Below, one piece after another: positions 1-46,045 of a stretch of 46,045 nucleotides of DNA. The stretch is from a virus. Every line of letters begins with the position of its first letter. Position 1 is the stretch's first letter. The notes under the pieces were generated by a model. The model ran no database searches and was not told the DNA's origin. It saw only the letters and a program-made list of their open reading frames with translations. The stretch spans positions 1 through 46,045 of the IMG/VR virus record IMGVR_UViG_3300017971_000093; one strand, 5' to 3'. The position numbers were made by a program, and so were the translations under genes.

Positions 1-123
1 AGCTGGCATGGCGGGCGGTGCCATGGCGCAGATGTATATGATGTCGCCAGAAGACGAGCGCATGCACCAGATGCACGCTGCTCTGATGCTGACGCCGTTC
101 ATGCTTCCGATGCAGCGGGTGGC
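1..123. repeat. Terminal direct repeat, left copy
   Basis: Bases 1-123 are identical to 45923-46045. The repeat lies inside one open reading frame that stays in phase across the junction. The sequence is therefore a circular map, or a circularly permuted phage genome, opened at an arbitrary point. A repeat this short, inside a gene, looks like assembly overlap rather than a physical terminal repeat. Confidence 0.95.
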
Positions 124-3100
124 GAACAAGATCGGCAGCAAGATCGTCAGCCGCAACATCGACAAGTTGAATGATCGCCAGCGCGACATTCTGCTGCGTG
201 CGGCTGACCAGCTGCGGAATGGCGAGATCGACATGCAGGGCATGGCGAACGCCTACTACAAGGTGGCGGGTGTTGGCCGACAGGCTACAGCCCTCGGCCT
301 GAGCAGCGCGTTCGAGGGCACTGCGTTCATGGCTCTCGACAGCAACGCTCGACAGCTTGCCTACGACTGGATCGCGAAAGGCGACTTTGATGCCGGTCGT
401 CAGCTGGGTCGCGCGTGGTTAGGCACGGCCATGGGTGTCGCGTTCTTGAAGGGGCGCAACATCACGCATGAACAGACCAACTGGTTTCGCCAGATTGAGC
501 CTGAGCTAAACACGCTTGAGACGTGGATGCAGGCAGAGGCCAACAAGCAGGCGATGGACTTGTTGGAGAAGACGCGCGCAGAAGATGCCGCGCGAGAAGC
601 TCGCCTCGAAGAACGCCTTGCCGACCTGACCGAGCCACAGCGCATGGCGGAAGCTGGCGAGCGGGCACAGCAAGAGGGTGAGCAGCGACGGCGCGATCTG
701 GGTGTCGATGTCGATACCGTCATCACGGACAGCTACGGCTGGGCGACGGGCGAGACATTGAGCGCGCTGCGCGGAACATGGACGCCGGAGTTGGTGCCGC
801 CGGCCCAGGAAGGTCAGACCGGCAACGTGCGCCTTCGTTTCGGACAGGACCACTCGGTGGTGTTGCGCCAAGAAAACGGCGAGCCCGTGCTCGAGGTTGC
901 CGACAACGTGCGCCAAGTCATGCGCGGTTTCGGCCGCGACCCTGGCACGAAGCCTTTGCGTGGCGACGCTGCCCGACGTGCGCTCGACGATCTTGCCATG
1001 ATTGGCATGGTTCAAAAGTCGGGGTCGGCCATCAACTTCCAGCGCCTAGGCATGCAGGAAGTGCAGCCCGGAGAGTTCGCCTACCCCGGCGACATGAAGC
1101 TGCACTCGGCAGGGCTTGACGGCACGACGGTCGCACGCACGGCTTCGTATCCGCAGGACTACAAGAAGGTCGAGACGTTGCAGACGCACGGCGACCAAGG
1201 CTTGGAGCCGCTGACCGACAACCCTGTGCTGGATGCTGTTTACGACAAGCTAGGCGAAGCGTCGGTGGCCAATCCCGACCCGCTGCGAGATGCCATCATC
1301 CACAACGCGCTGCACATGGCGCGCTTTAGCAACACGAAGGCGGGCGTCGAACTGCGCAAGTTCTTCCAGCTGGTTCCGCCTGAAAAGATCATGGCGCAGA
1401 TGGAAGCTGGCGACCCCATGGTCAACCTAACGATGGACCTGGGCAGCATCGCGGCTAACACAGGAAATGCCGACCATGCCATCCGGGTGCAACGCATGCG
1501 CCCCATCGAGACCGGCCGTGTCCCCGGCGAAAGGTATGAGCAGTTTGGACAAGATGTGCTCGAACTGCCGACCATGGAGGCTGGTCCTCCGCGTGAGCAA
1601 GTCGAAGGACCGCCTACTCGCGGTGACGTGCGAGCGGAAGCAGAGTTGCAAGCCATCGGTGAGCCGGAAGGCATGGAAGCGGCGGCGGCAGAAGCTCCCG
1701 AAGTTGCTCCATCCGACCCAGAGACGGCGATGCGTTACGGACGTGCTGGCAACCGCCAGCGTGTGCGTGAGCAAGTTTTGGAAGCGTTTGAGGGTGTAGA
1801 GGGCAACCGGCAAGTGCAGACTTCGCCGGATCAGAAGCGTCTGCTGACACAACTGCTTCCGTCGAAGGATGCCAAGGGTCAGACGGTCAAGTTGCGGCAG
1901 AGCGCGGCTAGCAAGCCCGACGAGATGTCGATGCTTGAGATGTCCGCAGATGACGCACGTAGCGTTCTGCAACGCTGGGCCGAGCGTGGTGAGACGATGA
2001 CCGAAGCGGGCGAGATGTCGCCCCGTGAAGCCGACGTGATGGACGGCTGGATGCGTCGCACGGCACAACAGTTTGGCATCGACGTTGGAGCGGCATCGCC
2101 CTACCGCAGAATCGAATACTTGAGCTTGTCGCAACGCATCGCGTTGGGGCAATCGGAAGCGGCCAGCTTGCAGCGTCGTCAGGCATACGCGCGGCGCGGT
2201 CGTCAACAACCCGGCGAAGTGGAGATGCCTGGTGCGGAAGATCCCGTTGCGCAGAGGTTTACTCCTGAGCAGGAACGGCAGATGCGTGAGGAGGCGTCGG
2301 TCGCAGAAGCTCTAAAGCAAAAAGAGCTAGTTGCACGCCAAGTTGAAGCGGCCACCAAGCAATCGGAGCAACGTCAACCAGAGGCTCAAGGGCGCGAGTC
2401 TGAGGAGTTCGGCGCAGGCGTGTTCAGGGAGCCGGTGTCTTACCAAGAGGAGACGGGCATCCTCGACGTAAACGTTCCCGAAGGGACCGGCGAGCGTGTG
2501 CTGCAAGCGCGTCGAGGCGAGTTGGCTGACGAGCGTGGTTTGGTTCGCGATGTCGGCAAGTCCAGGCGGCAACTGTTACGCGAGGGCAAGCTGAAGGAAA
2601 TGCGCGCCGGGGTTGACCCTGTTGAGGTTGTAGAGGCAATCGGCTCGACCATCCAAGATGTGGCCGGGGCGATTGGCAAAACCAGCGCAGGCCGTGCGAT
2701 TCGACGGGGCTACGAGTTCTTGGTGGAAGACCCTGCCGTGACACTTGAGCGTGCTGGCGTGGAAATGGGCGGTAGGGCCAAGGTTGTTCGCCAAGACCAA
2801 CAGAAAGAAGAGGCGGCAGCTTTGCGCATGTCTGAAGGCATGGAGAAGCTCTACAACAGCAAGAACAAGCAGACGCGGGCACAGCTGAAGGCAGCACTGG
2901 AGAAGGAGGTGCCGATCCCTGACAGCCCCGACAGCATGACGCGCACGCGCGTAGCTGACCTGATGGACGGGAAGATCGAGCCTCGCAACGACACTGAGCG
3001 CAAGATTCAGGAGGAAGGCCAGAAGTTCGCGAAGACCCTGCGCAACAAGTCTGCGGAAGCTGGCTTGCTTCAAGCTGTGTCGGATTCTGAGGGCAACGTA

Positions 3101-5632
3101 GTCCTTGAGCCGATTCGCCCCGGTGAGCGTGGCGTCATGCAATACGTGGGTGGCCGCGACAGAGGGCTGGTGTTCGACAAACTCTCTCTTCGCAAAGCGT
3201 TCTTCAACGATCTGGCAGAAGCCAACCCGGAATACATCCGCGACGCCAAGACTGGGCGCAAGCGTCGCAAAACGGGCGTGGATCTTGAGAACGAATACAA
3301 CGAGCAGAAGGCTGAGTTCAGCAACGTCGTCGTGAAGACGGGGGAGCGTCAAGCCGCTGTCGAGTTCTCACGTCGCTTCAAGAACTACCCCGTCTACTGG
3401 ACTAGCGACGCCAGCGGAAAGACGCGCAAGTATGAGATGCTCGAGCCTAACCCGCTTGCAGTCATGCGCGTGATGGCGCAGCAACAGACGGGTCGTATCG
3501 CTACAGCACGCGAGTTCGGTGTGCATGCTGGAGGTCAGCAGACGCGAGAGCAGTTGCTTGCTCAGGCGCAGCGCGAAGGCTGGGGCAAGCAGTACGAAGT
3601 GGCTCTAGAAAAGGGTGGCGTGCCGATGCACGTCAAGGAGACTGTCGCTGGCATCGGTCGCTTGGGGATCGAAAGCGAGTCGGACGTGAAGGCGTTGCGG
3701 TCGTCTGTGGAAGCGTTGTCCGAACGCATGCAAGGCCGCGAGCCTACGAACACGTATCAGGGCGGCGTGGTGTCTGCGAACCGCGACTTGCAAGGGTTGC
3801 GCTCGGCAGCTTTGTCCAGCTTCTCGTTTGTCCGCGACATCCCTGACTTCTTCCGTGGAGCCTACTTGCTGTCGGCTCGCCGGTTCTTCACCAGTGGCAT
3901 GGGTCGGATGGCACGCAATTGGTCCGAAACTAAGGAACTGGCGGAACGCGAAGGCTTGGTGCAAGCGCAGACGATGGACTGGATGTTCCAAGAGTCGCGC
4001 AGCCAAGGCGTCGAGAAGGTCAAGAACTGGACCGGCAAGCTGGCGTCGTGGTCTGAGCAGGTGAAGACGCTGGTTGCGACCAGCACGGCAGACTTGTCGT
4101 TGCGGGCTGTAGAGTCTGGCAAGGCTTCTCCCACCGACCTCACGTTCTTTGAGTTGGCCAACGTGTCTGCGGGCGACATGGCCGCGATCCGTGAAGCCAA
4201 CCTCTCTGGCCAAGCACTTGATCCGCAAGTTCGTTCGCGGGCTCTCAAGGCTGGCGTCGAGTTGCTGACTAGCCGAACCCGTAAGGGTGAATACAGCCAG
4301 TTCGCAGAGAACCAGTTGGTCAGCGACCTGATGGTCTTCCAGCGTTTCGCCACCAAGCGGGCGCAACAGCACGGGCAGATCATCGGTGAAGCCCTGCGTG
4401 GTGCCGAGAAAGTGCGCAACGCGGAGACTCCAGAGGCCAAGATCCAAGCCAAGAAGGAGGCTCGAGCAGCCGTCAAGCGGATGTTCAAGTCTGTTGCTGG
4501 TGTCGCCTTGGTTGGGGTGATGGGCGACATGCTGACGGAACTGCTGGTTGGCATGATGACCGAAGGCGACCCGATTGAGCCGATCCAGAAGTTCTACAAC
4601 GCCGCTACCGCGTCGCCGTCAGCGTTCATGGGGCAGCTGGGGTCGTCGTTCCGTGGTCAGGTTGTGGGTGGCTTGGCGTCTACGTTCGCTCGCATCGCGG
4701 AAGATCCGACTTCGGGTCAAGCGTGGGCCGGCGCGACGACACCTACCGCGTTGTACTACGCGGCTGCGACATCCCTGGACGCAGACGGCTCGGCGATTGC
4801 TCACTTCATCGACAAGAGCGGCCTAGTCCCGTTCTCTCGGATCAGCCGAGGTTGGGCTCGCGTGCTGCAAGGCGAGAACCTGGACTTGCGCGACATCAGC
4901 AACCAAGTCTACGACTGGCGGCGCAACAACGATGCGATGCCTGCGTCTGGAGGCTCGAAGAACAAGCCGGAGGAGTTCTACGAGGCTGTGCGCGGGATGA
5001 AGAACACGCTCTACAGCACGGGCTTCGATGTTGAGAAGACCTTGCGGCAAGGAGCCGATGACATCCGGCAGGCGTTGGACTTGGCTCCAGAATCCAGCGT
5101 TGCGGCCAGCATCCGTGGTCACAGGCTAGTCGCAAACCTGACGGTCGAGCAGCGTGACGACCTGTTCAAGTCGATCAACGACAGCGACCGCATCGACGCC
5201 ATCATCGAATACGACAACGCCATGACCGACTTGGCCGAGGCGGTTGGAAAGATGGAGGGGAAGAGAAGCTCCATCGACGAATATCAGGAGATGGTAGACA
5301 TGGTGTCGCAACAAGCTGCTCTGGGTGTAGACAGCGAATGGCGAGGCTTGGCAGACGAAGCCTTGGACATCACCGGCTCCGAGATCATGGAAGGCATCCG
5401 CAACGGCGAGCGCCTACAGCTTTTGGCGCGGGCATACGCAAATTATCCTGAGCACTTGGACGAGGTCTTCACTGGCAAAGAACTGTTCGCGTTGCAGAAC
5501 CCCCGTCTAGGAACCAATCGCCGACAAAGCCTGATCTATCGGATGCTGATGCGACGTGCGATCACCCGCATGAAGTCGAACATCCAAGAAGATGCGCGCG
5601 AACAGAGAATGCAGAGGTTGCAAATCCGATGA
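2..5632 (+). CDS. Giant internal virion (ejection) protein, C-terminal part
   Basis: This is the continuation of the gene starting at 45117; the ATG at base 8 is residue 272, not the start. The part seen here is about 1,875 residues and ends with the TGA at 5630. It has Glu/Gln/Arg-rich, probably coiled-coil stretches (about window residues 170-220 and 530-920) and a hydrophobic segment near residues 1497-1520 (coded around 4495-4565: VAGVALVGVMGDMLTELLVG) that could span a membrane. The architecture suits a protein stored in the capsid and ejected to help DNA cross the envelope, or one of the large multi-domain polyvalent phage proteins. No catalytic motif was recognised. Its stop overlaps the next start (ATGA), so the late operon continues into the small genes downstream. 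Confidence 0.85.
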   Translation, partial: AGMAGGAMAQMYMMSPEDERMHQMHAALMLTPFMLPMQRVANKIGSKIVSRNIDKLNDRQRDILLRAADQLRNGEIDMQGMANAYYKVAGVGRQATALGLSSAFEGTAFMALDSNARQLAYDWIAKGDFDAGRQLGRAWLGTAMGVAFLKGRNITHEQTNWFRQIEPELNTLETWMQAEANKQAMDLLEKTRAEDAAREARLEERLADLTEPQRMAEAGERAQQEGEQRRRDLGVDVDTVITDSYGWATGETLSALRGTWTPELVPPAQEGQTGNVRLRFGQDHSVVLRQENGEPVLEVADNVRQVMRGFGRDPGTKPLRGDAARRALDDLAMIGMVQKSGSAINFQRLGMQEVQPGEFAYPGDMKLHSAGLDGTTVARTASYPQDYKKVETLQTHGDQGLEPLTDNPVLDAVYDKLGEASVANPDPLRDAIIHNALHMARFSNTKAGVELRKFFQLVPPEKIMAQMEAGDPMVNLTMDLGSIAANTGNADHAIRVQRMRPIETGRVPGERYEQFGQDVLELPTMEAGPPREQVEGPPTRGDVRAEAELQAIGEPEGMEAAAAEAPEVAPSDPETAMRYGRAGNRQRVREQVLEAFEGVEGNRQVQTSPDQKRLLTQLLPSKDAKGQTVKLRQSAASKPDEMSMLEMSADDARSVLQRWAERGETMTEAGEMSPREADVMDGWMRRTAQQFGIDVGAASPYRRIEYLSLSQRIALGQSEAASLQRRQAYARRGRQQPGEVEMPGAEDPVAQRFTPEQERQMREEASVAEALKQKELVARQVEAATKQSEQRQPEAQGRESEEFGAGVFREPVSYQEETGILDVNVPEGTGERVLQARRGELADERGLVRDVGKSRRQLLREGKLKEMRAGVDPVEVVEAIGSTIQDVAGAIGKTSAGRAIRRGYEFLVEDPAVTLERAGVEMGGRAKVVRQDQQKEEAAALRMSEGMEKLYNSKNKQTRAQLKAALEKEVPIPDSPDSMTRTRVADLMDGKIEPRNDTERKIQEEGQKFAKTLRNKSAEAGLLQAVSDSEGNVVLEPIRPGERGVMQYVGGRDRGLVFDKLSLRKAFFNDLAEANPEYIRDAKTGRKRRKTGVDLENEYNEQKAEFSNVVVKTGERQAAVEFSRRFKNYPVYWTSDASGKTRKYEMLEPNPLAVMRVMAQQQTGRIATAREFGVHAGGQQTREQLLAQAQREGWGKQYEVALEKGGVPMHVKETVAGIGRLGIESESDVKALRSSVEALSERMQGREPTNTYQGGVVSANRDLQGLRSAALSSFSFVRDIPDFFRGAYLLSARRFFTSGMGRMARNWSETKELAEREGLVQAQTMDWMFQESRSQGVEKVKNWTGKLASWSEQVKTLVATSTADLSLRAVESGKASPTDLTFFELANVSAGDMAAIREANLSGQALDPQVRSRALKAGVELLTSRTRKGEYSQFAENQLVSDLMVFQRFATKRAQQHGQIIGEALRGAEKVRNAETPEAKIQAKKEARAAVKRMFKSVAGVALVGVMGDMLTELLVGMMTEGDPIEPIQKFYNAATASPSAFMGQLGSSFRGQVVGGLASTFARIAEDPTSGQAWAGATTPTALYYAAATSLDADGSAIAHFIDKSGLVPFSRISRGWARVLQGENLDLRDISNQVYDWRRNNDAMPASGGSKNKPEEFYEAVRGMKNTLYSTGFDVEKTLRQGADDIRQALDLAPESSVAASIRGHRLVANLTVEQRDDLFKSINDSDRIDAIIEYDNAMTDLAEAVGKMEGKRSSIDEYQEMVDMVSQQAALGVDSEWRGLADEALDITGSEIMEGIRNGERLQLLARAYANYPEHLDEVFTGKELFALQNPRLGTNRRQSLIYRMLMRRAITRMKSNIQEDAREQRMQRLQIR

Positions 5633-5865
5633 CTGAGACGAACGGGTGGCACGAATACAAGCAGCTAGTCCTGCGTGAGTTGGAGCGTCTGACGGGCGAG
5701 ATCCGCCACGAGCGCAACAACTACAAGCAGGGCATGAGCGGCGTCTACCAACGATTGATTGAGGTGGAGAAGGAGATTGCTACACTCAAAGTTCGCTGCG
5801 GCATTTGGGGTCTTGTCGGCGGCCTTGTTCCGGTTTGCACTGCCTTGTTGGTCCAAAGAATATGA
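5629..5865 (+). CDS. Small coiled-coil/TM protein, holin-like (XhlA type)
   Basis: A 78-residue protein whose ATG overlaps the stop of the giant virion gene (ATGA). Residues 1-52 are charged and helical, likely a coiled coil. Residues about 56-75 form one hydrophobic helix (GIWGLVGGLVPVCTALLV) ending in QRI. A short coiled coil followed by one C-terminal membrane segment is the pattern of XhlA-like holin-associated proteins. The following gene encodes a lipoprotein and also overlaps by ATGA, so a lysis cassette is plausible. I did not recognise an endolysin nearby. The function is inferred from topology and position only. Confidence 0.65.
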   Translation: MTETNGWHEYKQLVLRELERLTGEIRHERNNYKQGMSGVYQRLIEVEKEIATLKVRCGIWGLVGGLVPVCTALLVQRI

Positions 5866-6167
5866 GAACCACTTTCGCGATTACGTGTTGTGCGCTTCTG
5901 GCTGGCTGCGGCCTGCTGTCCAGCGACCAAGCCACTGGGATTGTCGAAGTCATCAACTCCATCGAGCAGCAGGGGGGGCTGACTGCGATTCAAGCGGAGG
6001 CGCTACGCCAGGCGGTGTTGCAGAACTCGGGCGACCCGTGGTGGCAGCAACTTACTCTCGGGATACTCGAGGTCGCCCTCGCGGTTGCTGGTGTCCGCTG
6101 GATTCGCGGCCCTGCTGCTACTGCGTCTGAGCGGGCGGCGCGTATCGCGGCAAGGAAGTCAGCATGA
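5862..6167 (+). CDS. Small lipoprotein with C-terminal membrane helix (lysis-cassette candidate)
   Basis: This 101-residue protein starts at the ATG that overlaps the preceding stop; an upstream in-frame start at 5805 would destroy the signal peptide. It begins with a lipoprotein signal (hydrophobic stretch then LLAGC, lipid-accepting Cys16). The middle is soluble. Residues 62-81 are hydrophobic (LTLGILEVALAVAGVRW), followed by an Arg/Ala-rich tail. An acylated N-terminus next to a holin-like gene suggests an outer-membrane spanin or holin partner, but the second helix is unusual for an o-spanin. It could also be a superinfection or membrane-remodelling protein. Confidence 0.65.
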   Translation: MRTTFAITCCALLAGCGLLSSDQATGIVEVINSIEQQGGLTAIQAEALRQAVLQNSGDPWWQQLTLGILEVALAVAGVRWIRGPAATASERAARIAARKSA

Positions 6168-6565
6168 ACCACCTAGTCGCCCAAGCGTGCGGTGTTGAAC
6201 TGATGAACAAAGTCCCGGCTGTCAACGCTGACGAGTTCCGCAAGGGTCTGCGGATTGCTCAGTGCATGTCGTCCTACTTCGAGATGGTCGGGCTGCCCAT
6301 GCGTCGCGCATACATGGACAAGTTCGCCGAGAAGTTCTTGGCGTTCGTTGATGCTGGCGCGGCCCCGCCGTTCAACGGCGTGCAAGCGGCGCAGGCTGTA
6401 GAGCAAGCCATCGCGGAGCTATGGCCGACGCTGACCGAGGCGGAGCAGCACGACTACGTCAACGCCTGCAACGCCTTCAGCGCCCGGATGGTTGAAGCCG
6501 CTCCCGAGGAAGGCCAAAAGCACTTCGCGCAGGTCGTCGCCCGCGAATGGGCCAAAGACCTGTAG
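6164..6565 (+). CDS. Hypothetical protein, 133 aa
   Basis: The start overlaps the previous stop (ATGA), so it is translationally coupled to the lipoprotein gene. The protein is mostly alpha-helical by composition, with no signal peptide, membrane segment or recognised motif. Its end (WAKDL then TAG) is duplicated about 90 bases downstream in non-coding DNA. Placement at the end of the late operon suggests a lysis or virion role, but nothing in the sequence shows it. Confidence 0.7.
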   Translation: MNHLVAQACGVELMNKVPAVNADEFRKGLRIAQCMSSYFEMVGLPMRRAYMDKFAEKFLAFVDAGAAPPFNGVQAAQAVEQAIAELWPTLTEAEQHDYVNACNAFSARMVEAAPEEGQKHFAQVVAREWAKDL

Positions 6566-6574
6566 GGGGCGTTG

Positions 6575-6589
6575 TTCAGCTTTGCTGAA
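6575..6589 (+). terminator. Perfect short hairpin after the late operon
   Basis: TTCAGC-TTT-GCTGAA is a perfect 6-bp stem with a 3-base loop, ten bases after the stop at 6565. No T-run follows, so it is at best a weak terminator, a processing site or an operator for the sigma-like gene downstream. The surrounding stretch (6585-6634) is more AT-rich than its neighbours and could hold the promoter of that gene. Confidence 0.35.
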
Positions 6590-6638
6590 TGAAGTTCGAT
6601 CTTATTCAAAGTTCGGGCCGAAAACTGAATTAGGCCGT

Positions 6639-6656
6639 TGGGCAAAAGACCTGTAG
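6639..6656 (+). repeat. Imperfect direct copy of the end of the 6164-6565 gene
   Basis: Bases 6639-6656 match 6548-6565 at 17 of 18 positions and, read in frame, again encode WAKDL then TAG. This looks like the remnant of a local duplication between the 133-residue gene and the sigma-like gene. Confidence 0.6.
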
Positions 6657-6673
6657 CCAGCCGCGTCTACATA

Positions 6674-7138
6674 ATGGCGCAGGAGTTGCTTGAGCCTGGA
6701 GAGGTCGAGCATCTCAAGCTGATTGCGCGGTGGCTCAAGCGGCCTCCGGTAGCAGTCGTGGTTGACGAACTTCGTCGGCAGTTTGGGCGCTACAAGGTCA
6801 ACGGAGAATATCGCGTAAACCGGACCACGACTGTTGGCGACGAAGTGCTCTCTTGGCCGACAGTCTCGCCAAGCGTCCCAGAACTAGCCGCATCCAGCGA
6901 AACGCTGGAGTGGTTGTCCCATCAGGTCGATGGTCTTCCGTCAATGACGCGCAAGGTTGTGTTGCGCAAGCTAGCTGGCAAGAAGTCGCGGGATATCGCA
7001 GACGAGCTAGGCTGCACGATGGAGAACGTGAGGTTTCACCGCAACAAAGGCTTTGGATGCTTGGCGAAAGCTCACTACGAACGCGAAGTAAAAGACCGGA
7101 TGACGAAAGTTAGCAGCACGAATAGTTGCGACCGTTAG
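6674..7138 (+). CDS. Sigma-70 region 4-like HTH protein
   Basis: A 154-residue protein. I chose the ATG at 6674; the TTG at 6638 lies in the duplicated debris upstream. Residues about 80-132 resemble sigma region 4: LPSMTRKVVLRKLAGKKSRD then an HTH (IADELGCTMENVRFHRNKG), the usual 'lp..R.v..L...g.s..eIA..lg.t...V..h' pattern. Region 2, needed to bind the -10 element, is not evident, so it may be an anti- or co-sigma adaptor, or a HTH regulator that acts with host RNA polymerase. It stands alone between the late operon and a convergent leftward operon. A role in timing late transcription is inference. Confidence 0.65.
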   Translation: MAQELLEPGEVEHLKLIARWLKRPPVAVVVDELRRQFGRYKVNGEYRVNRTTTVGDEVLSWPTVSPSVPELAASSETLEWLSHQVDGLPSMTRKVVLRKLAGKKSRDIADELGCTMENVRFHRNKGFGCLAKAHYEREVKDRMTKVSSTNSCDR

Positions 7139-7167
7139 GTCTGGTTCTAAGCCTTCGCCATCCGGGT

Positions 7168-7188
7168 GCCTACCCAACGCAGGTAGGC
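7168..7188. terminator. Hairpin between convergent genes
   Basis: GCCTACC (7168-7174) pairs perfectly with GGTAGGC (7182-7188) around a 7-base loop. It sits in the 52-base gap between the rightward sigma-like gene and the leftward PP-loop gene, where a bidirectional terminator is expected. There is no clear T-run on either strand, so intrinsic termination is uncertain. Confidence 0.45.
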
Positions 7189-7190
7189 GG

Positions 7191-7952
7191 TTAGTCGTCT
7201 GATCCCTCAAAGCACATGCAGTCCACCTCAAGGACTTCGGGGAACAGCTTGCCCTGAGCGTCGTCTGCCTTCAGGAAGTTCTCCCAGCTGAAGTGTCGGC
7301 CCAGACCCTTCACGGTCGTCAGTTCCGCGTTGCGCTCCATCTCGATAGCCCGTTGCGAAAGCTCAGGGTAGAGGCGGTGCAACTCGCGAATCTCCGACTT
7401 CTTGCTGGCCGGACAGAAGAAGCACGCGGACTTTCCGGGGTTGGGTAGTCCGGCACGCTGGATCGCTTCCAAGCAATCCTTGCGGTCCCAACCCCACTCG
7501 ATGAGCGGGTAGCCGTAGACGTATTTGTCGTCTTCAGGGATGCGTGCCCGACGCTCTTCGCTGATGTCGATGCCTAGATACTTGGTGACCTTCTCGCCTG
7601 ATTGCCAGGTCTGCCGTGCCACGTCCCAGTTGTTGGCCCACTTCTCTTGGGGAGCCTTCTTATACTTGTGGCTGCAACTCTTGAAGCCGTAAGCCAGCGA
7701 GGGAAGCATCTTCTGCTTGAGGCAGTTGTCCTCTAGCCCGTCATACATGCTCTTGGCGGTCACCGTGATGATCGACGGCATGTCTACCTTCTCGCACCAC
7801 TCGTTCATTATCGCAACGAACTCGTAGGTGTGGGGCTTTTCAGCCTTGGTGTCAGCGAACAGCACGGCATCCGGCCGCATCCCACGTTCGTGCATGCCGA
7901 TCAGCATGGCTGCGCTGTTCACGCCCCCTCCGAACGAAACAATGGTAGTCAT
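7191..7952 (-). CDS. PP-loop ATPase, PAPS reductase (CysH)/DndC-like
   Basis: A 253-residue protein whose ATG at 7952 overlaps the stop of the upstream gene (ATGA). The N-terminus carries a PP-loop variant, SFGGGVNSAA (residues 6-15), followed by FADT (32-35), as in the ATP-pyrophosphatase/PAPS-reductase family. Cysteine clusters at C93, C177/C180 (CFFCPAS) and C245/C247 could bind an iron-sulfur cluster or zinc. Phage members of this family have no settled function; relatives act in sulfate reduction, tRNA thiolation and DNA phosphorothioation (DndC). It is last in an operon with replication genes, not sulfur genes, so nucleic-acid modification is more likely than assimilation; that is inference. 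Confidence 0.8.
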   Translation of the reverse strand: MTTIVSFGGGVNSAAMLIGMHERGMRPDAVLFADTKAEKPHTYEFVAIMNEWCEKVDMPSIITVTAKSMYDGLEDNCLKQKMLPSLAYGFKSCSHKYKKAPQEKWANNWDVARQTWQSGEKVTKYLGIDISEERRARIPEDDKYVYGYPLIEWGWDRKDCLEAIQRAGLPNPGKSACFFCPASKKSEIRELHRLYPELSQRAIEMERNAELTTVKGLGRHFSWENFLKADDAQGKLFPEVLEVDCMCFEGSDD

Positions 7953-8317
7953 TCGTCCCAGTCCTCCATCCGCACATGTTCGATGCGCGGCTCTTCCTTG
8001 TAGCGATCCCAGCCCCAAACCTGGATGTCGCACCCGCATACTAGGCAGCTCAGGGCTTCCTCGTTCTCGCGCACTTTCTTCAGGCGACTGGACACGTTCG
8101 TCCACCCCGTAGCCTGCACGAACAACACTCGAGGATGCCCGTTGTGCCCCGGCCGCACGGCGACGATGTCCGCAAAGTTGCACCAGTCGCGGGACAGCAC
8201 GCCCATCTTGCGTTCAGCGATGTCGGCAACCCATCCCAGCGACTGGAGCCGCCGGACACTACGAGTCACTGGGAGCAGGCTGCTGACCTTCTTCTTCTTC
8301 TTGCTGGTGTTGCCCAT
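7949..8317 (-). CDS. PD-(D/E)XK nuclease-like protein, possibly degenerate
   Basis: A 122-residue protein read from the ATG at 8317 (N-terminus MGNTSKKKKK); an upstream TG-type start at 8335 is possible. It overlaps the DnaA-like gene by 59 bases. The core (GWVADIAER, DWCNFADIVAVRPG, VLFVQATGWTNVSSRLKK, IQVWGWDRY) follows the order seen in a family of small PD-(D/E)XK-fold proteins: acidic residue, then 'D-I-v-a', then a short strand, then N-x-S-x-R-x-K. Where a nuclease has E/Q-x-K it has Q-A-T, so the catalytic lysine appears to be missing. It may bind DNA without cutting it. Family assignment is from pattern memory, not a search. Confidence 0.6.
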   Translation of the reverse strand: MGNTSKKKKKVSSLLPVTRSVRRLQSLGWVADIAERKMGVLSRDWCNFADIVAVRPGHNGHPRVLFVQATGWTNVSSRLKKVRENEEALSCLVCGCDIQVWGWDRYKEEPRIEHVRMEDWDE

Positions 8318-8783
8318 ACTTCTGCTTGTCCACAAACTTCTTGAGGACTTCGCGCATCTTGACGTAGACCGCTCGGTTAGACGGGCTGTCGTCGATCATC
8401 TCCTGGGCGCTTCGCACCAAGTAGAGAATCGTGGTGTGGTCCCGGTTCAAAACGTGACCGATCTCGTCGTAGGACATCTCGCCCACATCACGCATCAGAA
8501 GGCACGCCATCTTGCGCGGCAAGCTGTGCTTGTTCCTCCGGCTTTGTCCCAAGATGTCCGTGTCGGCCACGGAGAAGAACTCTGCCGCCAGCCTCACGGC
8601 CGCTGCGTGCGGGGGCGGGTGCTTGACGTGGTTGTTGAGGGGCGTCGGAGGGAGGTAGTGAGCGATTTGCACCAGCTGGTCCCAAGTGATGACCTTCAAG
8701 TGCGATGTCTCGGTGCCGGTGTAAGAATCCAAGGGGGTAAGGGTTTCCCACGCTTGGGTGATGTCTTGGGGATCGGGGGTCAT
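8259..8783 (-). CDS. DnaA domain IV-like DNA-binding protein
   Basis: A 174-residue protein started at the ATG at 8783, four bases after the initiator stop. Residues about 66-130 match the DnaA C-terminal domain: a basic stretch (SRRNKHSLPRKMACLLMRD), then MSYDEIGHVLNRDHTTILYL, which contains the RDHTT signature used by DnaA to read DnaA boxes. The AAA+ domain is absent. The C-terminus is Gln/Glu-rich. It probably binds DNA at the phage or host origin, recruiting or blocking host initiation. It lies directly downstream of the replication initiator, and part of its coding sequence is shared with the next gene. Confidence 0.8.
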   Translation of the reverse strand: MTPDPQDITQAWETLTPLDSYTGTETSHLKVITWDQLVQIAHYLPPTPLNNHVKHPPPHAAAVRLAAEFFSVADTDILGQSRRNKHSLPRKMACLLMRDVGEMSYDEIGHVLNRDHTTILYLVRSAQEMIDDSPSNRAVYVKMREVLKKFVDKQKYGQHQQEEEEGQQPAPSDS

Positions 8784-8787
8784 GTGG

Positions 8788-9579
8788 TTAGCTGTTGCCC
8801 AACCTAGCATTCTTCTCCCGGTAAGCCACACAGTTTTCGCAGGAGCAGCTGGGTGCCCCCAAGGGCAAGTTCGGGATGTGACGCTGCTGACGCTGCTGAC
8901 GCTGACGTTGCTGTGACTCCATCCACTCAGCCCGGAAGCCAGCCCACCCCTGCGCGATGCTGGTGGCGATGGCGTCTTCGAGCTTCAGGCCAGCCTTCTC
9001 TGCTTCGCGCTCAAACGTCCGCAGGACGGTCGCTGTGACCGTTGCGCGCTTCTTGCGTCTGTGGGCTAGCCAGTCCTGCCAAACGGCCTTAGAGACGTTC
9101 TCAGGACGCTGCACAGACCGCCCTCTTTTACTTGTATCTACATCTACATCTACATGGGCTGACTCTGCTGACCGGCGCTGACGCGGTGCTGACGGTTGCT
9201 GACTGTCAGCATCCCGACGTTTTTGTCGTAAACGCTGCTGCGCTTGCCGGTTCTGCTCTCTGCGAGCCTCTTCGTTGCGGATCTGCTGATACTTTTCCCA
9301 GCCCGTGACCTCGTAGGTGAAGGGGCCGAGCGGCAACAGTCGGCGTCCGTCGTGGTCTTGGTTGCGGCTCAGGTCGTCTGCTTGGCAGAACGCCTTGAGT
9401 ACTTCGTCAACTTCCTGTGGCGTGCAGCCGATCAGCGCAGCAACCACTCGAGGGTTGACCTCTACCTCTCCGGGGGGCTTTGCGTGGGCGATGATGTAGG
9501 CCCAAACCGCGAATGCTGTCGGTCCCATCCCGACCATGCTCCCTTGGAACATGCACTCCCAAAGTTTTCCGTAGCCCAT
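8788..9579 (-). CDS. Replication initiator, winged-helix, lambda O/DnaT-like architecture
   Basis: A 263-residue protein. I chose the ATG at 9579 because GAGGGG precedes it. Residues 1-100 look like a winged-helix domain (TAFAVWAYIIAHA, VVAALIGCTPQEVDEVLKAF). Residues 100-160 are a low-complexity Gln/Arg/Ser linker. Residues 161-220 (VSKAVWQDWLAHRRKKRATV, TSIAQGWAGFRAEWM) have the W..W...R and GW.G pattern found in the C-terminal, helicase-loader-binding part of phage replication proteins. The tail has a CSCENC motif. First gene of the leftward replication operon; the linker DNA holds phased GCTGAC repeats that may be its own binding site. Confidence 0.75.
   Translation of the reverse strand: MGYGKLWECMFQGSMVGMGPTAFAVWAYIIAHAKPPGEVEVNPRVVAALIGCTPQEVDEVLKAFCQADDLSRNQDHDGRRLLPLGPFTYEVTGWEKYQQIRNEEARREQNRQAQQRLRQKRRDADSQQPSAPRQRRSAESAHVDVDVDTSKRGRSVQRPENVSKAVWQDWLAHRRKKRATVTATVLRTFEREAEKAGLKLEDAIATSIAQGWAGFRAEWMESQQRQRQQRQQRHIPNLPLGAPSCSCENCVAYREKNARLGNS
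8883..8906. repeat. Second GCTGAC-containing short tandem repeat
   Basis: GCTGCTGAC is repeated at 8883-8891 and 8892-8900, followed by GCTGAC at 8901-8906. These copies are largely in one codon phase and encode a Gln-Gln-Arg repeat near the initiator C-terminus, so the protein repeat may be enough to explain them. Confidence 0.6.
9121..9210. other. Candidate replication origin: iterons plus AT-rich stretch inside the initiator gene
   Basis: GCTGAC occurs at 9158, 9167, 9177, 9188 and 9198, spacings of 9, 10, 11 and 10 bases, roughly one helical turn each. The last copy forms the palindrome GCTGAC-T-GTCAGC (9198-9210). The copies fall in different codon phases, so a protein repeat does not explain them. 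Next to them, 9121-9157 is AT-richer and contains three TACATC-type hexamers, a possible unwinding element. The location in the linker of the initiator gene parallels the lambda origin inside gene O. Confidence 0.55.
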
Positions 9580-9739
9580 GCGGTCGTGCTTACCCCTCGA
9601 CCGACCTTGGATCAAGGTGGAAAAAAGCGTGCGGCCGACCGTCTCGTCCCTGCGGGAACCCCTCTGCCATTAGATCCCGCAATCCTGCCAGCCGCACGCC
9701 GAGTGTTCGTGAAAACACTAGGCAGCGGCCCTCGGAGCG

Positions 9740-9775
9740 GCGCAGCTTAGAAAAGGACTAGAGAACTAAGCGCGC
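9740..9775 (+). promoter_or_regulatory. Hairpin whose loop carries an AAAAGGACTAG leader motif without a start codon
   Basis: The stem is GCGC (9740-9743) plus GCTTAG (9745-9750) pairing with CTAAGC (9766-9771) plus GCGC (9772-9775), with A9744 bulged. The loop contains AAAAGGACTAG-AGAA, matching the leader of the gene at 11331, including its four-base spacer, but CTA stands where the ATG should be. It may be a decayed leader or a binding site for whatever recognises this motif. Confidence 0.5.
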
Positions 9776-9948
9776 AGTGCAGAGGGTAGGTGTCGGGAAG
9801 TTAGGGAGGGATCGCCCCTGCTCGCTTCCAGAGAGCCGCTGCCCAGCTAGGCTGGCGGATCTTGCCACAAGGATTCCCAGAAGGCAACGGCCAAAAGCGA
9901 ATGGTCTTGCCCCGACCCCAACTTTCCCCCGCCACTACAGGTAAAGCC

Positions 9949-9977
9949 TTGACACGGTCCTGGCCGAAGCCTAGCGT
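9949..9977 (+). promoter_or_regulatory. Sigma-70-like promoter, possibly giving a leaderless mRNA
   Basis: A perfect -35 TTGACA (9949-9954), a 17-base spacer and a weak -10 TAGCGT (9972-9977). The exonuclease ATG is at 9984, so transcription would begin at or next to the start codon. No good Shine-Dalgarno is visible. Confidence 0.5.
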
Positions 9978-9983
9978 CGGGGC

Positions 9984-11018
9984 ATGGCAAGTCCGTTGAT
10001 GATTCGAGCCAGCGCAGTCGGGGCGGTGCTGGGTTTGTCGAAGTTTCAAAGCCCTCTCACTCTCTACCACCGCATGCGGGGGGAGATCCCAGAGCAGCCG
10101 GACAACGAGTTGCTCAAGGAAGGGCGTTACTTTGAGGACGCCATCGCACGCATCGCGGCCGACAAGTTCGGCTTTGAACTGCGGCAAGGGTTGGACCACC
10201 CTGTCGGCGAGATTGACGAGGGGATGGGCTGGTTGCTGACGGATGGCGAGATCCTGAACGGGCACCCCGACCGCTACTTCGTCATCGACGGCAAGGTCGG
10301 CGTGCTTGAGATCAAGCAGACCCGCTACGGCGAGGTGGGTCACGGCGGCTGGGGCGACCCCGGCACCGACCAAGTGCCGGACGACTACTGGTTTCAGGTG
10401 CAGACCTACATCTACTTGGCGATGAAGAACCCGGAGATGTTCGACTTGCCGGTCGCTGACTACGGCCTGCTCGCCGCGCACATGAACAGCGGCACCGAAC
10501 TCTACAAGATCCAGCACGACAAGCAGGTCATCGAGAAGGTGCGCGAAGAGTGCTTCGAGTTCGTCCAGCGCGTGAAGGACGGCAACCCGCCGGACCCGCA
10601 GGACGAGGCCGACGCCCGCAACCGTTGGGCAGTCCGTGAGAAGAACCCGATCGGGTGCGACATCGGCGTCGTCGAGCAGCTGCGCCAGTTGACGCGGTTG
10701 AAGATCCAAGAGAAGGCGATCCGCTCGCAGATCAGCGAGATGCAGACGGCGATCTTCTGCTACGCGCAGGACCACGACACCATCGTCTACCACGACGAGA
10801 ACGGTGCGGAGCGCGTCGTCGCGACGGTTGGCGTCAACCGAAAGTTCAACGCAGAGGAGTGCTTGCAGAACCACCCCGACCTGCTGAACAACTACGCCAC
10901 GCTGGATACCAGCAAGCTCCGCAAGGAGAACCGCAAGCTCTACGACGCATACAGCCGCAAGCCGGTCGATCCGATCGAGCAGACCCGCGTGCTCCGCATC
11001 AAGGAGAAGGCGCTGTGA
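9984..11018 (+). CDS. YqaJ/lambda-type 5'-3' exonuclease (PD-(D/E)XK)
   Basis: A 344-residue protein. The N-terminus MASPLMIRASAVGAVLGLSK has the R-x-S...(L/F)G start of YqaJ-type nucleases. The active site is visible: GRYFEDAIA (48-56), NGHPDRYF (D96) and GVLEIKQTRY (E109, K111), the D...E-x-K of the lambda exonuclease fold. The C-terminal half is helical and charged. The enzyme should resect double-stranded ends to leave 3' single strands for the RecT protein encoded three genes downstream, giving a complete single-strand annealing pair. Such systems serve replication, end repair and recombination in phages that lack their own polymerase. It is the first gene of the rightward operon. Confidence 0.85.
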   Translation: MASPLMIRASAVGAVLGLSKFQSPLTLYHRMRGEIPEQPDNELLKEGRYFEDAIARIAADKFGFELRQGLDHPVGEIDEGMGWLLTDGEILNGHPDRYFVIDGKVGVLEIKQTRYGEVGHGGWGDPGTDQVPDDYWFQVQTYIYLAMKNPEMFDLPVADYGLLAAHMNSGTELYKIQHDKQVIEKVREECFEFVQRVKDGNPPDPQDEADARNRWAVREKNPIGCDIGVVEQLRQLTRLKIQEKAIRSQISEMQTAIFCYAQDHDTIVYHDENGAERVVATVGVNRKFNAEECLQNHPDLLNNYATLDTSKLRKENRKLYDAYSRKPVDPIEQTRVLRIKEKAL

Positions 11019-11317
11019 GGTGGCTTCTAGTTGACGAGGACGCCGACAAGCGTTTGTGCGAGGCGACGAAGCAAATGGGCGAAATCATCGGCCGCTGCGC
11101 AATCCTCCTCAACAAGATGAGCAACGTCAGCGTTGGCTTGGGAAGCGACGACGAAGTTGGCCGCTCGGTTGACTCGTTGCTTGCCGAGTTCGAAAGCTGG
11201 GACAAGGGCACCCGCGCAGCCTATCTGTGCAGCTTCTACGCGCTGGCTTCGATTGTAGACAAGCTGATGAAGGACTCCGACCCCGGTGTCACGGAAGACA
11301 CCACAACCGATAAGTAA
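11015..11317 (+). CDS. Hypothetical protein, 100 aa
   Basis: A GTG start at 11015 overlaps the exonuclease stop (GTGA), which is why I prefer it to the long upstream extension of this frame. The protein is helical and acidic at the C-terminus (DPGVTEDTTTDK), with no recognised motif. It sits between exonuclease and RecT and is translationally coupled to the former; a role in the recombination complex is possible but not shown. Confidence 0.7.
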   Translation: MRWLLVDEDADKRLCEATKQMGEIIGRCAILLNKMSNVSVGLGSDDEVGRSVDSLLAEFESWDKGTRAAYLCSFYALASIVDKLMKDSDPGVTEDTTTDK

Positions 11318-11330
11318 GAGGACTAGAGAA
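11318..11330 (+). promoter_or_regulatory. Conserved leader GAGGACTAG-AGAA before ATG 11331
   Basis: The Shine-Dalgarno is followed by CTAG and exactly four bases before ATG. The same arrangement occurs before four leftward genes (15451, 15908, 17016, 17663). Confidence 0.7.
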
Positions 11331-11603
11331 ATGCAAATCCAGAAGTTTGACCGAGACAACGCTGACCACGCGAAGCTGTGGGAGCACATTTGCGAGTTGC
11401 TGCGTCAGAGCGGCTTGATCGTTCGCTCGGACTCCGTTCCCGCCTTTGTCGTGAAGGACTCAAGTAGCTCATGCAGCTACAGCGTCGTGACGGAGGAGGG
11501 CGCGGAATACCAAGTGTTCTGCCACAAGACGGGCTACGGAGAATGGTCGGCCTTGAACGGCGGGCAAGTCCGCGTCAGCAAGCCGCAGGAGGAGTTGAAG
11601 TGA
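11331..11603 (+). CDS. Hypothetical protein, 90 aa
   Basis: The start at 11331 is fixed by the GAGGACTAG leader. A small soluble protein with a helical N-terminal half (HAKLWEHICELLRQSGL) and a likely beta-rich second half with CSYSVVTEEGAEYQVFC. No family recognised. Its stop overlaps the RecT GTG start (GTGA), so translation is coupled to RecT. Confidence 0.7.
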   Translation: MQIQKFDRDNADHAKLWEHICELLRQSGLIVRSDSVPAFVVKDSSSSCSYSVVTEEGAEYQVFCHKTGYGEWSALNGGQVRVSKPQEELK

Positions 11604-12631
11604 CCGACACGCAAACCGAAGCCCTCGTCCCGAAGAACGTCGGCGAAGCCTTGTGCGTGACCTACCGCAAGGACTTCGAGTCGGCGCTCAACTACGAGAT
11701 GATTTCCGGCCACCTGAAGTTTGAACCGTTCATGGCTGCTGTGAAGCAGGACGTGCTCAACAACCAAGGGCTGGCCGAAGCGTTCCAGTCGTCCCCCGGC
11801 AGCGCCATCAACGCGCTGCTGATGGCGGCGCAATGCAAGCTGTTGCCTGGCAGTTCCTACGACCTGTTCTACCTGATCCCACGGTGGAACGGCCGACGCA
11901 AGTGCAAGGAGGTCCAGCCGATGATCGGCTACAAGGGCATGTGCGAACTGGCGCAGCGGCACCCGCGCGTTCACAAGATCGAAGCGTTCTGCGTCTACGA
12001 GGGCGAAGAGTTTGAGTTCCGCCCCGGAGAGGGCAAGGTCATCCACAAGTTCGGCTTGGACGTTGACCGCTCCGACGAAAACCTGATCGCCGCCTACGCT
12101 CGCGTCGTCATCACCGACCCTAGCGGCCACCACCCGATCATGGACGACCCCGTCGTCTGGGTGATGTCCCGCAAGGAACTGGAGAAGTCGCGCGGGCGCA
12201 GCGATGCGTGGAAGAACGCTGAGAGCAAGGGTTGGAACAACAGCCCGTGGCACACCGACTTTCCGATGATGTGCCGCAAGACCGTGCTCCGAGCCGTGCT
12301 GACCAAGGGGTCGGTGCCGAAGGACATGGGCGTCGGCGGCGTCATCCAGCAGGACGACAAGGCTGACCTGATCGAGAAGCCTTTGCCGCTACCGAAGCCG
12401 AGCAAGCAGGACGGCATCCGTCAGAAGCTCGGCATCGACGAGTCGATTCACTTCGAGTTAGTCGAAGAGGCCGTCGCCGCCGTGGAGCAAGCGGCATCCA
12501 AGGAAGACCTCAAGCGTCTGCGCGGGGGATGGCAACACTTTGAGGGGATCGACGCGGAGACGATCGCCAACGCATACGAGGACAAGCTCGCCGCTTTCGA
12601 GTGGAAGGAGGACGGCAATGCACCTGCCTAA
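11600..12631 (+). CDS. recT: RecT-family single-strand annealing protein
   Basis: A 343-residue protein read from the GTG at 11600, which overlaps the upstream stop. RecT features: an early segment (FEPFMAAVKQDVLNNQGL), the SSPGSAINALLMAAQCKLLP block, the characteristic PMIGYKGMCELAQRHP strand-helix, VYEGEEFEF, AYARVVITD, and the DFPMMCRKTVLRAVL block before a variable acidic C-terminus. It should anneal complementary single strands made by the exonuclease encoded upstream. The C-terminal 60 residues are variable in this family and overlap the next gene by 14 bases. Confidence 0.9.
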   Translation: MTDTQTEALVPKNVGEALCVTYRKDFESALNYEMISGHLKFEPFMAAVKQDVLNNQGLAEAFQSSPGSAINALLMAAQCKLLPGSSYDLFYLIPRWNGRRKCKEVQPMIGYKGMCELAQRHPRVHKIEAFCVYEGEEFEFRPGEGKVIHKFGLDVDRSDENLIAAYARVVITDPSGHHPIMDDPVVWVMSRKELEKSRGRSDAWKNAESKGWNNSPWHTDFPMMCRKTVLRAVLTKGSVPKDMGVGGVIQQDDKADLIEKPLPLPKPSKQDGIRQKLGIDESIHFELVEEAVAAVEQAASKEDLKRLRGGWQHFEGIDAETIANAYEDKLAAFEWKEDGNAPA

Positions 12632-12959
12632 GCGTCTGACTAAGGAGGATCTGCGGAAGCAAATCCTCAAGCTGGAGATGGAGATGCACCAGCAGCGGCT
12701 CGACAACATGAACCTGCGTCTCTGCGCGGATAACTGGTTCGAGAACCTGCGGGATCTGATGGCGATGCCCGCAGGAGGCCGAGACGTGTTTGCCAGTTCC
12801 GACCTCGTCGGCCAGGAGGAGTTGTTCAAGATTCAGGACAAGCTCGCGAAGATGACGCTTGCGGCTGCGCAGCGGGTCAACCGGCAGAAGGAACTGGTCA
12901 AGCAGTTCCACTGGATCTACTCGTTCGAATCGGAAGACGAATCCAAAAAGGATGCGTGA
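12618..12959 (+). CDS. Small coiled-coil protein, 113 aa
   Basis: The ATG at 12618 follows a strong AAGGAGGA Shine-Dalgarno located inside the end of recT. Residues about 8-35 are a charged, methionine-rich probable coiled coil (ILKLEMEMHQQRLDNMNLRL), and the C-terminus is acidic. No known family. The end overlaps the methyltransferase start by 8 bases, so it belongs to the same operon. Confidence 0.7.
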   Translation: MHLPKRLTKEDLRKQILKLEMEMHQQRLDNMNLRLCADNWFENLRDLMAMPAGGRDVFASSDLVGQEELFKIQDKLAKMTLAAAQRVNRQKELVKQFHWIYSFESEDESKKDA

Positions 12960-13863
12960 GATGCACCTGTTTGCCGGTGTGGGCGGCGGCATTCTTGGCG
13001 GGATGCTGCTCGGCCACCGGCCCGTGTGCGCTGTAGAGATTGACCCGTTCTGTCGCGACGTGCTTCTGGCGCGTCAGGCAGACGGGTCTTTGCCTTTGTT
13101 CCCGATTCACGATGACATCAACACCTTCAACGCCAACGCCTGGCAAGGGCGAGTGGACATTGTTGCGGGCGGGTTCCCCTGCCAAGACCTGTCGGCCGCG
13201 AACTACAAAGCCCAAGGGCTCGCCGGGGCAAGGTCTTCTCTTTGGTTCGAGATGTTACGGGTCGTCAACGAGTGTCGGCCCCGGTTCGTCTTCGTCGAGA
13301 ACAGTCCGGCCATTCGGACCAGAGGACTGGCAACGGTCCTCGAGGGGCTTGCCGGAAGCGGGTATCATGCGGCGTGGGGCGTGCTCTCCGCACAAGCGGT
13401 TGGTGCCCCTCACGTTCGCAAGCGAATGTGGATCCTGGCAGAGAATCCCGACGCCTGTTGCGAACGACTCGAAGAACACGCGCAACGCAACGGCGCAACG
13501 GTCGCCGGGGAAGAGCGCCAATCCAGGGGTGACGCTGTGCGACTACGTGCTGATGGCGACGCCAACGGCGAGAGATTGGCGGTCCGGCAAGGCGAGCGCG
13601 GCGACGCATGCGAGGAACAGCCGTCCTTTGTCGGAACAGATCGGCGGCTACCTGAACCCGGACTGGGTGGAGCTTCTGATGGGATGGCCGCGTGGATGGA
13701 CGAACCCCGACGATGGCTTGCCGGATGGGACGAAGGCATGAGCAAGGTTACGTCGAGCAGGCACAACCGAACCAAGCGCCTGCGGTCGATTGGCAACGGT
13801 CAGGTGCCGCTGTGCGCGGCGGAAGCGTTCCGCGCCCTTCGTCGCCGTCTGGAGCAGACATGA
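12952..13863 (+). CDS. DNA cytosine-5 methyltransferase (alpha frame)
   Basis: A 303-residue protein with m5C methyltransferase motifs in order: I, LFAGVGGG (6-13); IV, GGFPCQDLS with catalytic Cys77; VI, FVENS (114-118); VIII, HVRKRMWIL (154-162); X, IGNGQVPLC (280-288). The segment 164-265 between VIII and X lacks an obvious motif IX, but this frame still shows the EPGLGG...DG...W.D signature of phage m5C enzymes. Motif IX-type sequence lies in the +1 frame of the same DNA (13445-13741), described separately. The enzyme should methylate cytosine in phage DNA to block host restriction. No restriction partner is seen. Start at 12952; the stop overlaps the next gene (ATGA). Confidence 0.88.
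   Translation: MREMHLFAGVGGGILGGMLLGHRPVCAVEIDPFCRDVLLARQADGSLPLFPIHDDINTFNANAWQGRVDIVAGGFPCQDLSAANYKAQGLAGARSSLWFEMLRVVNECRPRFVFVENSPAIRTRGLATVLEGLAGSGYHAAWGVLSAQAVGAPHVRKRMWILAENPDACCERLEEHAQRNGATVAGEERQSRGDAVRLRADGDANGERLAVRQGERGDACEEQPSFVGTDRRLPEPGLGGASDGMAAWMDEPRRWLAGWDEGMSKVTSSRHNRTKRLRSIGNGQVPLCAAEAFRALRRRLEQT
13367..13741 (+). CDS. Putative methyltransferase beta polypeptide in the +1 frame (target recognition/motif IX)
   Basis: In the frame one base ahead of the methyltransferase, 13445-13741 encodes PTPVANDSK, MATPTARDWRSGKA, THARNSRPLSEQIGG and LNPDWVELLMGWPRGWT. These are the hallmark target-recognition and motif IX segments of phage m5C methyltransferases. An ATG at 13367, preceded by GGAAG, would give 124 residues. 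The frame ends in a TGA overlapping an in-frame ATG of the alpha frame (13738). The known precedent is M.EcoHK31I/M.EaeI, where a beta subunit carrying motif IX is coded in another frame inside alpha. Two compensating indels are the alternative explanation. Confidence 0.6.
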   Translation: MRRGACSPHKRLVPLTFASECGSWQRIPTPVANDSKNTRNATAQRSPGKSANPGVTLCDYVLMATPTARDWRSGKASAATHARNSRPLSEQIGGYLNPDWVELLMGWPRGWTNPDDGLPDGTKA

Positions 13864-14135
13864 TCGACGACGACACGCTGCGCGACTTGGCTAGTCGGTT
13901 GTCGGTGGCAGAGATTGCGGCCGACGTTGGTTTGTCGCAACGCAGGGTGCGGACGCGGCTCGGCCAACTCGGCATTCGAGCGCAGCCAGGCATGCGCGCT
14001 CCGCTCGCCGACGCGGACATCCTCGAGGATCTGCGCGAGCTAGGATCGGTCGAGGCCGTGGCCGCGCGCTATCGCGTGAGTCGGCAGGCGGTCTACTGGC
14101 GGATGAGACGCCTAGGGGGCGGCGAGGGGCGCTAG
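13860..14135 (+). CDS. Double helix-turn-helix regulator
   Basis: A 91-residue protein whose ATG overlaps the methyltransferase stop (ATGA). It holds two similar HTH units: SVAEIAADVGLSQRRVRTRL (residues 15-34) and SVEAVAARYRVSRQAVYWRM (63-82). Two tandem HTHs in so small a protein suggest a DNA-binding repressor or switch recognising a direct repeat. As last gene of the recombination operon it could regulate either adjacent operon. Codon use is noticeably GC-rich, like the block that follows. Confidence 0.75.
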   Translation: MIDDDTLRDLASRLSVAEIAADVGLSQRRVRTRLGQLGIRAQPGMRAPLADADILEDLRELGSVEAVAARYRVSRQAVYWRMRRLGGGEGR

Positions 14136-14164
14136 AACGCGCCGCACCTCGCCGCAATCGCAAT

Positions 14165-14211
14165 AAGCGCCACAGCTAGCCACGCGCGGTTTGCGCGCCG
14201 CTGGCGCTTTT
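14165..14211. terminator. Bidirectional terminator between convergent operons
   Basis: AAGCGCCA (14165-14172) pairs perfectly with TGGCGCTT (14202-14209), followed by TTTT on the + strand and preceded by AA on the left arm. The loop contains a second stem, GCGC-GGTTT-GCGC (14084 to 14096 offset: 14184-14196). It lies between the rightward HTH gene (ends 14135) and the leftward block (ends 14227). Confidence 0.6.
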
Positions 14212-14226
14212 GGGCTTCGCTCCGCA

Positions 14227-14550
14227 CTATTCGCGCGGCTCCACACGATAGGCCCAATCGTCGGGGTAGCCGTAATCGTCGAAACCGTCGTCCCCTTCGG
14301 GTTCCTGCGGTTCGGCGTAGCCGGTAACCTCCGGCGAATCATCGTCGTCAGACGCTTCCGACTCGCATTCGGCCCACAACGCGGACGCATCGTCGGGCTC
14401 GAGACCTAGTTCCTCGGCAATCGTGTCCACGTCGCACCCCTGGCGGTGCAATTCACGCGCACGCGGAAGCTTACCGCAAAACCATTTGTGGTAGTCCTCG
14501 CCCGATGGCGCGCGGTAGCGCGTCCGGGGACCGGGGCGCGGCGTTACCAC
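14227..14550 (-). CDS. Hypothetical acidic protein, 107 aa
   Basis: A GTG start at 14550 overlaps the previous stop by 7 bases. The first half is basic and may hold a weak HTH (CDVDTIAEELGLEPDDASAL, residues about 39-58); the second half is very acidic (DDDD, EPQEPEGDDGFDD). Acidic tails of this kind occur in DNA mimics and in partners of basic proteins. No family recognised. Last gene of the GC-rich leftward block. Confidence 0.6.
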   Translation of the reverse strand: MVTPRPGPRTRYRAPSGEDYHKWFCGKLPRARELHRQGCDVDTIAEELGLEPDDASALWAECESEASDDDDSPEVTGYAEPQEPEGDDGFDDYGYPDDWAYRVEPRE

Positions 14551-15068
14551 CGCCGCACCCCGCCGGCCGTCCGCCAGCCATCAAGCACCGCCGCCGCATC
14601 GGCTAGCGGGGTTTCCGTCCCGTCTAACCACTGCACGCGGTCCCCGCGCCGGACGCCCACGCGAGCGCCCGCGCCGTGCCACCAATGCGCGAACACGCGC
14701 ACGCCGACCTTGTCATATGCGCGCGGATCGGCTTTCGCGAGCGCAGCAAGCCCGCGCTGCTCCGCGCTACCTTGCGCGAATGCTTCCAGAATCATCGACC
14801 CCGCCCCCGTTGCGCCGTCGAAAGGCGAAACGGCGTCGGGTTCTAGCTCAGGCGCGAGCAACGGCGCGCGGACGGCCGCGCTAGGGTCATCGGCTAAAAC
14901 GTCGTGCTTCGCGATGACGTAGCCGCCGTCCGCCAGATCGGGCAGCATATCCGCCGCCGGATCATAGCTCGCGCCGTAGGTCGTGGACGTGTAGCCGGTG
15001 GCGTGGCGTTCGATGACGCCAGCGCCGTGAATCCCGGCTAGCCCGCTTTCGATCGTAAGGAGCCGCAT
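14544..15068 (-). CDS. Hypothetical protein, 174 aa
   Basis: The ATG at 15068 shares its A with the upstream stop (TAATG); a GTG at 15077 is possible but less likely. The protein is Ala/Gly/Asp-rich without membrane segments. Visible landmarks are GTETPLADAAAVLDGWRTAG at the end and FAHWWHGAGARVGVRRGD, which may be a small beta domain. No family recognised. Confidence 0.6.
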   Translation of the reverse strand: MRLLTIESGLAGIHGAGVIERHATGYTSTTYGASYDPAADMLPDLADGGYVIAKHDVLADDPSAAVRAPLLAPELEPDAVSPFDGATGAGSMILEAFAQGSAEQRGLAALAKADPRAYDKVGVRVFAHWWHGAGARVGVRRGDRVQWLDGTETPLADAAAVLDGWRTAGGVRRW

Positions 15069-15451
15069 TATATCCACTCCTGACGCCAGGCGTAGCTTTC
15101 GCCGTAGACAACGCGGCTAAGGGTCTCGACTAGGTGAAACCCCATGCACATGCCGCACCCGCTAACCTTTACTCCCTGATCGCCTTTCGCCAGCGGCCAA
15201 CCTAGCGCCGTGTGCGCGAGGTAGGATAGCCACAGCTTGACCGGCTTTCCGCCGTCGTCGCCGGGGGCGAATACGTACAGGTCGATATGCCGCAGCATGC
15301 CGGACCGGCTTACGTGACGCAGGACGGTGTAAATCGTGCTCCCTTCCGGCGCTAGCTCGCGCAAGCGTTGGATTGCTTCGCGCTTTGCTAGCTCGCGCCG
15401 CGCTTTCTTCGTCATCTTCACCGGCTTTGCGGCCGTTTCTTCGTTCGTCAT
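15068..15451 (-). CDS. Conserved phage protein of unknown function, 127 aa
   Basis: The start at 15451 is fixed by AAAAGGACTAG-AACG-ATG. A basic N-terminus is followed by TVLRHVSRSGMLRHIDLYVF and, near the end, GCGMCMGFHLVETLS. This strand order (VSRSGM...ID.YV...GCGM.MGFHLV) is a pattern I recognise from many phage and prophage hypothetical proteins whose function is unknown. It is probably an early gene because it sits among small accessory genes with the shared leader. Confidence 0.75.
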   Translation of the reverse strand: MTNEETAAKPVKMTKKARRELAKREAIQRLRELAPEGSTIYTVLRHVSRSGMLRHIDLYVFAPGDDGGKPVKLWLSYLAHTALGWPLAKGDQGVKVSGCGMCMGFHLVETLSRVVYGESYAWRQEWI

Positions 15452-15466
15452 CGTTCTAGTCCTTTT
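15452..15466 (-). promoter_or_regulatory. Conserved leader AAAAGGACTAG-AACG before ATG 15451
   Basis: A Shine-Dalgarno followed by CTAG and a four-base spacer; same layout as at 15908, 17016, 17663 and 11331. Confidence 0.7.
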
Positions 15467-15533
15467 CTAAAGGGTTTGCCGCGAAACCGCGCGGCGCGGA
15501 ATGGTTGCGGGGCGTAGTGCCTGCCCCGCTCGG

Positions 15534-15908
15534 CTACTTTGCGGGACGGTGGCCGCATCGCCCTTGATGACGCGGGCACGCGACGACGCGATACCGCCGC
15601 GCACGGGGCGCTAGGACGCCGGAAACGGGGCGCTTCGCGCATTCGCCGCATATCGTGGCGATGCCATCGCGGACGGCCTGCACTTGATCCGCGAGCCGGT
15701 AGGCGGCGTCCGTCAATCCTCGAGCAAGCCGCTCGGCCTCGCGTTGCGTCAAGTAATAGTGGCGCGCGCGGTCGTCGTCGCCGTCTTCGTCGTGCAGAAA
15801 GACGCCCACGTATGGCGCGTCCACGTCTACGACGTGGGGGCCGTTTGCGCCAGCATGGTAGACCATCGCAAGCGCGCAGGGGTAGGGGTTACGGTGGGGG
15901 GGGATCAT
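15534..15908 (-). CDS. Putative zinc-binding protein, 124 aa
   Basis: The ATG at 15908 follows AAAGGACTAG-CCCG. The N-terminal part is likely beta-rich (HVVDVDAPYVGVFLHDED), the middle is helical (TQREAERLARGLTDAAYRLA), and the C-terminus has C87-x2-C90 ... C111 ... C118-G-H120, a possible zinc site. The function is unknown; such small zinc proteins in early phage regions often bind DNA or host proteins. Confidence 0.65.
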   Translation of the reverse strand: MIPPHRNPYPCALAMVYHAGANGPHVVDVDAPYVGVFLHDEDGDDDRARHYYLTQREAERLARGLTDAAYRLADQVQAVRDGIATICGECAKRPVSGVLAPRARRYRVVACPRHQGRCGHRPAK

Positions 15909-15922
15909 CGGGCTAGTCCTTT
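15909..15922 (-). promoter_or_regulatory. Conserved leader AAAGGACTAG-CCCG before ATG 15908
   Basis: Same fixed arrangement as the other copies: Shine-Dalgarno, CTAG, four bases, ATG. Confidence 0.7.
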
Positions 15923-16003
15923 GCTATCGGTTACCGTGGACGCCCCACGGCGGGCAATGGTGCGCGGGGGAAGTAGCCGCCCCCGCTCAGCCTCATTCTG
16001 GAG

Positions 16004-16273
16004 CTAGCGCGTCGTGTTCGCGTCGTCGTCGTCGATTCGTTGCAACCACGCGCCGAACCGCAACGCCGCCACGCCGGACGCCGCAACGTACAGACCAGGC
16101 ATACCGGCAACGGCGCACGCAAGGGCGCACGCCAGCACGGCGCACGCAAGGGCGCACGCCAGCACGGCGCACGCGGTAGGGGTGCAAAGGGCGGGGACGC
16201 GATCGCGCCCGCCCTTGCCCGCGCGCGGATCGGTAGTCCCCCACCACCACGCGCGGCGCAAGGGGCGCCGCAC
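16004..16273 (-). CDS. Putative small membrane protein with an internal 9-residue repeat
   Basis: An 89-residue frame whose GTG at 16273 shares a base with the preceding stop (TAGTG). Residues about 33-60 are hydrophobic and Cys/Ala-rich, built from a tandem 9-residue unit (LACALACAV), and a second hydrophobic patch follows (GLYVAASGVAAL). The C-terminus is acidic (IDDDD). This suggests one or two membrane helices. Coding status is moderate because the DNA is very GC-rich and other frames are also open. Confidence 0.5.
   Translation of the reverse strand: MRRPLRRAWWWGTTDPRAGKGGRDRVPALCTPTACAVLACALACAVLACALACAVAGMPGLYVAASGVAALRFGAWLQRIDDDDANTTR
16110..16174. repeat. 27-bp tandem repeat, about 2.4 copies
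   Basis: A 27-base unit starting ACGGCGCACGCAAGGGCGCA occupies 16110-16136 and 16137-16163 exactly, with a partial third copy at 16164-16174. The period is nine codons, so copy-number change would keep the frame and lengthen the predicted membrane segment. Confidence 0.9.
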
Positions 16274-17016
16274 TAGTACGGCCCCCCGATCGGCATCAAC
16301 GCGCCGAACGCATCGCTACGCGTAAGGTGGGGGCGGCGGCGCGTGTCGCCGTCGCTACTTTCCAGCGCGCCGACGTGGATAGGGTGCTCCGGTTCGGCCG
16401 CGTTCCACGTCAATTCCACCGGGCCTTTCGAGCCGATCGCTTGCGCGAGCTTGTGAAGTAGCGCGGCGTCGATTCGGAGCGTTCGCCGGTCCGCGTCTGG
16501 AATCGCGGCCGGATCGGGCGCAACGCGCGCCACGTTCGGGAACGCGACGGCGTCCGAATCGATCAACGGCATGGTCCTTTCATGATGCGATGCCGCGCCT
16601 AGCGGGCGTTCGATTGTGCATACGTCCCCGATGACGGGGTGGTCCGCGCCGTCCGGCAACGCTTGCCCTACGGTGATGGCGCGCGCGTAGTCGGTCCGCG
16701 CCGCGCCTGGAATAGCCTTGCGCGCAGCCTCGAGGGCTTCCAAGGGGAGCACCACGGGGGACCGGTCCGCGTTGCGGCGCGTGGCGCTTGCCAGGCTAGC
16801 GCGTGCGTCGTCATTTATGCCAGCGGGAACGAGCGCGAGCGTTCGTCCACACGTAGCCGCAAGGTAAGCGGAACCGCGCACCACCACGGCCGCGATGGCA
16901 TCGGAAAAGCGCGAGCCGTTGCGCTTTGCCACCTTGGCTAGATTGCATGCGCGGGGAATGGAAAAGCGGAACGGGATCGGCGCGCTAGTCGCGCCCTTTT
17001 CTAGCTCTATCGTCAT
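16273..17016 (-). CDS. Possible sliding-clamp-like protein, 247 aa
   Basis: The ATG at 17016 follows AAAGGACTAG-GCAC. The layout suggests a beta-clamp-type fold: repeated beta-alpha-beta units, with YLAATCGRTLALVP (51-64), SPVVLPLEALEAARKAIP (86-103) and LRIDAALLHKLAQAIGSKGP (180-199) followed by VELTW...EPEHPIHVGAL (200-218). 'L..D...L..L..ALG...VEL.....PI.V' is typical of the C-terminal unit of phage DNA polymerase processivity factors. The phage has no polymerase, so such a clamp would engage the host enzyme. This is pattern-based inference; structure prediction would settle it. Confidence 0.55.
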   Translation of the reverse strand: MTIELEKGATSAPIPFRFSIPRACNLAKVAKRNGSRFSDAIAAVVVRGSAYLAATCGRTLALVPAGINDDARASLASATRRNADRSPVVLPLEALEAARKAIPGAARTDYARAITVGQALPDGADHPVIGDVCTIERPLGAASHHERTMPLIDSDAVAFPNVARVAPDPAAIPDADRRTLRIDAALLHKLAQAIGSKGPVELTWNAAEPEHPIHVGALESSDGDTRRRPHLTRSDAFGALMPIGGPY

Positions 17017-17030
17017 GTGCCTAGTCCTTT
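17017..17030 (-). promoter_or_regulatory. Conserved leader AAAGGACTAG-GCAC before ATG 17016
   Basis: Same Shine-Dalgarno, CTAG and four-base spacer as the other members. Confidence 0.7.
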
Positions 17031-17094
17031 GGAATGGAACGGACGCAAAAGCGCGCCCCGCGTGCGCCCGAATCGACGGACGCACGCGGCGGCG

Positions 17095-17460
17095 CTATTG
17101 CGCGCGCCGTTCCGCTTGCGCTTGCCATCGCTCCGATGCGATAGCGCGGCACGATGCGGACATATTCGGAGCAGGCTTGTATCCGTCCACAATCGGCAAG
17201 CCTAGGTCACGCCGAACCGCTGAGAGATTCATGCATTTAGCTTCAAACGAACCGGAGGAGCGGTTCGGAGCGTACGTGGCTAGGAACGTCCTGCGGATCT
17301 GCGCTTTGGACGTTTGCCCCCGCGCGCGGCCGAGCCGCCCCGCGCTTTGCAATTCCAGCATGATTTCATAGCACCGGCAAAGGTGACGTGTTTCGTCATC
17401 GCTCCACCCTAGGCGCGCTTGCGTTGCGCGCTTTGCAGGATCGGGGGAATGCGTGCGCAT
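17095..17460 (-). CDS. Conserved hypothetical protein, 121 aa
   Basis: The ATG at 17460 overlaps the upstream stop (TGATG). The sequence WSDDETRHLCRCYEIMLELQ...NRSSGSFEAKCMNLSAVRRDLGLPIVDGYKPAPN follows a recognisable pattern: a W-x-x-D/E helix, then 'RS.gS.E.K..N.SAv...lG....GYKP'. This occurs alone and in front of HNH or other nuclease domains in bacterial and phage proteins. No nuclease domain is present here, so it may be the DNA- or protein-binding half only. Confidence 0.65.
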   Translation of the reverse strand: MRTHSPDPAKRATQARLGWSDDETRHLCRCYEIMLELQSAGRLGRARGQTSKAQIRRTFLATYAPNRSSGSFEAKCMNLSAVRRDLGLPIVDGYKPAPNMSASCRAIASERWQAQAERRAQ

Positions 17461-17663
17461 CACGCACCCCCCACGCGCCGCATGGGCGCGCTTTGTCCGG
17501 TCCGCAAGGCTTCTACCGCATCGGCAACGGTTACGGCCGCAGCGGTTAGCGTGCGGGCGATATCGTCTCGCCCCTGCTCACTAGCCCATGCGGTTAGCTT
17601 GCGCAGGGCGCATGCCGCATCATTTCCAGCGCGCTTGCGCGCTTTCTCTACGTCTTTCGTCAT
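17460..17663 (-). CDS. Hypothetical small helical protein, 67 aa
   Basis: The ATG at 17663 is set by AAAGGACTAG-ACAA. The protein is Ala-rich and helical, basic at both ends, with no Cys and no membrane segment. The stop overlaps the next start (TGATG). No family recognised. Confidence 0.65.
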   Translation of the reverse strand: MTKDVEKARKRAGNDAACALRKLTAWASEQGRDDIARTLTAAAVTVADAVEALRTGQSAPMRRVGGA

Positions 17664-17677
17664 TTGTCTAGTCCTTT
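17664..17677 (-). promoter_or_regulatory. Conserved leader AAAGGACTAG-ACAA before ATG 17663
   Basis: Fourth leftward copy of the Shine-Dalgarno-CTAG-N4-ATG arrangement. Confidence 0.7.
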
Positions 17678-17739
17678 GGGGTATTCGCGCGAAGATGCGC
17701 GCGGCCGGTCCCGATTGAACGGAAACGCCCGCGCGCACC

Positions 17740-17832
17740 CTAGCCGAACAACGCTAGAGCGATCGCTAGTGCGATGAAAACGCATGCGAGCGCATGCCGG
17801 ACGGCGTGGGCGAACCGGTTAGGCTTCCGCAT
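17740..17832 (-). CDS. Putative single-pass membrane micropeptide, 30 aa
   Basis: From the ATG at 17832, 30 residues: a basic N-terminus (MRKPNRFAHAVRH) then a continuous hydrophobic helix (ALACVFIALAIALALFG). It overlaps the preceding zinc-type gene by 14 bases. Basic-then-hydrophobic micropeptides of this size are common in phage early regions. Support is composition and overlap only. Confidence 0.5.
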   Translation of the reverse strand: MRKPNRFAHAVRHALACVFIALAIALALFG

Positions 17833-17986
17833 GCTCACCCCCGTCATTGTCGCATGCGTCGCAATGCGATTCGGAGCCGTCCGGGTCGTTTGCCTTGCAA
17901 GGGTCGCAAAGGTCGCCAGCGGAGCCGATAATCTCCGCAAAGCAATGCGCGTGCGCGCAGAACACGTAGCCGCGTGAATAGCTCAT
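17819..17986 (-). CDS. Cys/His-rich putative zinc protein, 55 aa
   Basis: The ATG at 17986 overlaps the preceding stop (ATGA). Metal-ligand candidates are C10, H12, H14, C15, C27-x2-C30, H41, C42 and C45. The rest is short and acidic. Likely a small zinc-binding domain; no family recognised. Confidence 0.65.
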   Translation of the reverse strand: MSYSRGYVFCAHAHCFAEIIGSAGDLCDPCKANDPDGSESHCDACDNDGGEHAEA

Positions 17987-18372
17987 GCGACCACCCCCAC
18001 CACGCCGCCGACGAACCGCACGCGACGCGAGCCGTTCCACCGAGGACCACCCTTGCCAACGGTGAAATGCGCGCCCCGATCCGGGTGAAGGTGCACCGTT
18101 GCGCGGATCGGAGCCGACGACGCGGGGCGGAGAATCCCGACGATGCGAGCGAACACCGCGCGCTTAGGCTTGCCACCCGCGCCAGCGGTTCGGCTCCGCT
18201 TGTACGTTCCGCACGCGATGCGCGGCTCGGCTTGCTCTAGCTCAATTTCACCCGAACGAGCGTAGCCGACCACCTTCCCGCCGACGGTGATGGCGAAATG
18301 GGGCAAGCCTTGCGCTTGCCGGTGGAGGTTGACGTGAACGGAGCATTGCTCCCCAAACGGTAGAGACACCAT
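17983..18372 (-). CDS. Conserved phage protein of unknown function, 129 aa
   Basis: I chose the ATG at 18372 because the family core begins right after it (VHVNLHRQAQGLPHFAITVG); an upstream ATG at 18423 is possible. Further landmarks are KVVGYARSGEIELEQA, KPKRAVFARIVG, and VHLHPDRGAHFTV followed by a strand near the end. This matches a widespread phage/actinobacterial hypothetical family ('NLHR...l.HfSI...g.V.gyA...R.VhAwi.G...v.YNPfr...FV'). Function unknown. Confidence 0.7.
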   Translation of the reverse strand: MVSLPFGEQCSVHVNLHRQAQGLPHFAITVGGKVVGYARSGEIELEQAEPRIACGTYKRSRTAGAGGKPKRAVFARIVGILRPASSAPIRATVHLHPDRGAHFTVGKGGPRWNGSRRVRFVGGVVGVVA

Positions 18373-18385
18373 GCTGGAAAGCGTA

Positions 18386-18901
18386 TCACCACGCGCCCCG
18401 CTTTGCACCCCCTTTCCAGGCATACCGAATCGCCAGCACCCCCACGGGGCGCCCGATGACGTGAACCGTCCACGCTAGGCACGCGCGGCAACGGTCCGCC
18501 GATGCGCTAGGAACCGGAAACGGACGGGAGCTTGCCCTACCCCACCCCACCGCATTCGCGACGACGCGAGCGCCAGCCGAGCGCCAGCATCGCTTGCCAG
18601 ACGCGCGCAATGCGTGACGGATGCGCGCTACGTCGTGCGGGGTCAACGGTTCGCCAGCGCGCGCGGAGCATCGTAGGCGTCGGCGCGCAGCATCGTGGAC
18701 GCCCGACCACCTCGAGCGGTCCGCCGCAACCGCGCCACGCTCGAGCGTAACCGGGGCGGGGGGGGTAACCGGGGGGGGAGCCCCGGCTCTGCCAGGAGTC
18801 CCACGTTTGGCAGAGCCAGCCCTACCCTCAGTGCCTTTTTCGCTGACCCCTCTTCTTGAGCCTCGCAGTCCTTTCGGGCCGTGTTGGCGTGTCCTTGGCA
18901 T
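18386..18901 (-). CDS. Doubtful GC-rich ORF, 171 aa
   Basis: This frame is open from the ATG at 18901 and ends 13 bases before the next gene. The C-terminal 80 residues look protein-like (PLTPHDVARIRHALRASGKR; CRAC; AWTVHVIGRPVGVLAIRYAW). The N-terminal half is Arg/Gly/Pro-rich and covers G-runs and a 10-bp hairpin. It has no Shine-Dalgarno with the block's leader motif. It may be real with a later start, or only open because of high GC. Confidence 0.3.
   Translation of the reverse strand: MPRTRQHGPKGLRGSRRGVSEKGTEGRAGSAKRGTPGRAGAPPPVTPPAPVTLERGAVAADRSRWSGVHDAARRRLRCSARAGEPLTPHDVARIRHALRASGKRCWRSAGARVVANAVGWGRASSRPFPVPSASADRCRACLAWTVHVIGRPVGVLAIRYAWKGGAKRGAW
18747..18817. other. G-run cluster and 10-bp perfect hairpin
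   Basis: Runs of 4, 8 and 8 G on the + strand (18753-18778), with GTAACCGGGG repeated at 18747 and 18765, could form a G-quadruplex. Directly after it, GGCTCTGCCA (18785-18794) pairs perfectly with TGGCAGAGCC (18808-18817) around a 13-base loop. This is upstream of the whole leftward small-gene block, so a regulatory or replication role is possible. Confidence 0.5.
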
Positions 18902-19012
18902 GGTTGGAGTGGTTGTGTTGGGTGTTCCCGACCAGCCAAATAGCCAGACCCGTAGCCACTCGAGGTCGGGGGTTGTCGCAGATTTTGGGATTTAGTGCGA
19001 CATGCCAGAGAA
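18902..19012. promoter_or_regulatory. Gene-free stretch with a 7-bp hairpin
   Basis: No convincing gene. TGTCGCA (18974-18980) pairs perfectly with TGCGACA (18996-19002); the 15-base loop is AT-rich, unlike the surrounding DNA. It may hold promoters for the leftward block. I see no clear -35/-10 pair. Confidence 0.4.
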
Positions 19013-19201
19013 TCATCGGTCGAAGAAGTCGTAGCGAGTCTGCTTGAGTCGCTCGATGGCCTTGTCGATTTCGGCTTTGACCCAGGGCGGCGCGGATTCG
19101 CGTTGGTGTCGAAGCTCCATCATGCGGTCTGCGGCCCAGCCGGGGATGCGTGGCTCGTAGTCACCGGGTTGCCGTTTTGGTGGGTGGTGTGGACTTGCCA
19201 T
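19013..19201 (-). CDS. Hypothetical protein, 62 aa
   Basis: A lone leftward ORF from the ATG at 19201. The N-terminus is Pro/His-rich; the rest is a charged helix (PGWAADRMMELRHQRESAPP, VKAEIDKAIERLKQTRYDFF). Codon use is more ordinary than that of the GC-rich block. No strong Shine-Dalgarno and no family recognised. It is divergent from the basic mini-proteins at 19292. Confidence 0.55.
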   Translation of the reverse strand: MASPHHPPKRQPGDYEPRIPGWAADRMMELRHQRESAPPWVKAEIDKAIERLKQTRYDFFDR

Positions 19202-19291
19202 GGCTGTCTTGTTGCGGGTAGAACGTCGTCATCGAGCCTACCACAACAGGTGCTCGAGCTAGTCACTCTCGATCAGGAGCGGAGACGAACG

Positions 19292-19420
19292 ATGGCTTAC
19301 GGAAAGAAGAAGGCGGCTGGCAAGAAGATGCCACCGGGTCTGTTGAAGAAGCTGGGCAAAAAGGTCGCCAAGAAGACCGCTAAGAAGGCTGTTGGCAAGG
19401 GGATGAAGCGCCGTGGCTAG
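19292..19420 (+). CDS. Lys-rich basic mini-protein, 42 aa
   Basis: The ATG at 19292 has AGGAGCGGAG upstream. Nearly half the residues are Lys or Arg, in a regular pattern (KKLGKKVAKKTAKKAVGKGM) like the basic tails of histone H1-type proteins. It probably binds nucleic acid or compacts DNA. Followed by two more overlapping basic mini-genes. Confidence 0.7.
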   Translation: MAYGKKKAAGKKMPPGLLKKLGKKVAKKTAKKAVGKGMKRRG

Positions 19421-19481
19421 CTGCGGCGGCGGCAAGTCCCGCAAGCCCAAGAGTCGCGGGGGCAAGAAGCGTGGCCGCTAA
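19413..19481 (+). CDS. Possible basic micropeptide, 22 aa
   Basis: A GTG start at 19413 overlaps the end of the 42-residue gene, and the stop overlaps the GTG of the next gene. The product would be Gly/Ser/Lys/Arg-rich (MASCGGGKSRKPKSRGGKKR). Support comes from chained overlaps and composition matching both neighbours; it is too short for more. Confidence 0.4.
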   Translation: MASCGGGKSRKPKSRGGKKRGR

Positions 19482-19626
19482 GAAGAAGGGGCTCTACGCC
19501 AACATCCACGCCAAGCGGAAGCGCATCAAGGCCGGTAGCGGCGAGAAGATGCGCAAGCCTGGCTCCAAGGGTGCGCCGACCAACAAGGCGTTCAAGCGCA
19601 GCGCCCGGACGGCGAAGAAGCGGTAG
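19471..19626 (+). CDS. Conserved basic phage mini-protein, 51 aa
   Basis: From the GTG at 19471. The sequence KKKGLYANIHAKRKRIKAGS, then GEKMRKPGSKGAPTNKAFKR, matches a small basic protein family that I recognise as widespread in marine and other uncultured phages (KGLY.NIHAKR.RI..GSGE.MRKPG..GAPT...F), function unknown, probably nucleic-acid binding. It ends three bases from the stop of the convergent queE-like gene. Confidence 0.8.
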   Translation: MAAKKKGLYANIHAKRKRIKAGSGEKMRKPGSKGAPTNKAFKRSARTAKKR

Positions 19627-19629
19627 ACC

Positions 19630-20226
19630 TCACTTCAGTCCTCCGTGCTTGTGCATCTGCCAAGTCAGATCCCACTTAGCCCTCCAAGCCAACTCAGACG
19701 TGAGCTTTATGTCACGCCCCCAAAGCGGGCATAGGTAGTAAGACCAGAAGCTGGTTGTACATCGAAGTTCGTCCAACCATTCGATCGTGACGGTGCCGTC
19801 GTCGATGACCACCATCTCCTGCCCAAACTTCTGCTCAGGCTTACGGACCTTGGGGCTGACTGTCACCCAATCCCATTGGACAGGAAGGCGACGCACGCCA
19901 GAGGTCTGGACGTGGACATACAGACCCGACTCGCGAGCGTGCATGACTAATTCCTGCAAGCCCTCACTTTGATCCGTTGGCTCGCCGCCCGTGATGTGTA
20001 GCCAACCACGGGGGCCGACAGCTTTGAGGGCGTAGTTGACGATGGAGTCAGCACTGTGTTTCGTCGCCTCTTTGCGGGTAAGGGCAGACGGCTCATCACA
20101 GTCCTTGCGGATCGGGCACTTCACCGAGCATCCCGCGAAACGCACGAAGAACTGCCGCGTCCCGGTCAGGTGGCCTGTCCCTTGGAAGGCGCTGAACATG
20201 TCGCTGATGTAGATGGCGCTAGTCAT
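19630..20226 (-). CDS. queE: 7-carboxy-7-deazaguanine synthase (QueE-like radical SAM)
   Basis: A 198-residue protein whose ATG at 20226 overlaps the queC stop (ATGA). Radical-SAM features are FVRFAGCSVKCPIRKDCDEP (Cys 33, 37, 43), LHITGGEPTDQ (77-86, SAM-binding GGEP) and VTVSPKVRKP (121-130), which is typical of QueE. The enzyme would convert 6-carboxy-tetrahydropterin to CDG. The cysteine spacing here is CX3CX5C instead of the usual CX3CX2C or CX14CX2C. With QueC and a DpdA-like protein upstream it forms a 7-deazaguanine pathway. QueD and FolE are not in the phage, so the pterin precursor must come from the host. Confidence 0.85.
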   Translation of the reverse strand: MTSAIYISDMFSAFQGTGHLTGTRQFFVRFAGCSVKCPIRKDCDEPSALTRKEATKHSADSIVNYALKAVGPRGWLHITGGEPTDQSEGLQELVMHARESGLYVHVQTSGVRRLPVQWDWVTVSPKVRKPEQKFGQEMVVIDDGTVTIEWLDELRCTTSFWSYYLCPLWGRDIKLTSELAWRAKWDLTWQMHKHGGLK

Positions 20227-20774
20227 ACCGGCTGCCCCTTCTTGCATCCGAAGCACTCCCCGCAAGGCTTGCCAAAGACCAAGGGATCGTAGCAAGACCA
20301 AGTCCCTTCAACGATGTAGCTGGGGCGGACTGTCAGCGGAGCCTTGACGCCAACCTTGTAAGCAGCCTCGCAAGCCTTGCTCAAATACTCAAGGAACAAG
20401 GGGCGGCAATCTGGGAAGAGGCCGTGGTCCTCTGTGGTGCAGCCAATCAATACGTCGTTAGCCCCTACCTCTTGAGCGTGGGCAATAGCCAGACCGATGA
20501 GGATGAGGTTGCGAGCCAGATAAACAGGTCGGCCTTCCTCCGTGTTCTCCGAAGTAACTGCCGTTGTTGGCAGCGGCGGGATCGTCTTGGTATGCAACGT
20601 CACGCCGTAGCGGCGGCAAATCTCTACGGATGCGGCCAGTTCTTCTGCGGCGCAAGGCTGGCCGTAGTCCACGAATAGCGCAGATTTCACCGACTTCAGA
20701 TCCCTGAGGATGTTGGCAGAGTCGTGCCCCCCGCTCATCAACAGCACTACGTTTTGATTTTTCCGTTGTCCCAT
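20223..20774 (-). CDS. queC: 7-cyano-7-deazaguanine (preQ0) synthase QueC
   Basis: A 183-residue protein from the ATG at 20774, preceded by AAAGGGGG. It has the PP-loop SGGHDSAN (14-21), ALFVDYGQP (32-40), YLARNLILIGLAIAHAQE (85-102) and the zinc site C161, C171, C174, C177 (PCGECFGC). It is a little shorter than cellular QueC. It should convert CDG to preQ0 using ATP and ammonia. It overlaps the DpdA-like gene by 28 bases and queE by 4, which points to coordinated synthesis. Confidence 0.93.
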   Translation of the reverse strand: MGQRKNQNVVLLMSGGHDSANILRDLKSVKSALFVDYGQPCAAEELAASVEICRRYGVTLHTKTIPPLPTTAVTSENTEEGRPVYLARNLILIGLAIAHAQEVGANDVLIGCTTEDHGLFPDCRPLFLEYLSKACEAAYKVGVKAPLTVRPSYIVEGTWSCYDPLVFGKPCGECFGCKKGQPV

Positions 20775-21394
20775 AGCTTTGGCCCCCTTTCGTTTTTCAT
20801 CCCCTGGCTGCTTCGTTCCAGATAACGAAACAGCCCACCCAGTTGACGTTTGCATCCACGGAACCATCCGGTCCCGTCGCATGATTCCGCGCCAGACTCA
20901 TGGCATTCCCACAACTTGCCGTTCGTGTTGACTCGACCGACGTGGACACGCGGGAAGTCATCGCACCAACGATGCACGGTGCTCCACTTCCAGGCTGTAG
21001 ATCCTCCGACGAAGATCACGTCAGCGTCGCTGGGGACATCGTCTTTAGTCATCCCATCCTGCACGGCAAACGCGACGTTCCAGCCGTAGCTTTTCAGGAT
21101 GGGTAGCCAGAGCTTCCACAGACGCTGCGTCTCGGAAGCGTTCGCAACCTCGTCTGGCGCTAAGGCCCAAAGAGGCTGCTGAGACCTAGAAGCTACGGTC
21201 TCCAACATCTTGCGGTAACCGTCCTCATCCCAACGCTTTCCGGCGCTCCAACAGGCAAACTTGCCGTTGTCCAACGCAAACGGTAGCCAGTCGTGGGTCT
21301 CTCGCAGACCTTCGGGGCTGAACAGGTGCCCGATCTTCTGCGGGTAGCGACCTGCTAGGTAGCCCACCACGATGCCCGTGTTGTTTGTAGGCAT
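20747..21394 (-). CDS. dpdA: DpdA-like DNA deazaguanine transglycosylase
   Basis: A 215-residue protein from the ATG at 21394 (a GTG at 21403 is possible). TGT-superfamily features: FALDNGKFACW (39-49), ALAPDEVANASETQ (77-90), AFAVQDGMT (108-116), VIFVGGST (126-133), RVHVGRVNT (149-157), ESGAESCDGTG (166-176). This spacing fits the compact phage DpdA-type proteins that exchange guanine in DNA for a 7-deazaguanine. The position directly before queC and queE supports it. It is much shorter than bacterial DpdA and lacks the zinc domain of tRNA TGTs. Whether it inserts preQ0 or a later derivative cannot be seen. Confidence 0.8.
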   Translation of the reverse strand: MPTNNTGIVVGYLAGRYPQKIGHLFSPEGLRETHDWLPFALDNGKFACWSAGKRWDEDGYRKMLETVASRSQQPLWALAPDEVANASETQRLWKLWLPILKSYGWNVAFAVQDGMTKDDVPSDADVIFVGGSTAWKWSTVHRWCDDFPRVHVGRVNTNGKLWECHESGAESCDGTGWFRGCKRQLGGLFRYLERSSQGMKNERGPKLWDNGKIKT

Positions 21395-21413
21395 GACGAT
21401 CACTTCTTCAAGG

Positions 21414-21554
21414 TCAAGTGGTAGGCGCGTGTAGGTCGCAACGGTAGTCGTATTCCGCGCCGATGATCGTGTTGTCGGGCGGGGTAGCAAACTTTGCACC
21501 CAGAATCACCACTTTTGTTGCGGCTTCGCCGCACACGCTACAGAGGCTGTTCAC
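21414..21554 (-). CDS. Zinc-ribbon mini-protein, 46 aa
   Basis: A GTG at 21554 overlaps the glycosyltransferase stop (GTGA). The ligand pattern is C5-x2-C8 ... C39-x2-H42 (CSVCG; CDLH). It sits between the glycosyltransferase and the DpdA-like gene; since compact phage DpdA proteins lack the TGT zinc domain, a separate zinc partner is a possible role. That is speculation from position. Confidence 0.6.
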   Translation of the reverse strand: MNSLCSVCGEAATKVVILGAKFATPPDNTIIGAEYDYRCDLHAPTT

Positions 21555-22243
21555 AGCATCAGCCTCAAGTAGTCTTCGGCATTGCCTTCTAGGTGGTAGT
21601 CCAGATTTTCTAGGTCTGGGTCGGGGCATCCACCGCCTTTGAAACCGCTGACCTGCATCTCCGTGGTGCCTTGCCGCCCCGGCAGACCCCGTCCTGCTCC
21701 CTTGATCTGAACGACGGTCTCTTCGCGGCTCATGTGCAGGGGCAACTCGCGGTGGTAGTTCCAGTTGCGGGCGCGCGGCAGTAGGTCTGCGTAGTAGGTG
21801 ATGCTGTCTGGCCGCATCGCCACGCAGCCTTCGCTTGGCCACAGTTTGATGTCCTGCTTGAAGCGCCGGTTGGGCAGATCCCAAACGTGCAGAGTGCGCT
21901 GGCAACTCAACGGCGTGTCCTCAAGGTTTTCAAGGCACTTTTCGACGTGGTTGGTCCGGTAGTAGTCGTCGTCCTCGAACACCACGGCGGCGTAGCCGTC
22001 CGGCACAGCTTTCAGGGCGTTGTAGAGGTTCCAATTCTGCTTGGCGATGTGCTTTAGCGCGGCCCAGCCTTTAGGCACTTCGCTCACCTTCTGGATGATG
22101 CCCGCGTCTACGGCGGGTCTCTCCTCCACGTCGTAGCTGACCAACCACTCGTCTACCTTGACAGTCTGGTTGCTGATCCACTTCCGGCACAAGTTGAGAA
22201 GCTCCGGGCGCGCGCCCGTGCATGTAACGGCGCAGACCTTCAT
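21551..22243 (-). CDS. Glycosyltransferase, GT-A type
   Basis: A 230-residue protein; the ATG at 22243 overlaps the upstream methyltransferase stop (ATGA). The N-terminus KVCAVTCTGARPELLNLCRK is the usual start of a GT-A fold. AAVVFEDDDYYRTNHVEKCL (85-104) holds an acidic D-x-D site for a metal-sugar nucleotide, and HVWDLPNRRF and SEGCVAMRPDSITYYADLL fit the acceptor half. It should transfer a sugar from a nucleotide donor. It lies between a SAM methyltransferase and the DpdA-like gene, so the acceptor could be the modified base, a capsid protein or a cell-surface glycan. Confidence 0.75.
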   Translation of the reverse strand: MKVCAVTCTGARPELLNLCRKWISNQTVKVDEWLVSYDVEERPAVDAGIIQKVSEVPKGWAALKHIAKQNWNLYNALKAVPDGYAAVVFEDDDYYRTNHVEKCLENLEDTPLSCQRTLHVWDLPNRRFKQDIKLWPSEGCVAMRPDSITYYADLLPRARNWNYHRELPLHMSREETVVQIKGAGRGLPGRQGTTEMQVSGFKGGGCPDPDLENLDYHLEGNAEDYLRLML

Positions 22244-22968
22244 CACGAGCACCTGTGAATGATGAGAGCCCCCGGCTCCTTGGCGTAAACTGCTTCCAAG
22301 ACCCAACGTCTACCTTCAAAGCCTTGGTCAATCATCCATTCGTCAATCGCAGGCCGAATGCCCAGATCCTTGCCCTTCATTTGGTGACTAAGCCCCCCGC
22401 CTACGCTGCCGAACGTAATCGTGTCGTGGAAGAAGATCAGCGACCCTTCTTGTAGGTGATTCCCGAGGTGTTGCAGTTCGGCCTTGACCTGCGTGTAGGT
22501 GTGGTGGCCGTCAACGATTAGCGCGCACGCACCCGTAGGCGGGTGCCACGAGGTGCTGGGCTTGTATTCCGGCACCCACAGCTTGGGCAACAAGTCTTGC
22601 AACCACTTGTGGTTAGGCAGCGACTCGATGTCGCAGCTATACACTGGCTGCGTTTCCTTAGCTTCTGGAGTTGTCCAGTGGTCGTACAGGAAGTCTAGCT
22701 TTCCTAGCAGCAACGGCACCGTGCTGTGCATGTGCCGAATGCCGATTTCCAACACGGGATCAGGATTGTAGCTCATGTCCCGCAGAACGCGCGCGAACGG
22801 AGACATGCTGTGCTTGCCTCTGACGCAGTTCCTCCAGAAAAACCTGTTCAGAAGCGCGCAAGCCTTGGCGTATGGCCAGTCAGACCTGTCGATTTCGTCC
22901 CATTCCCTGGTCTGAGAACCAATTAGATCCTTGTCGAAATGCCATGGCTCGCCGTCGAGTCCAGGCAT
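22243..22968 (-). CDS. Class I SAM-dependent methyltransferase (Methyltransf_24/CmcI-like)
   Basis: A 241-residue protein. I took the ATG at 22968, preceded by GAAGTAGAG; an in-frame ATG at 22995 would overlap the upstream gene. Motifs: VLEIGIRHMHS (72-82, SAM-binding motif I), VYSCDIE (109-115), ALIVDGHHTYTQVKAELQ (149-166) and GSLIFFHDTITF (175-186). 'DG.H.y..v..Dl......L..GG.i..hD' is the pattern of sugar and antibiotic O-methyltransferases. The acceptor is unknown; it could methylate the sugar added by the neighbouring glycosyltransferases. Confidence 0.75.
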   Translation of the reverse strand: MPGLDGEPWHFDKDLIGSQTREWDEIDRSDWPYAKACALLNRFFWRNCVRGKHSMSPFARVLRDMSYNPDPVLEIGIRHMHSTVPLLLGKLDFLYDHWTTPEAKETQPVYSCDIESLPNHKWLQDLLPKLWVPEYKPSTSWHPPTGACALIVDGHHTYTQVKAELQHLGNHLQEGSLIFFHDTITFGSVGGGLSHQMKGKDLGIRPAIDEWMIDQGFEGRRWVLEAVYAKEPGALIIHRCS

Positions 22969-22973
22969 CTGCT

Positions 22974-23780
22974 CTACTTCTTCGCTTCGTTCCATATTCT
23001 GGTGCCCTCCTCTTCTCCGTGTTGCTTCATCAGCGCCTGCAAGTAGGTGTCCCACCACAGCAGACCCGCCTTCTTGCTGGTCTTCACGTAGGGGAACTCC
23101 TTGGGGTAAGGAATGTCGTAGGGGCGGTAGGGTTGGCCGTGCAGGACGTGCGTGTAGTGAATCAGCTGGGTGTTCTCGCCGCGCTCGTAGCCCCACCCGT
23201 CGCAGTCGTTCCACATGCGGTCTAGCCGGTTGTCTACCGCTCCCATGCGGTGCAGCATCCGCAGGTAGTCCATGGCTCGCCAGCCGCTGCCTTTCATCTC
23301 AGCAATAGTCGGCCAGTCCGCAGCCGGAGCGCCGCCTGGCTCCCCGAAGAACTCGCAGTTGATGACCGACACGTCTGTTCGCAGATCGCCCCAGCACTTC
23401 AAGCCACGGGTCTCTGCGACCTCCTCGTTCCACAGGTCAGCGATGTCGCCTAGAACCAGCATGTCGGCGTCTAGGTAGATCGCGCGGCCTTCAAACTGGC
23501 ACAGCTGCGGCACCGCAAACCGAAATCCGGTAAACGGCGTGCCCCAGCTGCGGTTGTTGACCCAGCCACGGTCTACGGCGTCACCAACGCGCCACGTCAG
23601 TTCTCCGTCTTGCTCACCGCCGAGCTTGCTGACTCTCCATCCTTTGTCCCCGGTTCGCATCCAGGTGATTTCGATGTCGGCGCGCTGGCTGTGCTGTCGG
23701 ATGCTGTGCTCGAGGACGAGTTCTGCTCCGGCGGCTCGTTGCCACTCGTCGGTTCCGACGAAGATTCTGATGGGGTCCAC
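22974..23780 (-). CDS. Glycosyltransferase, GT8-like
   Basis: A 268-residue protein from the GTG at 23780, which has a perfect AAGGAG eight bases upstream. The N-terminus DPIRIFVGTDEWQRAAGAEL is GT8-like, followed by FRFAVPQLCQFEGRAIYLDA (87-105) with D104-x-D106, then LVLGDIADLWN. The C-terminal half is rich in Trp and Tyr, with HYTHVLHGQPYRPYD. GT8 enzymes use metal and UDP-sugars. The first 61 codons overlap the upstream gene by 184 bases in another frame; the family match of this N-terminus shows this frame is the constrained one. Confidence 0.82.
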   Translation of the reverse strand: MDPIRIFVGTDEWQRAAGAELVLEHSIRQHSQRADIEITWMRTGDKGWRVSKLGGEQDGELTWRVGDAVDRGWVNNRSWGTPFTGFRFAVPQLCQFEGRAIYLDADMLVLGDIADLWNEEVAETRGLKCWGDLRTDVSVINCEFFGEPGGAPAADWPTIAEMKGSGWRAMDYLRMLHRMGAVDNRLDRMWNDCDGWGYERGENTQLIHYTHVLHGQPYRPYDIPYPKEFPYVKTSKKAGLLWWDTYLQALMKQHGEEEGTRIWNEAKK

Positions 23781-24433
23781 TCTGCAAACTCCTTGAGGCT
23801 GGTGATCGGAGACAAGTTGACGACAACTCCCCCGCGCTCATGCGCGTGCTGCGCGCACTTGGCGAAGAAGCGCCCTACGGCCGCGCTCCACTGGTAAGTA
23901 TGGTGGTGGCCTTTCACCATGTCTACACCAATCACGCCAATTCGGCGGCATCCTTCGCGCCACGCCAGAGTCGTCGTTCCGGTTGGGCTAACCGCAAGTG
24001 TATGTATCCGGCCATGTTCCGGCGCTTCCAGCTTGAATCTGGGGTCTGGCGGCAGACGTTCGGGCTTCCACACGGCCCAGTCCACGGGTTCTGTGACCGA
24101 GTGCATGCTGGGGTGCAGTAACGCCTTCCAAGTGTTGTGTGCTGGCAGGTAGATCCACACGCGCTTTGGCCGCGCGTCGATGATGTGCCTGTGCCGAGTT
24201 GTGTCTGGGTGCAGGCTGTTGGTCGGCGAATCCATGATGACTAGGTCATCTGCTGGCATGATTCGGCAAGCGTCGTGGGCTCCCCAAAGCCTTAGACCAG
24301 ACAGCAAGCTGCGCTGAATGTAGGGCAGTAGCCAAGCTGTTGGCCCCATGCCGAACACGATGCTGTCTAACTTGTGGTCAACGATCTTCTTCTCAATCTC
24401 AGGGATGTATTGCAGGTATTGTCCAACATTCAC
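23597..24433 (-). CDS. DUF115/MAF-like Rossmann protein with Ser-rich tail
   Basis: A 278-residue protein with a GTG start at 24433 that overlaps the upstream stop (GTGA). IVFGMGPTAWLLPYIQ (25-40), GAHDACRIMPADDLVIMDSP (51-70) and, later, GCRRIGVIGVDMVKGHHHTY recall the 'G.GPS...iN....pd......D...G...I.liG.D' layout of DUF115/6-hydroxymethylpterin PPK-like and sialyltransferase-like phage proteins. The last 60 residues are Ser/Thr/Glu-rich and coded by DNA shared with the GT8 gene, so this tail may be a by-product of overlap. Assignment is tentative. Confidence 0.65.
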   Translation of the reverse strand: MNVGQYLQYIPEIEKKIVDHKLDSIVFGMGPTAWLLPYIQRSLLSGLRLWGAHDACRIMPADDLVIMDSPTNSLHPDTTRHRHIIDARPKRVWIYLPAHNTWKALLHPSMHSVTEPVDWAVWKPERLPPDPRFKLEAPEHGRIHTLAVSPTGTTTLAWREGCRRIGVIGVDMVKGHHHTYQWSAAVGRFFAKCAQHAHERGGVVVNLSPITSLKEFAEWTPSESSSEPTSGNEPPEQNSSSSTASDSTASAPTSKSPGCEPGTKDGESASSAVSKTEN

Positions 24434-24633
24434 GGCGCTTGCTCCTCGTTGATTGCCCGTAATGCGTCTTCAACCGACGTGTCTTGCGACATAACTTGAT
24501 CGTCTGGCTTGACACGCTCGCCAGCCAACCTGATCTTCACCAACAAATCCAACGCCTTTAGACGATCACCCACCTTTTCGGCGTCGTCGTGGGCATTCCA
24601 GCATTCAGATTCCAAATCACGGTCGTTAGTCAT
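24430..24633 (-). CDS. Hypothetical small acidic protein, 67 aa
   Basis: First gene of the leftward modification operon. The ATG at 24633 is the reverse reading of CATG (24631-24634), which also supplies the ATG of the rightward gene. The protein is helical and acidic (CWNAHDDAEKVGDRLKALDL). The stop overlaps the next start. An internal ATG at 24492 is the alternative start if the shared CATG is not used. Confidence 0.6.
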   Translation of the reverse strand: MTNDRDLESECWNAHDDAEKVGDRLKALDLLVKIRLAGERVKPDDQVMSQDTSVEDALRAINEEQAP

Positions 24634-25225
24634 GCCGCAATCTTACACACCTATTGAACTCTGGGAAGTCAAACCACTTTTGGAGTCCAAGGGCTACCGT
24701 TTTCACCAAACTCGTTTGTTTGCGATCCAGCTGACCAAGCCAGACATCGCCCAGAGGTTTCAGGACACGAACGCTCCCATTCGCCACCGCTTGGGGGGCA
24801 TTACTCGGGACACGTTGCACAAGATCCTGCTTTACAGCCACTCTGCACAGCACGCCGCGCAGCAGATTGAAGACATCAGCCTGGGCAACAAGCTCGCGCC
24901 GGAAGAGCCGTCTGGGACCGTGCCGCAAGCAATCGACGAAAAGCAGATCCAACGTCTTGCTGAGGCTTATGCAGAAAACCTTGCTGCAAAGCGCGACAAC
25001 GAGGCCGTGTCCGAACTGAAGTCTCAGCTAGAGGAGGCCAAAGCCATGATTCTTGAGCTTCAAGAAAACGCCAAAGCCGCGTCATCTCCTGCCAAGAAGA
25101 AGCGTAGCCGTTCGCGTAAGAAGCCTGACAACAACAACGTGTTGGGCAAAGAGACCGAACTCAGCGCAGATCAAGAAGCCATGCTTGACCAAGCGTTGCG
25201 AAACATGAACCCGTCAGGCGAATGA
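24632..25225 (+). CDS. Putative terminase small subunit, 197 aa
   Basis: From the ATG at 24632 inside the CATG shared with the divergent gene. The N-terminus (YTPIELWEVKPLLESKGYRF; RHRLGGITRDTLHKILLYSH) could be an HTH DNA-binding domain. The middle is a coiled coil (NEAVSELKSQLEEAKAMILE), then a basic linker (KKKRSRSRKKPDN). It directly precedes terL with an ATGA overlap, the usual place of the small terminase. The assignment rests on position and architecture; no strong Shine-Dalgarno is seen. Confidence 0.6.
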   Translation: MPQSYTPIELWEVKPLLESKGYRFHQTRLFAIQLTKPDIAQRFQDTNAPIRHRLGGITRDTLHKILLYSHSAQHAAQQIEDISLGNKLAPEEPSGTVPQAIDEKQIQRLAEAYAENLAAKRDNEAVSELKSQLEEAKAMILELQENAKAASSPAKKKRSRSRKKPDNNNVLGKETELSADQEAMLDQALRNMNPSGE

Positions 25226-26898
25226 GCAAACTGCCGCCGAAAGGAAGCCCGGAGCGCACCATGTTCGTCAAGCGCATGCTGACGGACACGGGCTTCTTTT
25301 GCCGTCACGTCCTTGGCATGGACACCGACCGTGATGCCAACGGCAACGCTACCAGCGAAATCGGCAAAGGCGGCGTGCGAGACTGGGGGCCGCACAAGGA
25401 GCTAACCACGTTCCTTGATGACGACAGCAAGAAAACGTCCGTCATCCTGGCTCCCCGCTACAGCTACAAAAGCAGCATCGTGCAGGGGTTTATCCTCCGC
25501 AAGATCCTGGCTCACCCCAACATCGCCATCCTGCTCTACATGCACGATCAGGAGATGGCGATGGAACGGTGCCAGAAGATGCGGGACATGCTGACGGACA
25601 ACCCCATTTTGCAGGAGCTTTTCCCCAACGTAAAAGGGCCGCGCTGGGCGCAGGCGTCGTTCACGACGGGTCTGCGGACGGACAAGTCAATTCAGCAGCC
25701 GACACTGACTGTCGCCAGCCCGCAGAAGTCCAAGACGGGCGGGCGCTTCAACATCATCCTGTTCGACGACGTTGTCTCTGAAACCAACTACCTGACTGAG
25801 ACAGGACGGAAGAAGTCGATCCACTGCATGGAGACTTCGCTCAACCTGCGCGCTCGAGGAACTCGCTACATCGACGTAGGAACTCCCTACCACCCAGGTG
25901 ACGCGCACCACTGGGCCATGGACGCCGGATGGGATCGGCTGACACACCTAGATGTTGGGTGTGAGGTCGTGACAAGAGAGGACAAAACACTAGACCTTGA
26001 GGGCACCCCTACGTGGCCCAACCTAAGCACCGAGTTTCTCCGCACCTACCTGCGGGACGGCATGTCGTTCCCGGTGTTCATGTCGCAGTTCAAGCTGCAA
26101 GTCGTCAGCGGGTTCAACCAGGCATTTCAGCGGCACCAGTTCCAGCCGATTGCCTACAGTCAGCAGATGCACGGCCAGATGACTGGCTACTTGTTGTGCG
26201 ACGTAGCTCCTTCCGGCAGCGACAAGGGCGATTTCAACGCGCTCATCTACGTCGGCATCGACGACCGCAACCGCGTCCACGTCATGGATGTCGAGGTCGG
26301 TCACTGGAAAATGTATGAGTTCTGCGACCGCTACCTAAACATGCTGGAAAGGTGGAGCGCCAAGATGCACCACCGCTGCGAGGTTTGGGAGGACAGCTTG
26401 AGCTACCACAGCTACTTGCAGCACCTAAGCATGCGCGGCCGTGAGCGCAACGTGCGCGTCAGCACGACAACTCAGAAGCGCAACCAGCACGAGCGCAGCA
26501 AGAACGAACGGATCAGCCTGCTCCAGTATCGGTTCCAGGCCAACGAGGTGTTCATCTGCGACACCGTCTCTCGGACGTGGAGCAGCGGAACGGAGGTGCG
26601 CGAGTTGTGGGAGCCAGAGGGCTACAAGGACACTGAAAGCGAGCAGTGGCTCCCGAGCGGCGATCTGGTCGAGTGGTTTATCCGGTTCCCGCACCACTTG
26701 AAGAAAGACGTTCCTGACTGCTTGTCGCTGGTGGACGCGAAGGACCGCGTGACGAACAGCCCGGTGTGCTACTACGTGCGCGCCCGGAGCAACGAGGTGC
26801 CTGAGCACGTCAGGCGCAAGCCAGCCAGCCACAACAAGCGCAAGCGTCTTTCAACCGGCAGTGCCACACGATTCTATGACCGATACAGCACACGATAA
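25222..26898 (+). CDS. terL: Terminase large subunit
   Basis: A 558-residue protein. The ATPase domain has a Walker A-like APRYSYKSS (77-85), IAILLYMHDQEMA (101-113) and Walker B IILFDDVVSE (178-187); a motif after it, YIDVGTPYHPGD (216-227), fits motif III. The RNase H-like nuclease domain starts at LLCDVAPSGSDKGDFNALIY with D327 and D337. It packages DNA into the prohead and cuts concatemers. The Walker A lacks the canonical GK(S/T) glycine, as in many phage terminases (R-x-x-x-KS). It overlaps the next gene by 23 bases. Confidence 0.93.
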   Translation: MSKLPPKGSPERTMFVKRMLTDTGFFCRHVLGMDTDRDANGNATSEIGKGGVRDWGPHKELTTFLDDDSKKTSVILAPRYSYKSSIVQGFILRKILAHPNIAILLYMHDQEMAMERCQKMRDMLTDNPILQELFPNVKGPRWAQASFTTGLRTDKSIQQPTLTVASPQKSKTGGRFNIILFDDVVSETNYLTETGRKKSIHCMETSLNLRARGTRYIDVGTPYHPGDAHHWAMDAGWDRLTHLDVGCEVVTREDKTLDLEGTPTWPNLSTEFLRTYLRDGMSFPVFMSQFKLQVVSGFNQAFQRHQFQPIAYSQQMHGQMTGYLLCDVAPSGSDKGDFNALIYVGIDDRNRVHVMDVEVGHWKMYEFCDRYLNMLERWSAKMHHRCEVWEDSLSYHSYLQHLSMRGRERNVRVSTTTQKRNQHERSKNERISLLQYRFQANEVFICDTVSRTWSSGTEVRELWEPEGYKDTESEQWLPSGDLVEWFIRFPHHLKKDVPDCLSLVDAKDRVTNSPVCYYVRARSNEVPEHVRRKPASHNKRKRLSTGSATRFYDRYSTR

Positions 26899-27067
26899 GC
26901 TAGAAGTGCGCCCGCAGCTGCTTGATGACTTGCAGCGCATCTGCAACCATGTCCGAGCAATCGCAGGCCAACCGGACTCACCGCCGAGCCTGCACGCTTT
27001 GTTTTTTCAACTTGATGAGATCCGGCGCGAACTAGCCGGTCGAGGTAATCATGCTTCAAACGACTAG
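26876..27067 (+). CDS. Hypothetical small helical protein, 63 aa
   Basis: The ATG at 26876 lies inside the end of terL, and the end overlaps the next start by 17 bases. A single helical domain (PQLLDDLQRICNHVRAIAGQ; LHALFFQLDEIRRELAGRG). No family recognised; a packaging accessory or head protein by position. Confidence 0.65.
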   Translation: MTDTAHDKLEVRPQLLDDLQRICNHVRAIAGQPDSPPSLHALFFQLDEIRRELAGRGNHASND

Positions 27068-28556
27068 CGCGCGGCTGACAGAGTTGGCGCGGCAAGCCGG
27101 TTCGGCGGACTCCCTGACGCCGATGACCATTACGGCGTCTCGAGCGCAAGGGAACGCGGTTTCTGGCGCTCAGATGCTGCAAGCCACCAAGGGCCAAGTC
27201 TTCTTGCTGACGCAGTTCGTGCAACAGCTTGGTGGACGCGGGGCCGGTGCTCTGCTGGGTGGCACCACAAGCCCTTCGCCGGACACGGCCCTCCGCCCGA
27301 CTACAGGTGGATTCCGATACTTCAAAAGTGGCGGCGTCACTAACCAAGCAGCGTTTGCGTCGTTCCTGCGCCAAGAAAGCAAGTTCGACAACGCAGCTGA
27401 CCCCACTCCGAACTGGCGCAACGCAGCACCAGGCGACGTAGTCACCTACAAGCCGAAGTATGCGGTGCCGATTCCAACGGATCACTTCCTCTACTCGTCC
27501 GCAACGCTAGGGGGAGACTTCGGCAACTTTAGCAGCGCCTACGGATTCTTCGTAGACGAGGACACCGCTCGCACGTTGGGCTACAGCGTTACGGCGTCTA
27601 CTCCTTCCAGCGATCACCGCATTGGTCTGCTTAGTGGCACGTCAGACGTGACTCTCAGCGGTCGGGCGGGACAGTCAATCCGCATTCTTGACGTGCATGT
27701 CCGCATGCAACCGCAAGTGGACCGCCCGACTGCTGGTGCAGCGGCTACCATCGAAATCAAGCAGCTGGGCGATGTGCGGACGCTGCACAAGTTCGTCAAC
27801 AACAACCAGGGCGATTTCTTGGAAACGCAGTTTAGCCCTGCGGACAGCTGGTTCTTGGGTCAAGGCCGCGACTTGCAGGTGGACTTCACCGGCACCGACG
27901 TAGGCAGCATCACGATTCTCTACGAGTTCGTCGATGCTGACGAAGTGCCTAAGGACGTGTTCTGGGGCAGCGTGACTCCGACCCTGCCTAGCCCTGGCTT
28001 GGCAACTGCTAGTCTTAGAAATCCCAACACCAGCACGGAAATCGAGCTGTTTTACCCTGGGCAATACAACCTGTCCCCGACGCCGGATGCAGCTAGCTAC
28101 GCCCGCGCGACGCCGATTCAGGGCGAGCAATACATCGTCTACGGATACGCGGTCAGCGGCCAGACCCTAAACTTTTCTGGGACCGGTGCGATTGGCACCC
28201 CTGACCAGACGCTGCTGACCATCAGTTCGGGCTCGAGTCCCAGTCAAATCAGTGCCAGCTATTTTGACGGCGGCGTTGTTGGCAAAAACATGACCAACAA
28301 GCAGATTGCGCCGGTCTTCGGCCTGACGACTGCTGACCTGTCGCTCAACGCAGTCGTAGACGATGTCGCGCTCAACTGCGTGCCCAACTCCGGCAGGATC
28401 TTTGTGGACATGTCAGGATTTGGCCCAGGCACTGGGGCTCTTAGCGCCCTCACTACGCCAGCCAATGCCGACAACGGCATCGACGCCATCCAAGTTAGCG
28501 TGTGGGGCCGCAACGGCGGCGCGCAAGCGACTACTCCTAACAACCCCGCAGTCTAG
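27051..28556 (+). CDS. Structural protein of unknown type, 501 aa
   Basis: The ATG at 27051 overlaps the preceding gene. The protein is rich in Gly, Ser, Thr and Asp with few Lys, giving the beta-rich, low-charge composition of virion surface proteins. The N-terminus is helical (SARLTELARQAGS), the rest predicted beta (GQSIRILDVHVRMQPQ; GSITILYEFVDAD). It sits between terminase and portal, where head fibres or decoration proteins are often found. No catalytic motif seen. Confidence 0.75.
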   Translation: MLQTTSARLTELARQAGSADSLTPMTITASRAQGNAVSGAQMLQATKGQVFLLTQFVQQLGGRGAGALLGGTTSPSPDTALRPTTGGFRYFKSGGVTNQAAFASFLRQESKFDNAADPTPNWRNAAPGDVVTYKPKYAVPIPTDHFLYSSATLGGDFGNFSSAYGFFVDEDTARTLGYSVTASTPSSDHRIGLLSGTSDVTLSGRAGQSIRILDVHVRMQPQVDRPTAGAAATIEIKQLGDVRTLHKFVNNNQGDFLETQFSPADSWFLGQGRDLQVDFTGTDVGSITILYEFVDADEVPKDVFWGSVTPTLPSPGLATASLRNPNTSTEIELFYPGQYNLSPTPDAASYARATPIQGEQYIVYGYAVSGQTLNFSGTGAIGTPDQTLLTISSGSSPSQISASYFDGGVVGKNMTNKQIAPVFGLTTADLSLNAVVDDVALNCVPNSGRIFVDMSGFGPGTGALSALTTPANADNGIDAIQVSVWGRNGGAQATTPNNPAV

Positions 28557-28558
28557 CC

Positions 28559-29086
28559 ATGGCAATGGATCCCCGCGCACTAGACCAGTACGGCACGCCG
28601 TTCTGGGTGCATTTCGATCTGGCCACCTCTTCTGGCACGACAACCCTGGTTACCCCTAAGTCCGTTGTAACTCAGCCCACCCCGATTGCTGGCGGGCCTG
28701 CTTACGAGCTTGGGGGGCTAGTCGTCACTGGCATCCACTACCACATCCACGCAGGGGCTAATAATGATGGCTTCAAACTGGAGATAGTGGATGAGCAGAT
28801 CAACACTGCGAGCGACACGGTGTTGACGTTGTTCCACGCCACAGAGCACACGAACCTACGAGTTACCGCCAACAGCATCTCGTGTTTCTTGCCCTTGCAG
28901 CGAGCCGGGTTGCCGTTGAACACGCCTAGCGCGGGCGTGCAGAACGGATCGAGCATTCGCATCACCAACACGAACGCAGGCTCCTGCACCGGGTCGGTTA
29001 TCGTCGAGGGTTTCTACACGACGCACTCGTTTGGCCGCTACGCCGGAACTGGCTCGCCGCAATCGTTCGAAAGCCCTAACGGCTAA
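28559..29086 (+). CDS. Putative virion decoration protein, 175 aa
   Basis: Starts two bases after the previous stop; a second ATG lies two codons in. Beta-rich composition (GLVVTGIHYHIHAGANNDGF; SSIRITNTNAGSCTGSVIVE) resembles a single jelly-roll or Ig-like domain, as in capsid decoration or head-fibre proteins. It shares composition with the 501-residue neighbour and precedes the portal gene. No family recognised. Confidence 0.7.
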   Translation: MAMDPRALDQYGTPFWVHFDLATSSGTTTLVTPKSVVTQPTPIAGGPAYELGGLVVTGIHYHIHAGANNDGFKLEIVDEQINTASDTVLTLFHATEHTNLRVTANSISCFLPLQRAGLPLNTPSAGVQNGSSIRITNTNAGSCTGSVIVEGFYTTHSFGRYAGTGSPQSFESPNG

Positions 29087-29091
29087 ACCAC

Positions 29092-31368
29092 ATGGCATCC
29101 AAGCAAGGTAAGCTCGTGCGACAAGCGAGCATCGAGGTTACCCCTGGACTGCCTAACCCAGAGCAGGCCAAGAAGTGGCTAAAGCAGCAGGTTCCCTACA
29201 AGAATCTGGCTGGCATCAGCGACGACTTGGACGCCAGAGCTAGCGCGTTCGTCAACGACCGCAAGCAGCAGTTCCTGCACCGCATGCACGCGCCGATGAG
29301 GCGGTGGGCCATGAACTGGGCCACCGCCAACACCGAGGCGCTGTGGCAGGAGCACGAGGATGATGTCCACATCCCCGAAACCAAGAAGGCGCTAGACAGC
29401 AAGGTCGCGCGCATCGAAGAAGCGATCACGCAGTTTGATCCGGTCTTTGAGGTTGAGGGGACGATGGGTGACTTGAGCCACAACAAGGCCAAGGTCATCG
29501 AGAGCTACATCTACCGAAAGATGGAGCTAGCCAACTGGCATGAATACGTGCAGCCCATCGCTCGAGATGGCGAGTTGTGCAACGTCATGGCGATCAAGGT
29601 TGCTTGGGAGCACTTGGTCGAAGACGTAATCGAGGCCAAGACTGAGCTTCGCTACGGCAAGGACAAGCCGGAATACCACGTCGAGCGTCGCATGCGGAAG
29701 GCGGTGGCGCGCAGTGGTGTGCGCTTTCACCAAGTCGATCCGTTCTGGCTGATCTACGACCTGGACGCGCCCAACATCCAAGAAGCGGCCTACGTGGGTG
29801 ACGAGTCGCTCGTCTACCTGCACGAACTAGAGGCTCAAGCCAAGCAGGGCATCTTCCCGGTTGAGCAAGTCCGCAAGCTCCGCGAGCGTGTGACGGAGAT
29901 GAGCAGCAACCGCAGCGCCGACAACACGGCTCGTGCGGAATGGCCGGACATGCTGCGCCGTAGCCGCTCGATTGCCATGGGGCCGGAGCACAGCCAAGAC
30001 ATCCACGGCGAGCATGGTGCGCGCAAGATTCGCGTTGTCGAGATGTGGGCGTGGTTTGACTTCGGCGACGGCATCGACGGCGTCACGCATCCGACTGGCG
30101 AGCGAATCCGGGGGACGCAGCGCGTAGTCGTCACGGTTGCCAACGGCATCGTGTTGCGCTTCCAACTCAACCCGTTTGACCGCAAGTTTGTGCCCTACGC
30201 GGTGTCGCGCATCAACCGCAACGGCCACGAGATGGTTGCGCCCGCGCCATTCGACAGCGTGGTGCAAACGAACGCGCACTACGACCGCGTGTCGTCCAAC
30301 ATCATGCGCTACTTCGATCTGGCGGTGTCACCGCTGATCGTTGCAGACAGCAACTCGGACTTGCCCGACACGATCCTCGAAGTGCAGCCAGGCACGGTGC
30401 TCAAGCACACGGGCAACTGGGACTTCATCAAGATCAACGACATCGGCAGCATCGTCCCGTATGTCCACAACTTCTTCCGGCGTGAGGTTGAGGAAACGTC
30501 GGGGGCGTTGCGCGTGTTTGAGTCGCCCCAAGGCACGGCTACGGAGACCGAGCGTAAGGTGCAAGAACAGCAGCGCATGGTGCGGAATAGCATCCGCGCG
30601 AACGCTGAGTTGTGGAGGCAGGTTGCGCTTCTGACGCACTACATCAGCGCGCAGTTTGCGACCGGGCCGGAGCGGTTCCGCGTCATCGGCAAGGGGAGCA
30701 AGTTCCTCAACCGCTACGCCACGATGACGCCGGAAGTGCTGCAAGAGGACGTAGAGTTCCACTTCCTGGCTCTCACGGACCTGCACACGTTTGGCAACCG
30801 CTTGCAGGGCATGCGCCAGTGGATGAACGCATGGGGTCCGTTGCTGCCCAACATGCCGGAAGTCAACATGCGTGCTCTGTGCCGCAAGGACTTTGAACTG
30901 AGTGTCGGGCACAGCGAAGCGGCCGACATCTTCCCGAGCGCGCCTGCACCGTGGGAGACGTGGACGCAGGAAGAAGAGAACGCCATGTTGTTGAGCGGCA
31001 ACGCGGTGCCCGTCAACGAAAACGACGATGATGAGAACCACCTTGAGGTTCTGATGCCGATGATGAGGCGTCAGGATTTGCCGCAATACATCATCGACAA
31101 CATCGCCGACCACATTCAGCAGCACATCGCGCAACTCCAAAGGAAGGAAGCGGAGAAGAACGCGGAACGCCAGCAGTCGCAAAGACGCGGCGAAATGCTC
31201 CAAACCATGGGCGGTGTTCCTGGCGTCGATCGCGCTCCCGTTGAAGGGGGGATGGAAGCGCAGCCTCGTGACGTGACCCCTGGGCCGCAACAGTCGCGCA
31301 CGGTCGCGCGCACGGGTCGCACAGGTGCTGGCATTAGCCAGACGCAGGCAATGGGTGGTGAAGCGTGA
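29092..31368 (+). CDS. Portal protein
   Basis: A 758-residue protein. The long helical N-terminus with FVNDRKQQFLHRMHAPMRRW, then VRFHQVDPFWLIYDLDAPNI (about 205-224), the segment AHYDRVSSNIMRYFDLAVSP, and the acidic/Gln-rich C-terminus with EEENAMLLSG fit the large portals of P22/T7-like and related podoviruses. It forms the dodecameric DNA gate at the capsid vertex. The C-terminal 70 residues are Gln/Arg-rich (barrel or disordered). Position between terminase and scaffold/capsid agrees. The stop overlaps the next GTG start. Confidence 0.85.
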   Translation: MASKQGKLVRQASIEVTPGLPNPEQAKKWLKQQVPYKNLAGISDDLDARASAFVNDRKQQFLHRMHAPMRRWAMNWATANTEALWQEHEDDVHIPETKKALDSKVARIEEAITQFDPVFEVEGTMGDLSHNKAKVIESYIYRKMELANWHEYVQPIARDGELCNVMAIKVAWEHLVEDVIEAKTELRYGKDKPEYHVERRMRKAVARSGVRFHQVDPFWLIYDLDAPNIQEAAYVGDESLVYLHELEAQAKQGIFPVEQVRKLRERVTEMSSNRSADNTARAEWPDMLRRSRSIAMGPEHSQDIHGEHGARKIRVVEMWAWFDFGDGIDGVTHPTGERIRGTQRVVVTVANGIVLRFQLNPFDRKFVPYAVSRINRNGHEMVAPAPFDSVVQTNAHYDRVSSNIMRYFDLAVSPLIVADSNSDLPDTILEVQPGTVLKHTGNWDFIKINDIGSIVPYVHNFFRREVEETSGALRVFESPQGTATETERKVQEQQRMVRNSIRANAELWRQVALLTHYISAQFATGPERFRVIGKGSKFLNRYATMTPEVLQEDVEFHFLALTDLHTFGNRLQGMRQWMNAWGPLLPNMPEVNMRALCRKDFELSVGHSEAADIFPSAPAPWETWTQEEENAMLLSGNAVPVNENDDDENHLEVLMPMMRRQDLPQYIIDNIADHIQQHIAQLQRKEAEKNAERQQSQRRGEMLQTMGGVPGVDRAPVEGGMEAQPRDVTPGPQQSRTVARTGRTGAGISQTQAMGGEA

Positions 31369-31730
31369 AATCTGCTGAAGACCTAGCGAACGACGAGCGC
31401 GATCTGCAACGCAAGCTGAGAGACGCCGATCTGATTCAGCAGCTGGTCCAACACGAAGGCTGGAAAGTGTTTAGCGGCATGCTCAATGAGAAGCTGCAAA
31501 ACTACGTCAACGCTTTGTGCGTAGAGGACGTAGAGCACGACAACACCACGAAGCTGCGTGCCAAAATTGGCGAGCTAAGAGACTTACTCAAGATTCCAAC
31601 ATTGGTAGCTACGGACATTGCCCGCCACAAAAAGCGCGTGGAGGGCTTGCGCAATAAGCAAGATCGGTTGCACAGTGTTGGTCTGGACGTATCCCCCCTA
31701 GCAGGAGACCCAAATGCAAAGCAAAGTTGA
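31365..31730 (+). CDS. Hypothetical protein, 121 aa
   Basis: A GTG start overlaps the portal stop (GTGA). The protein is helical and charged (NDERDLQRKLRDADLIQQLV; NTTKLRAKIGELRDLLKIPT), with no Cys motif or membrane segment. Between portal and scaffold genes it may assist head assembly. The end overlaps the 51-residue gene that follows. Confidence 0.7.
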   Translation: MKSAEDLANDERDLQRKLRDADLIQQLVQHEGWKVFSGMLNEKLQNYVNALCVEDVEHDNTTKLRAKIGELRDLLKIPTLVATDIARHKKRVEGLRNKQDRLHSVGLDVSPLAGDPNAKQS

Positions 31731-31869
31731 TTCGGCGACGTGCTGCGGCACGGCTATGAGTGCGCAGAAGGCGAGCCTCGGCGCGTGCCCTGCGAGCACT
31801 TCCGCTCACAAGAACCCTGATATTCAGCCCGTTGGCAGCAAGGCCATGACGGGTGCGCGATACAGCTAG
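31714..31869 (+). CDS. Small hypothetical protein, 51 aa
   Basis: The ATG at 31714 has an excellent AGGAGA nine bases upstream and overlaps the preceding gene. The product (start MQSKVDSATCCGTAMSAQKA, then KNPDIQPVGSKAMTGARYS) has a Cys-Cys pair and a third Cys but no known fold. It is short, but the ribosome binding site and overlap make it likely real. Confidence 0.6.
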   Translation: MQSKVDSATCCGTAMSAQKASLGACPASTSAHKNPDIQPVGSKAMTGARYS

Positions 31870-31926
31870 CGTTTAGCTGTGCCCTGCCGCCGGGGTTGGT
31901 TTGAGGCGAGAATCGGTGAGTAACCC

Positions 31927-32577
31927 ATGACGACCACCAGTCAAAACACGCAGGATTTCGACGACGAAGGCTCGGAGCCGCAAGTCAACCAGTCGGAATC
32001 TCAGCAAGGCGCTCAGGGCGTTCCTGTCGGCGAGTTTATCGAGATGCGCAAGGAGTTGCGTGCCGCGCGCGAAGAGATCGCTGCCATGAAAGCCCAGTCC
32101 AGCCAACCCCAGACCACTACGCAGCCAGCGGACACGCAGGCCAGTGACGGGGGGCTAGCGGAAGCTGTCCGTGAACTTCAACAAAACGACCGCGTGCGGA
32201 ACCTGATTGGCGAGCTTGGCCTCACCTCGCAGGAGCAAGCGACAGCGGTTGCGAAGATCATGGACGACAACCCGGCCCTAAATGCCGTCGAGGCTTACAC
32301 AATCGCTAGCGGACGCGATGGTGAGATGTTTGGGAAGGTTGATGGAGCCGGAGGTTTCGACCCTGGAACCCACGGATCCATGCGTCCCCGTTCCGTTTCC
32401 CTAGAGCCCGAAAAGCCTGCAAAGTCTGACTTTCAGCAGCGTTCGGAACTGCTGGAGCAGAGGTTCAAGCACGACAAGGTTGGCGCTCAGAAAGCGTGGA
32501 ACAACTGGGTCGGGCACTTTGCGGCTAAGGAAATCGGGCGACCTCACGACCTCATCCCCTTACCCAAGCAACAGTAA
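31927..32577 (+). CDS. Putative scaffolding protein
   Basis: A 216-residue protein immediately before the capsid gene, sharing one base with it (TAATG). Acidic/Gln-rich N-terminus, coiled coil (EFIEMRKELRAAREEIAAMK), Gln/Thr-rich linker, and a basic helical C-terminus (RFKHDKVGAQKAWNNWVGHF). Acidic, helical proteins with a basic C-terminal tip directly before the major capsid gene are usually scaffolds. Confidence 0.72.
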   Translation: MTTTSQNTQDFDDEGSEPQVNQSESQQGAQGVPVGEFIEMRKELRAAREEIAAMKAQSSQPQTTTQPADTQASDGGLAEAVRELQQNDRVRNLIGELGLTSQEQATAVAKIMDDNPALNAVEAYTIASGRDGEMFGKVDGAGGFDPGTHGSMRPRSVSLEPEKPAKSDFQQRSELLEQRFKHDKVGAQKAWNNWVGHFAAKEIGRPHDLIPLPKQQ

Positions 32578-33722
32578 TGGCACTTTACTTCTCCGGTGAC
32601 GAAACCACCGAACGCGAGCACCTGCTCGACACCATCACGGTCCGCGCGGCCTACATGACGCCTCTGCTGCGTCAACTCCCGCACAAGACCATCCCCAACC
32701 GAGTACACGAGTACTCCATCGACGAGCCCTTCCAGGCTGGCGACAACGCTCGTAACTACTCTGACCCGCACATCAACACGAAGTCGGAAGGAGCCGATTT
32801 CAGCTACCGCAGTCCGTTCTACCCGGTGCGCCTCAAGGCCATCGCGGAGATCCAGCACTTCGGCATGGAGATGTCGGGCACTGACCGCACCGTCAACATG
32901 GCGGGCGCGGACAGCACGTTCGACTACCGCTCTGGTCAGCTGTTTACGCTGCTGCTCAACAGCATCGACCACACGCTGATGTATGGCCAAGGCTCGCCCG
33001 AAACGTCCGGTAAGGACATCGGTGCTACGCCGGATGCCACCGACGAGCGTAAGGCCCAGGGCCTTATTCACTGGTCGGCCTGGACGGGTCTCGAGCGCAC
33101 CAGCGGTTCGACCGAAGACAACATCGTGGACCCCTACGGCACCGCGATTCCGGCCAGCATGTGGAGCACGTTCTACGATGCGAAGCACAAGAATCTGACC
33201 CAGGATCTGTTCTACAACAACATCCTGAGTCCGGCTCTGAACGCTGGCTCGGACTTTGAGACGAGCCCCTGGATCTTCCAGTGCGGCTACCGCCTCATGG
33301 GCCGCGTGGCTCGCTTCCTGATCGCGGATGGTGCGATCCCGCTGAACGACCGCAACCGTGGTGCTGACGACGGCATGGGTTCGGACTACCTCAACTACTT
33401 CCGCTTCCCGAGCGGTCACGTTGTGGGCTTCCGCACCAACCGTTGGCTCAACGAAACGGGCAGCACGTTCTCCGTGGACAACAGCCAATACACGCCTGGA
33501 ACGCCGTCGTCTCCGGGCACCGTGGGCAGCACCACGATGTATGCGGACCAAACCATGATCGGCTACGAGCCGGGATCGGTGTCGGTCTGCTGGCTGCGTG
33601 AGCCGGGCTTCCGCAAGGTCGAGACTGACGGTGACTACAGCCGTCTGGCCGCGCTCGCCGAGTTCACGCTCGAATGCCGTCACCCGCTCTGCGTGGCTGG
33701 CGGTGCCAACCTGCTGTCGTAA
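32577..33722 (+). CDS. Major capsid protein (DUF5309/SU10-like HK97 fold)
   Basis: A 381-residue protein. Features: YPVRLKAIAEIQHFGMEMSG (about 82-101) with TDRTVNMAG, an alpha-helical spine segment (RSGQLFTLLLNSIDHTLMYG), SPWIFQCGYRLMGRVARFLI, and a C-terminal beta stretch ending LAEFTLECRHPLCVAGGANL. 'R.V.l.N..Qi....e.SGT...v...G...' is the DUF5309 capsid pattern. Position after the scaffold gene fits. It should form the icosahedral shell. Confidence 0.87.
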   Translation: MALYFSGDETTEREHLLDTITVRAAYMTPLLRQLPHKTIPNRVHEYSIDEPFQAGDNARNYSDPHINTKSEGADFSYRSPFYPVRLKAIAEIQHFGMEMSGTDRTVNMAGADSTFDYRSGQLFTLLLNSIDHTLMYGQGSPETSGKDIGATPDATDERKAQGLIHWSAWTGLERTSGSTEDNIVDPYGTAIPASMWSTFYDAKHKNLTQDLFYNNILSPALNAGSDFETSPWIFQCGYRLMGRVARFLIADGAIPLNDRNRGADDGMGSDYLNYFRFPSGHVVGFRTNRWLNETGSTFSVDNSQYTPGTPSSPGTVGSTTMYADQTMIGYEPGSVSVCWLREPGFRKVETDGDYSRLAALAEFTLECRHPLCVAGGANLLS

Positions 33723-34150
33723 TGCCTACCTACGAGTTCGAGTGCCGTGACTGCGGCGTTTTGATCGAGCATGTGTGCTCGTTCTCGAAAAAGCCCTCGC
33801 AGCTCGCGTGCGACTGCGGGGGCGAGGCTGACCACATCATCAGCTGGAACGACAACAGTTTCGTCAAGGACCGCCCGTTCGAGTTCGATCAGAGCAAGAA
33901 CGTGCGGTCCAACGGACGGTTGTTCGGCAAGACGGACAAGCAGCACCACGAGCACTACCGTGGCTACTTCGATGAAATGAAGAAGCTGCAAGACCGTCGC
34001 AACCGTTCAGGAGCCAAGCAAAACTGCCAGTGGATCGGCGGCATGCCTGGCGAAATGGTTGACAGCATCTCCGAGCACGAAGGCAAGGAGGCGGTCTACA
34101 AAGACCCTGTCACGTTCTTGAAGAAGACCGGCCTCTACGCGGGCGACTGA
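33722..34150 (+). CDS. FmdB-type zinc-ribbon protein, 142 aa
   Basis: The ATG shares a base with the capsid stop (TAATG). The N-terminus PTYEFECRDCGVLIEHVCSF with C8, C11, C30 and C32 is the FmdB zinc-ribbon signature. The remainder is charged, with GGMPGEMVDSISEHEGKEAV near the end. Such proteins are frequent next to phage capsid genes; their role there is not established, possibly head completion or gene regulation. Confidence 0.8.
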   Translation: MPTYEFECRDCGVLIEHVCSFSKKPSQLACDCGGEADHIISWNDNSFVKDRPFEFDQSKNVRSNGRLFGKTDKQHHEHYRGYFDEMKKLQDRRNRSGAKQNCQWIGGMPGEMVDSISEHEGKEAVYKDPVTFLKKTGLYAGD

Positions 34151-34151
34151 C

Positions 34152-36044
34152 ATGGCCATCAACCCAATCACTGTCCCCAAGCTCAAGACGTTCGTTCTGC
34201 TTGGGCACAGCAACGCCGATGGTTGGGCACCCTACACGGATCTCGCGTCGTCGCCGACGCGGACGTGGTTGAGCAGTCGAACAGGCCAGTCTTGGCGCAC
34301 CACCACGCCAACTGAGCACTACTACGACAACTGCTACGTGGCCACGAGCGCGCAACCGTTCCCCGGCAGCGGCGGAACGCCAGTCACGACTACCCCTGGG
34401 CAGGTAGAGTGGCTTGAACTGACAACCGCCAACACCGCAGACCCAGGGGACGCTCACCCTCACCCGTCGCCTTACGACTACCCGAACAACCGGGGCGGTT
34501 GCTACCCACGCTACTACTACTACCACTACCCAGCCGTCCCAGGTTCGTTCTACCAGACGCCTAACAGCACAGACCACTTAGGCACGCTGTGCGGGGTAGA
34601 GATCCCGCTGATGTGGGGATGGCAGCACACTTGGGGCGAGCAAGTGGGCATGGTCAAGATGGCGTTCAGCAGCACGCTGATGATGAACCAAGCCGGTGGA
34701 TCCAAGGCTTTGGGCAACATCTCAAGCAGCTGGCTGGGTCCACTGCGTCCCGGCGTGCCGTCGTCAGTAGACAGCGCCAACTACCCATATTACGGATACT
34801 GGACCCCAGATGAGAAGTTTGATTGGGCACCTTACTCTGGCCGCATCTACCAAATGTGGTACGAGAAGATGGTGGGCGCGGCTGCTGCGCTGCCTGAGGG
34901 GGTAGAGATGGACGTGCAGCTTGTCGTTCTGTGGATGGGCGACAACGAAGCACTGATTGGCAACAGGGAACGGCTTGGCAGTTTTGAAGAAAACTTCCGA
35001 GCCCTGATCGCCAAGATTCGCCAAGACATCCGCGACAACAACTGGTCTACCCTGGACGAGAAGAGCATCCCAATTGTGGTGCCTTCTGTTCACCCTGGTT
35101 ACGGCCCAGGACAACCTGAAAACCCCAGCCCCGACTTTGTGACGGCGGATTTTTGCAATGCCGCCATCAAGAACATCGCGGCAGCTGACGACTACGTCTC
35201 GTGGGTAGACGCCTCTGCTTGGGCGACGTTGGCAGACGCAAGCACTACGCCCATCATCGTCAACGCAAGCAACCACTACGGAGCCGGAGGATACATCACA
35301 GGGTCGCAAGCAATCCTTGATGCGTGGTCTGCGATGCTGGACCAGACCCCTGGCCCGCAGCGTTCTGTAGAAGAATACGACGCCTTTGACATCGACGACG
35401 CCATGACCGTGGATGAGGCTCGGCGTCGCGTGCGGCTCTACTACGGGCGAAGCAAGGCACAAACGGACATCGACGACGACCTGCTGCTGCTGCACCTCAA
35501 CGCGGCCATGCAGCACTGCCTTAACCAGCTTGGCGACAACTGTTGGTGGCTGCGTCGGATCGACGACATCTACTTAGATGCTGGACCGAACAAGGCTGTC
35601 ACGCTGCCGCTCTACATCGACCGCCTGATGAAAATTGAAGACCCCAGCGACCTGGAGTATCCGCTGCGGTTTGAACAATTGGGCCACGTTGACGGCGGTA
35701 AGTTGCAGATCCTGATGAACGAGCGGGGTCAGGGCACTTACCGCTGTCACTTCATCACCATGCCCAAGGAACTGACGACCGGCGACGAGAAGCTGCCGTG
35801 TCCGAAGAACATCGCGGAGTGGATCGTCGTCGAGACGTGCGCGCGTCTAGCGGGAAGCAGCACGAACGCTGCGCTAGCTGGTTTCTTCGCGGGCGAAAGC
35901 GCCAAGTTGCAGGATAGTGCGCGTCGAAGCGTCAGCCAAACCCAACGGACCAAGCGCGACCGGATGAGGACTGTTCGCCGCTACCCGATTCTTGGTTACC
36001 GACGTTCGCACTACCAGCTATGGGCCAACGACAACTCTCGCTGA
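34152..36044 (+). CDS. SGNH/SASA-type esterase fused to a head-tail adaptor domain
   Basis: A 630-residue protein. Residues 12-390 look like an SGNH/sialate O-acetylesterase-type hydrolase: block I LLGHSNADGW with Ser20, WMGDNEA (261-267), and NHYGAGGY with His375; the usual Asp three residues before that His is not present (Ala). Residues about 410-600 (DEARRRVRLYYGRSK; DDDLLLLHLNAAMQHCLNQL; ETCARLAGSSTNAAL) resemble the helical tail adaptors (gp11 type) that dock on the portal. The fusion would place a glycan-deacetylating domain at the head-tail joint. The next gene, nozzle-like, agrees with an adaptor role. Confidence 0.72.
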   Translation: MAINPITVPKLKTFVLLGHSNADGWAPYTDLASSPTRTWLSSRTGQSWRTTTPTEHYYDNCYVATSAQPFPGSGGTPVTTTPGQVEWLELTTANTADPGDAHPHPSPYDYPNNRGGCYPRYYYYHYPAVPGSFYQTPNSTDHLGTLCGVEIPLMWGWQHTWGEQVGMVKMAFSSTLMMNQAGGSKALGNISSSWLGPLRPGVPSSVDSANYPYYGYWTPDEKFDWAPYSGRIYQMWYEKMVGAAAALPEGVEMDVQLVVLWMGDNEALIGNRERLGSFEENFRALIAKIRQDIRDNNWSTLDEKSIPIVVPSVHPGYGPGQPENPSPDFVTADFCNAAIKNIAAADDYVSWVDASAWATLADASTTPIIVNASNHYGAGGYITGSQAILDAWSAMLDQTPGPQRSVEEYDAFDIDDAMTVDEARRRVRLYYGRSKAQTDIDDDLLLLHLNAAMQHCLNQLGDNCWWLRRIDDIYLDAGPNKAVTLPLYIDRLMKIEDPSDLEYPLRFEQLGHVDGGKLQILMNERGQGTYRCHFITMPKELTTGDEKLPCPKNIAEWIVVETCARLAGSSTNAALAGFFAGESAKLQDSARRSVSQTQRTKRDRMRTVRRYPILGYRRSHYQLWANDNSR

Positions 36045-39000
36045 AAGGCGGGTCGCCTATCTGGCGCGGCATCACGCGCCTCTCCTCTGTCGATGGCGGC
36101 GCGCGTCACTTTACGAAGCTTGAGAACTGCTACATCAGCAGCGATGGCTCGGAGATCCGTCACTTCCCAGGTTACGGCACTTTCCTTGACCTGACCGACA
36201 TCAACAACAGCCAAGGCTTTGGTCAGTATCAAATCGACACGCTGAGGCCGTTGGCTCGTCCAAGCCCTGGTTCATCCAGCGCGAAGTTCCAGCAAGACAA
36301 CAGGTCTTTGGTTGGGACTCCAGACGCCCAGCAGACGCACTACAGCCGAAGCAAGCCCGCGCACGTCTACGCTTTTGAGCAGATCAACAACGAGATCGTG
36401 CTTATCGGCGAAAGCCGGTTTCGAGAAGACCCGGTCTACCCTTCCCCCTACACCAGCCCGAACGATGTTCTGACTGTGTCGTCGGTAGACGTGACGGTGT
36501 CGGGCACCTTCTCGATCACCTTGAGTGCAGATGTCGGAGGCACTGGCTACTCCTACGCAAGCACCCGCCCGATCAACTACCTGTGGCCTGGTCAATCCGT
36601 GTTTGTGGACGGCGTGACGGTGGCCGACGCCACGCTGCAAGCCGAGCTAGACGCCAAAATCAACGGCAAGATCCACCGTGTGGACGGTGGCTACGTTGCT
36701 GGCAGCGCGATCGTAAGCCTAACGACTACGACCGCGCTGGGCACGCAGACCGAAGCCGCGACGGCTGGAGAGCTACACCACGTTCGCTACGCGCGTTCGG
36801 GCAAGGGAGCTTACGACCCGTCTACGCCCAACAGCCCCTACGTGCCTGACTACCACAGTCGGCCAGACGACCCGGATGCGCTGACCGTCTGGCGTGTGCG
36901 CGAGCCCGTCAACCCCTACGACTCCGACAAGCAGAACAACTACGAATGCACGCGGTCGGAAGTGTGCAACAGGCAACGCGACTGGGGCGATGGCATCGCC
37001 ACGACAGCTGGCCCGTTTGCTGAAGGGACCATCATCGAGGGGAGCCCGGATGTTACGCCTACCCCAAGCATGAAGTTGGGGATTAGCCGGCGCGAGCAAC
37101 GCAAGTTGCCGTATCGACCGCACGTCGAATGCGCCGCAGACCGCATCATCTTGGCGGTCCCGCAGTATGGCTGCATGTTCCAGATTCCGATGCGCGCACC
37201 GATCATCGGGACGGACTACACGACGCCGTTCAACGACACCTACGACGGCGTCAGCGCAATCGCCAACGACATCTACGACCGCCCGCGCTCGCTTGGCATT
37301 CCTAAGCCGAGACTGGTCGAAAGTGGCCGCACGACGCCGCAGCCCAGCCCCATGTGGGACTACTGGTCTACTCCGGCGGATGTTTCGGGATACAGCAGCA
37401 GCATCTGGGTGTCGGGATCACCCAACGTGCCGCTTGCAGGCATTGGCAGTTCGCCCAACCTTGGGCTAGACGCAGGCACCTACAAGGTCGCCATCTCGTT
37501 TGAAGACCCCGGCACTGGCGAAGAGGGCTTGGCCAGCGAGACGATGGAGGTGGTAATTACGGCGGGCACGTTCCCGCAAACCATCTTCATCAACTACGTC
37601 CACCCCGGCTATCACTTCCCCGAAGCCGCCGCTTGGAAGGTCAACGTCTACATGGCCCCGCCGGACGAAGAGGCGCTTGCGTTCTACGGCCAGTGGGACT
37701 TGCAACGCTTCCCGCGTAGCTCGCCGTTCGGCAACACTAGCGGCGGCGACGAATCTGCGTTGTATGGCCTTCCTCCGCGCACGCCGCGCGACCCGGATGC
37801 GCTGGTCGTGCGTTTTGCTCTGCCTCTGCCGAATGCGTCTCCGCGCGGCACCATCAGCAGTTACTTGGACCCTACGCGGCTTGCTCCGCAGTCGGCGACC
37901 ATGCCTCGAGGAGCCAGCGCGTGCAAGATGATCCGAGGCGTGCTGTTCGCTGGCGGCGCGCTGGGCAACGCTGGGCCGGACTTGCAGCTGTGGAAGGCCA
38001 AGGCTTCGTCACGGTGGGTCTTGGGCGACGACCGCTTTAGCCCCGACAACCAGATGTGGATTCGGGCTCACAGCGTGTGGGAGACAAGCCCGACTGGCAG
38101 CGGCATTGCGTTCGGTTACAGCAGCCCTGGGACAGACGGCGACTTGCGCGACACCACGCTCGGCATTGCTGGCCGGTCGTTCCCCGACGCCTACCAAGGC
38201 ATCGAGTTCATCAACAACAGCGGTCTGTTCCCTGGGCGCGACAGCTACAAGATCGTGGATCGCGTGCTCAACCGCATCGCTTACGGGGAGCGCGATTGGG
38301 GTAGTCCTAACTTCCAACGGTGGCGCAACGCAGAACGCCTGCGCCTTCTTCGCAGCGCGTTCAACCGAAACACTACGGCTGGGTCTACTGAGTCCACGCC
38401 CAACCTGAGTAGCTACGGCGACCCCATCTACTACGTCATGCCTCGCGGTCAGCTCCAAGTGGGCGACCCTGGAGCGCCGCACCGTAGCAGCCGAGCGTTC
38501 ATCAAGATCGTCGATGCCAACAAAGGCGACGACATCACGGCCATCGGGCAAGTGGGTGGTGCAGCTGTCGTCTGCACGCGCAAGGAGACCTACAGCTACA
38601 GCTGGTATGTCAACCCTTCGGCAAGCCAGCCTAGCCTGCTGTCCAACGAGTTTGGCTGCATCGCCAGCAACAGCATGGTCGAGTTCGACGGCGGCTTGGC
38701 GTGGCTGTCGGAGCGCGGCCCTGTCGCGATGGGTCAAGGCTTGCAGTATGTCGGAGCCAACGTCGGCGAAGACTTCTACAGCAACGAGCGACGCTACCTG
38801 CGCGATTCGCGCGGGATGATGCGGCACAGCTGGGGTGCTCACGACGCAGCCCGTGGCTTGATCTTGTGGGGGTTGCTGACGCGCGAAGCCACGCACAAGG
38901 TGACCGACGAGAACAGGAGTTGGGCTCCGCTTGACGCCCTCAACGTGGACTACGCGGCTTACCAGCAGCCATCTGACTACGGCGACCAACTTCTCTCGCG

Positions 39001-39874
39001 CTTCCCGTGCGACGAGGTGCTTATCTGGAACTACCGCGTCAACGCCTTCAGCACTTGGCGACCGCCAGCTGGACTTGAGGTGTATTGGATGCGGCCCATT
39101 CGCGATGCCAACGGCGCTGTCCGCATGGCGTTCCTTGCCGCCGACCAGCGCATCTACGTGCTGAACGACGAGTGGGGCGATGCTAACGGCGTGTTCGGCA
39201 AAGGCATGGTCTACCCAACAACAGCAGCAGGCACCAAGGCAACGACGATGACGTTGGCAACCGGCGCTAGCTTTGCCGATGGCGACACGCTGACATCTGG
39301 CGGGCAAGGTCGTAACTGGGTGCCGTTCATCAAGCCTGGTTTGCTTGTTGAGCTGCTGGATGATCGTGGCAACATCGTCGCCGAAACCACCGTGGCGTCG
39401 GTCACGACCACGGGCTCTTCGAGCAACGCGACGTTTGAGCTGACAGCGGCGCAGTCGTGGACGGAGGGTCAGTCCGTCCGCATCGGCGCGCGTCAGCGAG
39501 CCACGATCGTCACTAACTACATGGGTAGCGCCGGGGACAAGATGAGCGTGTCCGGCGTCTCGATGCGCTACCGGCTGTTCCCGCACGGCACGGAGAACCG
39601 CAGCGCCAACGTGAAGGTGGTTGGCTACAAGAGTGATGATGGGACGTATGACGGCGCAGACGCGCGCGTGGTGGCGTTTACTCGGGAAGGCGAGTGGGAG
39701 GAGCTTGGCTACGCAAAAGCCAACTCAACGATGCCAGCCGAGATCGAGCAGCTTGGTCGTCGCAAGACGTTCTCTGAGGGCCGCGCGGATGCCGAGGAGA
39801 TGGCGTTCAAGATCGAGTTGACCGGCGAGCGCCAGACTCGAATCCAAGACATCATGGTGGAAGTGGACGTGTAA
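36020..39874 (+). CDS. Tail nozzle/tubular protein B-like structural protein, 1284 aa
   Basis: It overlaps the adaptor gene by 25 bases. The N-terminus (LSLKGGSPIWRGITRLSSVD; HFTKLENCYISSDGSEIRHF) has the 'N.Y.s.dG..R..pG' motif of podoviral tail tubular B/nozzle proteins, and the adaptor-nozzle order is that of T7 gp11-gp12. It is longer than T7 gp12 (about 794 residues), with added beta-rich regions, among them Ig-like segments (DVTVSGTFSITLSADVGGTG; TMTLATGASFADGDTL). It should form the tail tip channel; extra domains may bind fibres. Confidence 0.75.
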   Translation: MGQRQLSLKGGSPIWRGITRLSSVDGGARHFTKLENCYISSDGSEIRHFPGYGTFLDLTDINNSQGFGQYQIDTLRPLARPSPGSSSAKFQQDNRSLVGTPDAQQTHYSRSKPAHVYAFEQINNEIVLIGESRFREDPVYPSPYTSPNDVLTVSSVDVTVSGTFSITLSADVGGTGYSYASTRPINYLWPGQSVFVDGVTVADATLQAELDAKINGKIHRVDGGYVAGSAIVSLTTTTALGTQTEAATAGELHHVRYARSGKGAYDPSTPNSPYVPDYHSRPDDPDALTVWRVREPVNPYDSDKQNNYECTRSEVCNRQRDWGDGIATTAGPFAEGTIIEGSPDVTPTPSMKLGISRREQRKLPYRPHVECAADRIILAVPQYGCMFQIPMRAPIIGTDYTTPFNDTYDGVSAIANDIYDRPRSLGIPKPRLVESGRTTPQPSPMWDYWSTPADVSGYSSSIWVSGSPNVPLAGIGSSPNLGLDAGTYKVAISFEDPGTGEEGLASETMEVVITAGTFPQTIFINYVHPGYHFPEAAAWKVNVYMAPPDEEALAFYGQWDLQRFPRSSPFGNTSGGDESALYGLPPRTPRDPDALVVRFALPLPNASPRGTISSYLDPTRLAPQSATMPRGASACKMIRGVLFAGGALGNAGPDLQLWKAKASSRWVLGDDRFSPDNQMWIRAHSVWETSPTGSGIAFGYSSPGTDGDLRDTTLGIAGRSFPDAYQGIEFINNSGLFPGRDSYKIVDRVLNRIAYGERDWGSPNFQRWRNAERLRLLRSAFNRNTTAGSTESTPNLSSYGDPIYYVMPRGQLQVGDPGAPHRSSRAFIKIVDANKGDDITAIGQVGGAAVVCTRKETYSYSWYVNPSASQPSLLSNEFGCIASNSMVEFDGGLAWLSERGPVAMGQGLQYVGANVGEDFYSNERRYLRDSRGMMRHSWGAHDAARGLILWGLLTREATHKVTDENRSWAPLDALNVDYAAYQQPSDYGDQLLSRFPCDEVLIWNYRVNAFSTWRPPAGLEVYWMRPIRDANGAVRMAFLAADQRIYVLNDEWGDANGVFGKGMVYPTTAAGTKATTMTLATGASFADGDTLTSGGQGRNWVPFIKPGLLVELLDDRGNIVAETTVASVTTTGSSSNATFELTAAQSWTEGQSVRIGARQRATIVTNYMGSAGDKMSVSGVSMRYRLFPHGTENRSANVKVVGYKSDDGTYDGADARVVAFTREGEWEELGYAKANSTMPAEIEQLGRRKTFSEGRADAEEMAFKIELTGERQTRIQDIMVEVDV

Positions 39875-39875
39875 C

Positions 39876-40586
39876 GTGGCTCAGGGCGTCCAGCTTTTTG
39901 GCCCGGACTACCAGGAGATTCCGGGCGACGAGGTCGTTGCGGACCCACACTACCAAAGGCAGAAAGTTCTGCTTGCCAAAGACCCCCTGCGCGGGGCCAT
40001 CGCTCTAAGCGCCAACAGGGCTGGCGCAAAATTGGGTAAGTTAGTCCCCTACCAAGGGGAGACCTTCGACCCGGTCCTAACCGGCTACGTTATCGAAAGG
40101 TCTTACGAGGTTGCGCTGGAAGACATCGTCCAGAACCCGGACCCAGTGGCAGACAGTGCTGGCGGGCCTACCTCGTTCTTCGTAGGCCATTTGCCCGACT
40201 GCGTTTTTGACGAACTAACGATTAGCCAAGACGGTCCAGACTTCGAGTCTTACGGCCCTTACGACGTAAAGTCTGACGCCAACATCGCAGTCTACGGGTT
40301 TCAGCTTCGCCGCGTTGCAGGGCCGGACAGGGGCAAAGTCGCCGTGCCTTTCAGCGGACCCGAAACACAGATTTCGACCGCTACTCCTGAGATCATCTTT
40401 CGATCAGCTCTCAAGCAGCCGTGGAAGCACCCACTCCGGTTTAGCGAGACGTATGGCGGTCCAGTGGAGGCGTTGGCACCGACGTTCGTTGGAGTCTACG
40501 CCCAAGGCATCTCACCCACGGCTGCGGGAATCGAAGATTGGTATGCTAACATCACGATCCGGTTCCTGGTGCAACCGTTGCAGTGA
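39876..40586 (+). CDS. Tail-associated structural protein, 236 aa
   Basis: A GTG start at 39876, one base after the nozzle stop. Beta-rich composition with no catalytic motif (YVIERSYEVALEDIVQNPDP; WYANITIRFLVQPLQ at the end). Located between nozzle and fibre genes, it is probably a fibre adaptor or tail component. The stop overlaps the next GTG (GTGA). Confidence 0.72.
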   Translation: MAQGVQLFGPDYQEIPGDEVVADPHYQRQKVLLAKDPLRGAIALSANRAGAKLGKLVPYQGETFDPVLTGYVIERSYEVALEDIVQNPDPVADSAGGPTSFFVGHLPDCVFDELTISQDGPDFESYGPYDVKSDANIAVYGFQLRRVAGPDRGKVAVPFSGPETQISTATPEIIFRSALKQPWKHPLRFSETYGGPVEALAPTFVGVYAQGISPTAAGIEDWYANITIRFLVQPLQ

Positions 40587-41887
40587 GCGATTTCGAGTTT
40601 CTCCCACATGTTCCACAGATACGACCGCCCATGCAGTCAGCAGACATGGGCGTTGGGGAGGAGTCCGTCAATCCAACGAGGAGCGTCCTGCACCCGATCG
40701 GAACGGTCCTAGACCTGACCGACATTCCCGCCAGTGGGGTCAGAGACTATTTCCTCTACCATCCCTACGACGGCCACCTGGAAGCGGCTTACGTCAGCGT
40801 CCCTGAATCTGGGTCGTTTACCGACTTTAGCATTCAGATCATCCAGAAGCAGGGCAACCGAGTTATTGCTGAGTCAGCCGAACAGCAGATTGGCAGCATC
40901 ACCACTGACGCTCGAGAACTAAGCCTGCCCGCCTCTTTTGGTGAAGGCGGCGTGTTTGCTCGGGTTCGCTACAACGCTCCTGAGGGCGCTGGGGCCGATT
41001 ACGACGACGGTTCCTACGTCCCGCCCCTCGACGTTTACACGGGCGCGGAAATGGCGTTTAGCGTCAGACTTCTCCGCACAGCCCACACGGGCGGCTGCAT
41101 GACAGTAAGGGAAGCTGGCAGCGGCGGCACCCAAGACATTGGCTTCGATTCTTTAGGCCACCTAGATCAAGCCGCCATCGCTACGCATTGCGGGTCTAAC
41201 GACGGCTACGTGTCTGCTTGGTTTGACCAGTCGGGCAACGGCCACGACATGATCCAAGCTACGCCTGGCAATCAGCCCAAGATTTACGACGGCGCAACAC
41301 GGTCGGTGGTGTTGGTCAACGGCAAGCCGTCAGTCAACTTCCAGGGAACTGGATTCCTCTACAATTACACGCACACGCCCGTAACGAGTAGCGCCCCATC
41401 TCCTGGCTACTTGTTCGCCACTTTGGGAACGTCTGGTGTTGGGACCGGCCACTTCATCTTTGGGTCTACCAATGCAGGGCCAGCTTCGTTTGGTTCCTGC
41501 GTAAACGGCGGAACAGGGGCAACAGAAGCCAACTTCAACATCGGTGGCTACTGGGTCAACGACACGGTGATCCCAGGTGGTCTAAACGGGCTGCTTTACG
41601 CCGCCATCTTGCAGCAGGGTGTGGTCGCTACGGAGTGGACTAGCACCTACGGATCGCCGTTTTACTTCCGCATCAACTTCAACAACCCGTTTGTCGGCTC
41701 AGGCCAGTTCCAAGACTACATCATGTATTTCTCGGACAAGTCTGCGGACCGCGAAGGCATCCAAGCCAACCTCAACACCTACTACGGCGTCTACGGCGGC
41801 GAAGACGGGGTCACGCTGAACCCTTTAGAGCTTGAGCCGACCAAGATGTTCCTGACGCTGCACGTCCGAACTGGCGAGATTACCTAA
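40583..41887 (+). CDS. Tail fibre/receptor-binding protein with ConA-like (AbfB-type) domain
   Basis: A 434-residue protein. Residues 1-130 likely attach to the tail. From about 150 on, FSVRLLRTAHTGGCMTVREA, QDIGFDSLGHLDQAAIATHC, YVSAWFDQSGNGHDMIQATP and NGKPSVNFQGTGFL match the arabinofuranosidase B/laminin G-like jelly-roll often found in phage fibres ('s.R.L...ytG.....r...d.....iGf...g.lD......G......W.DQSGnG.dA.Q'). It probably binds a host glycan. Catalysis is not evident. Confidence 0.8.
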   Translation: MSDFEFLPHVPQIRPPMQSADMGVGEESVNPTRSVLHPIGTVLDLTDIPASGVRDYFLYHPYDGHLEAAYVSVPESGSFTDFSIQIIQKQGNRVIAESAEQQIGSITTDARELSLPASFGEGGVFARVRYNAPEGAGADYDDGSYVPPLDVYTGAEMAFSVRLLRTAHTGGCMTVREAGSGGTQDIGFDSLGHLDQAAIATHCGSNDGYVSAWFDQSGNGHDMIQATPGNQPKIYDGATRSVVLVNGKPSVNFQGTGFLYNYTHTPVTSSAPSPGYLFATLGTSGVGTGHFIFGSTNAGPASFGSCVNGGTGATEANFNIGGYWVNDTVIPGGLNGLLYAAILQQGVVATEWTSTYGSPFYFRINFNNPFVGSGQFQDYIMYFSDKSADREGIQANLNTYYGVYGGEDGVTLNPLELEPTKMFLTLHVRTGEIT

Positions 41888-41888
41888 C

Positions 41889-43241
41889 ATGCCATCCTTC
41901 AGAGCCTTTACCCGTAACTTGGGGCGGTCGTTTTTTGATCCTATCGGCGCTCTTCGCGGCTACGAGAAGGACTACCGACAAGAGCGCCTTCAAAACCGCT
42001 ACGCTCGAGAAGCGGGGATGAACCGGGAGTATCTGGGAATGAACTACCAGAACATGACTCCCGAGCAGCGGTCATCTGTGCGCGACTTCTACATGGAGCG
42101 CGGCACAGACGATTGGAACGACGCGAACCGCCCTGGTGCGGAGACGTATAGCACTTGGTTCCAGAACAACCGAATCAACCCTAACACCGGGTTGCTGGAA
42201 GGCGACTTCCCGTTCGTCCCGCACACCTACGCGCGTCAGATCCAGATGGAAGCTGACATGGTCGCGGATCGGCGGCGACAGAGCATGATGCAGGGCGGCA
42301 TCAACTACATGCAGGGGGCAACGGGCCTCTTGCAGTCGTATCGCCCAGGGGGAAGCGCGGCGCTGGAGTCTGGCATCTACGGGCAGACAGCTGGCCTCAT
42401 GTTTGAGCGTGCGCGCATGACGCAGCCGCTTGACTACATGAGCGATTTGCGTCGGCAAGAGCAGGACGACGCGGCGAGCCGAGCTAGGCGCGCGGAACGA
42501 CGGTCGCAATACGTCCAGATCGGCACTTCTCTAGCAACGCTTGCGGTAGGCGCTCTGACGGGTGGGGCTGGGGCCGCTGCCATGGCTGCTATCCCAGCTG
42601 CGGGTGCAGCCATGGCCAGCCGTGTCGGCGGTGGTGGCGGATACAGCTACAGCGGTGGGCAAATGGGTGCCTACGACAGCTACGACACCCAGACTAGCAC
42701 GCTCAACACGATGGGGCAGGCTGGCGTGGGAACGGGCACGGCCGGTGGTGGCATGACGCAAGGTCCAGCTTTCCCCGGTGCGCCCGCGCAGGGAGGCGGC
42801 GCAGCAGGCCCTATGGCGGGTCCGATGCCAGGGCCGACTGGCGCTCCGGCTGCTCCTCCTGCCGCGACATCGGGTGCTAGGTTAGTTCCAGAAGGCGCGG
42901 GCGGCGCTCCGGCTGGTGGCCCGATGCCGTCAGGTGGGCCAGCTGGACCCGTGGCTGGCGGTGGTGGAACTCAAGCCATGCCTAGCATGGGTGCGGGCGC
43001 AGAAGGCATGGCTGCACCTGCCATGTTCGGCCAAACAGGTGACTTTACTACGCAGGGCATGGCCGCAAGCGCCAGCCAAATGGGGCCATCCGCATCGCTT
43101 GAAACGATTGGCGAGCGAATGGGGCTGATGGACTACGCCGCTGATCTCTACGACAGCGACCCCTTCCACGCGACTTACGGGGCGGCGGTCAACCAACTGT
43201 ATTCATCGGTGCTTGAAAGCATGCAAGGAGTCTCGGCATGA
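41889..43241 (+). CDS. Internal virion protein, Gly/Ala/Pro-rich, 450 aa
   Basis: The ATG is one base after the fibre stop. The N-terminal 210 residues are charged and helical (YEKDYRQERLQNRYAREAGM); residues about 215-245 are hydrophobic (TSLATLAVGALTGGAGAAAM); then about 150 residues of Gly/Ala/Pro/Met low complexity. This resembles the smallest of the three ejection proteins (T7 gp14 position) with a membrane-inserting helix. The stop overlaps the next start (ATGA). Confidence 0.75.
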   Translation: MPSFRAFTRNLGRSFFDPIGALRGYEKDYRQERLQNRYAREAGMNREYLGMNYQNMTPEQRSSVRDFYMERGTDDWNDANRPGAETYSTWFQNNRINPNTGLLEGDFPFVPHTYARQIQMEADMVADRRRQSMMQGGINYMQGATGLLQSYRPGGSAALESGIYGQTAGLMFERARMTQPLDYMSDLRRQEQDDAASRARRAERRSQYVQIGTSLATLAVGALTGGAGAAAMAAIPAAGAAMASRVGGGGGYSYSGGQMGAYDSYDTQTSTLNTMGQAGVGTGTAGGGMTQGPAFPGAPAQGGGAAGPMAGPMPGPTGAPAAPPAATSGARLVPEGAGGAPAGGPMPSGGPAGPVAGGGGTQAMPSMGAGAEGMAAPAMFGQTGDFTTQGMAASASQMGPSASLETIGERMGLMDYAADLYDSDPFHATYGAAVNQLYSSVLESMQGVSA

Positions 43242-45112
43242 GTGGGTTTGACGTGCAGATGCGTTCTGACGCCATGATTGGTCAAGCCAAGCAGCAGGGC
43301 TTGGCGCTAGAGATGCAGGCCGCTGCTGGTCAACGGCAAGCTATTGCGCAGGCTGGTGCTCAGATTCAGCAGCAGCAGCAGTTCAACGCGCAGTTGCAGT
43401 TACGTGAACGCGAATCCGACTCGCGGATGCGACTGCAAGAAGCCGAGATTGAGCGGCAACAAAGCCTGACCAAGCTGGGTGATGCTCGGATGTTGATTGA
43501 AGCCGAGCAACACAAGACGGCGATGCAGATGCAAAAGCTGGCTTTGGAGCAGAGCCAGTTCAACCTGGATGAAGCCAAGCGGAATGCGCAGCCCGAGCAG
43601 AAGGCTCAGGAATATCTAAAGAAGTTCTACAGCACCCCAGAGGGTCGCCGGTTTGGTTTGGCGCGAGGCAAGATTTACGACCCTAAAACTGGCACCGAGA
43701 TCGACGATCCTGAGCTTGCCAAGAGCATCCTTGAGGCGATGCCGCAGGAGCGCGCTGCCGCCGTTGCTGAACGGGGCGTAACCGTGCAAGAGCAGGCTGG
43801 CCAGCGAGCCGAACAAATGCTGCCTCACCAGATCGCGAAGATCCAGGCAGATGCCTCAATCGCAAAGACTCAGCAAGACATTGCTCGTGAAGAGCTAGAA
43901 ATCCAAAGGGCTCGAGTTGAGCTTGAACGCAACAAATCGAGTTTGACTGCTGCTCAGATCAAGACGGAGCAAGGCAGGCTGTCGATCCTGCAAGACCGAC
44001 TGGCTCTAGACAAAGAGATTGCAACAAACCAACAGGCGATAGCTGCGCAAACGGCGGATCGCGAAGACCGTCGCTTGGCTTTGGAGGAAGACAGGCTCGA
44101 AAAAACCAACGCATACAACCAGTCTATGCTTGGTCTGCGGAAGGCTGAGACTGAGGCCGAGCGGGAATATCGCAACAAGGTCTTGGAGATTAAGGAGTAT
44201 GACAGCGAGACGGATCGCACATACAAAGAGCGATGGATCAAGAACCAAGCGGCTGCAACTGAAGACGAGCGCCGTTGGCGTATGGAGACGCTAGAGCAGT
44301 CTCGTCAGCGGCTAGAGACCGACGCAGACATTGCGAATCGGCAGGCTGAACTAGCTGAGTTTAGGGCTCAAGTAGAGATGTTCGGCCAAGCTCGAAGGCT
44401 ACAAATCCAACAGGATGAAGTAGAAAACCAAGCCCGACGAGTTGAAAGCGACATCGCCTACAACACCGGCCGACTGGACCAAGCAAGTGCAGAAGCTACC
44501 GCCCGACTAGATCAAAGCAGTCGCGATACGTTCCTAAATCTCGTCCAGAAGACCTACAGCTTCGACTACAGCATGTCGGGCGAAGACATGGGGCCATTGA
44601 TCGAGTTGGCGTTCGGCACCATGAGCCGAAACGACCAGAAGAACATGTATGGTTTGTTGCAAGGCGTTCTTGGTCAGTCTCGAGCTAGTTTCGAGCAAGA
44701 CGTAGAAAACGCTACAAGCAGGGTGGGCGGCGAGCCTGGGGGTGAAGCTACAGAAGCGGCCCAGCCAGAAGGCTTGCAGATAAACGTCTCCGACATCGCC
44801 ACCGACTCTGCTTCTCAGATGTCGGCTAGCGCGCTAGTTCCTCAAATCCGCAACGCGGGCTTCGACTTGCGACAAGTGCAAGGGCTGGGGACGGACCCGC
44901 AAGCCATGCTTTCAAATCCGGGCGTGCAGTTTGCGTGGCTTCAAGAGGAGGGGCAAGCCGCTGCCGAGGCTTACAAAAGACACGTCAAGAGCACGCAAGA
45001 CGCGGACATCACGGTGCAGCAGGCTTACCAGGAGATCGCTGGCATGCTCAAGCAAAACGATCCGGCCATGCTGTCGCAAATGGCGCGTTGGTATCAGAGC
45101 AAGATGAGGTAG
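43238..45112 (+). CDS. Internal virion protein, long coiled coil, 624 aa
   Basis: Almost the whole chain is Gln/Glu/Arg/Ala-rich coiled coil (for example MRLQEAEIERQQSLTKLGDA and LEEDRLEKTNAYNQSMLGLR) with few hydrophobic runs. A more globular C-terminus follows (DPAMLSQMARWYQSKMR). It holds the place of T7 gp15 between gp14- and gp16-like genes. It should be packed in the capsid or core and ejected before DNA. Four bases separate it from the giant gene. Confidence 0.75.
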   Translation: MSGFDVQMRSDAMIGQAKQQGLALEMQAAAGQRQAIAQAGAQIQQQQQFNAQLQLRERESDSRMRLQEAEIERQQSLTKLGDARMLIEAEQHKTAMQMQKLALEQSQFNLDEAKRNAQPEQKAQEYLKKFYSTPEGRRFGLARGKIYDPKTGTEIDDPELAKSILEAMPQERAAAVAERGVTVQEQAGQRAEQMLPHQIAKIQADASIAKTQQDIAREELEIQRARVELERNKSSLTAAQIKTEQGRLSILQDRLALDKEIATNQQAIAAQTADREDRRLALEEDRLEKTNAYNQSMLGLRKAETEAEREYRNKVLEIKEYDSETDRTYKERWIKNQAAATEDERRWRMETLEQSRQRLETDADIANRQAELAEFRAQVEMFGQARRLQIQQDEVENQARRVESDIAYNTGRLDQASAEATARLDQSSRDTFLNLVQKTYSFDYSMSGEDMGPLIELAFGTMSRNDQKNMYGLLQGVLGQSRASFEQDVENATSRVGGEPGGEATEAAQPEGLQINVSDIATDSASQMSASALVPQIRNAGFDLRQVQGLGTDPQAMLSNPGVQFAWLQEEGQAAAEAYKRHVKSTQDADITVQQAYQEIAGMLKQNDPAMLSQMARWYQSKMR

Positions 45113-45116
45113 CCCG

Positions 45117-46045
45117 ATGGTCGAAAGCACCCCCAACACTTCGTTCAGCTACGACTTCAGTGGGCTGCGGATGCCGCAGCAAGAACCGCAATCCCGTGAA
45201 TACGGTGAGATTGCCCCTGTCCAGCCGACGCAGGGAGTCAGCTACGACTTCAGCCAAGTCCCGTCAGCTAACGAAGTGCGGGGTTTCTTCCCAAGTTTGG
45301 GGATGCACACGGTCAACGCGCTCAACGTCATGGCCGATGGCATCGCGTATGCCGTAGACGAAGTCGCGCAGGCTAGTCGGGGTGTAGCGAACTTAGAGTT
45401 GTTTGGCGGCACGGGCTACCTGGAAGGCTACCGCCGCTCTGAGCGCGAGTTTGAGCAGGCTTACGGCACGACCGACCCGTCGTTCATGGATCACGTCACG
45501 GGCGTCGGCTACGTCTTGGGGCTGCACGACGTAAATCCGCAAGACCTCTACCGCGCTACCGGCCGCACAGCCGGTCAGCTGGCAGACGACAGCCTTACGC
45601 GCGACCTAGGCGATGACAAGATCGTGTCCGACACCATCGGCTTCCTTAGCGCCTTTGCCACATCGCCTGGCGCGGCTATCGGGAAGGTAGGCATGCAGGC
45701 AGGGCGGGTCGGTGCGTCTGCACCTGTCCGGCTCACGGCTCAAGCCGCCAAGAACTGGGTCAAGAGCGGCATGAAGGTAGACCCTCAAGCGATGGCGCAG
45801 TTGGTGCGCGAGGGGCAAGTGCTGAGTGCCGCAATGTCCAACAAGGGTTGGCTGGAGATGGGCCGTCGCGCGCAGAAGATGATGGCTCCGACTACGCGCA
45901 TCGGTCGCCTGACGGACGACGTAGCTGGCATGGCGGGCGGTGCCATGGCGCAGATGTATATGATGTCGCCAGAAGACGAGCGCATGCACCAGATGCACGC
46001 TGCTCTGATGCTGACGCCGTTCATGCTTCCGATGCAGCGGGTGGC
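45117..46045 (+). CDS. Giant internal virion protein, N-terminal part (runs across the junction)
   Basis: The ATG at 45117 lies four bases after the previous stop, and the frame is open to the window end. It is in phase with the frame entering at base 2, so the full protein is about 2145 residues; this part gives residues 1-271 plus the repeated segment. The first 50 residues contain two short similar stretches (SFSYDFSGLR and VSYDFSQVP). The rest looks helical, with hydrophobic patches. As the last of three large genes after the tail proteins it occupies the place of the biggest ejection protein in T7-like phages (gp16). I see no lysozyme motif. The role is inferred from position and size. 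Confidence 0.85.
   Translation, partial: MVESTPNTSFSYDFSGLRMPQQEPQSREYGEIAPVQPTQGVSYDFSQVPSANEVRGFFPSLGMHTVNALNVMADGIAYAVDEVAQASRGVANLELFGGTGYLEGYRRSEREFEQAYGTTDPSFMDHVTGVGYVLGLHDVNPQDLYRATGRTAGQLADDSLTRDLGDDKIVSDTIGFLSAFATSPGAAIGKVGMQAGRVGASAPVRLTAQAAKNWVKSGMKVDPQAMAQLVREGQVLSAAMSNKGWLEMGRRAQKMMAPTTRIGRLTDDVAGMAGGAMAQMYMMSPEDERMHQMHAALMLTPFMLPMQRV
45923..46045. repeat. Terminal direct repeat, right copy
   Basis: Exact copy of 1-123. Joining the two copies gives a circle of about 45,922 bp and restores one continuous gene running from 45117 through the junction to 5632. Confidence 0.95.

Follow-up and report, generated by a model that had tools for sequence, protein, structure and literature searches.

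The locus beginning at position 12,952 of the window (the whole stretch analysed, 46,045 nucleotides of the viral record IMGVR_UViG_3300017971_000093) very probably encodes, judging from its sequence, an M.EcoHK31I-type m5C methyltransferase made of two subunits, both specified by one stretch of phage DNA. The alpha subunit would bind AdoMet, attack the target cytosine with the motif IV catalytic cysteine and be connected to motif X by a flexible linker, and beta, read one base later, would supply the small, DNA-binding domain made up of the recognition region and motif IX; alpha and beta would associate into one active enzyme. Two frames are present, both show homology to methyltransferases, and in relatives both are under selection. 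In the window, beta would be made as a separate protein and bind alpha, and the enzyme is probably an orphan protecting phage DNA from host restriction, since the genes examined include no recognisable restriction enzyme. The contig is that of a tailed phage with terminase and major head genes, and RecE- and RecT-like genes lie upstream of the alpha gene. The small ORF immediately upstream (Table 1) has no significant family match; its TGA sits just within alpha, which suggests that the two are translationally coupled.

The initial annotation had described an open frame of 303 codons carrying motifs I, IV, VI, VIII and X, and the motif positions between 12970 and 13809 bear this out: motif I is FAGVGG (12970-12987), motif IV FPCQ (13174-13185), motif VI ENS (13297-13305), motif VIII RKRMWI (13417-13434) and motif X GNGQVP. 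PF00145 matches alpha over residues 2-168 (E 3.6e-29), and TIGR00675 scores 78.9 bits, under its cut-off of 100.65, with the match ending at about residue 165-168. As both matches stop by residue 168, the alpha frame lacks the recognition domain and motif IX. The family phrog_363 matches residues 1-297, and the predicted alpha fold resembles M.HaeIII and M.HhaI (approximately 171 columns aligned).

The missing parts are found in the +1 frame, which lies wholly within alpha. A stop-free +1 stretch at 13445-13741 with a segment of the SRPLSEQIGG type, closed by a TGA overlapping an alpha ATG at 13738, had been noted before; both features are there (ATG 13738-13740, TGA 13739-13741), yet the frame is longer, opening at 13037 after a TAG at 13034-13036, and its upstream part covers most of motifs I-VIII. 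The beta-frame modules PTPVANDSKN (13448-13477), TPTARDWRSG (13559-13588) and RPLSEQIGG (13622-13648) are followed by the motif IX-like block NPDWVELLMGWPRGWT, the DNA of which (13655-13702) reads EPGLGGASDGMA in the alpha frame. Beta matches phrog_1008, "DNA methyltransferase" (E 1.9e-16), and reaches 67.3 bits with a recognition/IX profile made from relatives alone, the window being excluded; no other translated stretch of the region, on either strand, matches this profile, and PDB sequence searches with beta gave no match. Profile comparison of the two translations, which the initial annotation had put forward as a check, is in keeping with its dual-coded reading, alpha following the m5C models to residue 168 and beta the recognition/IX profile. 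The 234 open codons of the +1 frame compare with a mean of 138-140 in 300 synonymous-codon shuffles (P ~0.04-0.05), a length that is only weakly unusual because the DNA is 64% G+C; the case therefore stands on the relatives and the profile matches.

Table 1. Features of the methyltransferase locus and its neighbours (window coordinates).
Feature	Position	Strand	Description or basis
Upstream small ORF	12621..12959	+	TGA 12957-12959 just inside alpha (ATGCGTGA)
Alpha, putative catalytic subunit of m5C methyltransferase	12952..13863	+	303 aa, motifs I-VIII and X
Beta, +1-frame ORF at largest extent	13037..13741	+	Target recognition region and motif IX; phrog_1008, recognition/IX profile
Candidate beta product from ATG 13112	13112..13738	+	209 aa, start scan
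Target recognition region, beta frame	13448..13654	+	TP.A.D modules PTPVANDSKN and TPTARDWRSG
Motif IX-like block NPDWVELLMGWPRGWT, beta frame	13655..13702	+	Sequence reading; relatives' entropy
Motif X (GNGQVP), alpha frame	13792..13809	+	Motif reading; AlphaFold2 confidence
Helix-turn-helix protein, downstream	13860..14135	+	ATG overlaps alpha stop (ATGA)

Alpha and beta, offset by one base, were both located by tblastn in Acinetobacter phage ABMM1, Microcystis phage Mel-JY01 and a Leptospira plasmid, and the same two-frame layout was read in fetched loci of Salmonella, Vibrio, Pseudomonas and Synechococcus phages as well as in two E. coli chromosomes, one copy being broken. We then considered 240 viral loci gathered with motif I-VIII alignments of three branches, sequence downstream of motif VIII playing no role in the choice; they include duplicates and close kin and hence do not represent 240 independent events. 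The recognition/IX part lies in the +1 frame in 226 of the 240 (73/80, 75/80 and 78/80 by branch), which supports the dual-coded reading. In the other 14, it is in the +2 frame (3 loci) or frame 0 (2 loci), or no match was obtained (9 loci, 7 of which end within 750 nt). The 4 of the 5 frame exceptions that were read closely (L304, L139, L243 and L274) look as if indels had disrupted or displaced both frames at once. Loci were classed with a profile restricted to recognition/IX; the full-length beta profile was dropped because the +1 frames of single-chain enzymes L346 and L348 also matched its N-terminal half. None of four single-chain controls (L346-L348 and L350) matches the recognition/IX profile. 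Among the 226 loci, selected on the N-terminal part, the alpha frame is intact through motif X in 205. This is the fair figure, as counts of alpha-frame stops in the recognition region (0, with 262 expected; 0 in 226 loci) are partly circular, the loci having been chosen or classed on an intact alpha. All 80 beta proteins compared match phrog_1008 and none matches a Pfam model. Bacterial genome contigs yielded one weak locus, in a genome without a profile match. Furthermore, distant methyltransferases beginning with YYNE(I/W)D, from a Rhodoplanes plasmid and Escherichia phages ESSI2_ev129 and ZCEC5 (L017, L117 and L349), have recognition/IX in the same +1 frame, so that dual coding extends past the clade of the window. 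Annotations mostly show one gene of the two, alpha being labelled methyltransferase in most records; both genes are annotated in Paenibacillus phages, and the beta frame only in Pseudomonas phages phPA-G and Shamal.

In these relatives, both frames are protein-coding, and which of them dominates depends on the part of the gene, as emerged from the substitution comparison that the initial annotation had proposed. Across the related pairs that allowed analysis, differences per site at alpha codon positions 1, 2 and 3 were 0.102, 0.043 and 0.214 over motifs I-VIII, 0.321, 0.208 and 0.197 over recognition/IX, and 0.124, 0.095 and 0.206 after motif IX. The most variable site is alpha position 3 over motifs I-VIII, alpha position 1 (the third position of a beta codon) over recognition/IX, and alpha position 3 again on the motif X side. 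The sharpest pair, L014 and L039, has 27, 5 and 1 differences at the three positions over recognition/IX, where alpha is 74% and beta 96% identical, and in the motif IX block of the relatives nucleotide entropy is 0.50, 0.49 and 1.00 by beta codon position. Over motifs I-VIII, the +1 frame of 68 relatives (11,020 codons) contains 0 stops against 183 expected from synonymous shuffles, the lowest count among 200 shuffles being 161, whereas stops in the third frame exceed expectation. Thus, the +1 frame is held open from the start in this branch, although the N-terminal part of beta is hardly conserved there beyond the constraint of alpha. The check for stops and indels in relatives likewise speaks against single chains split by indels.

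Some relatives place motif X in the beta frame, as in M.AquI: L067, L254, and the phages Eagle (L018), Firecracker (L115) and ArV1 (L116). In all of these, alpha ends after motif VIII and the former alpha frame contains stops. Given that the alpha frame is open when it carries motif X and interrupted when beta does, the alpha segment over the recognition region is suggested to be a linker bringing motif X to the catalytic domain. The AlphaFold2 model of alpha agrees with this reading, being confident over residues 1-175 and 280-303 (pLDDT 84-97 over 280-303) and below 50 over most of 205-279. The beta model (mean pLDDT 58.6) is best over recognition/IX and unconfident over most of the overlap with motifs I-VIII. 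Similar reasoning has been applied to split and circularly permuted M.SssI and M.MpeI, where attaching the C-terminal helix to the large domain was expected to keep split fragments folded, and where fragments divided between motif VIII and the recognition domain show good complementation (PMC5944983; PMC3404938). A separate motif X peptide, re-initiated at ATG 13738 after the beta TGA, was also considered and rejected as a shared feature, because in L014 the beta stop lies about 5 codons before that of alpha, beyond motif X.

How beta is started differs among relatives. The sequence NTG-A-ATG is found in 68 of 104 loci, with alpha opening NTG AAT GA and the beta ATG following 4 nt later. The Asn codon overlapping this ATG is AAT in all 91 distinct NTG-A-ATG starts, against 39% AAT elsewhere in alpha, indicating that the ATG of beta is preserved. 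Other branches rely on internal starts, and these have Shine-Dalgarno sites in L001, L005 and L007, which carry AAGGAG 9 nt before an internal ATG at alpha codon 89, and in L081, where beta can start only near codon 147, right before the recognition region. In the window, the TAG at 13034 excludes a start shared by alpha and beta and places it with the internal-start style; besides ATG 13112, the candidates are TTG 13349 (weak GAGG, spacing 3) and ATG 13367, and the start scan detected no strong Shine-Dalgarno site for any of the three, none being convincing. We regard it as somewhat more likely than not that the viral m5C methyltransferase clade, large, old and mostly annotated as single-gene, is dual-coded throughout, that in its biggest sampled branch a single ribosome binding site supplies both frames through the two NTG-A-ATG starts, and that the alpha segment stays open only as the motif X linker.

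The want of a convincing beta start in the window would suit a programmed +1 ribosomal frameshift near motif VIII, fusing motifs I-VIII to recognition/IX with or without a second shift to motif X, as would the canonical order of motifs along the DNA (VIII, recognition, IX, X). Such a frameshift is nevertheless unlikely: it requires neither a +1 frame open over all of motifs I-VIII, as in the 68 relatives, nor a conserved ATG 4 nt into the gene, it would take two shifts to place motif X in the same chain, and it does not sit well with the Shine-Dalgarno-equipped internal starts of L001, L005, L007 and L081. We consider it very unlikely that alpha alone is the enzyme, its own VIII-X segment recognising DNA and beta being an accessory or regulator. 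Alpha is indeed open across the region and carries the methyltransferase label in most records, but its VIII-X segment is predicted to be disordered, is more variable than beta on the same DNA, and loses its open frame once beta carries motif X.

The remaining explanations deny that the +1 frame is a gene of its own. It might be an untranslated shadow of the conserved alpha protein, given that its translation echoes alpha over motifs I-VIII, that the N-terminal half of the beta profile matches L346 and L348, and that +1 stops in L346 fall below those of its shuffles; this is highly improbable in view of the differences at beta third positions over recognition/IX, the usually better conservation of beta than alpha, and the failure of the recognition/IX-only profile to match any single-chain control. 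Alternatively, a single-chain gene might have been split around 13445 and 13740 by a pair of sequencing errors or by decay-related indels, as the window is a single contig without reads and joining the frames restores the canonical motif order. With the +1 layout present in isolated phages, on plasmids and in E. coli chromosomes as well as in 226 of 240 viral contigs, and both frames open although the third is stop-rich, this can be given next to no credence.

A two-subunit methyltransferase encoded in overlapping frames thus remains the preferred reading, and this kind of enzyme is already known, the window being a further case. In M.EcoHK31I, as in M.EaeI, the small gene is nested in a different frame of the large one, and the M.EcoHK31I literature places the recognition region in the large subunit. 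The likeness to M.EcoHK31I drawn by the initial annotation fits in all features tested, by nesting (13037-13741 within 12952-13863, +1) and by the division of motifs. The window differs in that the gene is from a phage and has no recognised restriction partner, and in that the recognition region is apparently in beta. As in the window, where the large ORF has I-VIII and X and motif IX is only in the small one, M.EcoHK31I has one polypeptide with motifs I-VIII and X and a second with IX (PMC3404938). M.AquI also consists of two polypeptides, the catalytic part being apart from recognition/IX (PMC3404938), but its motif X is in the small subunit, unlike that of the window (13792-13809, alpha); the relatives with motif X in beta have the M.AquI-like layout, but in overlapping frames. 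Unlike in single-chain enzymes such as M.HhaI and those modelled by TIGR00675, the motifs and the recognition domain are not in one frame, the recognition/IX profile matching only +1.

The idea of a phage example stood as regards the two-subunit reading, with the qualification that overlapping C5 methyltransferase genes had already been described in Streptococcus thermophilus phages of the 5093 group, with earlier streptococcal cases (an S. pneumoniae phage and Tn5252; PMC5601072). By their description, the 5093-group phages resemble the window in having two C5 methyltransferase products from different frames of the same phage DNA. The streptococcal enzyme L346, however, is single-chain, with motifs IX and X in one frame, so the streptococcal overlap and the window case may not be equivalent. 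The Paenibacillus phages Arcticfreeze (gp56/57) and Diva (gp49/50, "g49 internal gene") have a comparable +1 internal gene with recognition/IX but are distant from the window, with alpha approximately 27% identical and beta starting at an internal ATG after GGGAGG. Searches of open-licence papers gave no earlier description of how widely the arrangement occurs, of selection on both frames, of the start shared by both proteins or of the alternative placing of motif X; these are the new elements here. Long same-strand overlaps with conserved protein motifs in both frames are uncommon, and this one is found again at hundreds of viral loci and brings its own control, the alpha frame decaying after motif VIII when beta takes motif X. 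Many entries named "DNA cytosine methyltransferase" would lack the subunit that recognises DNA, a possible reason why recombinant proteins are inactive and specificity predictions fail. In shared-start relatives, the choice of the ribosome between starts 4 nt apart is directly testable.

Several relatives show local variation within the dual-coded DNA. (GA)n tracts occur in the recognition region of L003 (3613-3637), L004 (3614-3648) and L274 (3017-3050), with lengths of 25, 35 and 34 nt, respectively. Their lengths differ between the near-identical L003 and L004, in which both frames are open, and in L274 both downstream frames are shifted, resembling an "off" state; phase variation affecting both subunits at once, or assembly error, is possible. 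Runs of 11 G in the catalytic part of L045 (2749-2759) and L051 (2697-2707) are another possible slippage site. L106 (1201-1962; E. coli PCP07014) is a broken prophage copy with one stop per frame, near each other. In L028 (2974-3366), an HNH-endonuclease-like ORF is flanked by motif VIII and, downstream, by a repeated copy of the VIII stretch, and looks like a homing-endonuclease insertion. Finally, the close kin L001, L005 and L007 differ in their recognition modules (W.TP.A.D units), suggesting that modules are exchanged within dual-coded DNA.
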